DNA of 64,000 nucleotides from Verrucomicrobiales bacterium. Its GTDB lineage: Bacteria; Verrucomicrobiota; Verrucomicrobiia; Verrucomicrobiales; V1-33. The notes beneath the pieces were generated by a model, which was not told the origin of the DNA, made no database searches, and saw only the letters and a program-made list of their open reading frames with translations. The position numbers and the translations under genes were made by a program. Shown here one piece after another: positions 1-64,000 of the stretch (positions are counted from its first letter, which is position 1; each line of letters starts with the position of its first letter). The stretch covers positions 1 through 64,000 of the forward strand of contig JAQGPJ010000049.1 of assembly GCA_028293125.1 (NCBI GenBank). Reading direction: 5' to 3'.

Positions 1-129
1 CATCGGGATGCCAATGCCTTCACCCTGGCAAATGACGAAATCAGAGTGGCGGCCGGCACAATGGCCTGTCACGCGGCCGGCCTTGGCGGAGCCGCAGGAA
101 AAACTGTTTTGCCGTAACCGGCGGTGCAT
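1..129 (-). CDS. Partial unknown protein running off the left edge
   Basis: The minus strand opens with ATG at 129, preceded by a purine-rich AGGGGG stretch six bases upstream that could act as ribosome binding site. The 43 visible residues (MHRRLRQNSFSCGSAKAG and onward) contain three cysteines and two histidines, and the frame is still open at base 1. I do not recognise a family. It would be the next gene in the leftward mobile-element cluster, after the small DNA-binding protein. Support is only an open frame plus a plausible ribosome binding site, so a chance frame cannot be excluded. Confidence 0.35.
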   Translation of the reverse strand, partial: MHRRLRQNSFSCGSAKAGRVTGHCAGRHSDFVICQGEGIGIPM

Positions 130-417
130 TTTCGCCCCCTGCTGCCCGCTGCTCCACCTGCCCGTGCTCTTTCCCGCTTTATCGGATCTCAGTCTGCTGG
201 AAGGTTGGGGAGCGCGCACTCTGATCCGTGGTGTCTCCGCGGCATCGACAAGCCATAACGCGGAGGCGGCCATGACTGGAGCCGGCAGCATAGGGACGGA
301 AAGTCTTGAAGCCGCCTGTGATATTAGCCTTTCATGCTCCCCCGGTTGGTTCTCCGGCACCATAGGTGCAGCCCGGTTCCGGGCAGCGGTCTGATTGGAC
401 GCTGTCCGGAGGCGGGT

Positions 418-726
418 TCAGACGCGCGGCGGGCGTCCCGGCGCAGCGCTTGGCCGGCCAACGGATACCAGCCACTTCCGGGCCGTGGGGGCTGATACCT
501 TATAGGCTCTGGCCACCGCCGCCAGGGAGTCCGTGGGTTGCAGGCCTTCCGGCACAGGCCGCCTCCTCGCGTTCAGGGACGGCCCCCTGGCAAGCTTTTT
601 GTAGGCGTTGCAGGCGGCCATGCGGCTTACTCCCATCAGCCGGCCCACATGGGCGCACCCTTTTGCCCAGTCCTCCGCGCTGATGGTTTTCCAAGGGATG
701 TTTTTCGGGCCGGGGGTTTTCTTCAT
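418..726 (-). CDS. Small helix-turn-helix-like protein of the mobile element
   Basis: A 102-aa basic protein. Start chosen at ATG 726 because AAGGA lies seven bases upstream; an ATG five codons earlier (741) is the alternative. Two segments look like helix-turn-helix units: around residues 25-45 (GRLMGVSRMAACNAYKKLA) and around residues 65-90 (AVARAYKVSAPTARKWL), the second resembling the wing-less HTH of Fis/terminase-type DNA-binding proteins. The Pro/Arg-rich tail fits nucleic-acid binding. It follows the PEP-CTERM gene on the same strand. Role as a regulator or as a packaging-type DNA-binding protein is inference; no family is assigned with certainty. Confidence 0.55.
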   Translation of the reverse strand: MKKTPGPKNIPWKTISAEDWAKGCAHVGRLMGVSRMAACNAYKKLARGPSLNARRRPVPEGLQPTDSLAAVARAYKVSAPTARKWLVSVGRPSAAPGRPPRV

Positions 727-957
727 TTTGCATTCCTTCAACTGGAGCGCCGGCGGGGCGGATTCCTTTTTCTTCCGCTTTTACCTGGCACCGGTAAACG
801 CCCTACATGGCCTGCGGGATGTCCCGCGTTTTTCTCAGCTGGATTGCTGGCAGCCGGCAAGAAAATGAGTTTCACCATCCCGCCGGTGGGTATGCCGGCA
901 ATAGATGGCAAAGCCGGCTTCGGACGGCGGTCAGCGCCGATCCCGCCCGGAGCCGCT

Positions 958-1572
958 TTACCGCACGCGCTTCCGGTTGAAAAAGCACAGCAGAACGGTC
1001 CCTGCGCAATACCCCCAGGTGACCGGCTCGGGCACAGGCGCAAACCGCAGATTGTCGATGGAGTAATCCTGATCGGAGAAATTGGTGGCCAGAGAAAAAG
1101 AGGAGACAGGCTTGTCAAACACCAGCCCGAAAAAGCGCGGAGTGCCCAGCGGTGAGTTTGGAGCCGTGCTCACCGGGTCGAATCCATCACCCGTAACCCA
1201 GATGGAGCCCACATGATCGGCACCCACATAATCAAACCCAAAACCCCAGACGGGCTGCGGGAATGAAAACATGAGCTTGGTGGATGTGTCCTCAAAATCC
1301 GTGTTGATGTAGGGGGTGGGAAAGTCACCCCCCAGTGCGCCCACGGCGGCGAGTCCCCCCGTTCCCACTCCGAGAATAGAAACGCCCGTGGCCAGTTTGA
1401 ATTGATCCCCCTGAACCACCGAAAATGGCTGGAAACTGTCAAAGGATTCAAATACCCGCTTTGTTGTCGGGAGGGCGCTTTCCCAGCCGGCAATATCCGT
1501 GACCACCACAGCCGCATGCAGCGGCAGGCTCAGGGAGATGGACAGCAGGATGGTTCCAAGCGGTGATTTCAT
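958..1572 (-). CDS. PEP-CTERM sorting domain protein
   Basis: A 204-aa exported protein. From ATG 1572 it starts with a signal peptide (MKSPLGTILLSISLSLPLHA) and ends with the tripartite PEP-CTERM signal: the motif VPEP, a hydrophobic stretch, then a basic tail NRKRVR. In the known family this tail is recognised by exosortase (EpsH/XrtA) for cell-surface anchoring in exopolysaccharide-producing Gram-negative bacteria. The mature part is beta-rich with phrases such as FSFPQPVWGFGFDYVG, common in PEP-CTERM proteins of Verrucomicrobiota and Planctomycetota. An upstream start (1620) is possible but would bury the signal peptide. It sits just downstream of the giant polyvalent gene, so it may be cargo of the element. 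Confidence 0.82.
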   Translation of the reverse strand: MKSPLGTILLSISLSLPLHAAVVVTDIAGWESALPTTKRVFESFDSFQPFSVVQGDQFKLATGVSILGVGTGGLAAVGALGGDFPTPYINTDFEDTSTKLMFSFPQPVWGFGFDYVGADHVGSIWVTGDGFDPVSTAPNSPLGTPRFFGLVFDKPVSSFSLATNFSDQDYSIDNLRFAPVPEPVTWGYCAGTVLLCFFNRKRVR

Positions 1573-1779
1573 ACAGGGATGGATGGAGGAATGATACGCA
1601 CTCACTATTCCGCCCGGCATTATGAAGGCAATGCGGCAAAATGAGGATTCATCACCGCATAATATTTCCAGCTACTTCTCCAACGCAGCGTCACAACGCT
1701 GCACCCTTCGCGCCGGAGGTGCGGGCCCGTCCTGCCCCGGTTATTCCCCTTCGGGTGTGCGCTGTCCCACTTCGCCGCA

Positions 1780-4700
1780 TCACGAATTCTCCCCCACAAT
1801 CCTCCGTGCTTTCTCCACTTCCCGCTTCCGGTCGCTCTCCTTCTTTTGCCGCTCCTGCTCCCCGTGCTCCCGGAGCTGCGCGGGAGTCATAGCCGCCAGC
1901 TTCTTTTTCTCCTCCTCCGCTTTTTTGGCCTTGGTGATTTTGGCCGCCTCCTTCACCACTTTGATATCGGTCTCCTCCTGATCATCATGGAGATTGTCTG
2001 CGGTCCGCATGGCGTCATCCACGATTCCGGCGGCGACCGCCGTGAATGAATCCAGTCCCTGCAGGACGCCGGCAATCTTTTTGCCATACCATTCAACCTT
2101 CTCGCGCTCTCCATCGGGAATCCCCTCAATGATATCCTTTCCGGCCTCATAGGCATTGGCAAACCGGGACAAAGGCCCGCTGTCCCCCTTGAATCCGTCC
2201 ACCAGATCCCGGAGCAGCGGGATGCCCGACAGCGGGCCGGTGGCGGCGGCCATCAGGAAATCCATGGGATTCCAATGGTCGGGGTCGAGGAAACCGAGCC
2301 AGCCCCGCTTTTCATCCCAGGCGTCATCATCGTCCTTCCGGTCGCGCATGGCGGCGGTGATGGCTTGGATCATCGGCCCCACGATCAGATGGGAAATCAC
2401 CAGCACCCGCAGGTCATTGGCATCGGCCTTTCCCGTGAAGGTGTTCCCCCAAGCGGTGAGCCACATGCTGGATTTCTGCCGGGCCTCGCTGCCGAACATG
2501 AAGATGCCTTTGCCGAGCCCGCCCAGACTCTGTTCAAACAGGGAGCGGTCCGACACCTCCACGGGCTGCGCCGTCCGGGCCACAATGTCCGCGGTCTCAT
2601 TCATGGCCGTGGCCTCCGCCATCTCCGGCGTCATGCCCGCGGCGATGGCGTGCCGGTAATGGTAGTCGTAGGCGATGGCGGCGCTGCCGGTGGTGAAGAA
2701 CGCATCCACGAAGCCCAGCGTCTCGATCCCGACGCGCAGGAAGTCCTGACGGATCCCCGGTTTGCCGGTGAAGGCCCCGGCCAGGGCGGCGCGCACCTCC
2801 GGGGAGAAACCGCCAGCGAGGCGGCGCCTGATCATAGGGCTGTTCCACATCGCTTTCGCATTGGCCCAGAAAGCGGTCTCCACTTTGCCCAGGGTTGCGG
2901 TCTTCACGCCGGTGGCCGCCAGCAGCAGCCCCAGCCCCCGGAGATAATCCGCCGCCGGCATGCGGTAGGCTGCACCCAGCAGGGCGGTAGACTGTTTCAT
3001 AATGGTCCCCAGCTTCCAGGCCAGCGCCACGTGCGCCTGCATGGAATAGAAGAACTGCCCCAGTTTGGAATGGGCCACCTTCAGGCCGTTGCCCTCGATG
3101 GACTCCATCCACTTGTTCACCGCCCCCAGCATCTGCGGCCCGTGCCGGGCGAGGATGGCCCGCTGCACGTCCGGACTGCTAAAAACACCGCGCAGCTCGC
3201 GGGTCACCTCCGACAGAGCTTTCCAGTGCGCGGTCTGGTTCACATGTCCGAAAAAGACTTGGAACGCGTTCTCCGCCTTCGGCTCCGCAGTGTGCAGGGT
3301 CCGGTCCTTGATGAACCCGCTGCGGAAACCGCCCTCCACTATGCCGGCGCCGGAGATATCCAGCCCGGTTTCGGAAATGCCGCGGTTGTAGAACAGGCCG
3401 GGGGCATAGTTCTCAATCCGGGGCAGATCGACCCCGAACATGTTCCGGAACAGGCGGGCCAGCGGCTCATATCCATCGGCGTAATTGCGGGCCAGCCATG
3501 CCCGCAGGTATTTCGCGGCCGGAGAAAGCTGCTCCTCGATTTGAGCCTGGGCCTCCGCGCCATAGCCGGCCTTCCGCAGTGAGGCTTTGTAGGCTTCCTG
3601 AGCCCAGAGCATGGAGAGGTAAACGGCCTCGGCCTCCGTGTGGCTCACATTCTCCACAGGGCCGTGCGCCGGCTGTTTCAGGGTCAGGTATTCCCGGGTG
3701 TCCTGATACCCGGCCCCGGTCTCCTCCGCTTTCAGATTGTGCTCCAGCATGGCCTCCCGCGCCTGCATCAGCTCCCGCGCCTCCGCCCGGCTGAAGCCGA
3801 GCGCCGCTGGATCCGCAGTGCCCTCCTTCCACTGGTCAATGGTCTCCACGGGCACGCGCGCCTCCGTTTCAATTTCCGGGGAATTGACCACTTGGACCGT
3901 CCGCTTTTTGCCCATGTCCCAGGCAGCTTTCCGGGCCGAGCGCCCCCGCTTGCCGGTGGCGGTCTCCAAAGCCCGCATCCATTCATGGCCAACCCGCAGG
4001 ACCTCATCCGCTTTCTGGGCCATGCCCTCGCGCACCTTCCCGGACCAGCGCACGGTCAGCACATGGTTGCGCCCCAGCAGGGTTTCCAGCACCTCCGTGA
4101 AGCTCTTGAGGGAGATGGGCCCCATCTTCAGCATGCCTGTGAGGGTGTCGGCATAGTCCTTCGCATCCAGAATGCGCTGACGGCTGATGCCGGCGGCGGC
4201 CAGGGTTCCGACCGCCATGTCCTGAAAGCCCTTCACCTCCGCCAGCCGGGCCTCCTCCAGCATGCGCCAGCGGTTGCGCCCCTCCACATACACCTGCTCC
4301 AGCAGATCCAGAGCCCGGATCACATGCGCGGCATCGTGGTTTTGTGGTTTCCCCAGCGCTCCGAACATGTCGAGAATCTGATGCCGCTCGAAAAGGGCGG
4401 CGGCCCCGTCATCGTCAGGCGGAATCAGGATGCCATGCTCATCCACACGGCCCAGCAGCTCCGCATCCAGTTTGACATTCTCCTCGCGCACCTGATCCGG
4501 AGTGAGGGCCATCACGCGTTCCGCCTCCTTGAAGAACCGGTGGGCCTCGGCACCGATTTTGCCCACCGGCTTTTTCCCGGCCTCCCGCTTCGGTTTGGCG
4601 CGCTCCATCAGAGCCTCCACACGCTCCATCGCATCCTGCTTGAGGAAGTCCTCCAGATGCTCGTCAGCCATCCGCAGGCGGTTCTCCAGCTCCTTGGCCA

Positions 4701-7700
4701 TGGCCTGCTGGGTGCTCAGCGATGCGATGGACGTCCACCCACCGACTTTGCTCCGGATCTCCGGCGGCAGAGCGGAAATGATGGCGTCCAGTGTCCGCAT
4801 ATGACGCAGCATCACAGCCCGCGCGTCCCAGTCCTGCGACTGGACGGCGTCCTGATCCGCTTTCCAGGCGGCGGCCTCCGCTTTCGCCGACGCTTTGGCC
4901 TGCTTCTGGGCGGCTTTGATATTGGCCATGGCGGCCTGCATGGCATCGCGGTTTTTCGCCTGCGTCTGCAGCTCCCGCCGCATGGCGTCCCACAGGGCAT
5001 CCGGCGAGGCATCACCGATTTCCCCCGCATCGAAAGCCTCCTGCGCCGCCAGGTCCGCCGATAGAGTTCCGCCGAAGCACATCGGTGGCAGGCCGGCGGC
5101 CCCGTCATATTCCCCGCCTGGACTGAATTCCGCATTCCCGGCAAACTGCATGGCGGCGGAACGGGACTGGATCCGGCCCGCCGCGCCAAAACGGCCGGCA
5201 CTGAACCGCTGGGCCAGCGGCCCGGCAAAGGCACTGGTGTCCTCCGCCGTCATGCCCAGCGCCGCCTGGGCGGAAGCCGTCAGAGTGCTCCAGATGCTTT
5301 CCTCCGCCTCCGCATAGGCCGAGGCCTCCCGGAATGCCTGCTCTTTGTCCAAGGAACGCTTGCTCCGTTGCTCCGCCACCGGCCTGCCTTCGCCGTTCCA
5401 CCTCTGCCGGCCCTCAGTCCAGCTGCGGCGAAGGGAATCCATGGCGGCCTTCATCTGATCAAAGACCCGGCGGCGGGCATCCGGATCACGCATCCGGCGC
5501 TCCATGCTCCGCGCCAGCTGGTCGAGGGTGTCCACCGGAGTCAGACGGAAGGAGGCGGCCTGCTCCTGCTCCGCGCCCTCCGCTTCTGCCCGGGCACGGG
5601 AATTGTCGGAAATGCGCTCCCCATTGCGCTCCGTGATTTTGATATCCGCCTCGCTGAACACGACGAAATTGCGTGTCACCTCTCCGCGCAGCGCATCCAC
5701 CGCCGCCACCAGCTCCGGGGACGGGTCCCAGTTCCTGACATTCTCCGAAAGCGCGGCACTGATGGCCTGGGCGGGATAATCGAACCCCAGCCAGTCATTG
5801 GCCTCCAGCTCCTTCAGAAACGCGGTCTGGCCGGCATCAAAGGCTCCGGTCTCCGCCTCCTCCATCACGGAATCAAAGTCGGCATTCTCCGGCAGGACCT
5901 CAAGGAAGCTGGCCTTGATCTCCTTCAGGGTTTTCCCGCGGCTGACCCCGTCCAGGTATTTGATGCCCCGGATCCCGTGGGCCAGCAGGAACTCGGAAAC
6001 GGCCTGTGGGGAGCCAATGGTGCGGAAATCGAACATCAAGCCCTGACCGTCAGCGCTATCAGCGGCATCCTCCGGATATCCTGCGGCCACAGAGGCCCGC
6101 CCCAGCGCCTCCCGGACTGCCGGACTGTTTTCCCCACCGTCCCAGTCCAGAAACTCGGATTCATCCGGGATGATTTCGACCGTGTAGAGGTTGCCTGTGG
6201 CCTTCTCAACCACATGGGCGAAGTCACCGTTTTGAATCAGCTCCGCCTGCCTGCGGTATGACGCAGCCTGATCCCTGGCCCACTGCGCGGAGGCCGGGCG
6301 GGATTCGTAATCGGCAATCCGGCCCTCCAAATACGCGATAGCCTCCGCCGGCGTGCCGTGCTCCGTGACAAACGATCCGGCCAGGTGGCGCTCATTGTTG
6401 GCGTCATATGGCGCGCCGTCCGCCGTCATCTCCAGATCGGAGAGAGCCTCCTGATACCATTCCGCCGTCCGCCGGGACTGGGCAAAGTAAATGCCCCAGC
6501 CGAATGACTGCCGCCCCTCACCGGTGCCAATGTTCCGGGTGGAAAACCGGTCCACCTGATGGGGCGTGCCGTGGTAAGCCGTGATGGCGAAGGTGGCCGG
6601 ACCCACCACGGCGGCATTCCCGTAGCTCCGCACCGGCGCGTCCTTTTCGACAGGCTGCGCCCGGGAGGACAGGGAAAAGGATATCCCGCCATCACCGGCC
6701 GGGGTTTTGTGCTCATTCTTGACGCCGGAGAGAAAGCGGGCCAGATTGTCACCAAGGCTGCCGGTGTCGGCCTGCGGATCCTCCGGGGTCGCAGGAGAGT
6801 TACCATCGGCGGCCTTATTCACTTCCAAGGCCTCCAGACTGTAGGCCATGTCCGCATCCGGCCCGGACAGCATCCGCTTCACCGTCAGCAGGACATTGCG
6901 GACTTTGCTGTCATCGAACGGCATCCAGGCATACCGGCGGTGAATCTCCGCCGCGCCGCGCTCGTAGTCGCGGGGCGTTTCCACGGAGGCCAGCACGGAG
7001 TTTTGCAGAAGCTCCGGCAGACGCGCCGCCGCCTCGAAATGGAGAGCGGGGGATTCACCGGCCCTCACATAGCCTGCATGGTTCAGAGCCTGCCGGGTGA
7101 TGGCAATTTCGCCTTCCGGCACAGAAACAGTCTGACGCCATGAGCTGCGGTTTTCGCTGATCCAGTTTTTCCAGACGCTCCTCCATTCCCGCGGAGTCCG
7201 GGCGGTTTCACCGGCCAGCGGATTGGGCTGCTGTGGCAGAACCTCCGGCGCGGCGGTGATGGATCTGATGCCGGCTCCCATGGGGCGGAGACTGAAAGCG
7301 ATGCCGTCATCCTCCTGCTCCGCTGTCGGCGGGGTGTAGGTGGTGCCCTCGTCGAAAATACGCCCCGCCTCCTCAACCACTTCCGCAGCGTGCCGCATAT
7401 CCGGGCCGATGCCGATGGAACGGTTAAGAAACTCATCAATGTCCAGCTTCCCGCCGGCTCCGCGACGGGCGGCATTGAGCCTCCGGGCTTTGTCCACCAC
7501 GACCGTCAGCCACTGCACATGGGCTTTCAGCCGCTCCACCAGTTCGGCCGCCAAACGGCTCGTGCGGACAGCCTCCTTCAACCGCGCCCACTGTCCCCGC
7601 GCATCCTTCCGGTTCCGCCGGGCAACACCGGCAATGCCGGATTCCGGCGTTTTCCCGGCGCGGCCTTTGGCGGTGGCATGGACCTGCGCCAGATCGGAAT

Positions 7701-10602
7701 AGGCCTCCTTCACGGCCGTCTGGTCCTGGGCGGCATCCTGCCCGTCCGTATAGCCGTTGAGGTAAGTGTCTCCAGTGACCTGCTCCACCTGCCGGATCAT
7801 GCCGGCCAGGTTTTTCCATGTGGTCTTTCCGGTGCGCACCCATTCGCCGGCTTCGGCCTCTGTCCGCTCCTCCAGCGCCGTGTACGGGCTCTCACCATGG
7901 GCGATGCTGATGATCGCTTTGGCCGTATCGCCGCGCACCTTAAGAGCGCTTTGCCCGCCTACCGCCATTTTGGTCCAGTCGATTGGAGCTTCCGGGGCTT
8001 TGGCCTCTGCCACCTTCATGCGCCGCTCCATGGCGTCGAATTCCCTCTCCGCCTGCTGCCGGGCCTCCGGAGCCGCGTTTTCATCCTGCATGACCGCCGC
8101 CCGCTCCACCAAGAAACCGGAAACAGTCTGCTCATTGCGGAAGGTCACCTGGCTCTCCTGCAATGGGGAAAGGGGATTGCGGTCCAGCTCCTCCAGCATG
8201 GCGAAGAGGGGGGCGTTCACCTCCTGGTCATAGTCGCTCATGTGCTGCCCTGCGGCTTCCATGGCCGCTCCCGCCGAGGGATGCTCTGTAACTGTTTCGC
8301 CGCGCGTGACCGTCCACACCGGCCGGCCTTCACGCGCGGACCGCTCCACGGTGATCTGCGCATCCTGCATCGCCGAGGCCTGTGCCGCAGCCTGGGCTTC
8401 ATGCTCCATCCTGAGCCGCTGGCGTCCCTCGCGCACCACGGCGTCCGTTTCCGCATTCCGCCTCACGGCATTCCGGGCCTCATCCAGCAGCTTCAGCCGC
8501 TCCACGGCATCGGTCTCCGCGAGGATGGCGGTCCGCTGGGCCTCACCGATCCCGGAGGCCATCAGCTGGGAATCCGTCAGATTGGAGGCAATCCGCTCCA
8601 GATTGCCGCGTTCAAGCTTCGCGCGGAAGGCATTGCCCCCGGCGCCGAGCGCCACCGCCGGCAGCAGGGCAAAGAAGGTGTCCAGTCTCTGTGCCCAGTA
8701 TCCACCCTCCCGGTTTTCATCGGCATACTTCCGCGCCTCATCCTGGCTGGGGAATTCCTTCCCGCCGGCCATCCAGATGTTCTTCGCGTCCCCGCCGCTG
8801 CCCTCCGTGCGCACGGTGACCTGCGGAGCCTCACCTTGGAGCACCTTTTTCCAGTCCACTTCCGGCACATCCCCGCCGAGTCCTTGCGCAATGCGCTGCA
8901 CCACCTGCGGGGTGATGTCCTGGGTGGCTTCGATCAGGTTCTGCTCCGCGAGACCGGCGGCCGCGAATTTACCGAAGTTCGCCCAGGCCGATGCCCGTGC
9001 GGTCTGAATGGCTTTGCCGAGCGACGATCCGGCCCCGATGGCCAGTGTGGTCTGCGCGTATTCCAGCCCGGTCTGAAGCCATGCCGCATTGCGGGCCAGC
9101 CCGTAGGCCTGCCGGGGATCCATGGCTGGATTCTGCTGCATCAGCTGCTGCGCATTCTGGTCCGCCATCAGGCCATACATGGGGATCATGGTGCTGCCGC
9201 CGCCGACAAGAGCCCCGAGGCGCCCGGCGCTGGCGGGCGACATTTTCCGGGTCAGAAGAGCCATCGCGATCTGCGGGGCAATGCTTTCCGCAAACGGATA
9301 AATCACTTTGCTGGCAACCAGATGCCCGGCCTTCCCCATGAACATGTCGCCGGCCTTGAGGGGATCGAGACCCGACTTGGCGAGCCCCTCCAGCTGCGCG
9401 CCCAGCACCGATTTTTCCCGCCGGAGTTTGATTTGCTGCCTCGCGGCGGTGATGTCCTCGGCGGTGACAGTCCTGTTGGGGAGCAGCGGCTCCAGCAGCA
9501 TGCCGCCCGCCCAGCTTTCGAGACTGGGCACCGTGGAATCCGCATAGTCCAGAAGGTCCTTATACCGGCCCCCGATGGTGTCCCCCGGCTTCAGCTTGTC
9601 CAACGCCTGCTCCGCATCCTCCAGGGCATCCATCTCCATGGTGCGGGCGGGGCTGATCATCAGGAATGCGGCGGACCCGCGCCCGAAGGCCTCGCCCAGC
9701 TGCCAGCCCTCCGGCTTTTCAGCACCGATGGCCTGCGCTTTCGCCGCCAGCAGCGTCAGTGCCAGCGGCCTGTCAGCGGCAGGGATCTTGATCAGCTCAT
9801 CCACCACGGCGTCCCCGCCATACACACCCGAGACCGCATCCCGCTCCCCTACCAGCCCGGCGAGAACGGAATGCACCGCCGGCGTCACCTCCGCAATGCG
9901 GCGGTTCAGTTCGGAATGGACGGTTTGCGCCACCGCCTCATACCGGTCCAGGGATTCCGGATCAAAGCCGGGTTTGCCCTTGGCTCCCTTCAGCCATGCG
10001 GAATACGCCGGCATGAAGGATTCTCCGCGCATGGCGGCGGCGCTCACCAGCCCGGTGAGGCTGCCCAGCTTGCCGGCGCTCGCCGCCTCATCATCGCCCT
10101 CCGGGCCCTGAATCAGATGGCGCTCATCCTTGCGCCGCTGCTGGAATGTCTTCGCTTCGCCCAGAAAGGCGGCATCCGATCCCAGCCCCTTGCCCTCGCC
10201 GAAAAGGGTGGTCGCCACCGCATCCCGCATTAGAGCCCGTGTTGGGCCTCGGAACCCTTTGCCGGTTTTGGAACGGATGTAACTTTCAACCACCAGCGAG
10301 TCCTTGGCGGCCGCCCGCGTCGGCTCATCGGGAGCCATGCGCAGGCTCATCAGGCCCTGTCCGGCGGTGGCCTTGTCGAAGTCCAGTGTCAGATCCTCCA
10401 GCACCCGGTCCTTCCGGGCCGCCTCCTGAAGATCCACGGCGCGGGGGAAGGCCTGCCTGAACGCGTCATACTGGTTCAGGTGCGCGGTATAAAAGGTCTT
10501 GAACTCGGGGGGCGCGGCGGCAACACCGCCGGCGGCGCGGATGGCGGCGGCCTGCTCATCGGTCAGGACGCCTTCAGGGGTGGCTGGGTCTTCGTAGGGC
10601 AT
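1780..10602 (-). CDS. Giant 2,940-aa polyvalent protein with ADP-ribosyltransferase domain
   Basis: A single uninterrupted 2,940-codon frame. Around residues 1343-1660 it has an ART-PolyVal type ADP-ribosyltransferase domain: AYHGTPHQVDRF, then GWGIYFAQSRRTAEWY, ending near FVVFSEADIKI. Upstream (about 1140-1290) a segment with HFEAAARLPELL resembles the LPD3-type domain of polyvalent proteins. Hydrophobic segments occur near 440-480 and in the 2530-2830 region, an Ala/Lys-rich coiled-coil-like stretch near 1880-1930, and a Lys/Glu-rich tail closes the protein. Polyvalent proteins of phages and conjugative elements are thought to be injected with the DNA to modify host targets or protect the entering DNA. 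The gene starts 12 bases after the 669-aa gene. Mono-ADP-ribosylation activity is predicted from motifs only. Confidence 0.85.
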   Translation of the reverse strand: MPYEDPATPEGVLTDEQAAAIRAAGGVAAAPPEFKTFYTAHLNQYDAFRQAFPRAVDLQEAARKDRVLEDLTLDFDKATAGQGLMSLRMAPDEPTRAAAKDSLVVESYIRSKTGKGFRGPTRALMRDAVATTLFGEGKGLGSDAAFLGEAKTFQQRRKDERHLIQGPEGDDEAASAGKLGSLTGLVSAAAMRGESFMPAYSAWLKGAKGKPGFDPESLDRYEAVAQTVHSELNRRIAEVTPAVHSVLAGLVGERDAVSGVYGGDAVVDELIKIPAADRPLALTLLAAKAQAIGAEKPEGWQLGEAFGRGSAAFLMISPARTMEMDALEDAEQALDKLKPGDTIGGRYKDLLDYADSTVPSLESWAGGMLLEPLLPNRTVTAEDITAARQQIKLRREKSVLGAQLEGLAKSGLDPLKAGDMFMGKAGHLVASKVIYPFAESIAPQIAMALLTRKMSPASAGRLGALVGGGSTMIPMYGLMADQNAQQLMQQNPAMDPRQAYGLARNAAWLQTGLEYAQTTLAIGAGSSLGKAIQTARASAWANFGKFAAAGLAEQNLIEATQDITPQVVQRIAQGLGGDVPEVDWKKVLQGEAPQVTVRTEGSGGDAKNIWMAGGKEFPSQDEARKYADENREGGYWAQRLDTFFALLPAVALGAGGNAFRAKLERGNLERIASNLTDSQLMASGIGEAQRTAILAETDAVERLKLLDEARNAVRRNAETDAVVREGRQRLRMEHEAQAAAQASAMQDAQITVERSAREGRPVWTVTRGETVTEHPSAGAAMEAAGQHMSDYDQEVNAPLFAMLEELDRNPLSPLQESQVTFRNEQTVSGFLVERAAVMQDENAAPEARQQAEREFDAMERRMKVAEAKAPEAPIDWTKMAVGGQSALKVRGDTAKAIISIAHGESPYTALEERTEAEAGEWVRTGKTTWKNLAGMIRQVEQVTGDTYLNGYTDGQDAAQDQTAVKEAYSDLAQVHATAKGRAGKTPESGIAGVARRNRKDARGQWARLKEAVRTSRLAAELVERLKAHVQWLTVVVDKARRLNAARRGAGGKLDIDEFLNRSIGIGPDMRHAAEVVEEAGRIFDEGTTYTPPTAEQEDDGIAFSLRPMGAGIRSITAAPEVLPQQPNPLAGETARTPREWRSVWKNWISENRSSWRQTVSVPEGEIAITRQALNHAGYVRAGESPALHFEAAARLPELLQNSVLASVETPRDYERGAAEIHRRYAWMPFDDSKVRNVLLTVKRMLSGPDADMAYSLEALEVNKAADGNSPATPEDPQADTGSLGDNLARFLSGVKNEHKTPAGDGGISFSLSSRAQPVEKDAPVRSYGNAAVVGPATFAITAYHGTPHQVDRFSTRNIGTGEGRQSFGWGIYFAQSRRTAEWYQEALSDLEMTADGAPYDANNERHLAGSFVTEHGTPAEAIAYLEGRIADYESRPASAQWARDQAASYRRQAELIQNGDFAHVVEKATGNLYTVEIIPDESEFLDWDGGENSPAVREALGRASVAAGYPEDAADSADGQGLMFDFRTIGSPQAVSEFLLAHGIRGIKYLDGVSRGKTLKEIKASFLEVLPENADFDSVMEEAETGAFDAGQTAFLKELEANDWLGFDYPAQAISAALSENVRNWDPSPELVAAVDALRGEVTRNFVVFSEADIKITERNGERISDNSRARAEAEGAEQEQAASFRLTPVDTLDQLARSMERRMRDPDARRRVFDQMKAAMDSLRRSWTEGRQRWNGEGRPVAEQRSKRSLDKEQAFREASAYAEAEESIWSTLTASAQAALGMTAEDTSAFAGPLAQRFSAGRFGAAGRIQSRSAAMQFAGNAEFSPGGEYDGAAGLPPMCFGGTLSADLAAQEAFDAGEIGDASPDALWDAMRRELQTQAKNRDAMQAAMANIKAAQKQAKASAKAEAAAWKADQDAVQSQDWDARAVMLRHMRTLDAIISALPPEIRSKVGGWTSIASLSTQQAMAKELENRLRMADEHLEDFLKQDAMERVEALMERAKPKREAGKKPVGKIGAEAHRFFKEAERVMALTPDQVREENVKLDAELLGRVDEHGILIPPDDDGAAALFERHQILDMFGALGKPQNHDAAHVIRALDLLEQVYVEGRNRWRMLEEARLAEVKGFQDMAVGTLAAAGISRQRILDAKDYADTLTGMLKMGPISLKSFTEVLETLLGRNHVLTVRWSGKVREGMAQKADEVLRVGHEWMRALETATGKRGRSARKAAWDMGKKRTVQVVNSPEIETEARVPVETIDQWKEGTADPAALGFSRAEARELMQAREAMLEHNLKAEETGAGYQDTREYLTLKQPAHGPVENVSHTEAEAVYLSMLWAQEAYKASLRKAGYGAEAQAQIEEQLSPAAKYLRAWLARNYADGYEPLARLFRNMFGVDLPRIENYAPGLFYNRGISETGLDISGAGIVEGGFRSGFIKDRTLHTAEPKAENAFQVFFGHVNQTAHWKALSEVTRELRGVFSSPDVQRAILARHGPQMLGAVNKWMESIEGNGLKVAHSKLGQFFYSMQAHVALAWKLGTIMKQSTALLGAAYRMPAADYLRGLGLLLAATGVKTATLGKVETAFWANAKAMWNSPMIRRRLAGGFSPEVRAALAGAFTGKPGIRQDFLRVGIETLGFVDAFFTTGSAAIAYDYHYRHAIAAGMTPEMAEATAMNETADIVARTAQPVEVSDRSLFEQSLGGLGKGIFMFGSEARQKSSMWLTAWGNTFTGKADANDLRVLVISHLIVGPMIQAITAAMRDRKDDDDAWDEKRGWLGFLDPDHWNPMDFLMAAATGPLSGIPLLRDLVDGFKGDSGPLSRFANAYEAGKDIIEGIPDGEREKVEWYGKKIAGVLQGLDSFTAVAAGIVDDAMRTADNLHDDQEETDIKVVKEAAKITKAKKAEEEKKKLAAMTPAQLREHGEQERQKKESDRKREVEKARRIVGENS

Positions 10603-10614
10603 GGACAGGGGCTT

Positions 10615-12624
10615 TCAGGGTGTGGGTCTGCTGCGGGCAAAGGACACGACGGGCGTGTCGTCGCGCGGGGATTTCCCGCCTGGGGAGTAGAGGTCGAAGC
10701 GTTTAGTCAGCTTTTTGCCCTCATACTCTTTGGCGGTGCGGTCCATCCACCGGCCGGTGTGGGTGCTGCCGTCCTTATAGGTCAGGGTCACCCAGTCACC
10801 CGGCTGGATGTTCGCGCGCTCGAAGGCGGCTTCGATGTCAGGGGACACGGCCAAATCCCCCGGCTTCAATTTAAAGGGGGATGACTCGCCGCGTCTGATC
10901 TTCTCCGCCTCCGCATCCGGCACCCATGCCCCGATGCCCACCTTGGAATTGCTGTCCGGCGTGCTGTCGCCGGGATAGCCGTAGCTGGTGATCCGGCCGC
11001 CCGTGAAGCCGGAGCCCAGGCTGCCGGCGACGGTGCCGAAAATGTCACGGGAGGGAAATCCGGGCGGAGGTGACGCATTGGCGGCCGGAGCTGTGGTGGC
11101 CGCATTGGCACCGCTGAGGATCCGCGCCGCATCATCCAGGCGCATGGAGTGGCCGGAGAGACCGTAAATCGCCTGGGTGGCCTCCTCGCGGGTGGCGTTG
11201 GGGTTCTGCTCCACCCATTTGTTCAGGGCGATCATTGCATCGGCGTGCAGAGAGCGGGCTTTCTTCTGACCCTCGACATCGGCCTGCTTCTCCCAGACTT
11301 CGGAATTGTCCGATCGCGTCACCTTCACGTCCTTGGAGATCGGGCCGAATGCTCCGTTGTCATAAAGGTCCTGCACCGCCTCGGTGATGTAGCTTTTGGT
11401 TGAGGTGTCCAGCTCCAGGGAACCGCGCCACTTCTTGTCGAGAGGCCCGGTGATGTTTCCGCGGAGATCCTCGGGCAGCAGCAGCGCCTCAAGCCCGATG
11501 CTGACAAAAGCATTCCGCGCCTCCTCACTGCTGACGCCGCCCAGGGCTTCCGCATCGAACTTGTCCGCGGCATCCAGCAGCCGGCCAAACCTCTCGCGGA
11601 TAACCTCCGGCTTGGCGGCCTCCAATTTAGCGGATTCGGAAAAGTCTTTGCGCAGCTTGTTCTTTAAAAACTCACGGTCCGCAGGACGGAGAGTTTTGGG
11701 GGCGGCGGCATCAATGCCGGCTTCCGTCTGGATCTTCCCGGTGGCGATTGCATCCAGAATGCTGGCCTGGGTGTCCGCAAACTGCCCGCGTTCAGTCTGC
11801 TGGATGGCCCCGCGGACCCGCTCCTTGTCCGAAGCATCGAGATCGGCGCCCAGTGTCCCATCCTTCAGCTCCCGCAAAGCCGCCTCCTCACCCAAAGCTC
11901 TGGTGCGCGCGATGGCCAGATTCTGCGTCACGTTGAACCGTTCAGCCTTGGCCGCCAGCTGAAGCCGTTTGCCTGTCTCCGCAAATTTAAGCCTCCGCAG
12001 CTCGATCCCCTCATCCGTGATTCCGCCGAAGCGTTTGTAATCCCCCAGATTGCGCTCAAACGCGGCCGGGTCCTGCCGCACCTCGGCGATGTCCAGCCGG
12101 TCCTCGATCGCCTTTCCGGCCTTTTTGAGCGACCGCTCCGAGGAATGCAGATCCGTCACGGCGGTCAGGCGCTTGCGCCACCGGTCCAGGTTGAAATTGA
12201 TCGCGGTCCGCGCGTCCGGGGAAAGATCGTTCCTCAGCACTTTGGCGGAAAGATCGTTCATCCGCTTTGCCGCGATGTCCTTCCATTTGGTCTCGTCAGG
12301 CTCGGCCGCGATGGCACGGGAAATCTCAATCTCCTCGGCGTCCATGTCACCGTCAGCCCCTTTTTCCTTTTGAATGTCAACTGCCTCATTCGCCTTGATG
12401 CGCAATGCGGTCATGGCATGGCCCTCCTGCTCCACCGCCTGGCCGATGTTGCCTGCGGATTGATCGGCCACAATGAACCCGCGGGCATTGATCAGGGCCG
12501 CATTGCCGGCGGACTCCGAAAAGCCGGCCGCCACGCCGCGGAACTGTGGCCCGCGGGCGCGCTCGAACTGTCCGAGCTTGGCGGTGGTTTTGGGGGTCTC
12601 GGGGGAAACGGGTATACCTCTCAT
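10615..12624 (-). CDS. 669-aa coiled-coil phage structural or injection protein
   Basis: Residues 1-450 are rich in Ala, Glu, Lys and Arg with long helical stretches, as in phage internal virion or tape-like proteins. The C-terminal 150 residues are different: TSYGYPGDSTPDSNSKVGIG and later PGDLAVSPDIEAAF and GDWVTLTYKDGSTHTGRW, a pattern resembling small RlpA/3D-like beta-barrel domains found on phage proteins. It lies immediately upstream of the giant polyvalent protein (12-base gap), so the two are probably co-transcribed and may be co-packaged. The ATG at 12624 follows an 80-base gap from the previous gene. The function is inferred from context. Confidence 0.7.
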   Translation of the reverse strand: MRGIPVSPETPKTTAKLGQFERARGPQFRGVAAGFSESAGNAALINARGFIVADQSAGNIGQAVEQEGHAMTALRIKANEAVDIQKEKGADGDMDAEEIEISRAIAAEPDETKWKDIAAKRMNDLSAKVLRNDLSPDARTAINFNLDRWRKRLTAVTDLHSSERSLKKAGKAIEDRLDIAEVRQDPAAFERNLGDYKRFGGITDEGIELRRLKFAETGKRLQLAAKAERFNVTQNLAIARTRALGEEAALRELKDGTLGADLDASDKERVRGAIQQTERGQFADTQASILDAIATGKIQTEAGIDAAAPKTLRPADREFLKNKLRKDFSESAKLEAAKPEVIRERFGRLLDAADKFDAEALGGVSSEEARNAFVSIGLEALLLPEDLRGNITGPLDKKWRGSLELDTSTKSYITEAVQDLYDNGAFGPISKDVKVTRSDNSEVWEKQADVEGQKKARSLHADAMIALNKWVEQNPNATREEATQAIYGLSGHSMRLDDAARILSGANAATTAPAANASPPPGFPSRDIFGTVAGSLGSGFTGGRITSYGYPGDSTPDSNSKVGIGAWVPDAEAEKIRRGESSPFKLKPGDLAVSPDIEAAFERANIQPGDWVTLTYKDGSTHTGRWMDRTAKEYEGKKLTKRFDLYSPGGKSPRDDTPVVSFARSRPTP

Positions 12625-12705
12625 GGATATCTGACGGGTTTGGCGTCCGATCAGTCCGGGATACCGGTCCGGGGATTTAAAAGCGCGAAAATCCTGTTAT
12701 TCGCT

Positions 12706-13308
12706 TCATGACACGGACGGACTCCCCGCCGGCTTGTTCATCCATGGCAGGCGCGTGAGCCAGGCCACACGCCTCAGAAACACCGGGTCGGACCATTGGC
12801 GGGGATCGGGTTCGTCAATCCCGTAGGTGTCCACTTCGAGCGCCGGATGCGGGCGCGGCAGGGTAGTGTCCACGGTCATCAACCACGAGGCGATCACCCC
12901 GCAGGGCTGAAGAAGTTCGGCGGCGGGCAGCTCATCGTGCCAGTCAACCACAGCAGCAGCGGCCAGCTGGAGCTCCTCATGGTCCGGCGGGATCCGCTCC
13001 CGCATGGCCTGCAGCTCCCTGAGGGTCACCGTGCGGGCTTTTCCGAGAAGGGCCCGCGCCTTGGAATACCACTTCGCGGCGTCGGTGAAGTTTCCCTCCA
13101 GGCGGGTGCGCGCCTGGAGGGCCAGATCCCACCCTCCGTGCCGCTCCAGATCCGCAATGAGCCGCAGGCTGGAAAGCCGTTCGTTGCAGAAGCTGTGCGC
13201 CAACCCGGTGGTCAGGGCGGCCTCCCCCAGACGGCCCTCAAGACCGAGGGGCCAGGGAAGGGTGATCGAATAACCGAGGAACGGGATGTGGGCGGTGCTG
13301 GTTTCCAT
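12706..13308 (-). CDS. Unknown 200-aa phage-type protein
   Basis: A 200-aa acidic-to-neutral protein starting METSTAHIPFLGYSITLPWP. No recognised domain. It has predicted helices in the middle (residues 70-110, with KWYSKARALLGKARTVTLRE) and a Trp/Pro-rich C-terminus (VAWLTRLPWMNKPAG). It sits between two other short or uncharacterised genes downstream of the helicase gene and upstream of the putative structural genes, on the same strand. I cannot assign a function; the long intact frame and colinearity support that it is real. Confidence 0.6.
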   Translation of the reverse strand: METSTAHIPFLGYSITLPWPLGLEGRLGEAALTTGLAHSFCNERLSSLRLIADLERHGGWDLALQARTRLEGNFTDAAKWYSKARALLGKARTVTLRELQAMRERIPPDHEELQLAAAAVVDWHDELPAAELLQPCGVIASWLMTVDTTLPRPHPALEVDTYGIDEPDPRQWSDPVFLRRVAWLTRLPWMNKPAGSPSVS

Positions 13309-13448
13309 GGGTCTGAATGATTGTGAAAGTTTGGGATGCGGCCTGACTGAGTGCTGGGCTTCAGGCTCTCCGGACTCGAATTGCCGTCTTTTGCCGTCTT
13401 TTGGCCGCCTGGAACCTCACTTGAGGTGAGGCGCGGGGCTCATTTGAA

Positions 13449-13796
13449 TCATGCTGCCGGGCGGCCGGCGGGATGAATGAAGCTGGAGGGTGGCACTCCA
13501 TTGCGGATTCCCGGCTGAAGAACCCAAGGGCCGCGGTCAAGCCGGGCATAAACCGGATCCGTCCTACCCGCCGTGAACGGGGATTCCCATTCCACGCGCC
13601 CTGTCCATGCGGCGCGGTAGATGTCGGCGGGGTGTATGCCCAGGGTTTCAGCAGCGGCCAGGAGAATGGCGTCACAGTCAGCCAGCAGGCCGTCAGCCAC
13701 TTCGGGAACATCCAAGCCTGTGAGCTCCTCATTCACATACTGGAGCCAGCTGATGGGCCGGTCATTCGGCACGATCATGGAAACGAAGGCGCTCAT
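13449..13796 (-). CDS. Unknown 115-aa protein translationally coupled to the helicase gene
   Basis: The start ATG (13796) overlaps the helicase stop codon in an ATGA arrangement, which argues for translational coupling and for the gene being real. The protein has acidic helices near the N-terminus (NEELTGLDVPEVADGLLADC) and a Pro/Ala tail. No family recognised. Downstream, 140 bases separate it from the 200-aa gene; that gap contains the short direct repeat TTGCCGTCTT (twice, around 13381-13401) and nothing else I can name. Confidence 0.55.
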   Translation of the reverse strand: MSAFVSMIVPNDRPISWLQYVNEELTGLDVPEVADGLLADCDAILLAAAETLGIHPADIYRAAWTGRVEWESPFTAGRTDPVYARLDRGPWVLQPGIRNGVPPSSFIHPAGRPAA

Positions 13797-15067
13797 TTCT
13801 CGGCAAAGCGGAAGTTCGTCTTGTGGAACCGCAGGGGGATTCCTGATTTCTCCCCGCTGAGCCGGCCAATGGGGCCGTGCGCCTCGCCGCCCCGGTGTTT
13901 GGAGACCCGGAGGAAAAAGTTGAAGTCCGGACCATCGATCTTCGGGCCGTGAGGGTTCTTCGGATCCGGAATCTTGTCCGGCAGGTCGATCACGTGCAGA
14001 ACCACATCGGCGTCCTGCTCGATGGCGCGGGACTCACGCAGCTCCCCGTCGGCATTGACCTGGCTCAGCGCAATCACCACGGCGTCCAGTTCCTTGGCCG
14101 CGATCTTCAGGGTGCGGCTCATATCCGCCACAACACGTTCCCGGCTCTCGCGGCTGCCGCCCTCCGAGCCCAGCAGCTGCAGGTAATCGACCACGAACAC
14201 TTTGATGCCGTGCCGGGAGTTCAGGAGTTTGGTTTTTGCAGCAATGCCCCTGGCGGTGATGTTGCTGGTGGAATCAACCCATAGAGGGAGATTGCGCACA
14301 GTTTCCATGGCCTCCTCCTGGGTGCTGTGAACGCCTTCGCTGAAAATGCAGCGGGTGATGAGATCCTGTTCGCTCATCTCCAGGCTGAAAGCCGCCACCG
14401 GGGCGCCATCGAGGGCCGCCTGTACGGCGAGGTTCATTCCCAAAACCGTTTTTCCGCCACCGGTGCGGCCGGCAACGATCACCAACTGACCGCCGCGGAG
14501 TCCGCCCTTCAGCATTTTGTCCAGGGTGGGGAAGCCGGTGCGGTATCTGGGAATCAGCACCGGGTTGGCCAGGGCGGCCTCGATGTCCTTCACGACGGCG
14601 GAGGCCTTGCGGGCGGACCGGCTGGCGGGCTCACTGCATGATTCCTCGAAAAGCTCCCGGATGCCGTCTGCAATTTCTTCGAAGCTCCGCGCGCTCTCGA
14701 CGTTCGCCTGGAGCCTTGCGATGGCCCGCTGGGCTCTTTCCCGCCGGGCGTGGTTTGCGACGTCCCTGGCGTAATCCTTGACGAAAAGCGGCAGGACTCC
14801 ATCGGCAAGTCCGATCAGCAGGGAACGGAACTGGGCGAACTGGTGATGGGCGCTGTAGGCCTGCTGGAGCCCATAGGGGGTGATCCGCTGGCCCTTGTCG
14901 GTCATTTCCCGGAACCAGCGCCAGGCGCAGCCGAAGGCTTCCTGGGAGAAATCGTCAGGGCTGACGATGTCAAAGACTTCGAGGAAGCGTTTTCCGTCAT
15001 CGGTGATCACGGAAATGAGATTCCTCTCGGATTCAAAGCGGTCGGGAAGTGGGGAGTAATCGTTCAT
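13793..15067 (-). CDS. dnaB: DnaB-type replicative helicase
   Basis: A 424-aa DnaB-family ATPase of phage or plasmid type. An N-terminal helical domain (about 10-105) precedes the RecA-like core (about 165-424) with Walker A GRTGGGKT near residue 207, Walker B VFVVDYLQLL near 296, and the arginine-finger region SKHRGG near 391. DnaB helicases unwind the fork as hexamers. At 424 residues it is shorter than chromosomal DnaB (about 470), as usual for element-borne copies. It follows the winged-helix replication protein by six bases, giving a replication module of initiator then helicase, as in many phages. Expected partner is the host primase, since no primase is visible here. Confidence 0.93.
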   Translation of the reverse strand: MNDYSPLPDRFESERNLISVITDDGKRFLEVFDIVSPDDFSQEAFGCAWRWFREMTDKGQRITPYGLQQAYSAHHQFAQFRSLLIGLADGVLPLFVKDYARDVANHARRERAQRAIARLQANVESARSFEEIADGIRELFEESCSEPASRSARKASAVVKDIEAALANPVLIPRYRTGFPTLDKMLKGGLRGGQLVIVAGRTGGGKTVLGMNLAVQAALDGAPVAAFSLEMSEQDLITRCIFSEGVHSTQEEAMETVRNLPLWVDSTSNITARGIAAKTKLLNSRHGIKVFVVDYLQLLGSEGGSRESRERVVADMSRTLKIAAKELDAVVIALSQVNADGELRESRAIEQDADVVLHVIDLPDKIPDPKNPHGPKIDGPDFNFFLRVSKHRGGEAHGPIGRLSGEKSGIPLRFHKTNFRFAEK

Positions 15068-15073
15068 AAATAG

Positions 15074-15913
15074 TTAGAAGCCTGCTGCTTTGAGAATGGA
15101 ATTTGAGGATTGGGAAGAGTTGGAGCGGGAACCGGGAGGAGCGGGAACCGGTCTGGCGAGCTCCGCCAAAATCTGAGGCCACTTGTGGCAAAGGCCGGCG
15201 AGGCTGGAGCCATCCAGGCAGTGCCGCGCAAATTGGTCATTCCGCGCCCGGAACCATGCCTGCTCGGCGGTGGTCAGGAATTCCTCGGCTGTGCCCTTCC
15301 AGGATTGCAGGAAGGTCTGGAGGGCTTTGAAATCCCGTCCGACAAGAACCAGCGGCTCGCCGGTGGCGGTTTGGTGCCGGGCATCAATTTTGGAAGTGAT
15401 TTCGTGATGCCGGGGATCCGCGGCTTTTGCGGCGGCGGTTTTCGAGCCCGAAACTTTCCCCTCCGGATTTCCCAAATCCGGAATTTCGGAAGCACCTTCT
15501 TGGATACCCTTCTTGGTGTACCTTATGTGTCCCGTTTTTCGGGTCACCCTCCGTCCCGTTTTTCGGGTCAGGTTGAGTTCCGCTTTTCGGGCTGGCCCGT
15601 TTTCCGGGTTAACCCGTTTTTCGGGTTGGGTTTCCTTGTTTGATTCAAGGGGTGGCTGGGTCTCCGCCAATTGATAGTTGGTGCTCTTGCCTGGTCTGGC
15701 CTCCCGGATCAGAAAGCCTCTTTCCGCCAGTTCCGCGAGGGCTTCGAAAACTGTTTTCCGATTCAGTCCCGTGGTTTCGGCGATGGTTTCCACCAGCGGA
15801 AAGCACTTTCCATCCGTGCCCGCACGCCGGCACAGCGTTGCAAAGACCCGGAAAGCCTTCATGGACAAACCGGCATCGTCGATGGCTGCCGGAACGAACA
15901 TCGAGGCCTTCAC
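15074..15913 (-). CDS. Winged-helix replication initiator-like protein carrying internal iterons
   Basis: A 279-aa protein with GTG start at 15913, overlapping the stop of the upstream gene by four bases. Residues about 15-85 form a winged HTH (TIAETTGLNRKTVFEALAEL, then RGFLIREARPG), as in phage replication proteins of the lambda O or DnaD/replication-N type. The middle (about 90-140) is low complexity and corresponds to a DNA repeat cluster; the C-terminal part has Trp-rich helices (LQSWKGTAEEFLTTAEQAW). Lambda O also has a DNA-binding N-terminus, an origin inside its gene, and a helicase-loading C-terminus. Position directly before dnaB supports initiator or helicase-loader function, but the exact family is not certain. 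Confidence 0.78.
   Translation of the reverse strand: MKASMFVPAAIDDAGLSMKAFRVFATLCRRAGTDGKCFPLVETIAETTGLNRKTVFEALAELAERGFLIREARPGKSTNYQLAETQPPLESNKETQPEKRVNPENGPARKAELNLTRKTGRRVTRKTGHIRYTKKGIQEGASEIPDLGNPEGKVSGSKTAAAKAADPRHHEITSKIDARHQTATGEPLVLVGRDFKALQTFLQSWKGTAEEFLTTAEQAWFRARNDQFARHCLDGSSLAGLCHKWPQILAELARPVPAPPGSRSNSSQSSNSILKAAGF
15531..15626. repeat. Five iteron-like palindromic repeats inside the replication gene
   Basis: Five copies of a 14-bp element, consensus CCCGTTTTTCGGGT, at 15531-15544, 15555-15568, 15579-15592 (degenerate), 15596-15609 and 15613-15626. The spacing is 24, 24, 17 and 17 bp. Each is an inverted repeat CCCG-N5-CGGG. Copies 1-3 share a reading frame (TRKTG, TRKTG, ARKAE), but copies 4 and 5 fall in the two other frames (NPENGP and PEKRV). 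The DNA, not the peptide, is therefore conserved. Repeats inside an initiator gene next to a helicase gene recall the lambda ori iterons inside O. An origin role is inference. Confidence 0.7.
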
Positions 15914-16206
15914 GCGCTCACCCCCTTTCGCTTCCGGTGAACACTCTGTCTGGCCAGCCTGTGGGCTCGGGCGGCGGCGTGGTAGGCAATCAGGTAATGC
16001 AGCATCATGGGAGCTAAATCCTTGGTTTTATGGCAATGAGGATCCTGGGTGACGATCCCGGCATGCTTCGCCGCCTGGCTGGAAGGAAAGCCGCTCATGG
16101 GCTCGTCCTGTGCCATCGCCGACGGTGTGATTTCAAAGCCGGGCAGACTGAGCTGCTCTCCGGCATGGTGGGGAAGACCTTTGCCTTCCGTCTGTTTCCC
16201 GTTCAT
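15910..16206 (-). CDS. Unknown 98-aa protein upstream of the replication initiator
   Basis: ATG at 16206; the stop overlaps the GTG start of the initiator gene by four bases, so coupled translation is likely. The sequence has a central LSLPGFEI motif and a basic C-terminus (RLARQSVHRKRKGVSA). It contains several His residues (about 10 of 98). No family is recognised. Its place between the excisionase-like gene and the initiator suggests an early control or replication accessory role, but nothing in the sequence proves this. Confidence 0.5.
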   Translation of the reverse strand: MNGKQTEGKGLPHHAGEQLSLPGFEITPSAMAQDEPMSGFPSSQAAKHAGIVTQDPHCHKTKDLAPMMLHYLIAYHAAARAHRLARQSVHRKRKGVSA

Positions 16207-16320
16207 CGCATTTTCGATTTGCGACGCGGCGGCGGTGACGTAAGCTGAGAAAGCCTTCCACAGCTTTCAACTTACGCCCTCGCCCGCACGTCTGATTTTC
16301 GGACTGCGGGCGTTGGTTTT

Positions 16321-16506
16321 TCAGGCGGCGGAATCCCGCTCAAACTTCAGGATATCCTCCAAAGAGAATCTGACTCCCCGGATACCGAATCGGTATGCCC
16401 GAAGCTTTTGATCCCGCCGAAGACGGACGATTGTCATATGGGACACGCTCCAGCGCTTTTGAAGCTCGGCGGTCGAGAGAAAGGGTTTCAGTTCAGTTGT
16501 TATCAT
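16321..16506 (-). CDS. AlpA/excisionase-like HTH protein
   Basis: From ATG 16506 it encodes 61 residues: LSTAELQKRWSVSHMTIVRL is a typical MerR-superfamily HTH_17/AlpA helix-turn-helix, and the wing-like YRFGIRGVRFSLEDILKFE completes the domain. Small proteins of this type act as excisionases (recombination directionality factors) or as regulators in prophages and integrative elements. An upstream TTG (16584) would add 26 residues without domain content, so the ATG is preferred. It is the first gene of the leftward cluster and faces the non-coding repeat region. No integrase is visible in the window. Confidence 0.75.
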   Translation of the reverse strand: MITTELKPFLSTAELQKRWSVSHMTIVRLRRDQKLRAYRFGIRGVRFSLEDILKFERDSAA

Positions 16507-16785
16507 TGCGGATAACCGGCCCTCCCATGATGGGCGGAACTCCGGTCCGCTCCTAAGTCGGGATACCACATCTTCAGAAGTCAAATTGAAATGTTACCCT
16601 AAATTATTGGCGGATATTCCGTGCTAAACCTTGAGAGACTCACCCCGCAAGACCCTGAAACTGGCGCTGGGAAACACTTCCTAGTCAAAATTCCGGATTC
16701 TGGGTGCGCGCGCTTCAGATTTGCCAATGCTTTTAAACAGCGCTCTGTCACTTGAGGCTTGGAAAAGCCTCCGCCCAAATGCCTA

Positions 16786-16818
16786 AAAAACGCCGAGCGC
16801 GGCGCATACGGCGTTTTT
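16786..16818. terminator. Bidirectional terminator-like hairpin
   Basis: AAAAACGCCG at 16786-16795 pairs perfectly with CGGCGTTTTT at 16809-16818 across a 13-base GC-rich loop. The stem has an A-tract on the left and a T-tract on the right, so the RNA of either strand would end in a U-tract. It sits in the long non-coding region and could insulate the divergent units. Because no gene is read into it directly from close range, another structural role is possible. Confidence 0.55.
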
Positions 16819-16914
16819 AGCCTGTGCGAGCGGTCACTTCCATCCTGATTTCAACCATACAAAAGAGCAGTTTTTCTGACCTTTCCGTCTTCAATTTGAG
16901 CCGAGTGATGGGTA

Positions 16915-16959
16915 CTCAATCCACTCAATCCACGGAATAAGCGGATACAGTGGATTGAG
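16915..16959. repeat. 9-bp-period array 1
   Basis: Five 9-bp units in register: CTCAATCCA, CTCAATCCA, CGGAATAAG, CGGATACAG, TGGATTGAG. The first two are exact copies and are the exact reverse complement of the last, so the array is also a large imperfect palindrome. No protein-coding frame explains it. Confidence 0.7.
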
Positions 16960-17033
16960 AGTGAATCAGAGACATCGGGCAGTCCTTCTCGAAATCTGTT
17001 CAAAAATACAGATTTGTGCTGCTTTATCGGCGG

Positions 17034-17069
17034 TTGAAACAGCTGTATCAGCTGTATCAGTCTATACAG
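17034..17069. repeat. 9-bp-period array 2
   Basis: Four 9-bp units in register, all ending in CAG: TTGAAACAG, CTGTATCAG, CTGTATCAG, TCTATACAG. The two central units are identical. GCTGTAT and ATACAGC also form an inverted repeat across units three and four. Confidence 0.7.
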
Positions 17070-17156
17070 CCTGCGGGAGGCTTGATTTCAGCCGTGCAAA
17101 AAGACCCGTTTCCCGCCTTTTGAGCCTCTCTCCAAAGCTTGATTTTACAGCGATCG

Positions 17157-17183
17157 TCGGCTGATTCTGCCGATACAGCCGAT
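17157..17183. repeat. 9-bp-period array 3
   Basis: Three 9-bp units in register: TCGGCTGAT, TCTGCCGAT, ACAGCCGAT, sharing GCYGAT. A shortened relative, ACAGCGAT, lies just upstream at 17147-17154. The junction reads GATACAG, a string also present in array 1 and, on the minus strand, in array 2. Confidence 0.6.
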
Positions 17184-17269
17184 AGAGGTTGGCGGACCGG
17201 TCTGATTTTTGCCCTCGTGCATTGAGACCGAATGAGGAATTCCCCTCCTCCTCCTTCCCGGTTTCCATC

Positions 17270-17305
17270 GGAATATCAGGAATAGAAGGAATAGCAGGAA
17301 TATCC
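17270..17305. repeat. 9-bp-period array 4
   Basis: Four 9-bp units in register, all beginning GGAATA: GGAATATCA, GGAATAGAA, GGAATAGCA, GGAATATCC. If translated, either strand gives a three-residue periodic peptide (for example GISGIEGIAGIS), but no gene of plausible length carries it. Confidence 0.7.
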
Positions 17306-17392
17306 TGCCTTGGAAGCTGTGGAAGTCTTGCTCCCAAGGTCAGGCGGACACTGGTCCGGGAGCCGGCTCAAGCCGTCCGCGCAGGCGGAATC

Positions 17393-17428
17393 TGACGATT
17401 ACGCCGATAACGCCGATATCGTCGATAA
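17393..17428. repeat. 9-bp-period array 5
   Basis: Four 9-bp units in register: TGACGATTA, CGCCGATAA, CGCCGATAT, CGTCGATAA, with a shared CGAT(A/T) core. It is the array nearest the rightward gene at 17560 and 130 bases upstream of it. Confidence 0.7.
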
Positions 17429-17559
17429 AACCGCTCTCCCTTCATGGCTTCCTAGCCGGCGAGCCATGCCGCCGCCTGAAAAACCAACGCCCGCCCAAGG
17501 AAAAGTGAAGATCATAAATAGCATTGAATTTTATGCCGGTTTTGTGCTACTATCGCAGC

Positions 17560-17991
17560 ATGTCAACCACCGCTGACGCAACTTTGGAGGCCGCCTCATT
17601 CACCCACCCTGTTTGGGCCAAACCTATTTTCTCACGGACTGACGCCCTTTCCGTTCTTCCTGGGGGAGGCTCCGGGATTCTCCGCCAGCTCCTGGCCGCC
17701 CGCTGGATTGCGCCAAGCGCCGTTGAGGGCCGCCCGTTCTACCGCTCGGCGGATGTGCGCACCGCTTTGGAGCGGCTTGGCAAAGGTGAGTTGCCCAAGC
17801 CGATCCATGTGTGGAAGGCGGCAATCGGAGGCGAGGGCCGCCCTGTCGCCCATGTGGTCCTTGAAGCCGGCAGGGGCCGGAAGCGTGCCGCCTGCGGCTG
17901 TGGCAGCGAGTGGTTTTCCGCCAGTCCGGGCATGGGGAGGTGTCCGCGGTGCGCCGGGTTGGCGAAACTTCTTCGGGTGGAGGAGTCCTGA
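17560..17991 (+). CDS. Unknown 143-aa protein with Cys-rich C-terminus
   Basis: ATG at 17560 gives MSTTADATLEAASF; an upstream start at 17524 is possible but adds no conserved sequence. Residues about 25-75 look like a winged or HTH fold (GILRQLLAARWIAPSAVEG then FYRSADVRTALERL). The C-terminus has CGCGSEWF and CPRC, a likely zinc-binding pair of knuckles (CxC and CxxC). It begins the rightward unit that continues, after 31 bases, with a terminase-small-subunit gene. A DNA-binding regulator or packaging accessory is the best guess. Confidence 0.6.
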   Translation: MSTTADATLEAASFTHPVWAKPIFSRTDALSVLPGGGSGILRQLLAARWIAPSAVEGRPFYRSADVRTALERLGKGELPKPIHVWKAAIGGEGRPVAHVVLEAGRGRKRAACGCGSEWFSASPGMGRCPRCAGLAKLLRVEES

Positions 17992-18022
17992 GGCTCCTGA
18001 AATCCTTCCAGCCCACCGAACG

Positions 18023-18478
18023 ATGCCCCAGCTCAAATCACCACGGGATGAAATCTTCTGCCAGCAGATTGCACTGGGGAGGACGGACTCCGACGCCTAC
18101 CGCATCGCCGGGGGCAAAGCCAAACAGCCAAACCGCCGCACCACCGCGCTGCGCGCCAAGCCGGGGATTGAGGAGCGAATCGCGGAGCTGCGGGCCGGCA
18201 CCCAAGCGGAATTTGAAGTCACGAGGGAAGACCTGATAAACTTCTATGGCCGGGTCCTCATGACACCGGTCGGTGAAGTGAATGAGGATTCGCGTCTGGC
18301 TCAGGAGGTGAGCACCACCTATGCCGGGGAGAGCTACACCAAAAAGGTCAAGATGGTCAGCAAGATCGACGCGGCGCGGGAACTGACCAAGCTCATGGGC
18401 TGGTATGAACCCGAGAAAGTAGAGGTGTCTGGGACGCTGCAAGGCCTGCTTGGCAGGCTCATGGGCGTTCGGAAATAA
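18023..18478 (+). CDS. Phage terminase small subunit-like protein (first copy)
   Basis: From ATG 18023 (MPQLKSPRDEIFCQQIALG) it encodes 151 residues. The N-terminal helix-turn-helix region with QQIALGRTDSDAYRIAGG and the C-terminal KIDAARELTKLMGWYEPEKVEV match the pattern of small terminase subunits, which recognise the pac/cos site and recruit the large subunit ATPase. The motif before GWYEPEK is typical of this family in siphophage-like elements. It is followed after 33 bases by a second protein of similar type. No large subunit follows, which is unusual. Confidence 0.75.
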   Translation: MPQLKSPRDEIFCQQIALGRTDSDAYRIAGGKAKQPNRRTTALRAKPGIEERIAELRAGTQAEFEVTREDLINFYGRVLMTPVGEVNEDSRLAQEVSTTYAGESYTKKVKMVSKIDAARELTKLMGWYEPEKVEVSGTLQGLLGRLMGVRK

Positions 18479-18511
18479 GGAATCCCGGATTTCAGAGACA
18501 CGCTCCGTCCC

Positions 18512-18937
18512 ATGCTCACCGCCGCCCAATACCAATTTGCCGCCGGGCTGGCGTCCGGGCTTTCAGCCACGGATGCTTATGCGGCCGCATTTCCAAAGTC
18601 GAAGCATCCCCGGAACGATGCGGCCCGGCTGCTTTCCCCGAAGTGCCGGGCCCGCGGTGCCATTCAGGAAGAGGTTGCCCGGATCCGGAGGGAGGCGGAG
18701 CAGCTGGCCGGCGGAGCGGTGCTGAGTCTTGCGGAAAAGCGCATGTTCCTGGCCCGGCTGGTCCGGTGCAGCATCGGGAGTCTGCCGGATGATTCCGATC
18801 TGCTGGAGGAGGTCACGCGCGGCTCCGAGGGAGAAATCCGGCGGGTGTTTGACAAGCTGCAGGCCATTGAGCTGGACAACCTGCTGGCCGGGCACGGGGC
18901 GGCGGCGCGGGTTTTGGCGGCAGGCATTCCTGCTTAG
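18512..18937 (+). CDS. Second terminase small subunit-like protein
   Basis: A 141-aa protein with the same layout as the preceding one: N-terminal QYQFAAGLASGLSATDAYAAAF resembles the terminase-small-subunit HTH (residues 5-30), followed by AARLLSPKCRARGAIQEEVARIR and a helical middle. The C-terminus differs (ELDNLLAGHGAAARVLAAG), so it is a diverged paralogue rather than a recent copy. It is the last gene before the tRNA-Lys; about 180 bases of non-coding DNA follow. Confidence 0.62.
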   Translation: MLTAAQYQFAAGLASGLSATDAYAAAFPKSKHPRNDAARLLSPKCRARGAIQEEVARIRREAEQLAGGAVLSLAEKRMFLARLVRCSIGSLPDDSDLLEEVTRGSEGEIRRVFDKLQAIELDNLLAGHGAAARVLAAGIPA

Positions 18938-19117
18938 CCGGCAGCGAAGGGCTGAAAAGCCTCTGCGCGCACGCCTCTCGAGCCCGCTGGGTCCAGTGCA
19001 TGGGTGAAAGCGAGGCGAATAACGCTCCCAGGATGCAAAACCTCCAGAGTGCACAGAAAATGCACAGGCCGGGTTTTTAAGCGGATCAGGGTTTCGTCGC
19101 AACCTGTTGATCCTGAA

Positions 19118-19193
<76 letters not shown>

Positions 19194-19355
19194 GGGATGT
19201 TCGGAGAGAAACTCCGTGGAATGTCACCGATCGCTGGATTACGGGATTTTTCAAGGGGAAAATTTTGGCATGAATTCGCACTCACGGTAAAGGCGTTTAT
19301 ATTTCGCCCCTCACCCCCCGCCTCTCCCCATGTCAGCCGCAGTACCAGCCATGGG

Positions 19356-20012
19356 TCAGCTCTTATGCAGGTCCAACGGTTTCACTCTCACGTTGCGGTA
19401 CCAGACCTTGTGATCATGATCCTGGAATCCGATGTGGCCGCTGCGGGCGAACTGGCTGACCGCGCGGCTGAACTTGTTGTCGGAGCCATCCGGATTTTTC
19501 CCCGCGCTCGTCCAATGGTCCAGGTTCATTTCGTTGATTTTCTCCCCGTTGAGCACCACGGTGATGTGAGGGCCTTTGGCCGTGATCACATATTTATTCC
19601 AAGCGTCTTTTTTCGCGGCGTTTTTTGAGGGGGGCACCAAGTCGTAAATCGCGCCCACGCTGTGCTTGTCAGGGCCGCCGGGGTTCTCGACCTGGATTTC
19701 GATGCCGGTTTGGACATTGTCCTTCGGATCCGATGTCCGGAAAAAAACACCGCTGTTGCCGGTGGTTTTGAATTCGACCTCCAGAATAAAATCGCCGAAC
19801 TGCCGGGTGGTCCAGATATCGCCGAGTTTTTTATCCCCGCACATCGCGCCATCCTCCACACTCCACTTCACCGGACCGCCATCCGCGCTGGTGAAGCCGG
19901 TGAAGTCCTTGCCATTGAACAGGGTGATCCAGCCCTCCGCATCCGGTTTTGGCTCTCCGGCCAGAACGGCGGTGGCACACAGCAGGGGAAGCAAAAAGCG
20001 CAAGAGTTTCAT
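19356..20012 (-). CDS. DUF1080 (3-keto-disaccharide hydrolase-type) secreted protein
   Basis: A 218-aa protein with signal peptide MKLLRFLLPLLCATAVLAG. The domain opens with GWITLFNGKDFTGF, then KWSVEDGAMCG, FILEVEFKTTGNSGVFFR, GIEIQVENPG and GHIGFQDHDHKVWYRNVRV, the hallmarks of DUF1080, a concanavalin-like fold of 3-keto-disaccharide hydrolases abundant in Verrucomicrobiota and Planctomycetota. Predicted location is periplasm or cell surface, acting on oxidised disaccharides. It is not clearly in an operon: the tRNA lies upstream of its end and a 220-base gap separates it from the protease gene. Substrate is not predictable. Confidence 0.9.
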   Translation of the reverse strand: MKLLRFLLPLLCATAVLAGEPKPDAEGWITLFNGKDFTGFTSADGGPVKWSVEDGAMCGDKKLGDIWTTRQFGDFILEVEFKTTGNSGVFFRTSDPKDNVQTGIEIQVENPGGPDKHSVGAIYDLVPPSKNAAKKDAWNKYVITAKGPHITVVLNGEKINEMNLDHWTSAGKNPDGSDNKFSRAVSQFARSGHIGFQDHDHKVWYRNVRVKPLDLHKS

Positions 20013-20233
20013 GGCGGGAGGCGAAGGGAAAAGGGAAAAGGCGGGGCTGGGCGGATAAAGCGGCGGGGATCAGACACAGGCGACAACTGGCAGTTGTCCG
20101 GCTTCGGAAACCAGTCAGCGGCGGCGCTTTCCCCGGTATTTCCCATACGCCAGGATCTTTCCCGCCTTTACCAGAGAAATGATTTTCCCGGCCACATTCC
20201 CGGGGGCCGCAGGCAAAGTCCTGATAAGTCATA

Positions 20234-22537
20234 TCAAAAGCCGCCGAGCATTTCCCGCAGCTGCTCCTCGCTGGTGCCGGGGGGGCGGTGCTGGAGGAGC
20301 CAGTCGGCGTCAGCCCTGGCTTCCTCGCGGCGGCCGGCGCGGGTGAGGATCATGAAGCGCTGGAGGCGGGGCTGGGGGGACTCGGGCTCGATGGCGGCCT
20401 GGGCGGAGAGGCAGCGCAGGAGCTGCGCAGTGTCCTCCTGCTCCATGGCCCGGCGGGCGAGGTTGCTGATCATGCGCAGGATGATGGCGCGCGGGGTGGC
20501 CGGTTCCCAGGTGTCATCGCCGGGGAGGGTGCCGGTGGCCTCCAGGGAAAGGGCGGAGGCCTGCTGGCGGTCAATCAGGCGGCCCCCTTCAAAGACGTCG
20601 GTATAGGGACCCTGCTCCGGGTGGCCGGGCAGCCGCAGTTGGGTGACAAAACGGCCCGGCAGGCCGATGCCGGCCACGGGCAGCCCCAGGCGGCGGGCCC
20701 ATTCCATGTGCAGGATGGAGAGGGTGATGGGCAGGCCCTCGCGGTCGTCGATGACCTCATTCAGGTGGCTGTTGGAGGGGTGGGAGAAATCCTCGCGCGG
20801 TCCGTGGAAGCCGTTCTCCTGGAACATCCAGCGGTTCAGCGCGGCCAAGGTGGCCTGCGGCGAGGCGCGGTCGGCTTCGGTCAGGCTGTCCTTCAGCTGG
20901 CCGGCCATGCGGTCGATCTCCGCCAGAGCAGCGGCGGGGTCGAGGTCGGGATTGTCCAGCCGGGCCAGCAGCAGGGCGGCTTCGGCGGGGGAGACGGTGT
21001 CCGCGTCCGGGCCGTTGAGCAGTTCCCCCAGCCGGGCGGTGATGGCGTTCTCGCTGGCTTGGGCGGCAACCTGGCGGAGGGTGGCGGCGCGTTTCTCCAA
21101 GGCATCGGCCTGCCCGCCGGCCAGGGCGCGGGCGGCGTCGGGGTTCTCCGCCAGGGTGGCGCGCAGTTCGGGAGTGACGGGACTGCCGTTGCCCAGAGCG
21201 GTGATGGCGGTCAAAGCCGGTGGGACTTCTGAGGGGGCGGTGGTCGCGGCCACATCCGGCCCCAGGGCAAAGCCGCGGAAGGAGGCTTCGGTGCCGCGGA
21301 ACTGGCAGAGCCCTGCGGAGCCCCCGCGCAGGGCGGTGTCCATGCTCTCCACCACCAGCGCGCCATTCACATAACAGAGCATGCGGTCTGCCTCCAGCCG
21401 CACACGGAGCAAATTCCAGTCGCCGGGCTTCAGCGCCGCCGGCACGGTTTGGGAAAGGATGGTCCACGAGGTGACGTCCGGTCCTTCGAACCGGGTCAGG
21501 CGCATGCCTCCGCCGCTGGGGTAAAACCCGTAATGCGCGTTCCCGCCGTCCGCGCAGAAGCAGAGGCCGGCGGCTCCGGATTCATCCCCCAGCTTCACAC
21601 TGACCGTGATCTCGTAAGGCGGCGCCGGCGGCAAGGGCACCGCCAGACACTGGGACCGCCCACCGAATCCGTCCCCCATGCCACGCACCTGAATGACACC
21701 CGCCCGCTGGCTCCAGCGGACATCGCCGCCGCCGAGGGGCCGCCACAGGGCCGGGTTCAGGGCTCCGATGGTGAGCCAGTTTTTCATGGCCACGGGGTTC
21801 GGTTGGGCCAGCAGCTGTTTCAGCTCATCCACCGGCATAGCAAATCCCAAGTTAGCGGCGACCGCGCTTTTGAGGGTGATGATGCCCAGCACTTTGCCCT
21901 CCCGGTTCAGCAGAGGGCCGCCGCTGTTGCCGCGCTCCACAGGCATGGCCACCTGAAGCATGGAGCGGCCCTCGACTTCCCGCACGGCGGACAGGATGCC
22001 CTCGGTGATGCTGAAGCGGTAGCCGAGCGGATTGCCCATGGCGATGACCGGCTGGCCCTGCTCCGCCCTGGCGGAGTCCCCCAGCGGCAGGAACGGCAGG
22101 CCGCTGCCGGCCACGCGCACAATGGCCAGATCCCGCTGGCGGTCCCAGGCGTGGATGGCGGTGACGCTGCGGCTGGTGCCGTCCGGGAATTCCACGCGGA
22201 TGTTCCGGCCCTCGCCGATGACGTGGAGATTGGTGGCGATCAGGCCGTCATTCGAAATCACAAATCCGGAGCCGATGCCCATTTCCTGGCCCTCGCGGCC
22301 CGAGGGATAAATGGCCACCAGAGAGGCCCGCACGGACTTTGCCAATTCCCCGGTGGTCGCGGCGGCGGCCGCGCCGGCTGTGGAGGACGGAGCGGCGGCA
22401 GCCGTGGGCGGTGAGGGCGGGGCCGGAGCCGATGCCGGGGGAGCGGAGGATTCCGCCATGGCGGCCGCGGGAAGCGCCAGAGCCAGGCTGAGACAGCAGC
22501 GGCGGACGTGGGGGGAAGTCAGGGAAAGGCGGCGCAT
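20234..22537 (-). CDS. Trypsin-like protease fused to a lectin-like and a SirB1-type domain
   Basis: From ATG 22537 (MRRLSLTSPHVRR) a signal peptide leads to an Ala/Pro-rich linker and an HtrA-like S1C protease: His in TNLHVIGEG, Asp in RDLAIVRVAG, Ser in ERGNSGGPLLN. No PDZ domain follows. A middle concanavalin/DUF1080-like segment (around YEITVSVKLGDESGAAGLCF) comes next. The C-terminal 250 residues resemble the SirB1/transglutaminase-like plus TPR family (ALNRWMFQENGFHGPREDF, LPITLSILHMEWARRLGLPV). The three-part fusion is unusual. It follows recQ by 72 bases on the same strand. Predicted periplasmic. Confidence 0.85.
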   Translation of the reverse strand: MRRLSLTSPHVRRCCLSLALALPAAAMAESSAPPASAPAPPSPPTAAAAPSSTAGAAAAATTGELAKSVRASLVAIYPSGREGQEMGIGSGFVISNDGLIATNLHVIGEGRNIRVEFPDGTSRSVTAIHAWDRQRDLAIVRVAGSGLPFLPLGDSARAEQGQPVIAMGNPLGYRFSITEGILSAVREVEGRSMLQVAMPVERGNSGGPLLNREGKVLGIITLKSAVAANLGFAMPVDELKQLLAQPNPVAMKNWLTIGALNPALWRPLGGGDVRWSQRAGVIQVRGMGDGFGGRSQCLAVPLPPAPPYEITVSVKLGDESGAAGLCFCADGGNAHYGFYPSGGGMRLTRFEGPDVTSWTILSQTVPAALKPGDWNLLRVRLEADRMLCYVNGALVVESMDTALRGGSAGLCQFRGTEASFRGFALGPDVAATTAPSEVPPALTAITALGNGSPVTPELRATLAENPDAARALAGGQADALEKRAATLRQVAAQASENAITARLGELLNGPDADTVSPAEAALLLARLDNPDLDPAAALAEIDRMAGQLKDSLTEADRASPQATLAALNRWMFQENGFHGPREDFSHPSNSHLNEVIDDREGLPITLSILHMEWARRLGLPVAGIGLPGRFVTQLRLPGHPEQGPYTDVFEGGRLIDRQQASALSLEATGTLPGDDTWEPATPRAIILRMISNLARRAMEQEDTAQLLRCLSAQAAIEPESPQPRLQRFMILTRAGRREEARADADWLLQHRPPGTSEEQLREMLGGF

Positions 22538-22609
22538 GGATGCCGGGGAATACGTCAGTGGTGGCGGGAGTTTCCCAGCGGAAGGATGGAAGCCATGATT
22601 CCTGCCCAT

Positions 22610-24550
22610 TCACAGGCTTGCCTCCGCGTGCGCCAGAACCTCCTGAAACGGCACCGCCACCAGCATTCCGTAATCGTCATGACGGTAAAGGCGGTCCCGG
22701 AGAATCGCCGGGCTGGACAGTCCGCAGAGAAAGCGTGTCAGCTGCCGGGGGTGCCGCAGCGCCGGCAGCCGGGACTGGATCAGAGCGTGGATGCGGCCCG
22801 CCTCCTCCGCGGTGATTTCCCGGGGTGCAGCTTCCGGCAGCGGGGCCGTGGGCTTGTCAGGGTGCAGGCACGGCCCGCAGTGGCCGCAGTCCTCCGGCAG
22901 TGATTCGCCGAAGCGCGCCAATAGGTGCCGGGTCAGGCACCCGGGCCGGGAAAACAGATGCGGCATTTCCCGCAGCCGGGCCAAGGAGGCGGCCTCCTGC
23001 GCTTGGAACAAAGCCATCAGCCAGGTTTCCCATTCCCTGGGGCTGCGGGATCCGGTCTCCGGATGGAACTGCCAGGTCTCGCGCCGGTCGCGGATCTGCA
23101 GCCTCAGGTCGCCCTGGGCCTCCAAAGATTGCAGAAACTCCCGTAGGGCATCCGGCTCCGCCTCCAGAGCCGCCGCGTCCTCCTCCAACTCAATACGGAT
23201 GTATCCGCGCACCGCCTCCCGGTTCAGGATCAGATGCCGCAGCCAGCCCTGTTCCCGGGGCGGATGGCCGGCCAGCAGGGCCGGGGAGACGCGGCGCGGC
23301 AGCTTCACGCGGCAGCTCAGCCAGGTGGTGGAGAGAGGTGTCAGGACGCCGCTGAGCTCCAAGTGGGCGATCATGGTGTCCAGCACCGCCGGGCGCACAT
23401 CAGCGGCCCGGCCCAGCTGCCAGCGGGAGAAGGTGCAGGTGCTTCCCTGGCGCAGCAGGGTGCCCAGGCACAGGCGCACGGCCTCCGGGGTGGGGGTGTC
23501 GCCCAGCGTGAAATTCTCCAGCCCCGCCAGATCCTCCGCCGAGGCCAGCATTTCACAGTGGGCGGTGCGGCCGTCGCGGCCCGCGCGTCCGGTTTCCTGC
23601 AGATAATTCTCCGGACTGCGGGGCAGATCGTAATGAAAAACGGCACGGACATTGGACAGGTCGATTCCCATGCCGAAAGCCGCGGTGGCCACCATCACCG
23701 CGCACTGGCCTGACAAAAAGGCATCCTGAGCCTCCGCCCGCTGGTCGTCCGGCAGGCCGGCATGATAGGCCCGGGCACCCAGCCCCGCCCGCTGGAGGGC
23801 TGTGGCCACCGACTCCGCCGTCTCCTGACGGGTGACATAGACAATCGCCGGCTGACGCCCTGCAATCCCCAGCCGTTTGGCCAGGAAGGCGGTGCGTTTG
23901 CCGGCCAGGACAGGCGTGGCCTGCATCCGCAGATTGGGCCGGTGAAAGCTGGTGCGCACTTCGTCCTCCGGGGCGATGCCAAAGGCGTTCCGGATTTCCG
24001 CCGCCGCCTCCCGCACTGCTGTGGCCGTCAGCGCGAGGAGGGGAACGCCGGGAAAAAGCGCCGGCAGCCGGCCCATCCGCAGGTAATCGGGGCGGAAGTT
24101 GTGCCCCCATTCCGAAAGGCAGTGGGCCTCATCCACCGCGATGAAGGAGGGTTGAGCCGCCGTTTCCGCGGTCAACAGTTCCATAAAGGCGGCCTGCATC
24201 AGCCGCTCGGGGGCCAGAAACAGCAGCTTCAGCCGGCCCGCCGCGAACTCCTCCAACACGGCGGCGCGCTCCGCCTCCGTCTGGGTGGAGTCCAGCCGCG
24301 CGGCGGCGATGCCGCGCCGATGCAGGGTCTCCACCTGATCGCGTATTAGCGCCAGCAGCGGCGAAACCACGAGGGCGGTGCCGGGTAGCACCAGCGCAGG
24401 AATTTGATAGCACAGGGACTTGCCGCCGCCCGTGGGCAGCAGGGCCAGCACGGATTTCCCCTCCAGCAGGCGGCTGATCACCGCCTCCTGCCCGGCGCGG
24501 AAGGCGCGCAGGCCGAAGGTTTTCCGCAGCAACCGCAGGGCCTCCTTCAT
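22610..24550 (-). CDS. recQ: ATP-dependent DNA helicase RecQ
   Basis: A 646-aa superfamily 2 helicase. Walker A LPTGGGKSLC (about 38-47), the DEAH box DEAHCLSEWGHNFRPDY and motif VI GRAGRDG are present. The C-terminal part has a RecQ-type zinc cluster (GCLTRHLLARFGE then CGHCGPC). No HRDC domain is evident. RecQ unwinds DNA 3' to 5' in recombination and fork repair. The start overlaps the modC stop (ATGA at 24547-24550), so it is translationally coupled to molybdate-transport genes, an odd partnership. Confidence 0.95.
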   Translation of the reverse strand: MKEALRLLRKTFGLRAFRAGQEAVISRLLEGKSVLALLPTGGGKSLCYQIPALVLPGTALVVSPLLALIRDQVETLHRRGIAAARLDSTQTEAERAAVLEEFAAGRLKLLFLAPERLMQAAFMELLTAETAAQPSFIAVDEAHCLSEWGHNFRPDYLRMGRLPALFPGVPLLALTATAVREAAAEIRNAFGIAPEDEVRTSFHRPNLRMQATPVLAGKRTAFLAKRLGIAGRQPAIVYVTRQETAESVATALQRAGLGARAYHAGLPDDQRAEAQDAFLSGQCAVMVATAAFGMGIDLSNVRAVFHYDLPRSPENYLQETGRAGRDGRTAHCEMLASAEDLAGLENFTLGDTPTPEAVRLCLGTLLRQGSTCTFSRWQLGRAADVRPAVLDTMIAHLELSGVLTPLSTTWLSCRVKLPRRVSPALLAGHPPREQGWLRHLILNREAVRGYIRIELEEDAAALEAEPDALREFLQSLEAQGDLRLQIRDRRETWQFHPETGSRSPREWETWLMALFQAQEAASLARLREMPHLFSRPGCLTRHLLARFGESLPEDCGHCGPCLHPDKPTAPLPEAAPREITAEEAGRIHALIQSRLPALRHPRQLTRFLCGLSSPAILRDRLYRHDDYGMLVAVPFQEVLAHAEASL

Positions 24551-25305
24551 GTTCGTGCCTTGGCTCGTGCGATGGCTGGATGGTGAATGCCGCCGTCATC
24601 GGTTTCAGTCCCGGAACCGGTGGGTGGGGAAGCGGTCGTTTCCAGTTTTTCCACCGCCGCCATCAGCCTCCCGCGCTCCATGGGCAGCACCTCCCCGCAG
24701 ATGGCCCGCAGTTCGGCGGCGGAGTGGGACACAAAGATCATGGGCAGGCGGAACTCCACGGCGGCGGTCTTCAAATAGTCCAGTGCCCGCGCCCGCAGCC
24801 GGTCATCCAGATGCGCCAGGGGCTCGTCCAGCAGCAGCAGCCGGGGACGGCTCATCAGGGCGCGGCCCAGCGCCACCCGCCCGCGCTCCCCGCCGGACAG
24901 GTCCGCGATGCCCCGCTCCAGCAGCGGGCCGATCTCCAGCATGTCCACGATGCGGCTTTGCAGCGCCGGGTCCGCGCGCCGACCGCCGCTCCGGCAGGCG
25001 TAGAGGAGGTTCCGTTCCACGCTCAGGTGGGGAAACAGCGCCTGATCCTGGGGCACATAGCCGATTTCCCGCTGCCAGGGGGGCAGGAATCCGCCGCGCG
25101 GACTGGTGGCGTCCGTGAGGACCTGGCCTTCAAAAATCACCTGACCGGATGCCGGACGCCGCAGGCCGGCGATGATTTCCAACAGGGAGGTTTTGCCTGA
25201 ACCGCTGGATCCCGTCAGCCCCGTGACCTGGGTGGTCAGGGTGCGGTCCGCCTCCAGCCGAAAGGAGGCCAGGGGCAGCAGAAGGTTCCGGAGCTCCAGT
25301 CTCAT
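24547..25305 (-). CDS. modC: Molybdate-type ABC transporter ATP-binding protein
   Basis: A 252-aa ABC ATPase: Walker A SGSGKTS near residue 36, Q-loop in IGYVPQDQALFPHLSV, signature LSGGERGRVALGRAL, Walker B LLLLDEPLAHLDD and H-loop VSHSAAELRAI. The order and LSVERNLLYA phrase are those of ModC, but it lacks the C-terminal TOBE (molybdate-sensing) domain of long ModC forms. Start ATG 25305 overlaps the modB stop (ATGA). Sulfate or tungstate specificity cannot be ruled out. Confidence 0.88.
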   Translation of the reverse strand: MRLELRNLLLPLASFRLEADRTLTTQVTGLTGSSGSGKTSLLEIIAGLRRPASGQVIFEGQVLTDATSPRGGFLPPWQREIGYVPQDQALFPHLSVERNLLYACRSGGRRADPALQSRIVDMLEIGPLLERGIADLSGGERGRVALGRALMSRPRLLLLDEPLAHLDDRLRARALDYLKTAAVEFRLPMIFVSHSAAELRAICGEVLPMERGRLMAAVEKLETTASPPTGSGTETDDGGIHHPAIARAKART

Positions 25306-26000
25306 CAGGCGGATGCGGCGCGCCGGGCGCGGGTGGTGGCGGCGGGGGATCCGGACAGCCAGCCACTGAGCCAGACCAGCCCAAAGGCCAGCAGCGCCGA
25401 GACGCCCAGCAGCTCTAGCGCCCGGGAATCCTCGCCCATGAGGATGGCCTGATTGATCTCCAGCGCCAGGGTGCCGGTCTCCCCGGCGATGTAGCCGGCG
25501 AGGGTGATGGACGCTCCGAACTCCCCCAGCGAGCGGGCGAACGCCAGCACCATGCCCGCCAGCAGGCCGCGACGCGCCAGAGGCAGGGTGACCGTGAGAA
25601 AGACTTTCCAAGGCCGTGCGCCCAGCGTCTGCGCCACCTGCTCCAAGCGGGGCGGCACCGCCTCCAGGGCGGTGCGCAGCGACCGCACCAGCAGGGGGAA
25701 GGACATGACCGACAAAGCGATGAGCACGGCTTTCCACGTGAAAATGATCTCCACATCCATGGATTCCAACCAGCGGCCCACCGGACCCCGCCGGCCCAGC
25801 ACTTTCAGCAGAATCAGACCGGTGGCCACGGGAGGCATCACCAGCGGCAGGGCGGTCAGGGTTTCCACTACCGATTTCCCCCGCCACTCCCGCCGGGCCA
25901 GCAGCCAGGCCAGCGCCAGACCCGGCGGCAGGATCACCGCCACACTGGCGGCGGACACCCACGCGGTGAAGCCCACCATCCGCCAGTCATCCGGAGTCAC
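25305..26000 (-). CDS. modB: Molybdate-type ABC transporter permease
   Basis: A 231-aa inner-membrane protein with about five transmembrane helices. The permease signature is SLGEFGASITLAGYIAGETGTLALEI, the coupling loop that contacts ModC, and the helix before it reads GLLAGMVLAFAR. PLVMPPVATGLILL is typical of ModB/CysT. GTG 26000 is assumed as start; ATG 25979 is the alternative. No periplasmic modA gene is adjacent: 240 non-coding bases separate it from the PDH gene upstream. The binding protein must be elsewhere or lost. Confidence 0.9.
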   Translation of the reverse strand: MTPDDWRMVGFTAWVSAASVAVILPPGLALAWLLARREWRGKSVVETLTALPLVMPPVATGLILLKVLGRRGPVGRWLESMDVEIIFTWKAVLIALSVMSFPLLVRSLRTALEAVPPRLEQVAQTLGARPWKVFLTVTLPLARRGLLAGMVLAFARSLGEFGASITLAGYIAGETGTLALEINQAILMGEDSRALELLGVSALLAFGLVWLSGWLSGSPAATTRARRAASA

Positions 26001-26239
26001 GCGCGTAAGGGAGAAGCTTTTCCATCAGTGGAGGCAAGGATACGGGAGGAGCGGCCGGATTTGGCAAAAGGGGACCGGCGGATCCGCAGCCCGCCTGGCA
26101 AAGCCCCTGTTGCTCCCCTGCGGTGTGTCAGGCTGTGCGGGAATTCACCATGGAAACACACCCGGCCCGGAATCAAAATCCGCCGGTCCGGATGTGCGGA
26201 ACGCGGCGGATTTTCAGCTCCGGTCCGGCAGGACCGGCT

Positions 26240-27454
26240 TCAGTCGTTGAAGAAATGCTTTCCGGTGCGCCCGGCCTCCGTGAACTCATCCACTTCGTAA
26301 TACACATCCTTGGTGATGTCCTCGGGATCCGGGAAGGGGCTGGAGTCAGCGAACTCGGAGGAGGCGGCGGCTTCGGCTTTGGCGGCTTTGTCGATGCGGG
26401 TGTATTCCTCCTCGGTGATGACATTCTCCTGCACGAGGCGGTTTTTCCAGAGGTGGATGGGATCCTTGTGCTGCTTGTAGCGCTCGATCTCCTCCTCCGT
26501 GCGGTATTTCTTGGCGTTGGCGTCGGCGACGCTGTGGCCGTAGTGGCGGTAGGTCATCACCTCAATGACAGTCGGGCGGCTTTCATGGTGGGCGCGGTCG
26601 ATGGCGATCTGCATCTTGGCGCGCATTTCGTAAAGGTCCCATCCGTGGATGATGTCCCAGACGATGTCATAACCGTCCGCGCGGTAGGCGAGTGAGTTCT
26701 TGAAGGCGCTGCTGCGGCACTGGCTGGTGCCCATCGAGTAACCGTTGTTCTCGATGATGAAAATAACGGGCAGGTTGAAAAGTCCGGCCAGGTTCAGGGC
26801 CTCGTGGTAGGCCCCCTGGTTGATGGCACCGTCCCCCATGAAGCACATGCAGGAGCCCTTCAGCCCCTTGAATTTCAGGTAGTAAGCGATGCCCGCGCCC
26901 AGCGGGGTCTGGCCGCCGACGATGCCGTGGCCGCCCCAGTAGTTTTTGTCCGGAGCAAAGAAGTGCATGGAGCCGCCCTTGCCTTTGGAGCAGCCGGTGG
27001 CCTTGCCGAGGAGTTCGGCCATGCACTCGTCCATGGTCATGCCCACCGCCAGCGCGTGGCCGTGGTCGCGGTAGGCAGTGATCATGTGATCGTTTTCACC
27101 CATCAGGGAGGCGCAGCCCACAGCGATGGACTCCTGTCCGTCGTAGCGGTGCAGAAAGCCGCCGATGCGGCCCTTGGCGGCATACTGCCGGCCGGACTCC
27201 TCCTCGAAGCGGCGGATGCGCACCATCTGGTTAAGCAGTTCGATTTTCCGCTCCGGCGTCAGGCGCTGGTTCACCGGTGCCTGGGCGAAATCAGTGGGAT
27301 CCACTTCGGCGGGGGCGGCGGGGGGGACAGGGGCGTCGGCGGTGGTCTTCATATCGGGCAGGGCGGGCTCGGATGGAGGGGAAGGGGTTGCAGGTGCGGG
27401 AGCAGGAGCGGGAGCGGAGGCGGGATTTGTTTTGTTAAAGAGGCGGAAGATCAT
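26240..27454 (-). CDS. pdhA: Pyruvate dehydrogenase E1 component, alpha subunit
   Basis: A 404-aa thiamine-diphosphate enzyme. The TPP motif GDGAINQGAYHEALN and ENNGYSMGTS are clear, as are YRDHGHALAVGM and the phosphorylation-loop-like YRHYGHSVAD. It decarboxylates pyruvate and passes the acetyl group to lipoyl-E2, with a beta subunit as partner. Residues 1-60 are a Pro/Ala-rich extension (APAPAPAPATPSPP) unusual for this family; a start at residue 35 (27352) would shorten it. The start overlaps the upstream membrane-protein stop by four bases. No E1-beta or E2 gene is next to it. Confidence 0.93.
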   Translation of the reverse strand: MIFRLFNKTNPASAPAPAPAPATPSPPSEPALPDMKTTADAPVPPAAPAEVDPTDFAQAPVNQRLTPERKIELLNQMVRIRRFEEESGRQYAAKGRIGGFLHRYDGQESIAVGCASLMGENDHMITAYRDHGHALAVGMTMDECMAELLGKATGCSKGKGGSMHFFAPDKNYWGGHGIVGGQTPLGAGIAYYLKFKGLKGSCMCFMGDGAINQGAYHEALNLAGLFNLPVIFIIENNGYSMGTSQCRSSAFKNSLAYRADGYDIVWDIIHGWDLYEMRAKMQIAIDRAHHESRPTVIEVMTYRHYGHSVADANAKKYRTEEEIERYKQHKDPIHLWKNRLVQENVITEEEYTRIDKAAKAEAAASSEFADSSPFPDPEDITKDVYYEVDEFTEAGRTGKHFFND

Positions 27455-28059
27455 GCGGCGGGGGCGGGGGCGGCGACAGCGGCGGAGGTGTCGGGGGTTT
27501 CAGTCCGCGCGGCGGCGGACGGGCGGCGGCAGAGGAGGACAAAGGCCATGGTGAAACCCAGATCGCCCGCCAGTTGCTTCAGGGAGAAAAGCCAGGTGGG
27601 CGGGTACTGGGGCAGACCGGTGGTCTGGGCCTGCAGCCAGCCGGCGAAAGTGGGCGCATAACCTGCCACCGTAAAAAAAGAAACCGTGTTGGTCACGAGG
27701 TGAAACAACACGGTGCTGAGGAGGGAGACGCCTATAAGGACGACTGCGGAGGCCTTGGCCCCGACAGCCTTCCCGGCTACGGCGACAACGGCGGTCACCG
27801 CGATCAGCGTGGGCAGATTGGCGTCCCATAGAGGGTAGCCCTGCACGGCGTTGATGATAAAGTGAGGCACGATGACCGCGGCCATGCCGATCCCCCAGGC
27901 GGCGCGGCGCGGGAAAAAGGCCCCCCCGCAGAGCGCCAGGGCCATAAGCGGTGAAAAGCCGGCCATGGTCCGGATCACCTCCGGACCGCCGAATGACGGC
28001 GCGATGCGGAAAAAGATCATGGAAAGAGCGGAAATCAGCAGCAGCAGGGCAGGGATCAT
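27451..28059 (-). CDS. Predicted membrane protein, DUF6580/ECF-S-component-like
   Basis: A 202-aa hydrophobic protein with about six transmembrane segments: residues 1-20 (IPALLLLISALSMIFF), 35-50, 55-72 (GMAAVIVPHFIINA), 82-100, 105-125 and 155-170. The layout is like the membrane S-component of ECF transporters or DUF6580 family proteins, which I recall as often co-encoded with metabolic genes. It overlaps the pdhA start by four bases. A transport function is inference. Confidence 0.65.
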   Translation of the reverse strand: MIPALLLLISALSMIFFRIAPSFGGPEVIRTMAGFSPLMALALCGGAFFPRRAAWGIGMAAVIVPHFIINAVQGYPLWDANLPTLIAVTAVVAVAGKAVGAKASAVVLIGVSLLSTVLFHLVTNTVSFFTVAGYAPTFAGWLQAQTTGLPQYPPTWLFSLKQLAGDLGFTMAFVLLCRRPSAAARTETPDTSAAVAAPAPAA

Positions 28060-28453
28060 GGAAGGCTTTACAGGATCCGGAGGGCGGACCGCCGGACAGA
28101 TTGGTATGAATTCTAGGCGGAAATGACACGTTGTCCACCGAATCCCAGCGCCCTCCGCGCCAAGCTTTCAGCGAATTTTGAAAAATGGATCATACCGGGA
28201 GGGAAAGAGGCAAATCCTCCGGCTCCGGTGATGCTCCCTTGGACGGCGGGAGAGGCTTCAGGAGGGCGGAATAAACGGAATTCTCCCGGTCCCGGGTCTC
28301 CGGCAAGACACGGACGCACCGCGTTCATGGAGACCCTATCCCCCTTGCAAAAAGAGCGCCACACATTATCTGGTCCGCCCGCTTGCCTCGGGTGCGGTTT
28401 GTCCCATTCCGACCGGCCTGCAATCCTTCACTCCGAACTCTTTTCCTCCTATC
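28060..28453. other. Divergent intergenic region upstream of ndk
   Basis: About 390 bases between the leftward membrane-protein gene and ndk. No convincing gene. It must hold the two divergent promoters; TTGCAA near 28345 with a TATCTG-like box 16 bases downstream is only a weak candidate for ndk. No repeat or hairpin stands out. Confidence 0.4.
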
Positions 28454-28873
28454 ATGGCCTCCGAAACCACTCTCATCCTCTTCAAGCCCGACTGCGTCAC
28501 CAAAGGCCTCATCGGCGAAGTGCTCCAACGCTTTGAAAGCGCCGGCTTCCGCGTTCAAGGCCTGAAGATGATACAGCTCACCGACGAGGTCCTGAAGGAG
28601 CACTATGCGCATGTCGCCGACCGCCCCTTCTTCCCGGAGATCGCGGATTTCATGAAAAGCAGCCCGGTGGTGGCCCTCGCCCTCGGCGGGGAGAATGTCA
28701 TCTCCCGCGTCCGTGACCTCCTTGGCCCCACGGATTCCAAGAAAGCCCCCGGCGGCACCATCCGCGGCGATTTCGGCACCGACATGATGATCAACATGTG
28801 CCACGCCTCCGACAGCCCCGAGGCCGCCGCCGCCGAACTGAAGCGCTTCTTCAAAGCTGGTGAGGTGTTTTAA
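28454..28873 (+). CDS. ndk: Nucleoside diphosphate kinase
   Basis: A 139-aa protein with the full family length. The N-terminal ETTLILFKPDCVTKGLIGEVL (KPD motif) and GGTIRGDFG match Ndk, and the active-site histidine is in NMCHASDSPEAA; the usual form is NxxHGSDS, so Ala replaces Gly. The enzyme transfers the gamma-phosphate between NTPs and NDPs through a phosphohistidine. Monocistronic: a 217-base gap with a hairpin terminator follows. Confidence 0.96.
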   Translation: MASETTLILFKPDCVTKGLIGEVLQRFESAGFRVQGLKMIQLTDEVLKEHYAHVADRPFFPEIADFMKSSPVVALALGGENVISRVRDLLGPTDSKKAPGGTIRGDFGTDMMINMCHASDSPEAAAAELKRFFKAGEVF

Positions 28874-28931
28874 CTGCGGCCAGCCGCTTCTGCCGGTTTT
28901 GCTTGTCCGAGACCGTGTGGTTCCCCATTAA

Positions 28932-28958
28932 TTCATTCAACCGCAACAACCGCAACAA
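28932..28958. repeat. Short 9-bp-period tandem repeat downstream of ndk
   Basis: CCGCAACAA occurs twice in exact tandem (28941-28949, 28950-28958), preceded by TTCATTCAA in the same register. The region is non-coding, between ndk and its terminator. Same 9-bp period as the arrays in the mobile element, with a different unit. Confidence 0.5.
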
Positions 28959-28999
28959 CTTAAACTGGATTATATCCGGCGGTTGAGGCAGAGTTTCAC

Positions 29000-29041
29000 G
29001 GTCCTGCCATCCTTGGGGGCGGCAGGGCCTTTTTGGTTTTT
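29000..29041 (+). terminator. Rho-independent terminator after ndk
   Basis: GGTCCTGCC (29000-29008) pairs over nine bases with GGCAGGGCC (29021-29029), one pair being T-G. The stem is followed by TTTTTGGTTTTT. It lies about 130 bases downstream of the ndk stop and before the sigma-factor gene. Confidence 0.75.
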
Positions 29042-29090
29042 GCCGCAATGACGGCCGCGTCGGTGCGGATACGCTCTGAAACTCTGACCT

Positions 29091-29747
29091 ATGACCCGAA
29101 CTCAGGAGAATGCGCCACCGCCCCCCAGTGAGGACTTCGACCGCACGCGTCGCAGTCTGCTGACCCGTCTGAAAAACTGGGACGATCACGCGGGGTGGCG
29201 GGAGTTCATGGACCGTTACGGGCGCTTCATCTTCAGCCGCGCGCTGCACGCCGGCCTGAGCCGGGAGGAGGCGGAGGATGTGGTGCAGGACACCCTCGTG
29301 AGTGTGGCGAAGAAGATTCCCGATTTCCGCTACTTGGGGGAAAAGGGCTCCTTCAAAGCCTGGCTGGTGATGATCGTGAAGTCCCGCATCATCGACATGC
29401 TGCGCAAAAAGGCGCGCCGCCTGCCGGACAGCGGGGCCGTGCGCGCGGATGAGAACACCGGCACCAGCGCCGCCGGGCGCATCGAACAGCGGGAGGATGA
29501 GCTGAGCCATGAAAATCTGTGGCAGCAGGAGTGGGAGCAGCACCTGCTGGAGCAGGCCTCCTGCCGCGTGCGCGACCGCGTGGCCCCCAAGCACTTCCTG
29601 GCTTTCCGCATGTGCACCCAGCAGGGCAAAAGCCCGGCGGAGGTGGCGCGGGCGCTGGGACTTTCCCTGCCCATGGTCTACCTCATCCGGCACCGGGTGG
29701 GGCGGCAGGTGGCGCAGGAGATCAAACTTCTCACCCAAGGCCCATGA
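29091..29747 (+). CDS. ECF-type RNA polymerase sigma factor
   Basis: A 218-aa sigma-70 family protein. Region 2 is seen around residues 35-110 (GWREFMDRYGRFIFSRAL, REEAEDVVQDTLVSVAKK, GSFKAWLVMIVKSRIIDMLR); region 4 HTH around 180-210 (GKSPAEVARALGLSLPMVYLI). The longer linker with SAAGRIEQREDEL fits the Planctomycetes/Verrucomicrobia ECF groups that are coupled to protein kinases. The downstream kinase gene overlaps its stop by four bases (ATGA at 29744-29747), so the two probably form one signalling unit. Confidence 0.9.
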   Translation: MTRTQENAPPPPSEDFDRTRRSLLTRLKNWDDHAGWREFMDRYGRFIFSRALHAGLSREEAEDVVQDTLVSVAKKIPDFRYLGEKGSFKAWLVMIVKSRIIDMLRKKARRLPDSGAVRADENTGTSAAGRIEQREDELSHENLWQQEWEQHLLEQASCRVRDRVAPKHFLAFRMCTQQGKSPAEVARALGLSLPMVYLIRHRVGRQVAQEIKLLTQGP

Positions 29748-32700
29748 TGGTGAATGACGCCTCCGGTTTTGACGCCAAGTTTGAACCCGTGGGCCTGCCC
29801 GTGGTCCCCGACCACGAACTGCTGCGCGTGATCGGGCGCGGCAGCTACGGCGAGGTGTGGCTGGCGCGGAACATCATGGGCACGCCGAGGGCGGTGAAGG
29901 TGGTCAAGCGGCTGGACTTTGACGACGACCGCCCCTTCGAACGGGAATTCGAAGGCATCCAGCGCTACGAGCCGGTCTCGCGGACCCATGAGGGGCTGGT
30001 CCACGCCCTGCACGTGGGCATGGGACCCGATGAGGGATATTTCTACTATGTGATGGAGCTGGGGGACGATCTGCGGGACAGGGTGCCGGGCCGGACGCCG
30101 CGCCGCGCGGGGGATTGCCCTGACTACCGGCCCCGCACCCTGCGCGATGTCATTTCCCGTCAAGGGGCCCTCTCCGTGGAGGAGTGCCTGGAGACCGGCA
30201 GCCTGCTGGCCGGGGCTTTGGGGCAGCTGCACCGGTGCCGGCTGGTGCACCGGGACGTGAAGCCGTCCAACATCATCTACGTCAATGGCCGGCCCAAGCT
30301 GGCCGATGCCGGCCTGGTGGCGCAGGTGAGTGACACCCGCTCCATGGTGGGCACGGACGGTTATGTGGCCCCCGAGGGCACGGGGCATCCCCGCAGCGAT
30401 GTCTTCAGCCTGGGCCGCGTGCTGTATGAATGCCTGACCGGTCTGGACCGCCTGAAGTTTCCGGACGTGCCGGAGGACTGGGGCGCTGACGCCGACAGCC
30501 GGGCGCGCTTTGAGCTGATGGAGATCGTCATGCGCGCCGGCGACGCCGACGCCCGGCGCCGCTACCGCGACACCGTGGAGATGCAGGCCGATCTGGCGCT
30601 CCTGCGCGCGGGGAAGTCCGTGCGCCAGCTGCGCCGCATGGAGACCCGGCTGCGGCGCACCATGCAGGGGCTGGCGCTGGCGGGTATCGTGGTGGCCCTG
30701 GTGGGCGGGGGCTGGGCTTTGGAGCGGGGCCGCCGGCAGCACATTGAAACGGCTGAAACCGCCGCCCGTGCGGCCCGCGCGGAGACCAAAAAGCTGCTGC
30801 GGGAATCCCTTGTCGCCCAAGCGCGCTCGGTGCGTATCAGCGGCGAGGCCGGGGCGCGCGCGCAGGCGCTCTCCGCTGCTGTCCAAGCGCGGGAGCAGGG
30901 CGCGGATCTGCTGGAGGTGCGCACCCAGGCGGCCTCCGCGCTGGGGCTGTTGGGGATTGGCAAATTCAGCACGCCGTGGCCGCCGGGCCACTACAGCGGC
31001 CAGTTCACCGTAGTGTCCCCGGACGGGAATTCCGCCGCCTGCGGTTTTGAAAACGGGCGTTGCCGCCTCTTCCGGCGGGAGGCCGGGGACTCTGTGGTCA
31101 CCGGCACGGTGGTGGATCCGCAGTTTCCCTCGGCGGCGGAGTTGTTTCTCTCCAACGGCGGGCGCTGGCTGGCGGTGAAGGGGCGGGACGGGCGTTTTGC
31201 CGGTTTTGACACCCAAACCGGTCAGCGCCTCTGGGAGGTGCCGCCGGAGGAGGAGAGCAGCCGGCTGGATTTTTCCCGGGACGGCTCCTGGGCGGTGATG
31301 GGAACGCGTGCCGGACTGACGGCCATCGAATGCGCCACCGGACGCATGGTGCCGGTGGTGCCGGGGATGCCGCCGCTGCGGTCTGTCAATCTGGCACCGG
31401 ACGGCACTTGGCTGGCGGTGCTGACCACCAGGGAAAACGGGTTCCGCATCGTATCCGGACTGCCGGGCCGCATGCCGGAAAACGCGCCGCAGGTGAAAGT
31501 GGACCTGATCGAGTCCGACATCGAGCTGCTGGGACCCAGCATCAGCGCGGACGGCCGCTATATGGCTGCCGCCGTCAGCGAGGACCGCATGCGGGTCTGG
31601 GAAATGCCGTCGCGCCAGCAGACCGCATGGCTGCGCGGCCATCAGCGGACGGTGCGGGGCACGGCCTTCCACCCTTGGGACTCCAGCATTCTGGCCAGCA
31701 CCGGCTATGACGGGACCACACGGCTGTGGAACATCCCCACCCGGCAGCAGATTCTGGTGGCTCCTGCGGGCGGGGAATCGGTGATCTTTGCCCCGGAGCG
31801 GGGGGAGCTGCTGCTGCGCAGCTGGTCCGGGGACAGCGTGCGTTCCGCGCCGCTCCAGGGGAAGGCAGGCATGCGGGTGCTGATGCTGCCCGCGGGACTG
31901 CCGCTGGGGCTTTTCAGCGGCGTGGCTTTCAGTCCCGACGGGCGGCTGCTGGCGGCCTCAGGGGATGCCGGGGTCATTGTCTGGGTGCTGGCCACCGGCC
32001 AGATCCTGCCGGTGCGCAAGCCCTTGGAGTATCACTGGCGCAGCTGCCTTTTCTCACCTGACGGCAAGTCCCTGTGGCTGAGCAGCGTCACTGGTCTTCA
32101 ACGGCAGGAGCTGCATTTCCGCCCGGACGGCACTCTGGAGGCCGGCCCGTCGGAGCAGGTCCGCCAAGGCAAATACCGGGAGATGGCCTGGCTGGAAAAC
32201 CGGCTCGCCGTGGCCAACGGGCTGTACCCCGCCGAGGGGGCAAAGGATGGCCGGATTTCTCTGATCGATCCGGGCACCGGCGATGAGGAGGTGCTGACTG
32301 TGCCCCATTTCGCCGACACCGTGGCGCTTTCCCGCGATGGACGCTGGCTGGCCTCGGCGTCCTTCGGGAGCAATGTGGGGTCATTCATTGACCTCCGGTC
32401 ACCCGGCCGGGAGGCGCACACCGTGCCGTTTCCCTCCCGCAGCACCCTGGGCTTCCTGCCGTTCCAGCCGGCACTGGCCATCGGGTCGGACCACGATATC
32501 ACTTTTCAAATGCTGCCCGGCCAGCACGGCAGCCCGCCCGCGCCTTTGACGCGCACGTATGCGGAATTCATTCCCAGCCGCTTCGCGGTCACGCCGGACG
32601 CCTCCCTGATGGCGGTGTCCACCAACTCCACCGAGGTGTCCCTTTTTGAAGGCCGCACCATGACCCGGCTGGCGACGCTGGAGTCGCCGCTCACCCCCTT

Positions 32701-32827
32701 CGACTTCTCCATGGCCTTCAGCGCGGATGGGCGCCAGCTGGCGATGGCCGGTGGCGTCAGCCGTGTGGTCATCTGGGACCTCGGCTGGCTGGGGAATGAA
32801 CTTGCCCGCAGTGGGCTGGAGTGGTGA
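29744..32827 (+). CDS. Transmembrane Ser/Thr protein kinase with WD40-type propeller
   Basis: A 1,027-aa protein; start taken at ATG 29744 in the ATGA overlap with the sigma gene. The N-terminal Hanks-type kinase has the glycine loop GRGSYGEVWLA, lysine in PRAVKVVKR, catalytic HRDVKPSN and the APE-like VAPEG, but the metal-binding DFG reads DAG in KLADAGLVAQ. A transmembrane helix follows (about 307-330, GLALAGIVVALVGGGWAL), then a coiled coil and a C-terminal propeller of WD40-like repeats (for example HQRTVRGTAFHPWDSSILAS and DGTTRLWNIP). It likely senses or scaffolds outside the membrane and signals through the coupled sigma factor. Confidence 0.9.
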   Translation: MMVNDASGFDAKFEPVGLPVVPDHELLRVIGRGSYGEVWLARNIMGTPRAVKVVKRLDFDDDRPFEREFEGIQRYEPVSRTHEGLVHALHVGMGPDEGYFYYVMELGDDLRDRVPGRTPRRAGDCPDYRPRTLRDVISRQGALSVEECLETGSLLAGALGQLHRCRLVHRDVKPSNIIYVNGRPKLADAGLVAQVSDTRSMVGTDGYVAPEGTGHPRSDVFSLGRVLYECLTGLDRLKFPDVPEDWGADADSRARFELMEIVMRAGDADARRRYRDTVEMQADLALLRAGKSVRQLRRMETRLRRTMQGLALAGIVVALVGGGWALERGRRQHIETAETAARAARAETKKLLRESLVAQARSVRISGEAGARAQALSAAVQAREQGADLLEVRTQAASALGLLGIGKFSTPWPPGHYSGQFTVVSPDGNSAACGFENGRCRLFRREAGDSVVTGTVVDPQFPSAAELFLSNGGRWLAVKGRDGRFAGFDTQTGQRLWEVPPEEESSRLDFSRDGSWAVMGTRAGLTAIECATGRMVPVVPGMPPLRSVNLAPDGTWLAVLTTRENGFRIVSGLPGRMPENAPQVKVDLIESDIELLGPSISADGRYMAAAVSEDRMRVWEMPSRQQTAWLRGHQRTVRGTAFHPWDSSILASTGYDGTTRLWNIPTRQQILVAPAGGESVIFAPERGELLLRSWSGDSVRSAPLQGKAGMRVLMLPAGLPLGLFSGVAFSPDGRLLAASGDAGVIVWVLATGQILPVRKPLEYHWRSCLFSPDGKSLWLSSVTGLQRQELHFRPDGTLEAGPSEQVRQGKYREMAWLENRLAVANGLYPAEGAKDGRISLIDPGTGDEEVLTVPHFADTVALSRDGRWLASASFGSNVGSFIDLRSPGREAHTVPFPSRSTLGFLPFQPALAIGSDHDITFQMLPGQHGSPPAPLTRTYAEFIPSRFAVTPDASLMAVSTNSTEVSLFEGRTMTRLATLESPLTPFDFSMAFSADGRQLAMAGGVSRVVIWDLGWLGNELARSGLEW

Positions 32828-32848
32828 GGCTCCGGCCACAGCCGCCGC

Positions 32849-34141
32849 TTATTTGGCCGCGCGGACGGTCCAGATGCAGTTGCCGCCGTCGTCGGATACG
32901 AGGAGGGCACCGTCCTTCGCCACGGTGATGCCGACAGGGCGGCCCCAGACGTTGCCTTCGGGCGTGACGAAGCCCGTGAGGAAATCCACATACTCTCCGG
33001 TGGCCTTGCCGTTCTCCGTAGGGATGCGCACGACTTTGTAGCCGGTGCGGTGCGAGCGGTTCCAGGAGCCGTGCAGGCAGGAAAAAGCGTCTCCCGCCCA
33101 GGACTTCGGAAACAGGGAGCCGCTGGCGAACAGCATATTCAGGGAGGCGGAGTGCGACTGGAGCAGGACATCGGGCACGATCACCTTTTCCTTCAGTTCA
33201 GGGTGTTTGCCCTTGTGGCGGGGATCCTCGTTGCCGCCGGTGTAGAACCAGGGCCAGCCGTAGAATCCGCCTTTTTTCACGCTGGTGACATAGTCCGGCA
33301 CCAGATCGTCGCCCAGTTCATCCCGCTCGTTGACGGAGGTCCACAGCTCCCCGGTGGACGGGTGGATGGTCAGACCCACCGGGTTGCGGATGCCGGTGGC
33401 ATACACCGTCAGATTTTTCCCGGCGGGATCACTTTCAAAAATGCGGGCGCGGTCGTTTTCCACCTCATCGTCGTCATTGTTCGATTTGGAGCCCACGGAG
33501 GAATAGAGTTTCGATCCGTCGGCGCTGAACACGATGTCCCGCGTCCAGTGCCCGCCGCCTGTCAATTGGCCGCCGCCGCTGAGCTCAAACAGCTTCTCCG
33601 ACTTGCCGGAGACCTTGAGATCGCCGGTTTTATAAGGGAACCGCACCACGGAGTCCGTGTTGGCCACATAAAGATATTGCGGTTCGCCGGCGGGGTGAAA
33701 GGCGATGCCGAAGGGTTTGTTCAGGCCCTTGGCGAAGGATTCGTTGAGGTCCGGCTTGCCGTCGCCGTCCGTGTCCCGCAGCACCCGCACCTCGTTCTCC
33801 ATGCTTTCGGACACAAAGATATCGCCATTGGGGGCGGTGACCAGCTTACGGGGATTTTTGAAGCCTTCCGCATAAAGCTCCACCTTGAAGCCCTCCGGTG
33901 CCTGCGGCCAGGCATTGTCAGGGCGCTTTACCTTTTTGGGCATGTTGCGGGAGGATTCCGTGGCTCCCGGCGCGGGCAGGTTGGCGGCCACGATTTTCCG
34001 CCGCACACCGGGGGCGTCGGTGGTCCAGTCCGTCAGGGCTTTTTTGCCGGTCAGCAAAGGCGGCTCCTCCGCGGCTCCGGCACCGGTGCGGGGGATCATC
34101 AGGGAGGCGGCGAACAGAAAGAGGAAGGCAGGAGGTTTCAT
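32849..34141 (-). CDS. PQQ-dependent sugar dehydrogenase-like (sorbosone dehydrogenase) protein
   Basis: A 430-aa secreted beta-propeller. ATG 34141 gives the signal peptide MKPPAFLFLFAASLMIPRTGAG. Motifs: APEGFKVELYAEGFKNPRKL, DTDGDGKPDLNESFAKGLN (Ca-binding-like), YATGIRNPVGLTIHP, GGFYGWPWFYTGGNEDPRH and SAGDAFSCLHGSWNRS-type ending, as in soluble aldose/sorbosone dehydrogenases (GSDH). Predicted to oxidise sugars in the periplasm with PQQ. It is convergent with the kinase gene (22-base gap) and divergent from the TonB receptor. The longer upstream frame has no domain content. Confidence 0.88.
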   Translation of the reverse strand: MKPPAFLFLFAASLMIPRTGAGAAEEPPLLTGKKALTDWTTDAPGVRRKIVAANLPAPGATESSRNMPKKVKRPDNAWPQAPEGFKVELYAEGFKNPRKLVTAPNGDIFVSESMENEVRVLRDTDGDGKPDLNESFAKGLNKPFGIAFHPAGEPQYLYVANTDSVVRFPYKTGDLKVSGKSEKLFELSGGGQLTGGGHWTRDIVFSADGSKLYSSVGSKSNNDDDEVENDRARIFESDPAGKNLTVYATGIRNPVGLTIHPSTGELWTSVNERDELGDDLVPDYVTSVKKGGFYGWPWFYTGGNEDPRHKGKHPELKEKVIVPDVLLQSHSASLNMLFASGSLFPKSWAGDAFSCLHGSWNRSHRTGYKVVRIPTENGKATGEYVDFLTGFVTPEGNVWGRPVGITVAKDGALLVSDDGGNCIWTVRAAK

Positions 34142-34270
34142 AAATAAGCGGGGATAAAAGACGGAGGCGGAGCCGAAGCAGGGGAGGGAACCGGGAATAA
34201 TCCGCTTCCGAAGAATCCCTGGCAGGAAATTCACCGTAAGAGAGTCCGGTTTCCCCGCTTTCCGCATACT

Positions 34271-36427
34271 GTGACCAGCCAACGATTCCTTGTGCCGCTG
34301 GGATGCGGATTTCTGTGCCTGCCGGTGTCCGTGTCCGCGGCGGAGCCTGCTCCTCCGGCTGAAACCAGGTTTGGAAACGCATCCGGAGCCGGAACCGGCG
34401 GTCCAGCCGCGCCGCAGACCTTGGAACCTGTGGTGGTCACGGCGGAAAGATTGCCGGCGGAGGCCTCCCGCAATCCTTTCTCCGTGACGGTGATCGAAAA
34501 GGAAACTCTGGAGCATTCCCCCAGCGCCCGGCTGGACGATCTGCTGCGCATGGAGATTCCGGGCTTCAGCCTTTTCCGCCGGTCCAGCAGCCGGGTGGCC
34601 CATCCCACCGCCCAAGGCGTGAGCCTGCGCAATCTGGGACCGAACGGCGCGGGGCGGACGCTCGTGCTGCTGGACGGCACGCCGCTGAACGATCCCTTTT
34701 TCGGCTCCGTGCCTTGGCAGCGGCTGCCGGCGGATTCCCTGGAGCGGGTGTTCGTCACGCGGGGCGGGGGAGCGGGGCTTTATGGCAATGCGGCGCTGGG
34801 AGGCACCATTCAGATGCAGACCCGGGAAGTCAGCGGCACCTCCCTGGAGACTGCTCTGGAGGCCGGCAGTCACGGAAGCTTTGGCCAGTCACTTCTGGGC
34901 AGTCTGCATGGAGAGACCGTCAGCCTGTCAGGCTTTGCGCAGCATCTGAAGACGGATGGCTACCACGTGATCCGCGCTGACCAGCGGGGGCCTGTGGACC
35001 GGCGGGCCAATTCCTCCATGGATCTGTTCCAGGGCCGCATGACTTGGCAGGCCGCGGACCGCACGAGGCTGGAGTTCAGCACCTCCGCTTTTGACGAGGA
35101 CCGGGGAAATGGCACGCCGTGGACCCGGAACAGCACCCGGGGACAGGATGTCTCCGCGGTTCTGGTTCAGGAGTTTCCCCAATCGCAGGGGGAACTGCGC
35201 GTGCAGGGGTTTTACCAGAACCGAGATTTCTCCAGCACCTTCAGCTCCGTGAACAGCGGGCGCACGGTGGAGACGCCGGCGCTGGACCAGTTCAGCGTGC
35301 CCGCCTCCTCAGTGGGCGGCAGCCTGGCCTGGAGCCAGCAGTGGGCGGAGCACCACCGCCTTCTCGCGGGAATGGATTTTCGCTGGGTGGAGGGGGAGAC
35401 CAACGAGCGCTTCCGCTATGTGGAGAACCGGTTCACCCGCCTCCGCGCCGCCGGCGGGGACCAGTCGTTTGTCGGGGTTTTTCTGGAGGACACCTGGGAG
35501 GCCGCACCGGGCGTGCAGGTGGTGGCCGGCGGACGGGTGGACTCCATCCGGCGGTTCGACGGATTCCGGCGCGAGAATGACGCGCGGACCGGAATGTCAT
35601 TGCTGGATGAGCGCTTCGCCGACCAGGACGATGTGGAGGCCAACGGACGGCTGGGCTTCATCGCCCAAGTGACGGACACCCTGAAGGCCAGAACCAGCGT
35701 GGCCACAGCCTTCCGCCAGCCCACGCTGAATGAACTTTACCGTCCTTTCCGGGTGGGCAATGAAATCACGGAGGCCAATGCGGACCTGCGCACCGAGCAT
35801 CTCACGGTTTTCGAGGCCGGCCTCGACTGGGAGCCGGAGGAGTCGTTCACTTTCAGCCTGACCGGGTTCGCCAACCGGCTGAAAGATGCCGTGGGCAATG
35901 TCACCGTCGGCGAAGGGCCGGGAACTTTCACGCCCGGTGGTTTTGTGCCGGAGGGCGGTGTGCTGCGGCAGCGGCGGAATGTGGACCGGGTGGAGGTCAT
36001 GGGGGTGGAGGCATCCATGAGGTGGCAGCCGCTGGCGGAATGGCGCTTCGGGCTGGATGGCATTTACAGCTCTACAGAGATCTGGCGGTTCAGAGAGGAA
36101 CCGGAACTGGTGGGCAAACGCCTGGAGCAGTCCCCTGCCGTGGCAGTCGCCGCTTCGGTGCGGTGGCAGCCGGTGGATTCCTGGATGTTCACCGTGCAGG
36201 GGAGGTTCACCGGCAGCCAGTATGAGGATGACCGGAACACCCTGAAGCTGGATTCCTATTTCACAATAGATGCCGGAATCGATTATCGAATCCGGGAAAA
36301 CCTCTCGCTGTCCCTGCGGGTGGAGAATCTTTTCAACAGCACATGGGAGACCGGCAGAACGGAGGTGGGGCTTGTCTCCACCGGCATGCCCAGGATGGTG
36401 TCGCTGGAGGCGCGGTGCCAGTTTTGA
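34271..36427 (+). CDS. TonB-dependent outer-membrane receptor
   Basis: A 718-aa protein with GTG start at 34271 and signal peptide MTSQRFLVPLGCGFLCLPVSVSA. A TonB-box-like EPVVVTAERL is followed by the plug domain (DDLLRMEIPGFSLFRRSSS, GVSLRNLGPNGAGRTLVLLDG, GGGAGLYGNAALGGTIQM) and a beta-barrel with Asn/Arg-rich strands ending in the terminal F (LEARCQF). The barrel strand region RTSVATAFRQPTLNELYRPF is typical. Siderophore, B12 or carbohydrate uptake cannot be told from sequence. It is divergent from the sugar dehydrogenase. Confidence 0.93.
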   Translation: MTSQRFLVPLGCGFLCLPVSVSAAEPAPPAETRFGNASGAGTGGPAAPQTLEPVVVTAERLPAEASRNPFSVTVIEKETLEHSPSARLDDLLRMEIPGFSLFRRSSSRVAHPTAQGVSLRNLGPNGAGRTLVLLDGTPLNDPFFGSVPWQRLPADSLERVFVTRGGGAGLYGNAALGGTIQMQTREVSGTSLETALEAGSHGSFGQSLLGSLHGETVSLSGFAQHLKTDGYHVIRADQRGPVDRRANSSMDLFQGRMTWQAADRTRLEFSTSAFDEDRGNGTPWTRNSTRGQDVSAVLVQEFPQSQGELRVQGFYQNRDFSSTFSSVNSGRTVETPALDQFSVPASSVGGSLAWSQQWAEHHRLLAGMDFRWVEGETNERFRYVENRFTRLRAAGGDQSFVGVFLEDTWEAAPGVQVVAGGRVDSIRRFDGFRRENDARTGMSLLDERFADQDDVEANGRLGFIAQVTDTLKARTSVATAFRQPTLNELYRPFRVGNEITEANADLRTEHLTVFEAGLDWEPEESFTFSLTGFANRLKDAVGNVTVGEGPGTFTPGGFVPEGGVLRQRRNVDRVEVMGVEASMRWQPLAEWRFGLDGIYSSTEIWRFREEPELVGKRLEQSPAVAVAASVRWQPVDSWMFTVQGRFTGSQYEDDRNTLKLDSYFTIDAGIDYRIRENLSLSLRVENLFNSTWETGRTEVGLVSTGMPRMVSLEARCQF

Positions 36428-36432
36428 GGAAA

Positions 36433-36470
36433 CAAAAAACCGGCGGAGGGATACGCCCCTGCCGACCGGC
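36433..36470 (-). terminator. Rho-independent terminator of the 36479-36730 gene
   Basis: On the minus strand a hairpin with arms around CGGCAGGGG and CCCTCCGCCGG ends in GGTTTTTTG, immediately after the small leftward gene. It lies between this gene and the TonB receptor stop, so it may also serve the receptor in the other direction, though the plus-strand T-tract is weaker. Confidence 0.65.
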
Positions 36471-36478
36471 TGTCAGAT

Positions 36479-36730
36479 TTACGATTTTGTTTTTCCGCCT
36501 TGTTTGGAGTCCGATCCCTCCAGAAGGCTGCGGGCGCACTCCAGCAGTTTTTCGCGGCTTTCAAAGGGCTTATGGTCATGCCGGCGGGCGCATTCCGTCA
36601 CGGCGTCATCAATGGCTTCAGGAGGAATTTCCGAATACTCCCTCCGGAGCATGGCTTTGAAATAACGGATCTCCAAAGGGTCTTTCAAATCGACCACAAA
36701 GCGGGGAATGGAGGCGCTCGCTGATGTCAT
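36479..36730 (-). CDS. Small unknown basic protein (83 aa)
   Basis: ATG 36730 gives MTSASASIPRFVVDLKDPLE; the helical body reads IRYFKAMLRREYSEIPPEAIDDAV and ECARRHDHKPFESREKLLECARSLL, with a charged tail. No family recognised, though the pattern (short, helical, highly charged) is common in small Verrucomicrobiota proteins of unknown role. It is followed by a strong terminator. The frame could extend further upstream but without conserved features. Confidence 0.6.
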   Translation of the reverse strand: MTSASASIPRFVVDLKDPLEIRYFKAMLRREYSEIPPEAIDDAVTECARRHDHKPFESREKLLECARSLLEGSDSKQGGKTKS

Positions 36731-36909
36731 AAAATGGGGAGTGCAGACGGAAATGGGAAATCCACTCCGGTTCCGCCAGGCCGGGGGGAACTTGGGGAAC
36801 CGGAATGGAGTCCAACGGGCGGGCAACACGGCTGGCAAAGGGGAATGACTTCCGGAAATGCCCGTCCCAAATGGGATAAAGGGTCAAAAGGGGACGTCAG
36901 CCCCCACCT

Positions 36910-37494
36910 TCAGGATTTGGGCTCAGCGCTCTTTTTATCCGCATGGCCTTTCACATGGCCGGTGATCATCTCCGCATGGGATTTAAGAACCGGCAGGGTC
37001 TGCTGGGCGAAAGCTTTCAGTTCAGGATCCTTCAGTTCCTGAGCCGCCTTTTCAAAAAGAGCAATGTCCTTTTCGTGGCATTTGGTCATGTGCTCGAGAA
37101 AAGCGGCGTCAAACTCAGCGCCGGATTTGTTCAGGACATGCTCCTGCATTTTTTTATCCTTTTCCGTGGGCTCCGGAATAGTGATGGATTTGGCTTTGGC
37201 CAGAGCCGCCAGTTCGGTATTGGCCTTGGTGTGGTCGGCAACCAGTTTGGCCGCCACGGTTTTCACGTGCTCGCTGGTGCCCTTTTTAGTGGCGGCTTCA
37301 GCGAGTTTCACTTCACCCATGCCGGCGGAGCCAGCCTTCTGAACAAACATTTTTTCGTTCTCCATCGCGCCCACCTGGCCCGGCTGACTAGAGCGGCCTT
37401 TGGAGTTTTCGGGCTCCGCCTGGACCGGCAGGATGGCACCGCCCAGAAAAGCGGCGGAACAAAGGGCAAGAATAAGTTGGGGTCTGGTTTTCAT
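36910..37494 (-). CDS. DUF4142 (ferritin-like) secreted protein
   Basis: A 194-aa protein with signal peptide MKTRPQLILALCSAAFLGGA. The helical domain has the DUF4142 signs: ENEKMFVQKAGSAGMGEVKL, VKTVAAKLVADHTKANTEL, FLEHMTKCHEKDIALFEKAA and QTLPVLKSHAEMI. Several His and Glu residues in the helices suggest a ferritin-like four-helix bundle, often associated with stress resistance; the metal role is not proven. Located in the periplasm by prediction. It stands alone between small genes. Confidence 0.87.
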   Translation of the reverse strand: MKTRPQLILALCSAAFLGGAILPVQAEPENSKGRSSQPGQVGAMENEKMFVQKAGSAGMGEVKLAEAATKKGTSEHVKTVAAKLVADHTKANTELAALAKAKSITIPEPTEKDKKMQEHVLNKSGAEFDAAFLEHMTKCHEKDIALFEKAAQELKDPELKAFAQQTLPVLKSHAEMITGHVKGHADKKSAEPKS

Positions 37495-37719
37495 GAGAAG
37501 CAAAGGGTTGGGAGTTTATTTGTGGATTAAAGGGGGGGAATTTGAACATGGGATTGTCCCATGGCCTGCAATCCTTGCCTGCATGAACGGAACCATGCTC
37601 TTTTTCCCGTAGCTCTGCCTTTCATGATTGCATAAAGCATTCATAGAGTTTGACAATCAGCGCATTTTGCATCTCCCCCGTATGGGACGGGCCTAGGCCT
37701 TGCAAATGTCAGCGGCCAG

Positions 37720-40700
37720 TCAGGAGCTGGGCTGGAGCATTTGCTCCCAGCGCTTCAGAGCCCCCTCCAGCTCATGCATGCGGACCGGCTTGGTGATGTA
37801 GTCGTCCATGCCTGCCTCCAGGCAGCGCTCCCGGTCCCCGGCCATGGCATTGGCGGTCAGGGCAATAATGTGGATCGGCAGGCCGGGCAATCCCCGCCGC
37901 AAGTGGCGCGAGGTTTCGTAGCCGTCCATCTCCGGCATCTGGCAGTCCATGAGGATGACATCGTAGGGGGCGTTCGCCAGCGCCGCCAGCACTTCCCGGC
38001 CGTTGGCCACGGCGTCGGCCTCATACCCCAGCTTGCGCAGCTGCAGCAGAGCCACTTTCTGATTGATGGGATTGTCCTCGGCCAGCAGCACCCTCGCCCG
38101 GGTGGTGCGTGCGTGGGCCACGGTGTCCAGTGAGGACAGTTCCGCCGGGAGCGGGGCGGGGACTGCCTGCTTATCACCGGCATCGGATAGAAGTGCGGGG
38201 AGGGGGGGAGTGGACGGGATCTCCGTGCTGTCCAGCAGTTCCATGGGGCCTGCCAGCTGGCTGAGGGCATCGAGCAGACAGGAGGGGCGGAGCGGTTTGA
38301 GCAGGCAGGTGCGCACACCGGCCTCTGTCAGTTCCGACTGCTGCGGAGGCGAGGGAGAGCCGCTGAGCAGCAGAGTCTCCACCGCGCCAAGGGACAAATC
38401 ACGGTGGATGGCGCGGGCCAGCTCCAGTCCACTCATCCCGGGCAGCTCCCGGTCGATCACCGCCACGCAGACCGGTGTGCCCTGGCTGGCTTGATTCCGC
38501 AGATAATCCAAAGCCTCCTGGGCACCGGCCATTGTTACCGGGTTGAGCCGCCAGTTTTGCATCCACCCTGCCAATAGAGAGCGTCCGGCGGCGCTGTTAT
38601 CCACCACCAGCACCCGCAGACCATCCAACAGCAGCGGGAATTCCGGCGGCGGAGAGGGCTTTTCCATCGTGCCCACGGAGGCGCCAAAGCCAAAGCGGGC
38701 AGTGAAATGGAAGACCGAGCCTTTACCGGGCTCGCTTTCCATGCCGATCCCGCCGCCCATCATCTGGACCAGCCGCTTGCAGATGGCCAGGCCGAGCCCG
38801 GTTCCGCCGTACTTCCGGGTCGTGGAGGCGTCGGCCTGGGTGAAGGGCTCGAAGAGGCGTTTGCGGGTGGACTCATCCACCCCGATGCCGCTGTCCTTCA
38901 CCTCGAAACGCAGAAGTATGGACCCGGCCCCGTCCGTCCCCCCATTCTGCGGCTGTTCCAGCACCGGGAATACACGGACCGCCACCTCCCCGCCGGAAGG
39001 GGTGAAGCGGATGGCGTTGCTGAGCAGGTTGTTGATCACCTGATGCAGGCGTCCCGCATCCCCCCGGAGCCGCTGGGGGATAAGCGAATGGACATTCACA
39101 AACAGATCCACCCCTTGGGACCGTGCGGCCGCAGCCAGCAGCTCCACGGAATTGCCCAAGGTGTCCTGAAGATCAAACTCCACGTTTTCGAAGACCAGCT
39201 TGCCGGCCTCGATCTTGGAGAAATCGAGAATGTCATTGATGATGGTCAGCAGCAGCTCGCCGCTGCGGCGGATGGTCTCCACAAAATCCCGCTGCTCATG
39301 ACTGAGCCCGGTGTCCAGCAGCAGTCCGGTCATACCCAGCACGCCGTTCATGGGGGTGCGGATCTCATGGCTCATATTGGCCAGAAACTCACTCTTGGCG
39401 CGGTTGGCCAGATCCGCCGCCTTCCGGGCCGTCTCCAGTTCCCCGGCGGCCTTCTTCATGGCCGAAACATCCCGCCCGATACAGACCATGAACTGGTCAT
39501 CGGAGGACCAGTTTGCAGACCACATCATGGGAATGGCCGTGCCGTCCCGGCGGATCCAGCGCTTCACAAATCCGCTGTGCGCCGCCCCCTCCATGATGCC
39601 CCGGGCGATCTGCATCACGCGTCCCTGATCATCAGGATGGATAAAATCGAAGACCACCTGGCCGATCATTTCATCAGGCGCATAGCCCAGCACTTTCTCA
39701 CACGCATGGCTGATGTGCATGATCTGTCCCTTCCCGTCCACCGTGCAGATGACATCCAGGGAATACTCCAGAATGCGGTCCATGGCGTGCTGCACGAGGC
39801 GTCGCTCCTGCATTTCCTCGGTCAGACTCACATTCGCCTGCTCCAGTTCCCGTGTCCGGTGCCGCACACTGCGTTCCAGCTGTTCCCGCATGACCCGCTG
39901 GTCATGGATGTCCGTGCAGGTGCCGGCCCAATGCAGAATGTGGCCTTTGAGGTCCCGCAGTGCCTCTCCGCGCGCGAGGTGCCAGCGCCACTCCTCGTCA
40001 CCGCTTTTCCCTGCTTGGCGGAGCCGGTATTCAATCTCATAGGGCTGGCCGGTGGTCACGGAAAGTCTCCAGCGGGCCGCGGCCCGCTCCCGGTCATCCG
40101 GGTGCAGGGCCTTCACCCAGCGCTCGCTCATGCTCTCCCTCAGGGACTCCCCGGTAAAGTCCATCCACCGGTTGTTGAAATAATCGGGGATACCCTCGGG
40201 GGTGGCGGTCCAGATCATCTGCGGCATGAAGTCCGCCAAAAAGCGGTAGCGGCGCTCCCGGTCCTCCAGTTCGCCCTGGGCATCCTGAAGTTTATCCAGC
40301 AGGAGGCGGCTTTCTCTCTCCTTGTCATGCAGGAGGCTTTTTTCCTGCTCCATCAGCCTGGCCTGAGCAGCGCGGTTGCTGACGGTTCCCACCAGCGCCG
40401 CTGACAGCGGCAGACAAAGAGCCCACAGCCGCAACTGCTGCATGGCTTCAGCGGAGTAGGGCACCCCCTCCGCAGCACCGAAGCCTGCATGAAACCAGAG
40501 CAGATAGGAATAGCTGAGCCCTGCGCTGATGAAACCGCCGGTCACGCCCTCCTGCCGCGACCAGAAAATCACAGCCAGACTGAGTGCGGCCCCCGGAACG
40601 TTCAGATGGTTCCGGGCGATCAGATGAAGCGCTGCGATGAACAGCAGGGTGCCGGCTGCGGATCTGGCAGCGCGGCGAAGATGTGAAGGAGGATTATTCA

Positions 40701-40767
40701 CAGAAAAGCGGAAGCGGAGGAATGCGGAACGCTGTTTCCTTTTTTTCTGCCTGCTGCGTCCTGGCAA
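37720..40767 (-). CDS. Hybrid sensor histidine kinase with two PAS and two receiver domains
   Basis: A 1,015-aa protein (TTG 40767; GTG 40701 is an alternative). Residues about 35-130 hold several transmembrane helices. Then PAS 1 (about 165-300, [17 protein letters not shown]), PAS 2 (about 325-445, [14 protein letters not shown]), HisKA with [12 protein letters not shown] (H about 466), HATPase ([26 protein letters not shown]), receiver 1 with Asp near 771 (AVIDRELPG) and receiver 2 with Asp near 942 ([11 protein letters not shown]). Receiver 1 is weaker than receiver 2. It stands alone between non-coding stretches. No HPt domain is visible, so a separate phosphotransfer partner is likely. 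Confidence 0.9.
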
Positions 40768-41029
40768 TCCAATGGCTTATGCACTCGGGAACTCAAGGAA
40801 ATATCGGATGTTACGTGAACCGGAGCCTGGGTGGTAACAGGCAAAATCAGGCCGTCATGGAGCGGCACCGAATCAAAAAGTGAACCAGGATGGTTGGCAG
40901 GGCACAGCTTGATTCGGGCCAGCAGCATTCAACGGGTCGGCAGGCAGCAATCTGCCAGCCGGCCACGGTCCATCAGGCATTACCAATGGTTCTTTTTTCC
41001 CCGCCTTTCTGTTTTTGAAAATCAAAAAA

Positions 41030-41066
41030 TATCCCCTGCCTGCCGGGTCCGGCAGAGCAGGGGATA
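41030..41066 (-). terminator. Strong rho-independent terminator of the barrel-protein gene
   Basis: TATCCCCTGC (41030-41039) pairs with GCAGGGGATA (41057-41066), and inside it CTGCCGG with CCGGCAG closes on a GT tip, with one bulged A. On the minus strand the hairpin is followed by TTTTTTGATTTTC. It lies about 75 bases after the gene at 41143. The remaining 260 bases up to 40768 show nothing recognisable. Confidence 0.85.
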
Positions 41067-41142
41067 AGTTGATTCCACATCCTGCACACACAGTGCAGAG
41101 ATCTGATTTTAATTAAATATTAATTTTCAATTTCCAAGACGG

Positions 41143-41763
41143 TCAGAAAGCGAAGCGGATACCCGCACGGGCCACTGCGAAATCGCTGTCATCCTGCTCC
41201 GTCCATGTGTAGCGGGCATCCGTGAAAATGCCCACGTGCGCGTTGAAGCGATATTCCACACCGGCACCCACATGGCCCAGGAAGAGCACATCGTCGCCGT
41301 CGCGCAGATCCCGGTCGTCCTCCGCACGGTTGCGGGCGTCCCGGAAGTCGTCGGAGTTGAGGTCATCCGCATTGAAGGTCAGGCCCACACCCCCGTACAG
41401 ATAAGGAGCCCAGCCGGTTTCTCCAATAGGGAAACGCCAGTACAGATCCAAGGCCGTGGTGCCCAGAGTATCATGATCGGTGTCAAACAGCGAGCCCTCG
41501 ACACCCAAGCCGAAATTGCGGGTGAAGAAGTAGTTGAACGCAATACCGCCGCCCCAGGCGTGATCATCGATCAACCGCTCGTTGCCGGAATCGGTAAAGG
41601 CATAATTGCCAAACAGATCCACCTGCCATTCACCCGCATTGTAGAGGGAAATGGAAGGAGATGGCGGCGGGGGGGTCTGAGTGTAGGATGACCTGACGGT
41701 CTCCCCGGCGGTGGCCAGAACGGTCATCATGGCCAAAGCCAGTCCGGTGTGCAGCATTTTCAT
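41143..41763 (-). CDS. Outer-membrane beta-barrel protein (OmpA/OmpW-like)
   Basis: A 206-aa protein with signal peptide MKMLHTGLALAMMTVLATAG. The rest alternates short amphipathic strands: GEWQVDLFGNYAFT, HAWGGGIAFNYFFTRNFGLGVEG, GWAPYLYGGVGLTFN, GAGVEYRFNAHVGIFTDARYTW and the C-terminal AGIRFAF. That is an eight-stranded outer-membrane porin-like barrel (OmpW/OprF-N type). Acidic loop NSDDFRDARNRAEDDRDLRDGDD is notable. Function unknown. A strong terminator follows; the opposite gene starts 240 bases away. Confidence 0.85.
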   Translation of the reverse strand: MKMLHTGLALAMMTVLATAGETVRSSYTQTPPPPSPSISLYNAGEWQVDLFGNYAFTDSGNERLIDDHAWGGGIAFNYFFTRNFGLGVEGSLFDTDHDTLGTTALDLYWRFPIGETGWAPYLYGGVGLTFNADDLNSDDFRDARNRAEDDRDLRDGDDVLFLGHVGAGVEYRFNAHVGIFTDARYTWTEQDDSDFAVARAGIRFAF

Positions 41764-42002
41764 GGTATTGATAATCAGGGTTGGTCAAGTAGACGGAGCG
41801 AACGTCTGTTCAGCGATACGAGAAGAGCAATCGCACAGATGGTGAATTTTTGAATAAAAATTTTTCCTTTCGGGGCTCCCGGTGTGGGCGGATGCGTTTC
41901 CGGCAGCACTTTGCCATTGTCCCCGGCGCGCTTTCCCTCTATTCGCCAAGCCGGGTGTCCGCAGCGGTGCGGCCGGCATTCCGACTGACTGAGAGACTGA
42001 CG

Positions 42003-44531
42003 ATGAATGCTCTGCGTATCCTGGTGGTGGAGGATGAAGTCCTCGTGGCCCGGGACCTGGAGGCCACGCTGAAAAAGCAGGGTTTCGAGGTCGCAGGACT
42101 GTGCCGCACGGGGGAGGAGGCGCTGGAGGCGGTGCGACGGGACCGTCCTCAGGTGGTACTGATGGATATCCGCCTTGGCTCCGCCATGGACGGCATTGAG
42201 ACCGCCGCGCGCTTGCGCCAGGAGGCCTCGCTGCCGGTGGTTTTTCTGACCGGCCATGCCGATGAGGAGACCTTGGTGCGGGCCCGTGGTGCGCAGCCCT
42301 ACGGCTATCTGGTGAAGCCCTTCCATGAAAATGAACTCCGGCCCGCTCTGGAGCTGGCCCATGCCCGGCATGAATCCCACGCCGCCCTCCAGGCCAGCGG
42401 CGACCTGCTGGCCTCCACTCTGCACAGCATGGCCGAGGGCGTCATTGCCACCAATCTGCTGGGGGTGATCACCTTTATGAATCCCGTGGCCGAGGCCGTC
42501 ACCGGCTGGACTCTGGCGGAGGCCGCCGGGCATCCACTGCGGGAAGTCTTCCGGGTGTCCCTGCCGAACGGGGAGGAGCTGGAGGCTTCCGGACTGATGA
42601 TGAACGGGTCCGGGCCGGCGCCGCGCACAATTCTGCTCATGGACCGTGCGGGCCGGACGGTGCATATCGAGGACAGCACCACCCCCATCCGGGACGCCGG
42701 CGGATCGCTGACGGGGATTGTCATTCTGTTCCGCCGCCGGCAGGCCCCGGTCCTGCGGAATTCCCGCACGCCGGTCTCCGGACTTTTCCCGGATCCCGCA
42801 GCCGCGCTGCCGTGGCCGGATCTCTCCGGCATTGTCAGCAGCATCACGGACCCCTTGCTGGCGGTGGATGCCGACTGGCGGATCACGTGGCTGAATTCCT
42901 TGGCAGCGGAGGCGCTGGGCGGGGAGCGGGACGGACTGACGGGGGCCGTGCTGTGGGACTGCCTGCCGCCCAGCCTGCACCGCCGGCATTACCATGAGTT
43001 TTCCTCCGCCATGACCCGGCGGACTGCCGGATCCTTTGAAATGGAGCACGAGGCGCGCGGGCTATGGTTCGGGGTGCAGCTTTACCCATTCGAGGGCGGC
43101 CTGCTGGCCCTGCTGCGGGACATCACGGCGCGGCGGCGCACAGAGGAGGAGCGGGGCAAGCTGGAGAAACTGGAGAACCTCGGTCTGCTGGCGCGGGGGT
43201 TCGCGCATGATTTCAACAACCTCCTCACGGTGCTGCTGGGCAACCTTTCCCTGGCGGAGAGCCGGCTGACCGCCATGAACGGAGTCCAGGCACCGCTGGG
43301 GGAGATGCGCCACGCCATGCAGGCCACGGTGCAGGCACAGAATCTGGTGCAGCAGCTGCTGATCTTCGCACGGGGCGGAGCTCCTATCCGCCAGATGACC
43401 GATCCCGCCCGGCTGGTGCGGGAATGGTTCGCGGAATGGCAGGGCCGGGCGGACGCGGAGTACCGCCTGGCAGCCCCGGTGGACACTTGGCAGGTGGAGT
43501 GGGACCGGCATCAGGTCCGCCGGCTGCTTGCCAATCTGGTGAAGAACGCCGAGCAGGCGCTGACCGGGGAGGTGAAGCGGATCACCATCAGCCTGCGGCA
43601 GGCGGTGCGGGAGCAGGCCGCGGTTGCCGGTCAGTCCGCCAACCCGGCGGCGGCCTCCCACTGGCTGGTGCTGGAGGTGGCGGACACCGGTGACGGCATG
43701 GAGCCGGAAGCGCGGGCTCACGCCCTGGAGCCGTATTTCACCACGCGCACCGACAGCAACGCCACCGGCCTGGGACTGACGGTGTGCGAGTCCATTGCCA
43801 AGGCGCACGGTGGCATGCTGTGGCTGGTCTCCGGGACCGGCGAGGGCACAAAGGTGCGGGTGGCTTTCCCTCTCCCGGCGGGGACGGGCGGCGGACATCA
43901 GGGGGGGGAAGGAGCGCCGGAAGGACTGCCAGGGAAATTCCGTAACCAGGATCACGGGCGGGGGACGGCGGGAGGCCGCGGCGGTATGGATACCGCCCGC
44001 ATGCCGGCCTCCGCTTACCCCACCCCATTTCAGATGACCCAGCCCCATTCCAATCCCGCGCCGGCCTCTTTTGACTGGACCACGCCAACCGGTTATCAGA
44101 GGACTCCAGCGTGGACAGGAGGGCGGCGGGTGCTCATTCTGGAGGACGAGCCACTGATCCGGCAACTGCTGCTGAGGCACTTGGAGACCATGGGCTGCGG
44201 GGTCAAGGCCACGGCCGAAGGTTCGGAGACGGTGCGGCTTTACGCGGAGCAGCTGCGGGCCGGTCAGCCATTCGATCTGGTAATCATGGATCTTTCCATT
44301 CCCGGCGGCATGGGCGGGGCACAAGCCATGGAGCAGATCCGACGGATGGATCCGGAGGTGTGCGCCATTGTCTCCTCCGGGTACAGTGACGACCCGGTGA
44401 TGTCCCGCCCTGCGGACTACGGTTTTCAGGGCGTGCTGCCCAAACCCTACCAGCCCCGTGAACTGCAGGCGCTGGTGGAGGAGATACTCCCCCGCCGTCC
44501 GCAGGGGGAAAGCCGGCCGGCTTTCCCCTGA
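42003..44531 (+). CDS. Hybrid histidine kinase with receiver domains at both ends
   Basis: 842 aa from ATG 42003; longer upstream frames lack conserved sequence. Receiver 1 at about 5-115 (VVEDEVLVARDLEATL, VVLMDIRLGSAMDG, YLVKPFHENEL) resembles PdtaR-type. Then two PAS domains, a kinase region with phospho-acceptor in FAHDFNNLLT (about 400), HATPase (LVKNAEQAL, DTGDGME, GLGLTVCESIAKAHGG), a Gly-rich linker, and a second receiver from about 711 (LILEDEPLIRQLLLRHLE, LVIMDLSIPGGMGG). FAHDFNN marks the HisKA group common with N-terminal receivers. Cytoplasmic, so an intracellular or partner-borne signal is expected. Confidence 0.9.
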   Translation: MNALRILVVEDEVLVARDLEATLKKQGFEVAGLCRTGEEALEAVRRDRPQVVLMDIRLGSAMDGIETAARLRQEASLPVVFLTGHADEETLVRARGAQPYGYLVKPFHENELRPALELAHARHESHAALQASGDLLASTLHSMAEGVIATNLLGVITFMNPVAEAVTGWTLAEAAGHPLREVFRVSLPNGEELEASGLMMNGSGPAPRTILLMDRAGRTVHIEDSTTPIRDAGGSLTGIVILFRRRQAPVLRNSRTPVSGLFPDPAAALPWPDLSGIVSSITDPLLAVDADWRITWLNSLAAEALGGERDGLTGAVLWDCLPPSLHRRHYHEFSSAMTRRTAGSFEMEHEARGLWFGVQLYPFEGGLLALLRDITARRRTEEERGKLEKLENLGLLARGFAHDFNNLLTVLLGNLSLAESRLTAMNGVQAPLGEMRHAMQATVQAQNLVQQLLIFARGGAPIRQMTDPARLVREWFAEWQGRADAEYRLAAPVDTWQVEWDRHQVRRLLANLVKNAEQALTGEVKRITISLRQAVREQAAVAGQSANPAAASHWLVLEVADTGDGMEPEARAHALEPYFTTRTDSNATGLGLTVCESIAKAHGGMLWLVSGTGEGTKVRVAFPLPAGTGGGHQGGEGAPEGLPGKFRNQDHGRGTAGGRGGMDTARMPASAYPTPFQMTQPHSNPAPASFDWTTPTGYQRTPAWTGGRRVLILEDEPLIRQLLLRHLETMGCGVKATAEGSETVRLYAEQLRAGQPFDLVIMDLSIPGGMGGAQAMEQIRRMDPEVCAIVSSGYSDDPVMSRPADYGFQGVLPKPYQPRELQALVEEILPRRPQGESRPAFP

Positions 44532-44703
44532 CCATGTCCGCGGCGCGCTGGTTCTCCTTTTCTCAAAACGGAAAAGGCAAAGCCGGCGGCGGAGCGCTTA
44601 TGGTGAAACCAGCAGCCCCCCTTGGCCAAGGTCTCCAGACCGGCTGCGGACGCTGAGGGATGGTGCGGGAATGGGAATAGGCCGCGGTTCCATGGCTTTG
44701 CCT

Positions 44704-45474
44704 TCACCGGGCGGACGGAGGGCCGCCGGCGGGAGGAATGCCGCGGCCTCCGGGAGGCGGGGGAGGCGGGCCGTCGGGACCCGGGCCGTGGTCATGATCG
44801 TCGCCGTCGCCGGGGGTGTGGCCCATGACGATATCCCAGGCGGCCGCCAGCTCTTTACTGTCCTTGTCGGCCTTGAATTCGCGGATGACGGAGGCGCGCT
44901 GCTTCTCATCGCGCACGCCGCGCAGCACGCCGTCCTGAGCATTGCCGGGCTCGCCGGCAAAGAAGAGCTGGGTGGTGAAACGCTTCTCCCCGCCCTTCAG
45001 GGTGATGCCGAAGTGGTAATGCCGGGTGCGGCCTGTGTAGAGGCCGGGCTTGATGGTGCGGAACCGCCAGCCACCGTCCTTCCCGGTGGTGAACTTGCCG
45101 TATCCCTGGAAGTCCGGATCCCGCGTGCCCTGGCTGTCCCCGTGCGAGTGGAGGTAGGCACCGTGGTCGTCGGCCTGCCACAGTTCAATGAGGGCATCCT
45201 TCAGCGGCCCGCCATTTTTGTCCAGCAGCCGTCCGCTGAGGTTGGTGATGGTGCCGAGCGCGGGGCTGGTGCGGTCGCTGACCCGGATGAGATCATTGTC
45301 CTGATCCAGCGGCAGCTTGTCAGGGTAAAAGGGTCCCTCGGTCATGCCCGGTGTAAGCGTGAGCAGTTCGGCGAAGGCCCCGGGAGCCCAAAGACCGGCG
45401 GCGGTGAGCGTGAGTCCGCGCACCAGCCGGCGGCGGCTCAGGGGGATGTGGAAGAATTGGGGAACGGTGGACAT
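44704..45474 (-). CDS. Intradiol ring-cleavage dioxygenase-like protein
   Basis: A 256-aa protein from ATG 45474. A twin-arginine-like signal SRRRLVRGLTLTAAGLWAPGA leads to the domain with TEGPFYPD, RVSDRTSPALGTITNLSGRLL, ALIELWQADDHGAYLHSHGD, DFQGYGKFTTGKDGGWRFRTIKPGLY and the ligands in GRTRHYHFGI. Known intradiol enzymes bind Fe(III) with two Tyr and two His; these appear present. The C-terminal tail is His/Asp/Pro-rich (HDHGPGPDGPPPPPPGG). Substrate unknown. A lone gene with about 440 non-coding bases upstream. Confidence 0.85.
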   Translation of the reverse strand: MSTVPQFFHIPLSRRRLVRGLTLTAAGLWAPGAFAELLTLTPGMTEGPFYPDKLPLDQDNDLIRVSDRTSPALGTITNLSGRLLDKNGGPLKDALIELWQADDHGAYLHSHGDSQGTRDPDFQGYGKFTTGKDGGWRFRTIKPGLYTGRTRHYHFGITLKGGEKRFTTQLFFAGEPGNAQDGVLRGVRDEKQRASVIREFKADKDSKELAAAWDIVMGHTPGDGDDHDHGPGPDGPPPPPPGGRGIPPAGGPPSAR

Positions 45475-45913
45475 GGCGGGTGATGGGATATGGAAAAGAG
45501 AGGTGAAGGTTCGGGGCTTTAAAAAAGGGTGGATGACTCGGTTCCGTTCAGCCAAGTTCGCAGGTCCAGGTCAAGCTTTGTTTAATCAGGATAATAAGGA
45601 TAATAAAGCCGACGGTCAGGGAGTGACGGTATGGGCACCGGAAACGCGTAAGGGGACTTTGTAAAACCCCGCTTGGAAGCGTCCGGGAAAGGTTGGAGAG
45701 CGCCGGCGGTTGAAGGGAATGTGGAAGGGTTTGACGGTGCCGGCCATACAGGAGCTTGCGGATTGTTCCCACTCTGGCAGGCTTCTGTAAGGATTTGATG
45801 ACCCCAGGACCGTTATTTTGTAATCAAATGGTAAAATAAGCAGTGTCCAGCTCCGGGCGGGGTTTATTGGCTGGAAGTTCAACAACGACTCCCCTCCACC
45901 CCCTCCCACCCAG
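45475..45913. other. Divergent intergenic region with a 9-bp tandem repeat
   Basis: About 440 bases between the dioxygenase and the response-regulator gene. No convincing gene. It contains GGATAATAA twice in exact tandem (45589-45597, 45598-45606), AT-rich stretches such as TTATTTTGTAATCAAATGG, and must hold both promoters. No hairpin terminator seen. Confidence 0.4.
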
Positions 45914-46663
45914 ATGAATGCCCCGGGCACCCACTTCCAAGAATCCGGATCCCGCGTGCTGATGATCGATGACGACCGCGAGTTCTGCGAGCTGGTGCAG
46001 GATTACCTCTCTCCCTTCGGTTATGCGGTCTCCCTGGCCCATACGGGGCCGGCGGGCGTGAATGCCGCGGAGGAGGGGCCCTGGCAGGCGGTGATCCTGG
46101 ATGTGATGCTGCCAGGGCTGGATGGTTTTGAGGTCCTGAAAAAGATCCGCCGCAAAAGCGATGTGCCGGTGCTGATGCTCACGGCGCGCGGGGATGAAAT
46201 GGATCAGATCGCGGGGCTGGAGATCGGTGCCGACGACTACTTGCCCAAGGGATCGTCCACCCGCCAGCTGCTGGCCCGGCTGCACTCCATCACCCGCCGG
46301 GCGGCGGTGGCCGCCTCCGCACCCGCCAGCGGGGGAGCTCCAACGGGGACAATCGTCATCGCGGACCTCCGCATCCAGCCGGAGTCGCGCACAGCCTCCC
46401 TGGGCGGACAGCCGCTGACGCTGACGCCGGGGGAGTTCGACATGCTGCTCTCCATGGCCCGCGCCAAGGGGCGGGTGAAGACCCGTGACGCGCTGCTGTC
46501 CGAAATCCGGGACCGCGAGTGGGAGGTGTTCGACCGCGCCATCGATGTGCAGATCTCCGCCCTGCGCCGCAAGCTGGGCGATGATCCGAAAAACCCCCGT
46601 TTCATCCGCACCGTGCGGTCGGCGGGTTATATGCTGATGGACCCGGACACGGCCATGAGCTGA
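45914..46663 (+). CDS. OmpR/CpxR-family response regulator
   Basis: A 249-aa regulator: receiver with RVLMIDDDREFCELV, the phospho-acceptor Asp in AVILDVMLPGLDGFEVL, Thr in VLMLTARGDEMDQI and Lys in DDYLPKGS. The usual KPF is KGS here. A winged-helix DNA-binding domain follows (LTLTPGEFDMLLSMARAKG, VFDRAIDVQISALRRKLGDD, FIRTVRSAGYML). It is followed after 28 bases by a sensor kinase on the same strand, a classical pair. Target genes unknown; the adjacent MtfA-like gene follows the kinase by 130 bases. Confidence 0.94.
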   Translation: MNAPGTHFQESGSRVLMIDDDREFCELVQDYLSPFGYAVSLAHTGPAGVNAAEEGPWQAVILDVMLPGLDGFEVLKKIRRKSDVPVLMLTARGDEMDQIAGLEIGADDYLPKGSSTRQLLARLHSITRRAAVAASAPASGGAPTGTIVIADLRIQPESRTASLGGQPLTLTPGEFDMLLSMARAKGRVKTRDALLSEIRDREWEVFDRAIDVQISALRRKLGDDPKNPRFIRTVRSAGYMLMDPDTAMS

Positions 46664-46691
46664 TCCCGCCGCCACCCGCCATTCCCCCGTC

Positions 46692-48599
46692 ATGCCCAGG
46701 TCATTTCCGCTGCGCTGGAAAATCCTCTCATGGTTTTTCGTGAATCTGGCGCTTATTGCGCTGGGGATTTTTCTGCTGTTCCGGGCACAGTTCCGGGTGG
46801 GGATCGACTCGCTGCTGAATGGTCCGACCGGCGACCGGCTGGAGGCTCTGGCCCGTCCCTTGGCGGCGGAGCTCCGCGCCACCCCGGACCGTTCCAAGTG
46901 GCCGGCAGCATTTGCACGGGCGACAGAGGGCTGGAGGGCGCGGGGGATGCAGGCGGCACTGATGCGGAACGACGGGGTGCTGCTGGCCGGGGAGGTGCCG
47001 GCTTTGCCCGTGGAGATCCGGCAGGCCATTGAAAATTTCGACCGCCGCAAGCGGGGCGGCTTCGGCATGGGCCCGAATTTTTGGAACCGGTTTTCCCCGC
47101 ATGGCCCCGGGTTCGGCCGGAGTCCCGGAGGGCGGGGGGGCAGCGACCGCGGAGGACCGCTCATGGAGCCCGGGGACTGGCCTGGTAGCGGCGATTTCCG
47201 CCGAAACCGCTTTCCGGAGGATCATGAGCGCAGCCCGGAAAAGGCTCAGGGCACAGCCGGCTCTGGATCCGGGGTCGGGAACCCGGCAGGGGACAAGCCA
47301 CCCGGGGCAGGGCCGGACAGCGCCCCGGAAGCTGTGAAATCGGAAGCACCAAAACCTGACGCACCTGTGCCCCAAAAGGGGTTCGAGCCTCCTTTTGGCC
47401 CCCGCATGCCCCAGGGGGATTGGCTGCCGGGCATGGACAAAAAGTGGTTTCCCTTCCTGCCACCGGAGCAGGGCGCAAATCCGCGGAGCACAGCAATGGC
47501 GGCGCCTTCAAATACGCCTCTTCAGAAATTCATGCTCGTGGCCGGCAATCCCCGGACCTACTGGGCCGGGGTGCATCTGGACGGGGCGGCGATCACGGCC
47601 CGCGAGCCTGCGCCGCTGCCGGCCACCCTGCTGCTGGCCTCGCCGTCCCTGCGCGGCGGGGGACTGTTTTTCGACTACCTGCCCTGGCTGATCCTGGGCG
47701 GGGTGCTGCTGGCGGGTTCGGTGCTGCTGTGGCTGCCGTTCGTGCACCGCCTGACCAAAGCCCTCGGTGGTCTGACCCGGAATGCCGAGGCCATTGCGCG
47801 CGGGCGCTTCGAGTCCCCTCCCATCAGCGGCCGCCGCGATGAGCTGGGCCGCCTGGAGCGCGCCCACCGGGACATGGCGTCCCGACTGGACGGTTTTGTG
47901 ACTGGGCAGAAGCGTTTCCTGGGCGACACCGCTCACGAATTGCTGTCGCCCGTGGCCCGGCTGGAGGTGGGGCTGAGCATTCTGGAGCAGCGGGTGGACG
48001 GGGAGGACATGAAGTATGTGACGCGCGCCCTGAGAGAGGTGCGGCAGATGTCCTCGCTGGTGCAGGACCTTCTCTCCTTCACCAAAGCCGGGCTGCTCCA
48101 CCCCAGTGTGAAGCCGCAGACACTGGTGCTGGCGGATGTCGTCAATGAGGCCGTGGAGCGCGAGTCCGTGGATTCCGGAGCCGATGTCACGGTCAGCATT
48201 CCGGGGGAGATCGAAGTGCTGGCTCTGCCGTCGCTGCTGTCCCGCGCCATCGGCAATGTGGTGCGCAATGCCGTGCGCTACGCCGGTGCCGACGGTCCCA
48301 TTCTGCTGACCGCCGCACCGCGTGGCGGTCAGGTGGTGCTGACCATCAGCGATCAGGGGGTGGGCGTGCCGGAGGATGCGCTGCCTCGGCTGTTCGATCC
48401 CTTTTTTCGTCCCGACACCTCACGCACCCACTCCACCGGCGGGACCGGGCTGGGGCTGGCGATCGTTAAAACCGCAGTGGAGGCCTGCCACGGAACAGTG
48501 AGTGTGCGCAATGGCAGTCTGCACGGCCTGATTCTGGAAATGTCTTTGGTTCCCGCCCCAGGCACCCACGCACTTCCGGATGGCCAGGCTGTGACCTGA
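46692..48599 (+). CDS. CpxA-type sensor histidine kinase with Gly/Pro-rich periplasmic region
   Basis: 635 aa. TM1 about 10-30 (ILSWFFVNLALIALGIFLLF), then a long periplasmic region (about 30-325) that includes a low-complexity stretch rich in Gly, Pro and Asp (for example GSGSGVGNPAGDKPPGAGPD), TM2 near 330-350 (LPWLILGGVLLAGSVLLWLPF), HAMP, HisKA with DTAHELLSPVARLEVG, and HATPase ([36 protein letters not shown]). Envelope stress sensing in the manner of CpxA is inferred. Disorder in the sensor region is unusual. Confidence 0.92.
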   Translation: MPRSFPLRWKILSWFFVNLALIALGIFLLFRAQFRVGIDSLLNGPTGDRLEALARPLAAELRATPDRSKWPAAFARATEGWRARGMQAALMRNDGVLLAGEVPALPVEIRQAIENFDRRKRGGFGMGPNFWNRFSPHGPGFGRSPGGRGGSDRGGPLMEPGDWPGSGDFRRNRFPEDHERSPEKAQGTAGSGSGVGNPAGDKPPGAGPDSAPEAVKSEAPKPDAPVPQKGFEPPFGPRMPQGDWLPGMDKKWFPFLPPEQGANPRSTAMAAPSNTPLQKFMLVAGNPRTYWAGVHLDGAAITAREPAPLPATLLLASPSLRGGGLFFDYLPWLILGGVLLAGSVLLWLPFVHRLTKALGGLTRNAEAIARGRFESPPISGRRDELGRLERAHRDMASRLDGFVTGQKRFLGDTAHELLSPVARLEVGLSILEQRVDGEDMKYVTRALREVRQMSSLVQDLLSFTKAGLLHPSVKPQTLVLADVVNEAVERESVDSGADVTVSIPGEIEVLALPSLLSRAIGNVVRNAVRYAGADGPILLTAAPRGGQVVLTISDQGVGVPEDALPRLFDPFFRPDTSRTHSTGGTGLGLAIVKTAVEACHGTVSVRNGSLHGLILEMSLVPAPGTHALPDGQAVT

Positions 48600-48729
48600 T
48601 ACCCGTCCACTCAGTCCACCTGTGCCGTTGTCCGGACAGAAGCATGAAAAGCCCATGGGAGGAATTTCATGACACCGGCCACGATTTCCCGCTTGGCGGC
48701 GGCACGCGGCGTTGCTGGTTACCGGCCTT

Positions 48730-49539
48730 ATGCCAATGCTTCCTGTCTACCTCTTTATAGGAGTGATCCTGGTGGTCATGATTGCCGCCTGGGCCGTTCA
48801 GAAGATGCGCCGCAAGGCCGGCGTTCTGAATGTGCGGCATTTTGCCCTGCCGCCCGGCTGGCTGAAAATTCTCCGGGAGAATGTGCCGCTCTACAACCGC
48901 ATGCCACTGGATCTGCGGGAGCGGATGCAGGACGCGGTGATGAATTTTGTGGACGGCAGGCGCTGGAAGCACTGCGGCGGACTGGAGAGCGTGACCGCGG
49001 AGATGAAAGTGACCATCGCCGCCCAGGCGTGCTTCCTGATGCTGGCGCGTGTGGGGCAGCCGAACTATGCCCGCATTCACAACGTGATCGTTTATCCCAA
49101 ATCCAGCCTGACCGCGCCGGAGGATTCGGAAAACGCGCTGCCGCCGGTAGATGCCTGGCCGTCGGCCACGGTGGTGCTGGTGTGGGATCACGATCGGAAA
49201 ACGGCGCTCGATCTCCGGGATGAGCACAATGGCATGCTGCGGGATTTCGCCGCCCGGCTGAATCCCGCCGAGGGCGGGCTGCCGGTCTCGGCGGTGTGGC
49301 GGCACACGCCCTGGGCGCGGGCCATGACGGAGCAGTTCGTGCGGCATGCGGAGAACGGCCCCCATGCGGCGGCGCTGCCGGAGCCGCAGACCGATGAGGA
49401 GACCGGGGAATTTTTTGCGGCGGCCACAGAGCTGTTTTTTGAATTGCCGGACCGCCTGCGTTCCCGGAACGCGGAGCTCTACGCTCTGCTGCGGTCATTC
49501 TTCAAACTGGACCCGGTAAAATGGCAGCCTGCGCGCTGA
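48730..49539 (+). CDS. MtfA-family protein lacking the HExxH site
   Basis: About 269 aa from ATG 48730 (TTG 48712 is an alternative start). An N-terminal membrane helix (LPVYLFIGVILVVMIAAW) leads to a domain like E. coli MtfA (peptidase M90), an M-family zinc protease that in E. coli regulates glucose uptake by binding Mlc. E. coli has NLIIHEVAHKLD at its active site; the aligned stretch here reads NGMLRDFAARLN, so both zinc His and the catalytic Glu are gone (R171-A175 region). The downstream third-ligand region remains as AAATELFFELP. The gene overlaps the MFS gene by 19 bases. Confidence 0.8.
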   Translation: MPMLPVYLFIGVILVVMIAAWAVQKMRRKAGVLNVRHFALPPGWLKILRENVPLYNRMPLDLRERMQDAVMNFVDGRRWKHCGGLESVTAEMKVTIAAQACFLMLARVGQPNYARIHNVIVYPKSSLTAPEDSENALPPVDAWPSATVVLVWDHDRKTALDLRDEHNGMLRDFAARLNPAEGGLPVSAVWRHTPWARAMTEQFVRHAENGPHAAALPEPQTDEETGEFFAAATELFFELPDRLRSRNAELYALLRSFFKLDPVKWQPAR

Positions 49540-50795
49540 GTCAATCCGGAGCCCGGATCCGCCAGGGCAAGGTCCCGCTGGCGGTGCTGCTTTTCCTGCA
49601 CTGCGCGGCCCTGGCGGCGGTGACGGTCCCCATGTCCAATGTGCTGCACGCCCACGGCTTCAGCGCCGGCACCATCACCTGGGCCTTCTGCGCGTCCGGG
49701 ATTGCGGCCTTCATTTCCCCCATGCTGGTGGGCTCCCTGGCCGACCGCAGCGTGGCTCCTGAGCGGCTGATGGGGGGCATCTGTTTCGCCTCCGCCTTTT
49801 TTCTGGCCCTGACTTTTTTCTCGGTGGACCGCGGCTGGGGGGAGGATTGGTTCCTGGGACTGATGATGATCTACGCGCTCGTGATGGCGCCGGGATTCAG
49901 CCTGCTGACCAGCATCGTGCTTTCCAGGCTGAGGAATGCCCAGCGGGAGTTCGGCCTCCTGCGCGCCTGGGCCACGTGGGGGTGGCTGTCGGCCAGTCTG
50001 GGGGTCAGCCTGGTGCTGCACGCCGACCACTCCACGCGGTCGGCCTACGGGGCGGCGGTGATTTATGTGATCGAGGGCTGTTTCTGCCTGTGGCTGAAAC
50101 CCACGCGGCCTCTGGCTTCCCGTGTGCCCCGGCGGGTGCGGGACTTTTTCGGCTGGGAGGCCCTGCAGCTGCTGAGGCATCCGGATCACCGGATGATTTT
50201 TGTGACCTCGGCGGTGTTCAGCGCAGTGCTCTCCAGCTTTTACCGCTACTCACCGGAGCACCTGCGGGAGCTGGGCAACGCCGCGCCGTCCGCGGTGATG
50301 TCCATCGCGCAGATGCTGGAGGGCGTGGCCATGGTGACGCTCTCCCTGCTCCTGGCGCGGTTCCGCCTGAAGTGGGTGCTGGCGGCGGGCCTGCTGGGCG
50401 GGGTGCTGCGCCTCTGGCTGATGTCGTTGAATGAGCTGCCCTGGATGGTCGCCAGCATCGCCCTCCACGGGCCGGTTTATGTGCTCTACTTCACCACGTC
50501 GCAGATTTACATGGAGCAGCGGGTGGCCGACCGGCTGCGCGCCCAGGGGCAGGCGCTGCTGACCCTTCTGAATTCCGGCGTGGGCAATCTGAGCGGTTAT
50601 GTGATCATTCTCTGGTGGCACGGAACGTGCGAAACCGCCGCCGGCATGGACTGGGGGCGTTTCTGGCAGGGCATCACCGCAGTGTGCGCGGTGGTGGCGG
50701 TCCTGTTTTTGATCCTTTACCGGGGAAGGAAAAGCATGCCTTCAGCCTCCACCGCGGCCATGGTTCCCTCGCTGAATCCTCTGCCCCTGGATTGA
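49521..50795 (+). CDS. MFS transporter
   Basis: A 424-aa, 12-helix major facilitator superfamily protein. Family features are the conserved loop 2-3 motif GSLADRSVAPERLMGG, repeated helices such as LGLMMIYALVMAPGFSLLTSIVL and VFSAVLSSFYRYSPEHL, and the second-half loop with RFRLKWVLAAGLLGGVLR. The pattern resembles nucleoside/proton symporters of the NHS/LacY-like group. The start ATG lies 19 bases inside the MtfA-like gene and it ends five bases before ureE, so it may be part of the same operon. Substrate unknown. Confidence 0.88.
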   Translation: MAACALSQSGARIRQGKVPLAVLLFLHCAALAAVTVPMSNVLHAHGFSAGTITWAFCASGIAAFISPMLVGSLADRSVAPERLMGGICFASAFFLALTFFSVDRGWGEDWFLGLMMIYALVMAPGFSLLTSIVLSRLRNAQREFGLLRAWATWGWLSASLGVSLVLHADHSTRSAYGAAVIYVIEGCFCLWLKPTRPLASRVPRRVRDFFGWEALQLLRHPDHRMIFVTSAVFSAVLSSFYRYSPEHLRELGNAAPSAVMSIAQMLEGVAMVTLSLLLARFRLKWVLAAGLLGGVLRLWLMSLNELPWMVASIALHGPVYVLYFTTSQIYMEQRVADRLRAQGQALLTLLNSGVGNLSGYVIILWWHGTCETAAGMDWGRFWQGITAVCAVVAVLFLILYRGRKSMPSASTAAMVPSLNPLPLD

Positions 50796-50799
50796 CTTT

Positions 50800-51291
50800 A
50801 TGCAGATTATCCACGCCCCCCTCACGGAAACCGATCCGGCGTTGCCGGAGGTTCCGGTGCGCGCTGACCGCCGCCGGCTGATGAAGCGCCTGTGGCGCGG
50901 ACGGGCGGAGGACGGCGCGGAGTTCGGCTTTCAGGTGGAGGCCCCGCTGCGGGATGGATATGTCATTCACCAGACCGCCACGGCCCGGTATGTGATCCGT
51001 CAGGATCCGGAGCAGGTCATCGAGATCAGGCTCGACAGCACCGCCGTGGCCGCCGCCCAGATTGGCTGGAGTATTGGAAATATGCATTTCTCCATTGAGG
51101 GACAGCCTGACCGCCTGCTGGCCACGGACGATGCCGCGGTGCGCCAGCTGCTGGACCGCATGGGTGTGCGCTGGCAGCTGGTGCAGGCCGTGTTCCGCCC
51201 GACGCGGTTCGCCACGGATCTGAAGGGGCAGAGCACCGGCTTCATCACCCAGGGCCATGTCCACAGCCTCACCCCCATTTCCGGTGTCTGA
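50800..51291 (+). CDS. ureE: Urease accessory protein UreE
   Basis: A 163-aa metallochaperone. The N-terminal part (IIHAPLTETDPALPEVPVRADRR) and the C-terminal core GWSIGNMHFSIEGQPDRLLATDDAAVRQLLDR match UreE; the nickel-binding C-terminal tail is short (TQGHVHSLTP) and carries two His. It delivers Ni to the urease activation complex UreD-UreF-UreG. Starts five bases after the MFS gene and is followed by ureF, so it heads the accessory cluster. No structural urease gene is in the window. Confidence 0.92.
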   Translation: MQIIHAPLTETDPALPEVPVRADRRRLMKRLWRGRAEDGAEFGFQVEAPLRDGYVIHQTATARYVIRQDPEQVIEIRLDSTAVAAAQIGWSIGNMHFSIEGQPDRLLATDDAAVRQLLDRMGVRWQLVQAVFRPTRFATDLKGQSTGFITQGHVHSLTPISGV

Positions 51292-51298
51292 CACAGCC

Positions 51299-52048
51299 AT
51301 GGACACCACTTGGCTGCCGGGCCTTCTGCAGCTGACGGATTCTTTTTTCCCCACCGGGGCCTACGCCCATTCCTTCGGCCTGGAGGGACTGGTGCAGGAG
51401 GGCACCGTAACCCATGCGGCCTCACTGCGGGGATTTCTGCTGGAGGCGTTTCTTCCTGCCTTGGGAGCCACGGACCTTCCGATTGCCGCCCTCGCCTGGA
51501 CCACGCTGGGCAGGGTGGGAGGGCAGGGAAAGGAATGGGAAACCGGGTTTGACGCCGAAGCACTAAAGCCGGAGCCGGACTGGAATGAGGTTGAGGAAAT
51601 CTGCCGGCGCTGCGCGGCCCTGAAACCCAGCCGCGAGCCGCGCGAGGCCTCGGAGAATATCGGCCGCCAGCGGCTGGAGATGCTCCGCCTCCTGCATCCA
51701 GGAGGTCTGGCCGAAGCCTTCGCCAAAGAGACACAGGCCCGCCAATGGCCAATCGGGGCTCCGGTCGCCGCGGCGCTGGAGGGCCGCGTGCTGGGCGCGC
51801 CGCAGTCCGCCGTCATGGCCGCGGTTTTCTACTCCTCCACCGCCGGCATGCTGGCGGCAGCCATGAAACTGGTGCGAATCGGCCAGAACACGGCGCAGTC
51901 CCTGCTTTCCGAAGCCCTGACCCTGGCTCCCCCCATGCTCAAATCCGCCGCCGCCCTCACTCTGTCCGAAACCGGCTCCTTCAACCCCTGGCTGGACATC
52001 GCCGCGGCCCGTCACGAAACAGCGGACGGAAGACTCTTCATTTCATAG
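51299..52048 (+). CDS. ureF: Urease accessory protein UreF
   Basis: 249 aa from ATG 51299; an alternative ATG at 51257 would overlap ureE. The N-terminal WLPGLLQLTDSFFPTGAYAHSFGLEGLV is the UreF signature, followed by a helical bundle (SASENIG-type and ALEGRVLGAPQSAVMAAVFYS) and the conserved end WLDIAAARHE. UreF links UreD and UreG and promotes GTP-dependent nickel insertion into urease. Confidence 0.92.
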   Translation: MDTTWLPGLLQLTDSFFPTGAYAHSFGLEGLVQEGTVTHAASLRGFLLEAFLPALGATDLPIAALAWTTLGRVGGQGKEWETGFDAEALKPEPDWNEVEEICRRCAALKPSREPREASENIGRQRLEMLRLLHPGGLAEAFAKETQARQWPIGAPVAAALEGRVLGAPQSAVMAAVFYSSTAGMLAAAMKLVRIGQNTAQSLLSEALTLAPPMLKSAAALTLSETGSFNPWLDIAAARHETADGRLFIS

Positions 52049-52052
52049 AAAA

Positions 52053-52205
52053 TGAAAGGGTGCAGGGTTCAGGGTTCAGGCCGTTGAATTTGGAAATTCA
52101 ATCCCCATGACCGGCCCTCCTCCAAACCCTTTATCCGCTTTCCATGATTTGAATTTGGAGATCCACCTTCATAACTGCTCCTCGCCTGAACCCTGAACCC
52201 TTTCA
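52053..52205. repeat. Long inverted repeat in the ureF-ureG gap
   Basis: GGGTTCAGGGTTCAGGC at 52065-52081 is perfectly complementary to GCCTGAACCCTGAACCC at 52184-52200, flanked outside by TGAAAGGG (52053-52060) and CCCTTTCA (52198-52205). Inside lies a second palindrome, TTGAATTT-GG-AAATTCAA (52084-52101), whose first part recurs at 52149-52158. The ureF-ureG gap is 165 bases against 5 to 7 for other pairs here, and it looks like a small palindromic element or an attenuator. Confidence 0.65.
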
Positions 52206-52213
52206 CCTCTCCT

Positions 52214-52834
52214 ATGATCCGTCCTCCCAGAATCGGCATCGGCGGCCCGGTCGGCAGCGGCAAGACCATGCTGCTGCTGCGCCTGTGCCAGCGTCTGCGC
52301 CACCGCTACAGCATGGCGGTGGTGACCAATGACATCTACACCTTGGAGGATGCGCAGTTTTTGGCGCGTCATGAGGCGCTGGAGACAGACCGTATCATGG
52401 GGGTCGAGACCGGCGGCTGCCCGCACACCGCCATCCGCGACGACACGACCATGAATTCCCAGGCCATCGCCACCTTGGAGCAGCGGCATCCCGGTCTGCA
52501 GCTGGTGCTGGTGGAGAGCGGGGGGGACAATCTCTCCGCCACTTTTTCGCCGGAGCTGGTGGATAGTTTTATCTATGTGATCGATGTGGCCGAGGGCGAC
52601 AAGATTCCCCGCAAGGGCGGCCCGGCCATCAAGTTCAGCGACCTTCTGCTCATCAACAAAACCGAACTGGCCCCCCACGTCGGCGCAGATCTGGAGGTCA
52701 TGGCCCGCGACTCCAAACTGATGCGCGGCCCCCGTCCGTTCCTGTTCGCCGACCTGCGCTCGGAGAAGGGGCTGGATGAGATTGTGGCGTGGATCGAGCA
52801 CGAGGTTCTCTTCGCCCAGACGCCCGCCGCCTGA
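52214..52834 (+). CDS. ureG: Urease accessory GTPase UreG
   Basis: A 206-aa SIMIBI GTPase. Walker [30 protein letters not shown] (G2/metal), [14 protein letters not shown] (CPH nickel-binding motif), [16 protein letters not shown], and NKTEL (specificity). GTP hydrolysis drives nickel delivery to urease together with UreD and UreF. Start ATG 52214 is preceded by a long intergenic inverted repeat. It is followed after 88 bases by ureD. Confidence 0.96.
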
Positions 52835-52922
52835 CAAATGCCGGTGCGGGCAGGGAATGAGTTCCTCCCGCGCCTGATCAGTGATACCCCGCTTCGTTCC
52901 ATTCCATTCCCTTCCGTCACTC

Positions 52923-53768
52923 ATGCCTGTTTCGACCCCCGGCCTGCAGGGCCATTTCCGCATCACCGCCGCCTGTGACAGTGATGGCCGGACGTATCTG
53001 GCGCGGCAGGATGTGCGGTCGCCGTGGCATCTCAGCAAGCCCTACTGGAATGGTGACGCCCTGACAGTGCAGGTCATCAACGCCACCGCCGGCATGCTGG
53101 AGGGGGACGATCTGGAGCTCCGCGTGGAGGCCGGGCCGGACACCCGGCTGTGCATCACCTCCCCCAGCGCCAGCCGGGCCTACACCATGCGCGGCGGCTC
53201 CGCCGTCTGCCGCCAGTGGTTTACCGCCGGTGGAGGGGCGGCGCTGGATGTTTTTCCGGAGCCGCTATTCCCCCATGCCCGCACGCGCTACCGTCAGGAG
53301 ACGGTGTGCTCGCTGACGCGGGACTGTCAGGTTTTCCTGGCCGAGCAGATCGCGCCCGGACGGGCCGCGCGCGGCGAAACCTGGGCCTGGGAGCGGCTGG
53401 ATATCCTGACGGAGGTCCGGATGGACGGAAAGCTCATTCTGGCTGAACGGCTTGCGGGAAGCGGCGCGGAGCTTGGGGCACTGGCCGCCCGGCATGGCTT
53501 CACGGAGGCCTGGTTCGGCACCGCTGTCATTGCCGCGCCGGATTTGCAGAACGATGAGGGCTGGCTGGCCGCCCTGCGGGAGCTGCACCAGCCGCGGAGC
53601 GGTGTCTGGGCCGGCGTCTCGCGGCTGACTGGCGCGGCGCCTGCCTGGATTTTCAAAACCACCGCCGCCACCGCCCCGCTGCTGCGCGAAACCATGCGGT
53701 CCGCCCGGTCCATTCTTTCCCCGGCTATACCCATGCTGGGGGCCGATCTTCGCAAGAGCCCGCAGTAA
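52923..53768 (+). CDS. ureD: Urease accessory protein UreD (UreH)
   Basis: 281 aa from ATG 52923. The beginning PGLQGHFRITAACDSDGRTYLARQDVRSPWHLSKPYW, then GMLEGDDLELRVEAGPDTRLCITSPSASRAYTM, FPEPLFPHARTRYRQETVCSLT and GRAARGETWAWERLDI match UreD. UreD forms the apo-urease scaffold with UreF and UreG. Position after ureG differs from the usual ureD-first order, and structural genes ureABC do not follow. About 310 non-coding bases separate it from the next, convergent gene. Confidence 0.9.
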   Translation: MPVSTPGLQGHFRITAACDSDGRTYLARQDVRSPWHLSKPYWNGDALTVQVINATAGMLEGDDLELRVEAGPDTRLCITSPSASRAYTMRGGSAVCRQWFTAGGGAALDVFPEPLFPHARTRYRQETVCSLTRDCQVFLAEQIAPGRAARGETWAWERLDILTEVRMDGKLILAERLAGSGAELGALAARHGFTEAWFGTAVIAAPDLQNDEGWLAALRELHQPRSGVWAGVSRLTGAAPAWIFKTTAATAPLLRETMRSARSILSPAIPMLGADLRKSPQ

Positions 53769-54080
53769 TCCGGATTTGGCAGCTTATCGGAGTGCCTCGG
53801 GAACGCCGCTCCAAGGGGCTTGCACCCGTATGGCAAAGCTGATGAAGGCGCTTGAAAGCAGCACCCTGCGCTCACGGGCGTGGAGACGGCATCAGCGCCA
53901 GCGGGCTCGAACCACGGTCGCCTGGCGGCCTCACCGGCTGGGTGCGGGCTTTTCCCCCGGGGGGCGTTGCTCATGCAGCGTGGCGCAGGGTTTTTGATCG
54001 CGCAAAAGAGGCGGCCCGAAGTGGAATGACGATATCCATGGAGCCCGGCGCGGAGGGGGAGCGCCGGATCCGCTGACGGA
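53769..54080. other. Convergent non-coding region after ureD
   Basis: About 310 GC-rich bases between ureD and a leftward gene. No convincing frame on either strand. The stretch includes CCAGCGGGCTCGA (53898-53910), matching in reverse 13 bases of the region near 18980, and a segment CCCCCGGGGGG near 53953. It could be a dispersed non-coding repeat, but nothing here proves it. Confidence 0.35.
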
Positions 54081-54884
54081 TCAGAAAGAGAAGCTGAGTC
54101 CAAGGGCCGGGCCGTGGCTGACGGTGTCCATCAGAAAGCCGCCTTTGTTATAATCCACACCCATCGCTCGGTAGCCGAGCACTCCGGAGATGCAGGGGGT
54201 GAAGTGATACCCCATCCCGGCGGAGGCTTGCCAGGTGAGGTCGGATTCCGCGCCAAAGCCTCCAATATCGCCCATGCTTTGGAGAAACCAGTTGCCACCC
54301 AGCTGGATGACCGCGCGGGCCCCCACGATGACGTCAAACCAGTCCTCATTGCCGGTGCGGTGAATATCGCGGCGACCGGTGTCCACATGCAGGTCCACGT
54401 CATAGTAGTTCCAGCGGCAACCCGTGAAGAGATCCAGCTTCAGCGCGCCGTTGTTCACTGCCGTGTACTGCAGGCGGCCGGTGATCAGAGCCTGCTCCAG
54501 TTCAAAGCCGGCATCGCCGGAGAGTGGCCCCACCGCAAAGGTGCGGTCATTGGAGAGTTTGGCGTAGACCACATCGAGACCAAGGCTCCATCTTTTGTAG
54601 CTGATCTCACTGTAGCTCATGTAGGAGAAATCGAGATCCTTCAGGACATCGTCCATGCCCACATCGATGGGAAATTGGTAATCGCGGACAGTGATGTCAC
54701 CAGAGATATCCGTGAGCCAAGCGTAACTTGTGGAGGTCCACCGCCATTCCTTTTCAACAGGCGACGGCGGGAGCGGAGTCGGGCTGGCGGCAACGGGCAC
54801 GGACATTTCCCCGGCCTGAAGACCGAGGACGGATGCCAGAAGCAGGCAGGACGGAATGGATTGTTTCAATGGGTTCATTGTCAT
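54081..54884 (-). CDS. Predicted outer-membrane beta-barrel protein
   Basis: A 267-aa protein with signal peptide ending ASVLGLQAG (ATG 54884, or ATG 54878 two codons later). Strand-like segments alternate throughout: WRWTSTSYAWLTDISGDITV, DFSYMSYSEISYKRWSLGLDVVY, LQYTAVNNGALKLDLFTGCRWNYYDV, WFDVIVGARAVIQLGGNWFLQSMG, GMGYHFTPCISGVLGYRAMGVDY and the end LGLSFSF. That is a barrel of the transport/membrane-stress type; function unknown. It shares its strand with the sulfatase gene upstream (46-base gap), so they may be co-transcribed. Confidence 0.75.
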   Translation of the reverse strand: MTMNPLKQSIPSCLLLASVLGLQAGEMSVPVAASPTPLPPSPVEKEWRWTSTSYAWLTDISGDITVRDYQFPIDVGMDDVLKDLDFSYMSYSEISYKRWSLGLDVVYAKLSNDRTFAVGPLSGDAGFELEQALITGRLQYTAVNNGALKLDLFTGCRWNYYDVDLHVDTGRRDIHRTGNEDWFDVIVGARAVIQLGGNWFLQSMGDIGGFGAESDLTWQASAGMGYHFTPCISGVLGYRAMGVDYNKGGFLMDTVSHGPALGLSFSF

Positions 54885-54930
54885 TGATTGGCGTGGATCA
54901 GATAAGATGGAGTGTCAGGACGGGATGGGG

Positions 54931-56367
54931 TCATGGTTCCGAGGTGGCCCCGCTGGCCTCAGTCGGAATCGGGGCGGGGCCGAAAATACCGCTGAAAACA
55001 GCTTTCATCGCGGCTTCCATGAAGAGGGGCTTTTCCGACTCCCTCGCGAGGGCTTCGAGTCTGGCCTGCAGTTCCTTCACCTTTGCGGGCTGCTGCCCGG
55101 CGAGATCCGTGGTTTCGGAAGGATCATTTTTAAGGTCGAACAGCTCCACACTTGATGGCAGCACGCTCTTCCAGACGATTTTCCATTCACCCTCGCGCAG
55201 CGCGCCCCCGAAGGGATCCACATTGTAAAGCATTTCGCTGCGGCCGGAGGGTTTGCCTTCGGCTATGGTCTCCCAGCAGTCGTGACCATCCAAGGGCTTG
55301 CTTTCAGCGGTCGAAGCCCCGGCCACGCGGGCCAGAGTCGGCATCATGTCCACCACATGGATCAGCCCGCTCACTTCGCCTGCTTTGATATGGCCAGGCC
55401 AGTTGGCGAATGCCGGAACACGGGTGCCGCCTTCGTAAAGCTGTCCCTTGCCGCCTTTAAGCTCACCGTTGTCGCACGGGACGGTTTTCACGTTGCCCTC
55501 TCCTGTCATTCTCGCGTCACGGGTTCCTCCATTGTCACTGTGAAACACGATCAGCGTGTTGCCGCGCATGTTTTTTTGTTCGAGGGCATCGAGCACTTTG
55601 CCGATCCCGTCATCCATGCAGGTGATCATCGCGGCATAAGTCCGGCGCGTTTCGTCCTTGATGTGCCGGTAGCGCTCAAGGTATTCCTTTGGAGCTTGGT
55701 AAGGCGTGTGGGCAGCAGTGAAGGCCAAGTATAAAAACAGTGGACGACTGGTATCGTGCGCCGCAATCAGCCTGACGGCATCCGAGCTGATCAGCTGGGT
55801 GTTGTAGCCCTCCTCCCGGACCTCCTTGTTATTGCGCTGCCAGTCCAGCACTCCGTGGGATTCGCGGGTGAAATAATCGATCTCCCCCAGCACCGCGCCA
55901 TAGTGGTAATCGAACCCGCGCTGGCACGGCCAGTATTTCGGATCCGCGTGGCCGAGATGCCATTTTCCGACCATCGCGGTGTGGTAACCGGCCCCCCTCA
56001 GCGCCTGCGGAAGGAGGAATTCACTGGTGTCCAGGCCATAGGTGCCTTTGCTGGGAATCACCACCGTCTGAAGCCCGTAACGAATAGGATACCGGCCGGT
56101 CATCAGCGCCGCGCGGGTCGGAGTGCAGAAAGGCTGCACATAAAACCGCTCAAGCCGCGCGCCGCTGCCCGCCAGTTGATCCAAATTCGGTGTTTGGATG
56201 TCCGTGCAGCCGTGGAATCCCACATCCTTCCAGCCCAGATCGTCGGCAACGATATAGAGAATATTGGGGGCTGCCGCCCGCGCCTGCGGAACAACCGCTC
56301 CGAAAGCGCAGAGGCAAAGCAGAAAAAAGACAGCCTGTTTAAAATAACTTCTGTTCATGATTGACAT
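54931..56367 (-). CDS. Formylglycine-dependent sulfatase (arylsulfatase A-like)
   Basis: A 478-aa secreted enzyme with signal peptide ending VVPQARAA (start 56367, or ATG 56358). N-terminal ILYIVADDLGWKDVGFHG supplies the metal-binding DD; FCTPTRAALMTGR carries the C-T-P-T-R sulfatase signature in which Cys is converted to formylglycine. Later NGGTRDARMTGEGNVKTVPC and FANWPGHIKAGEVSG are typical. Hydrolyses sulfate esters, probably of polysaccharides. Divergent from the AraC regulator by 54 bases, which may control it. The modifying enzyme is not in view. Confidence 0.93.
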   Translation of the reverse strand: MSIMNRSYFKQAVFFLLCLCAFGAVVPQARAAAPNILYIVADDLGWKDVGFHGCTDIQTPNLDQLAGSGARLERFYVQPFCTPTRAALMTGRYPIRYGLQTVVIPSKGTYGLDTSEFLLPQALRGAGYHTAMVGKWHLGHADPKYWPCQRGFDYHYGAVLGEIDYFTRESHGVLDWQRNNKEVREEGYNTQLISSDAVRLIAAHDTSRPLFLYLAFTAAHTPYQAPKEYLERYRHIKDETRRTYAAMITCMDDGIGKVLDALEQKNMRGNTLIVFHSDNGGTRDARMTGEGNVKTVPCDNGELKGGKGQLYEGGTRVPAFANWPGHIKAGEVSGLIHVVDMMPTLARVAGASTAESKPLDGHDCWETIAEGKPSGRSEMLYNVDPFGGALREGEWKIVWKSVLPSSVELFDLKNDPSETTDLAGQQPAKVKELQARLEALARESEKPLFMEAAMKAVFSGIFGPAPIPTEASGATSEP

Positions 56368-56421
56368 TAAAGAACGTCAACATGGCCAGTGAGCTTTGCA
56401 AATCTATCCGTTTTGCGCACA

Positions 56422-57414
56422 ATGAGCGCAGTGGACGCCCCCCCTATTACTCCCGCAGAAATTCAGCATTCCCGCCGCATTATCCGGGAACCGGATGATT
56501 TCCGCGACGCGGTGTCAGGCATGAGTCTCACGGTGGATTTTCAGAAGCGGCAGGAGCGGGTTTCCATGGTGGAGCAGTTCCAGACCACGAACTGGGCGCT
56601 CGACTTCGGGAAGGCCAATGTGCGCACGCGGGTGCGCGGAGTGCTCCGCGGGGGATGGGGATCCTTCTGCCTGACCCGTGGGCCTGGCACCGCCGTGTGG
56701 AACGGCCAGTCCGCCGGGCCGGGCTTCGCCGCTCTTTTGCCGCCGAACGATGAAGTGGACGGTTTCACCACGCCGGAATACGCCTGGCTGACAGCCGCCA
56801 TTCCACCACGGGTGTGGCGGGACAGCCTGACTCTCGCCGGACTGGATGAGGGCAGTATTCCGCATCTGAGGGTCTGCTCACTGCCGCCCCCTCTTTTCAC
56901 CCGGATTGACCGCCGTCTGCGGGACCTTCAGTGGCGGATATCCCAGACGGCGGCTTCGCCAATTCAGGAAAAAAGCGTCCAGGACGACATCACCGTTTTT
57001 GTGTCGGAATGCTTTGCCATTCTATGCGGGCTCACGGCCCGTACCGCACCTCCCCCTTCCTCACTGCGCAACCGGACGCGTCTGGTCCGCATGGCGGAGA
57101 CCTGGATGCACGACCATCTTGCCGAACCGGTGCGGATACCTGATGTCTGTCTTGCCCTGCGGGTCAGCCGGCGCGAGTTGGAGTACGCTTTCCGAACCAT
57201 TATTGATCAAAGCCCGCGGGATAATTTTCAGGCGCTGCGCCTCCACGCGGTCCGCCGGGCTCTGCTCCGCGCGGATGGCGCAACCAATTCCCTTATTCAA
57301 GTGGCCTATGCCCACGGGGTGACCCACCTTGGGCGTTTCGCGGCCAATTACCGGCAGCTTTTTGGTGAGAATCCGGGAGTGACCATGCGGGAGGGAAAAT
57401 TCATCGGGCAATGA
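56422..57414 (+). CDS. AraC-family transcriptional regulator
   Basis: 330 aa from ATG 56422 (GTG 56389 is an alternative). The N-terminal part has a jelly-roll-like body (SLTVDFQKRQERVSMVEQF, FCLTRGPGTAVWNGQSAGPGFAALLPPNDEVDGF). The C-terminal HTH region (about residues 225-320: ETWMHDHLAEPVRIPDVCLALRVSRRELEYAFR and SLIQVAYAHGVTHLGRFAANYRQLFGENP) is classical AraC/XylS. It is divergent from the sulfatase and so is the natural candidate for its control, perhaps in response to a carbohydrate sulfate. That link is inference from neighbourhood. Confidence 0.93.
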   Translation: MSAVDAPPITPAEIQHSRRIIREPDDFRDAVSGMSLTVDFQKRQERVSMVEQFQTTNWALDFGKANVRTRVRGVLRGGWGSFCLTRGPGTAVWNGQSAGPGFAALLPPNDEVDGFTTPEYAWLTAAIPPRVWRDSLTLAGLDEGSIPHLRVCSLPPPLFTRIDRRLRDLQWRISQTAASPIQEKSVQDDITVFVSECFAILCGLTARTAPPPSSLRNRTRLVRMAETWMHDHLAEPVRIPDVCLALRVSRRELEYAFRTIIDQSPRDNFQALRLHAVRRALLRADGATNSLIQVAYAHGVTHLGRFAANYRQLFGENPGVTMREGKFIGQ

Positions 57415-57548
57415 ATGGACCGTCAAAAACCTGACACAGACAGGCTTCGGATCCGGTCATGGGCCCCGTCACCCGGATGCCGGCATGGCCGCGAACGGTT
57501 TGCGCCCGATGAAGCCGAAGGGGGACTTGGCTATAAGCTTTCGACAGA

Positions 57549-58565
57549 TTACAGCGGATCGAATAAATCGCGGACTTCAGCAGTGCGGTTGCGGGTGGCG
57601 GGCACGGGAATGGCAATCATGATTGAGGGAATATCCAAATCCGGCGTTTGCCCGCAGTGAAGGGAAATGCGCTCAGGACGCGCAGGCATGGTGACGGGCA
57701 GGGTGACGTTCGTGATCAGACCCAGGCGTGTCATGATCCGCAGCGCCCACCAGCCGGGATCGTGCTGGGTGCGGTCCAGCCCCAGCCGGGCGGAGCCGGG
57801 AAAGGCGTGGTGATTGTTGTGCCAGCATTCACCCATGGTGAGGAGGCCGAGGTGCGGGATGTTGAAGCCCTGCACGGCATGGCCCTCCAGATGCCAGGTC
57901 CGGTCGCCGTGATGGTGCGCCAGATACCCGATCAGCCAGTGGCCGGTCAGCGAGACCACAATGCGCACCGACACTCCCCACACCACCCAGCTGGCGCCTC
58001 CCAGCAGATAAAGCACCGCGGCATACGGCAACTGCTGCAGCATCCAAGTGCGCTGCTGAAGCCGGTAAAAGCGGTCCTCCCGCACTTCAGGCTCGATTTC
58101 AAAGCGCGGGGGATGCTTCAGCCGGATGCGGCAGTGAAGCTGCCACAGGGCGTCGCGCAGCCATGGCCGTTGGTCGATGAAAAAGGGATGGCAGCGGCGG
58201 TGGCGCTGCGCCCAGTCCCGGATGTCATGCTGATACAGCATGCTGAACGGCCCGCCCATGCCGACCACTGTGCCCAGATGCACCAGCAGATGCTCCAGCC
58301 ATCGCGGACAGGCGAAGCTGCGGTGAATCAGCAGCCGGTGCAGCCCGACCGTGTGGCCCAGGCAGAGCGTCAGCACCGTGAATCCAAACGACACCAGCAC
58401 CGCTCCCGGACTGAAAGCCGGCCATGCCCACACGGCGGCGATGAGCAGATGGCCGGTGAACCAGAGGGACTTCACCGGACTCCACTCCACGGTGCCCTCC
58501 GCGGGATTGGTCCGGTCCGAGGCAGGGCGCATGCGGTGGATTTCCAGAGGCGGTTCCGTTTTCAT
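57549..58565 (-). CDS. Fatty acid (acyl-CoA/acyl-lipid) desaturase
   Basis: A 338-aa membrane di-iron protein. The three histidine boxes are HTVGLHRLLIHRSF, HDIRDWAQRHRRCHPFF and ECWHNNHHAFPGSARLG; hydrophobic segments LLIAAVWAWPAFSPGAVLVSFGF and LPYAAVLYLLGGASWVVWGVSV fit four helices. It introduces a double bond into acyl chains, probably delta-9. Located on the opposite strand of the AraC gene end (134-base gap) and downstream of its putative regulator on the same strand. A palindromic site precedes it. Confidence 0.93.
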   Translation of the reverse strand: MKTEPPLEIHRMRPASDRTNPAEGTVEWSPVKSLWFTGHLLIAAVWAWPAFSPGAVLVSFGFTVLTLCLGHTVGLHRLLIHRSFACPRWLEHLLVHLGTVVGMGGPFSMLYQHDIRDWAQRHRRCHPFFIDQRPWLRDALWQLHCRIRLKHPPRFEIEPEVREDRFYRLQQRTWMLQQLPYAAVLYLLGGASWVVWGVSVRIVVSLTGHWLIGYLAHHHGDRTWHLEGHAVQGFNIPHLGLLTMGECWHNNHHAFPGSARLGLDRTQHDPGWWALRIMTRLGLITNVTLPVTMPARPERISLHCGQTPDLDIPSIMIAIPVPATRNRTAEVRDLFDPL

Positions 58566-58586
58566 AGCAGTCGGGTGTTTTATTTA

Positions 58587-58602
58587 TTCTGAATTTTCAG
58601 AA
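58587..58602. promoter_or_regulatory. Palindromic operator candidate before the desaturase gene
   Basis: TTCTGAATTTTCAGAA is a near-perfect palindrome 22 bases upstream of the desaturase start. Its core GAATTTTCAG recurs, inverted, as CTGAAAATTC upstream of the MarR/GbsR-like gene. It is therefore a strong candidate for the binding site of that regulator. Confidence 0.6.
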
Positions 58603-58630
58603 AAGTATGAAATATTGAGCGACAAAAAAA

Positions 58631-59152
58631 TCAACCCAGCAGGCGCATGGCCCATTGCAGGGCGGAGGCATGCTTCATGGAGACCACGGTGTCGGCGACC
58701 TTGACGCCGAAGCTGAGGAACTCCTCAAGGTCCCGCATCTGCTGGTGGAAGTCGCGCCCAGGTCCATTGGGCTCATCCCTGGTGCGGAGGGCGCAGTCGC
58801 GCAGCAGCTGGATGGCGGGCTCGATCTCCCGCCGCTTCCGCTCCCGGGAGATGGTGACGAAGATTTTCCAGATATCCTTCTCCGCTTCGAAGTATTCCCG
58901 CCGCTCCCCTTTTTTGGGAGCCATGCGCACCAGATTCCAGCTCACCAGCTCCTTGAGATTGGTGTGGGCGTTGCCCCGGCTGATCTGGAGGCGCTCCATG
59001 ACCTCGTCGGTGTTCATGGGGCGCGGGGAGGTCATGAGCAGCGCGTGGATCATGGCCATGGTGCGGTTGATGCCCCACTGGGTGCCGAGGGAGCCCCATT
59101 GGGCCACGAATTCCTCGCGGGCTTTTTCCCAAGGTGGCAGGTCCTCACTCAT
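58631..59152 (-). CDS. GbsR/MarR-family transcriptional regulator
   Basis: 173 aa from ATG 59152. The winged-helix region contains GINRTMAMIHALLMTSPRPMNTDEVMERL and ISRGNAHTNLKELVSWNLVRMAPKKGERREYFEA, the GbsR-like layout, followed by helices EKDIWKIFVTISRERKRREIEPA for dimerisation. Such proteins repress membrane-lipid or osmoprotection genes and bind palindromes. Copies of the same palindrome lie upstream of its own start and of the desaturase gene, suggesting autoregulation and control of lipid unsaturation. Confidence 0.85.
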   Translation of the reverse strand: MSEDLPPWEKAREEFVAQWGSLGTQWGINRTMAMIHALLMTSPRPMNTDEVMERLQISRGNAHTNLKELVSWNLVRMAPKKGERREYFEAEKDIWKIFVTISRERKRREIEPAIQLLRDCALRTRDEPNGPGRDFHQQMRDLEEFLSFGVKVADTVVSMKHASALQWAMRLLG

Positions 59153-59166
59153 ATTTTCAATTAAAA

Positions 59167-59208
59167 CTGAAAATTCCGAAAGGCAAGCTTCGATTTGAAT
59201 TTTCTGAA
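59167..59208. promoter_or_regulatory. Operator candidates upstream of the GbsR-like gene
   Basis: CTGAAAATTC (59167-59176) is the reverse complement of GAATTTTCAG found before the desaturase gene, and a second copy GAATTTTCTGAA (59197-59208) differs by one base. They lie 15 and 45 bases upstream of the regulator start, fitting an autoregulated repressor with two sites. Confidence 0.6.
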
Positions 59209-59250
59209 ATGAACCGTGGCTCCACACCGCATGGTGCCTTGGAGGTCAGT

Positions 59251-59754
59251 CTAGCGCTGCGATTTCATCACCGCCTCGATCTCCAGCGGCGCATTGGCGT
59301 AGCCCTCCCGCAGGCATTGAAGCAGATAGGCGCGGAGGAAGCCGGCCAGGCTGCCGTGGCGCTCAAACTGCGAAGTGTGGACCAGCTCGTGGGCCATGAT
59401 GACAGGCTGGGCGGCGAGATCGCGGCGCAGTAGGATGGCGTAGCGCAGGCACATGCCGCCGACGTGGCGGCGGTCGAATCCGAATCGTGCGGCCAGCCGG
59501 TGCATCCACACCACGCCGGGCATGGGAATCTCATCCACGGCCAGCACGCGGACTTTTTCCGGATGCCGCACGCCCACGCGCACGGCGGCGGCCCATTCGG
59601 AGGTGAACAACGGGCGGCCCAGGTGCAGAGTGCGGCGCTCCGTGCGCCACGCCCACAGCGCGATCCAGGGCATGGTCAGATTCACGGTCAGCGGCAGCAG
59701 CCAGCCACGCCATAAGCCGGGGAGCCAGGAGGATTCAGCCGTTCCGTCACTCAT
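59251..59754 (-). CDS. Membrane-associated HExxH-containing protein
   Basis: A 167-aa protein with an N-terminal hydrophobic helix (WLLPLTVNLTMPWIALWAW) and a metal-binding MAHELVHTSQFERHG, in which HELVH is a HExxH motif, plus C-terminal YANAPLEIEAV where EIEA may give the third ligand. The pattern resembles DUF4157/M48-like small putative peptidases with membrane anchor. Start ATG 59754 overlaps the pabB stop by eight bases, so the two are co-expressed. Substrate unknown. Confidence 0.75.
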   Translation of the reverse strand: MSDGTAESSWLPGLWRGWLLPLTVNLTMPWIALWAWRTERRTLHLGRPLFTSEWAAAVRVGVRHPEKVRVLAVDEIPMPGVVWMHRLAARFGFDRRHVGGMCLRYAILLRRDLAAQPVIMAHELVHTSQFERHGSLAGFLRAYLLQCLREGYANAPLEIEAVMKSQR

Positions 59755-61045
59755 GTCCCCCTCCGTCCGCGGCCGCGGTCAGGATGCCGGCCGCCTTGTG
59801 CAGGGTTTCCTCCCATTCCAGCGCCGGCACGGAGTCGGCCACGATGCCGGCACCGGCTTGGAACTCCGCCCGTCCGTCCTGAATCACCACCGTGCGGATG
59901 GCGATGCTGAACTGGCTCTCACCGTTGGCTCCGAAATAACCGATGGCCCCGGTGTAAAGCCCCCGGGGCCGGCCCTCCAGCTCGGCGATGATCTCGCCGG
60001 CCCGCTTCTTGGGTGCACCAGTGATGGAGCCGCCGGGAAAACAGGCCGCCAACGCCGCCGGATGGGAGACGCCAGGCAGCAGGGTGCCCTGGACCGTGGA
60101 GACGAGGTGGAACACCTGCTCGTAACGCTCCAGCTTGATCAGATCCGTCACGCGCACGCTGCCGTATTCGCAGACCTGCCCGAGGTCGTTGCGCTCCAGA
60201 TCGGTGATCATCAGCAGTTCGGCGCGCTCCTTGTCGCTGCGCAGCAGTTCCACGCTGGACCGTTCATCGGCGGCGGCGTCACGGTGGCGCGGACGCGTGC
60301 CTTTGATGGGGCGGGTGCGGATCAGGCTGCCGCTCATTTTCAAAAACGACTCCGGCGAGGAGGAGACCACCTGGCGTCCCCCCAGCTCCAGATAAGCCGC
60401 GTAGGGAGCGGGGCTGAACGACCGCAGCCGCCGGGCAAAGGCCAGAGCGTCCGCTCCCTCCGGCCAGTCCGCGCTGAAAGCGTGGGCAAGGTTCACTTGG
60501 TAAATATCCCCAGCGGCGATGTAGTCCTGGGCGCGCCGGACCATGGCTTCATAACGCTCCCGCGACAGTTCGGATTTGAATGCGACCACGGCGCCGGCCG
60601 GCGGGTCCGGGTTTGAAGTTGGACTGGCGGCAGGGGAGGGCAGGGAATTCAGCGCCCCGGGCAGGCGGGGGCCGGTCGCCAGCCATTCGCGGGTGGCGTG
60701 GCGGTGGATCAGCACCTCGTCGTAAACCCCGAAGGAGTAGTGCCCGTCGAAGTCCACGCTCCCGAACAGGCCCGCGGAGGGGAACCCCCAGTCCACCTGC
60801 GCGGCTTGGGAGGCGTTCAGTTCCGCGAGAGCCTTCTCCAGCGGGCCGGGGTCGGAAAGATGGCCGCGCAGCACGGCGCGCGGGGCGGCGGTGATCAGGG
60901 AGATGCCGCCGTCCGCATCGGTTTCCGGCAGATTTCCGGCGGTGTCCAGCCACACCAGGCCGGGCAGCGCGCGCAGCCGCGTCGCGGCCTCCTCCGGACT
61001 GGCGTCGAGCCGGAGCCGCCGGGGGAGGGCAGGCGTGATTTTCAT
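59747..61045 (-). CDS. pabB: Aminodeoxychorismate synthase component I
   Basis: About 432 aa from ATG 61045; ATG 61078 upstream is possible. The chorismate-binding core has FKSELSRERYEAMVRRAQDYIAAGDIYQVNL, SSSPESFLKMSG, PIKGTRPRHRD, ITDLERNDLGQVCE and CFPGGSITGAPKKRAGEIIAELE. The PIKGT lysine is the mark of PabB, which attacks chorismate with ammonia to form aminodeoxychorismate for folate; anthranilate synthase has PIAGT. It overlaps the HExxH gene. The glutaminase and lyase partners are not adjacent. Confidence 0.92.
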   Translation of the reverse strand: MKITPALPRRLRLDASPEEAATRLRALPGLVWLDTAGNLPETDADGGISLITAAPRAVLRGHLSDPGPLEKALAELNASQAAQVDWGFPSAGLFGSVDFDGHYSFGVYDEVLIHRHATREWLATGPRLPGALNSLPSPAASPTSNPDPPAGAVVAFKSELSRERYEAMVRRAQDYIAAGDIYQVNLAHAFSADWPEGADALAFARRLRSFSPAPYAAYLELGGRQVVSSSPESFLKMSGSLIRTRPIKGTRPRHRDAAADERSSVELLRSDKERAELLMITDLERNDLGQVCEYGSVRVTDLIKLERYEQVFHLVSTVQGTLLPGVSHPAALAACFPGGSITGAPKKRAGEIIAELEGRPRGLYTGAIGYFGANGESQFSIAIRTVVIQDGRAEFQAGAGIVADSVPALEWEETLHKAAGILTAAADGGGHE

Positions 61046-61253
61046 GAGGGGAAAAGGGAGGGGAAAAGCCTCTTTCATAACCTGAAACCGCCGCGCCGCA
61101 ATCGCGGCCTGAGGCCGCGCCGCATGGATTTGCGGGCCTTCAGGCAATTTTATCTTTCGCCGGGGCCGATCATCCGTTATCCATGGCCGGGAGGGCTGCC
61201 CGCAACGGACCGCAGGGGCCATCCGCCGCAGGCAATTTTCACAACCGCACGTC

Positions 61254-61520
61254 ATGGAAGAAAAATGGGTGGAGGCCTTTCAGGAAACCATTATTCATCT
61301 AAAAGCCGAGCATGTGAAGAGCGAGGCCGGGATGCACGCGCTGCGGGAAATGATCATTGAAATCGGTCGCCAGGCGCTGGGAGTGGACGCGGAGGCGCTG
61401 GAGGCCACGCTGAACGAGCGCACCCGCTACTGGCACGACCGCTATCTGGCGGCCATGGAGGACAAAAACCCGCTGCACGCCGCCCTGCTGGACAACCGGG
61501 ATGAGGAGGACATGCCCTGA
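61254..61520 (+). CDS. Small unknown helical protein (88 aa)
   Basis: ATG 61254 encodes a largely helical, charged protein: WVEAFQETIIHLKAEHVKSEAG, LREMIIEIGRQALGVDAEAL and NERTRYWHDRYLAAMEDKN, with an acidic tail (DNRDEEDMP). No family recognised. It ends 107 bases before the first tRNA-like element and could be unrelated to it, or the first protein of that cluster. Support is the intact frame and codon pattern. Confidence 0.55.
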   Translation: MEEKWVEAFQETIIHLKAEHVKSEAGMHALREMIIEIGRQALGVDAEALEATLNERTRYWHDRYLAAMEDKNPLHAALLDNRDEEDMP

Positions 61521-61627
61521 TCCTGATTCGGTGGTGGAGTGACTTGTAATGCCCGTCCGGTTTTAGGGCCTGCGGGGGAACAGGAGCACTGTTGCACCGC
61601 GCGCGGCATGACGGAAGAAGTTCCTTT

Positions 61628-61717
61628 GTCCGTCCGGTGGTGTAGCCCGCCGGTAGAGCGCCCTTCATCCGCAGTGAAGAAAGGAAGGCGGTTCAATTCC
61701 GCCCCTGCCGGACTGGC
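61628..61717 (+). ncRNA. tRNA-like RNA, copy 1
   Basis: A 90-nt element with a 13-position closing stem, 61628-61640 against 61705-61717, having one mismatch (C-T). Then TGTA, a D-like arm (61645-61659, loop GCCGGTA-type with GG), an anticodon-like arm CTTCA/TGAAG (61663-61679, 7-nt loop TCCGCAG, U33 replaced by C), and a T-like arm GGCGG-TTCAATT-CCGCC (61687-61703). The D stem is weak here (GCCC/GAGC). No CCA and no normal 7-bp acceptor, so it is not a classical tRNA. Start and end are taken from the stem. Confidence 0.7.
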
Positions 61718-61786
61718 CTCCATGAAAGCCGGGCGGTGTCAAAGTCTGGCTGTTGCGCGGAGCCGGGTGTTATAGCAGATTCAGTG

Positions 61787-61877
61787 GTCCGCCCGGCGGT
61801 GTAGCTCACCGGTAGAGCCTGCTTCACGTGCAATGTTGAAATGGAAGGCGGTTCAATTCCGTCCCTGCCGGGCGGGC
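61787..61877 (+). ncRNA. tRNA-like RNA, copy 2
   Basis: A 91-nt element with a fully paired 13-bp stem (61787-61799 with 61865-61877), in which the T-A pair of copies 1 and 3 is replaced by C-G. D-like arm GCTC-ACCGGTA-GAGC (61804-61818), anticodon-like arm around TTCAC/GTTGAA (61823-61840; one bulge leaves a 7-nt loop GTGCAAT), T-like arm GGCGG-TTCAATT-CCGTC (61847-61863). A 15-nt leader ATAGCAGATTCAGTG precedes it directly (61772-61786), identical to that of copy 3. Confidence 0.72.
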
Positions 61878-61953
61878 TTTCCATCCGCCCGCGTGAAGCA
61901 AGGAAGCTTCGCATTGCCATTGCACAAAACCGTGTCCCATAGCAGATTCAGTG

Positions 61954-62045
61954 GTCCGTCCGGCGGTGTAGCTCACCGCTAGAGCAGATCTCATCCCACT
62001 TTGATGACAGGGAAGGTGGTTGAATTCCACCCCTGCCGGACGGGC
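61954..62045 (+). ncRNA. tRNA-like RNA, copy 3
   Basis: A 92-nt element with a fully paired 13-bp stem (61954-61966 with 62033-62045). D-like arm GCTC-ACCGCTA-GAGC (61971-61985), anticodon-like arm TCATC/GATGA with 7-nt loop CCACTTT (61991-62007), T-like arm GGTGG-TTGAATT-CCACC (62015-62031), which changes C-G to T-A in the stem. D-loop G19 is C and T-loop C56 is G, so the tertiary 19-56 pair is swapped to C-G. It ends 18 bases before the protein gene. Confidence 0.72.
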
Positions 62046-62063
62046 TTCCTAACACATATTCCC

Positions 62064-62426
62064 ATGAGCACCCATTCCCCGGTTTTCCAGCGCCTGTGGC
62101 GTCAGGGCGATGTCCTGATCGCGGAGTGCGGTCCTCTGCCCCCGGGATGTCTGCCCTTTCAGGGGCGGGTGATCGCCCAGGGCGAGGCCGCTGGACATGC
62201 TCACAGGCTGACAGGTCCGCGCGCCTCCGCATCTCTGCTCCACCCTCCCTTGCGCCGTGTGCGGCCATGGAACCGCGCCGAGTTTTGTCTACAGGTGACC
62301 GGCCCCAAATGCGTCATTTCCCATCCGGAGCATAGGCCCATTCCACTGGAGCCCGGATGCTATATGATCTGGCGACAGCGGGAGTTTGATCCGCGCAGCG
62401 GCGCCTCCCGCACGGCGGGGGATTGA
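62064..62426 (+). CDS. 120-aa protein encoded directly after the tRNA-like array
   Basis: ATG at 62064; a longer frame from 62001 would run into tRNA-like copy 3 and is rejected. The sequence has FQRLWRQGDVLIAECGPL, VIAQGEAAGHAHRL, FCLQVTGPKCVISHPEHRPIPLEPG and YMIWRQREFDP: a beta-rich domain with several His (GHAHRL, HPEHRP) and a basic R-rich tail. I recall similar small proteins next to DUF6745 genes, but the family has no known role. The stop overlaps the next start (TGATG), pointing to one operon with the LRR-like gene. Confidence 0.7.
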   Translation: MSTHSPVFQRLWRQGDVLIAECGPLPPGCLPFQGRVIAQGEAAGHAHRLTGPRASASLLHPPLRRVRPWNRAEFCLQVTGPKCVISHPEHRPIPLEPGCYMIWRQREFDPRSGASRTAGD

Positions 62427-63883
62427 TGAACTCCGGCTTCGCTTCAATTTCAGTTTCAGTTTCCGTGCCTCCCATCCAGTTTTCCAAAACCTGGCCCGTT
62501 CCGGACTCCGGCACCTTGAACGTGGCGGATCTGGCGTTCAGCGACCCGCGGCCATCCTCTTTGCCCGCCGGTCCACGGGTTATGTCGTCCCTGCGCCTGC
62601 GGGGGATGAAACGCCTGACGGAAATCCCGCCACAACTGTTCGCCGGGCATTCCCTGATGCTGATTGGCTGTCCGGCGCTGCGCTCCCTGCCTGTTATCAT
62701 ACGGCCTCTGCGGCTGCTGGTGCTGGATGGGGTGGGGATCGAATCCCTGCCGGAGACGCTGCGCTTTGAGGAGGGCGCGGTGCTGGTGGTGCAGAACTGC
62801 TGCCACTTGCGGTCCCTGCCCGCCGCGGTGGGGGAAGGGGATCTGTCCCATATCACCATCCGCAACTGCCTCCGCCTGACAGCACTGCCCAGATTGACCG
62901 CCTCGGACCGGATAATGCTGGGGAGGTGCTGGGGAAAAACGGTGGATCAACCGCTCCAGGCTCCTGAAATCCGCATCCAGGCCTGTCTGGAGTTGGAGGG
63001 CACTGACGGACAGCTGAACGGAAAGCGGATCAAAATCTCGGATTGCCCAAAACTGGTCCGCATGACCGCTCCCACCGGTGGGTTGGAGCTTCTCCACCTG
63101 AAAAACTGCCCGGCTCTGCCAGCGCTGCCGGAAGGCATGAGCTTCCAAGGAGAGCCGGCGGAGCTCATTCTGCGTGAATGCGGATCATTGGCCGCGCTGC
63201 CTGCCGATATGTCCACCGGCACGCGGATCCCGGATCCGCAGGGCCCGGCTTCGCTGGTGGTGGAGGCTGCTCCCTTTCCGCCGGGAAAACCTCCGGCCTG
63301 GCCCTTCACATGGAGCGTGCGTGTGCGAGGGGTTCTGCTGGAGCCCGCCACGGTGCTGGACCCGGAGGGCATCGATCCTATAGTGGTGCTGAGGCATCCC
63401 AATGCGGAGGTCCGCCGCGTGCTGCTGGAGAATCTGGGCATGGAGAGGCTGCTGTCCACAGTGCCGCATGAGAATGTGGATGAGGACACAGACCCCGGCG
63501 GGCCGCGCCGGCTGATTCAGTTTCAATTGGTGGAGCAGCCCCGCGCCGCAGGCCGGGCATCACTGGCGGATCTCCCATACGCTCCCGCATCGGAGCCTAA
63601 GGATTTTTCTTTGGTGGAGCGCATCGCTTATGGGATAGAGAGGATGATTCTGAATTTCCAACGCCGAAAAATTGGGCTGCCCGCTGTTTCGCGGCCGGCC
63701 ATTGTGTTGGGTTCGCCTCCCGTCCCTCCCCGCCTCGTGTGCTATCTGGAATGCCGCTGCCCCTCCACGGGCCGCCGTTATCTTCTGCCGGTGCCGCCCG
63801 CAGTGCGCACCTGCCGCGCGGCGGCGGCGTGGATGGCCGGCTTTGACAACCCTGACGACTACGCCCCCCTGCTGGAGACATGA
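62426..63883 (+). CDS. LRR-like protein with DUF6745-type C-terminus
   Basis: 485 aa from ATG 62426 (an upstream TTG adds one residue). Residues about 30-265 contain irregular leucine-rich units: LRLRGMKRLTEIPPQLF, LMLIGCPALRSLPVII, LLVLDGVGIESLPETL, LVVQNCCHLRSLPAAV, ITIRNCLRLTALPRL, LLHLKNCPALPALPEGM. These suit binding of protein or RNA. The C-terminus resembles DUF6745 (EDTDPGGPRRLIQFQL, then LECRCPSTGRRYLLPVPPAV, ending NPDDYAPLLET). This is from memory and should be checked. Ends in ATGA overlap with the next gene. Confidence 0.75.
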   Translation: MNSGFASISVSVSVPPIQFSKTWPVPDSGTLNVADLAFSDPRPSSLPAGPRVMSSLRLRGMKRLTEIPPQLFAGHSLMLIGCPALRSLPVIIRPLRLLVLDGVGIESLPETLRFEEGAVLVVQNCCHLRSLPAAVGEGDLSHITIRNCLRLTALPRLTASDRIMLGRCWGKTVDQPLQAPEIRIQACLELEGTDGQLNGKRIKISDCPKLVRMTAPTGGLELLHLKNCPALPALPEGMSFQGEPAELILRECGSLAALPADMSTGTRIPDPQGPASLVVEAAPFPPGKPPAWPFTWSVRVRGVLLEPATVLDPEGIDPIVVLRHPNAEVRRVLLENLGMERLLSTVPHENVDEDTDPGGPRRLIQFQLVEQPRAAGRASLADLPYAPASEPKDFSLVERIAYGIERMILNFQRRKIGLPAVSRPAIVLGSPPVPPRLVCYLECRCPSTGRRYLLPVPPAVRTCRAAAAWMAGFDNPDDYAPLLET

Positions 63884-64000
63884 GCGCACCCGTTTCCCCT
63901 GAGGACTGGAGTGCCGCCCTGCGCGTGCTGCACGCGGCGCTGGATGAGGACACCCTGCTGCCGGACCGCGCCGAACTGGAGCGGCTGGTGGTCCGTGTTG
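63880..64000 (+). CDS. Third gene of the tRNA-like-RNA operon, cut by the window edge
   Basis: ATG at 63880 overlaps the previous stop (ATGA). Visible residues MSAPVSPEDWSAALRVLHAA and onward are helical and acidic (LDEDTLLPDRAELERLVVRV). Only 40 codons are seen; no family is identifiable. The tight overlap suggests that its product belongs to the same system. Confidence 0.6.
   Translation, partial: MSAPVSPEDWSAALRVLHAALDEDTLLPDRAELERLVVRV

Follow-up and report, generated by a model that had tools for sequence, protein, structure and literature searches.

Five short tandem arrays with a 9-bp pitch lie inside 515 bp of non-coding DNA in a prophage of the genome studied here. The reading given in the initial annotation is partly supported: the arrays are not five unrelated codes, since four are variants of one degenerate unit, and together they make a dense cluster that probably belongs with a kind of array scattered through the lineage. 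We tentatively regard them as a binding platform for a winged-helix protein that would advance along the DNA in steps of 9 bp. If the arrays are indeed read by such a polymer, they would represent regulatory DNA in which the spacing is conserved and the letters are free, and which is missed by motif-based annotation.

Layout and setting of the arrays

The window, that is, the whole stretch of DNA analysed here, covers positions 1-64000 of C118, one of the 120 contigs of a 6.48-Mb draft genome whose gene content suggests a verrucomicrobial bacterium. The prophage takes up roughly the first 19.1 kb of the window; on one side it is cut off by the end of the contig, and on the other a tRNA-Lys gene bounds it (Table 1). 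The array region occupies a gap of ~1 kb, with the gene of an HTH_17/excisionase-family winged-helix protein (hereafter the HTH_17 protein) on one side and a divergent gene for a 143-aa protein on the other, and it separates the replication operon from the terminase side of the prophage. Its GC content is 51%, as against 63% for the prophage. The arms of a 29-nt inverted repeat bracket the HTH_17 gene together with the arrays; matches to an arm in the genomes G048 and G004 were judged to be unrelated coding or promoter sequence. No relatives of the 143-aa gene were found in the phages, viral contigs or other relatives' genomes searched. A promoter-like stretch upstream of this gene (GCCGGTTTTGTGCTACTAT, window 17530-17553) has an identical copy in a promoter region of the same-genus genome G004 (L073 1500-1530). 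The prophage also encodes a protein of 2940 aa (window 1780-10602) with no PHROG match.

Table 1. Positions in the window of the five arrays and of the prophage features around them
Feature	Position	Strand	Remarks
DnaB-like replicative helicase	13793..15067	-	
O-like replication initiator with HTH_36	15074..15913	-	
Four origin-like iterons, CCCGRAAAACGGG	15531..15625	-	At 15531, 15555, 15596 and 15613, within the gene of the O-like initiator; expected number in the window 0.41
29-nt inverted repeat, left arm	16306..16334	+	3' end of HTH_17 gene; related stretch at the equivalent place in C61
HTH_17/excisionase-family winged-helix protein	16321..16506	-	61 aa from ATG; TTG-started ORF reaches 16584
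Two-way terminator-like palindrome, CTAAAAAACGCCG...CGGCGTTTTTAG	16783..16822	.	Between HTH_17 gene and arrays; fold no better than shuffles
Array A1	16914..16968	+	Inverted units CTCAATCCA CTCAATCCA, then CGGAATAAG CGGATACAG TGGATTGAG AGTGAATCA; hairpin-forming
Array A2	17035..17070	-	Minus-strand units CTGTATAGA CTGATACAG CTGATACAG CTGTTTCAA
Array A3	17151..17187	+	CTGATTCTG CCGATACAG CCGATAGAG; inverted pair with A2, unit in common
Array A4	17270..17305	+	GGAATATCA GGAATAGAA GGAATAGCA GGAATATCC
Array A5	17396..17431	+	CGATTACGC CGATAACGC CGATATCGT CGATAAAAC
29-nt inverted repeat, right arm	17466..17494	-	97% complementary; bounds the array region
143-aa gene, divergent	17560..17991	+	No assigned function; kept in paralogous prophage C61 (63% identity)
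Terminase small subunit	18023..18478	+	
tRNA-Lys gene	19118-19193		Prophage boundary

All five arrays reported in the initial annotation are present. TRF called four of them as period 9, A3 being weaker (lag-9 score 12); the perfect CTGTATCAG part amounts to 2.3 copies only, and mismatches are required to reach four units. The annotation had also proposed that lag 9 be set against other lags and shuffled controls, and this comparison was made on 2.05 Mb sampled as stretches of the 6.48-Mb genome. Intergenic lag-9 segments scoring at least 13 numbered 14, versus 3.25 in shuffles; lags 8, 10 and 11 were low (1, 4 and 1 segments) and lag 13 gave 2, but lag 7, the sole lag stronger than 9, gave 25 (3.75 in shuffles). 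At lag 9 the plain autocorrelation of intergenic DNA (0.2754) did not exceed that at lag 6 (0.2766), so the signal comes from separate arrays rather than from an overall periodicity. Five lag-9 segments in 515 bp are unique in the 2.05 Mb, where the next-best place has three, and among the other lags four segments were reached elsewhere at lag 12 only. Judged by eye from the coordinates, the arrays show no shared 9-bp phase except that A3 and A5 are in phase, for which the chance is 1 in 9.

The earlier view that the period stays constant while the unit changes holds for the pitch, which is steadier than the sequence both here and in the dispersed class described below; the units, however, are not all different. 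When phase and orientation were left free in the alignment, the degenerate unit CNGATANAG proved common to A1, A2 (minus strand), A3 and A5, with CGGATACAG, CTGATACAG (twice), CCGATACAG, CCGATAGAG and CCGATAACG as its members. None of 400 column permutations, which preserve the composition and regularity of each array, attained the score observed for these four. For all five arrays, the result was again 0 of 400 with trimmed tracts, the trimming having been picked after a first look, and p=0.01 in the first, untrimmed test. When the reference was a pool of genuine 9-bp arrays unrelated to these, low-complexity coding repeats among them, the five did not resemble one another significantly (p=0.09). 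A unit common to all five arrays is less secure than that of the four. Two short words recur in excess, GCCGATA with 5 occurrences (0.08 expected) and ATACAG with 6 (0.31 expected). The units of both orientations that had been noted in A1 were recovered there as an inverted repeat.

C61, a 5.25-kb contig of the same genome, is a piece of a paralogous prophage with equal gene order, in which DnaB is 77% identical (first 250 residues), the 143-aa protein 63% and the HTH_17 protein 47%. Its corresponding gap is only ~135 bp, and arrays are absent from it. They are also absent from C94, which carries a third HTH_17 homolog (identity is about 45% for the homologs of C61 and C94), and from the viral contig L139 (DnaB 67% identical), and are thus an accessory feature of this prophage alone. 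At 29 loci of HTH_17 homologs there was no lag-9 excess over background, and the homologs showed no association with arrays. Inverted pairs of 9-bp-spaced repeats were seen within prophage replication genes near HTH_17 homologs at four loci (L567 2116-2177, L554 209-280, L566 390-450 and L565 2798-2870); the core of these coding-sequence repeats differs from phage to phage, and they are possible origin iterons.

Dispersed nine-base arrays in the lineage

Intergenic arrays of the form GTCMAYNNN, with a fixed 9-bp pitch and three variable bases, are dispersed through this genome and those of its relatives. Successive intergenic GTCMAY motifs of the genome stand at spacing 9 in 22 pairs, at spacing 10 in 2 and at spacings 7, 8, 11 and 12 in none; three of four control hexamers gave 0 or 1 at spacing 9, while the fourth, CTGMAY, gave 3 at 9 but 15 at 7. 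The whole genome holds 45 triple matches to GTCMAYNNN compared with 1 control match, its relatives G008, G011 and G012 have 73, 48 and 60 matches, and such arrays are present in 38 of 188 genomes of the class that were searched. The final three bases differ between neighbouring units, which plain slippage fails to explain, and one array in G012 shifts from GTCAATAAG to GTCCATCCC at a constant 9-bp step (L608 3776-3837). Among 79 parsed arrays, neighbours no more than 150 bp apart are oppositely oriented in 16 cases and point the same way in 1; this count excludes the arrays of G008 and G012, which are often direct. No description of these arrays was found in the literature searched.

The window arrays resemble this dispersed class in their strict 9-bp pitch, partly variable units, inverted pairing and intergenic position, and the A1 unit CTCAATCCA is one base away from the GTCAATCCA arrays of G004 and G006. 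In contrast, the core of the class is GTCCAY/GTCAAY and not CNGATANAG, and a site of the class usually has just one or two arrays, compared with five here. The window cluster would probably be an outlying, dense case of the class. The dispersed arrays offer a cheap means of seeking a protein that might read them, through pull-down with an array duplex.

Some further repeats were encountered in these searches. GTCMAYNNN arrays lie within 300 bp of 7-bp arrays (TTTTCAG, CCTGAAC) in 6 of 24 cases, versus 18 of 2000 random places, the latter not limited to intergenic DNA, and the loci L065 10229-10382 and L066 9053-9130 resemble copies of one composite, partly palindromic element. Most GGAATANNA arrays in public collections belong to unrelated taxa, and some come from PVC genomes (Chthoniobacter L224, Lentisphaerae SIG84); these PVC genomes have intergenic 9-bp arrays (TAGGAATAC, ATAGGAGAA) in both orientations (L244, L245 and L280 of Lentisphaerae SIG84, and L224 7110-7220 of Chthoniobacter flavus). 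GGAAT-type patterns in relatives occur at many periods (7, 8, 9, 10, 12) and were uninformative. The host genome also contains a CRISPR-like array with the repeat GTTTTCCCCGCCCACGCGGGGATGGACCG (L035 8200-8440).

A candidate reader and competing explanations

A fixed step combined with loosely kept letters is consistent with a protein that polymerizes head to tail, and the likeliest reader would be a small winged-helix protein akin to BldC and Xis, with the HTH_17 protein as the first candidate. This protein scores 33.2 bits against PF12728 (cut-off 27) and 29.7 bits against the excisionase family TIGR01764 (cut-off 28.8). Nothing significant was found for it in the PDB by sequence, and its matches there come from the fold search only: with a model of pLDDT 82, the top ones were BldC on the smeA-ssfA operator, Pukovnik Xis and BldC-whiI, and GIsul2 excisionase and RdfS were among the first 14. 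BldC (6ama) and Pukovnik Xis (4j2n) gave TM 0.71-0.81, probability 1.00 and E 0.015-0.035, the Foldseek E-values being weak (0.015 at best), as with any 60-aa domain. BldC has been reported to bind one 9-bp repeat, AATTXXXX(C), per protomer in head-to-tail fashion, to tolerate diverged repeats and to form filaments, reading the AT-rich patch via the groove shape and the C-G pair via Arg30 (PMC5859096). In a residue alignment using a BldC sequence identical to that of PDB 6ama, Arg30 aligns with the invariant R28 of the HTH_17 protein and the wing residue Arg48 with R46, whereas Lys26, Trp31 and His46 are not conserved. The BldC-type consensus RATWNNNNC is found in 4 of 4 units of A5 and in 2 of 3 of A3; A1, A2 and A4 retain the AT-rich patch alone. 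A5 is the only place in the 6.48-Mb genome with at least three tandem RATWNNNNC units. The initial annotation had imagined a protein or process that counts nine bases. For a protein there is precedent in the BldC class, and the product of the adjoining gene has this fold by prediction, but no sign of any nine-counting process was seen.

The stretch may therefore be pictured, tentatively, as a long control region between two divergent prophage transcription units, in which the five arrays would act as direct-repeat binding rows with a 9-bp step, all variants of one degenerate unit near CNGATANAG and set in both orientations. The HTH_17 protein would bind one unit per protomer and polymerize head to tail, so that the step would outweigh the exact letters, and bending of the DNA by the bound protein might repress or switch the flanking promoters. 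The array region of the phage could possibly derive from the wider intergenic arrays of the lineage, which the window arrays resemble. We infer both the binding of the window arrays by the HTH_17 protein and its regulatory outcome. Against such a platform stand the HTH_17 homologs of C61 and C94 that lack arrays, the 29 homolog loci without excess, the lack of arrays in L139, the non-significant likeness of the five in the test against real arrays, the non-conserved BldC residues Lys26, Trp31 and His46, the weak Foldseek E-values and the step of about one helical turn described for well-studied excisionases (10-11 bp for Apl).

The main rival, possible but doubtful in our judgement, is that the repeats are not under selection and that the 9-bp arrays of the lineage built up in unconstrained intergenic DNA through copying, conversion or slippage, without serving the prophage. 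The abundance of dispersed GTCMAYNNN arrays, the near match of the A1 unit to the GTCAATCCA arrays, the lack of the region in C61 and its low GC content all agree with this. Yet the units produced by slippage are identical, and those seen here keep six positions but vary at about three; units within each array differ at about two to four positions and are not the near-identical neighbours of a slippage array. The fixed pitch would require a separate cause, the inverted pairing (16 to 1) is unexpected under plain slippage, and five arrays per 515 bp are unmatched in 2 Mb. It is also conceivable, though unlikely, that the class-wide intergenic arrays, with their 9-bp step, part-fixed core, three free bases and inverted pairs, are rows for a host nucleoid or switch protein that polymerizes by 9 bp, the prophage region being a dense cluster that was captured or imitated. 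Hairpins in RNA or single-stranded DNA, serving for example as terminators, attenuators or a single-strand origin, make an improbable explanation. On either strand, all five arrays do fold below their own shuffles (z -1.2 to -3.9), A1 most strongly (z -2.9 and -3.9), A2 and A3 are inverted partners, and a terminator-like palindrome lies nearby. However, the single z-scores are modest except for A1, most stems have no T run after them, an Rfam search gave no match, and the free triplets of dispersed GTCMAY pairs do not pair (for example, at L065 10229-10382).

The replication link drawn in the initial annotation turned out to be weak. The operon that encodes the O-like initiator and DnaB lies next to the array region, and in other prophages replication genes close to HTH_17 homologs contain inverted 9-bp repeats (L554, L566 and L567), as might suit iterons for replication or partition to which an initiator or partition protein of the prophage would bind. 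The O-like gene, however, already holds four iterons that are 13-bp palindromes, so the upstream 9-bp arrays are unlikely to be the main origin of the prophage; at the equivalent place C61 has a different repeat (L009 about 1980-2030). Replication iterons would consist of one unit conserved with the same initiator, but C61 has the same replication genes and no arrays, and a scan of prophage genes revealed none for partition. Altogether we consider such iterons quite improbable. Least credible, and strongly disfavoured, is a relic of a translated repeat protein, in which 9 bp would be 3 codons: A4 reads GIS GIE GIA GIS in one frame, and on the minus strand A2 reads LYR LIQ LIQ and A3 reads LYR LYR QNQ, but the arrays lie in different frames, no ORF exceeds 91 aa and the small ORFs of the region match no Pfam or PHROGs family at E up to 1. 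The region is thus non-coding, as had been claimed.

Comparison with known systems

Like the origin iterons of lambda-type phages, the window arrays are tandem repeats near replication genes. The prophage's own origin-like iterons, however, sit elsewhere, within the O-like gene, which is the lambda-type location of an origin. The phage recombination directionality factors (lambda Xis, 186 Apl, P2 Cox, Pukovnik Xis, RdfS) have in common with the present case an HTH_17/excisionase-type winged helix and tandem low-specificity operators between early promoters. In phage 186, the Apl excisionase has such operators between facing phage promoters, with a spacing of 10-11 bp (PMC7498355), while RdfS filaments form with no obvious sequence motif (PMC11963761). 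The published spacing, about one helical turn, differs from the 9 bp seen here, and the window arrays are separated by ~1.7 kb from the prophage end at tRNA-Lys and so do not lie at att.

The BldC operators of Streptomyces (whiI, smeA-ssfA; PMC5859096) are different in that the window has five separate arrays, in both orientations and in a prophage setting; A1, A2 and A4 are without the C of AATTXXXX(C), and of the BldC contact residues checked, the HTH_17 protein has equivalents of Arg30 and Arg48 only. As in those operators, the window arrays are 9-bp direct repeats of variable copy number, whose degenerate units contain an AT-rich patch. BldC, moreover, is a small MerR-like winged-helix protein, and here a protein of the same predicted fold, a candidate binder, is encoded beside the arrays.
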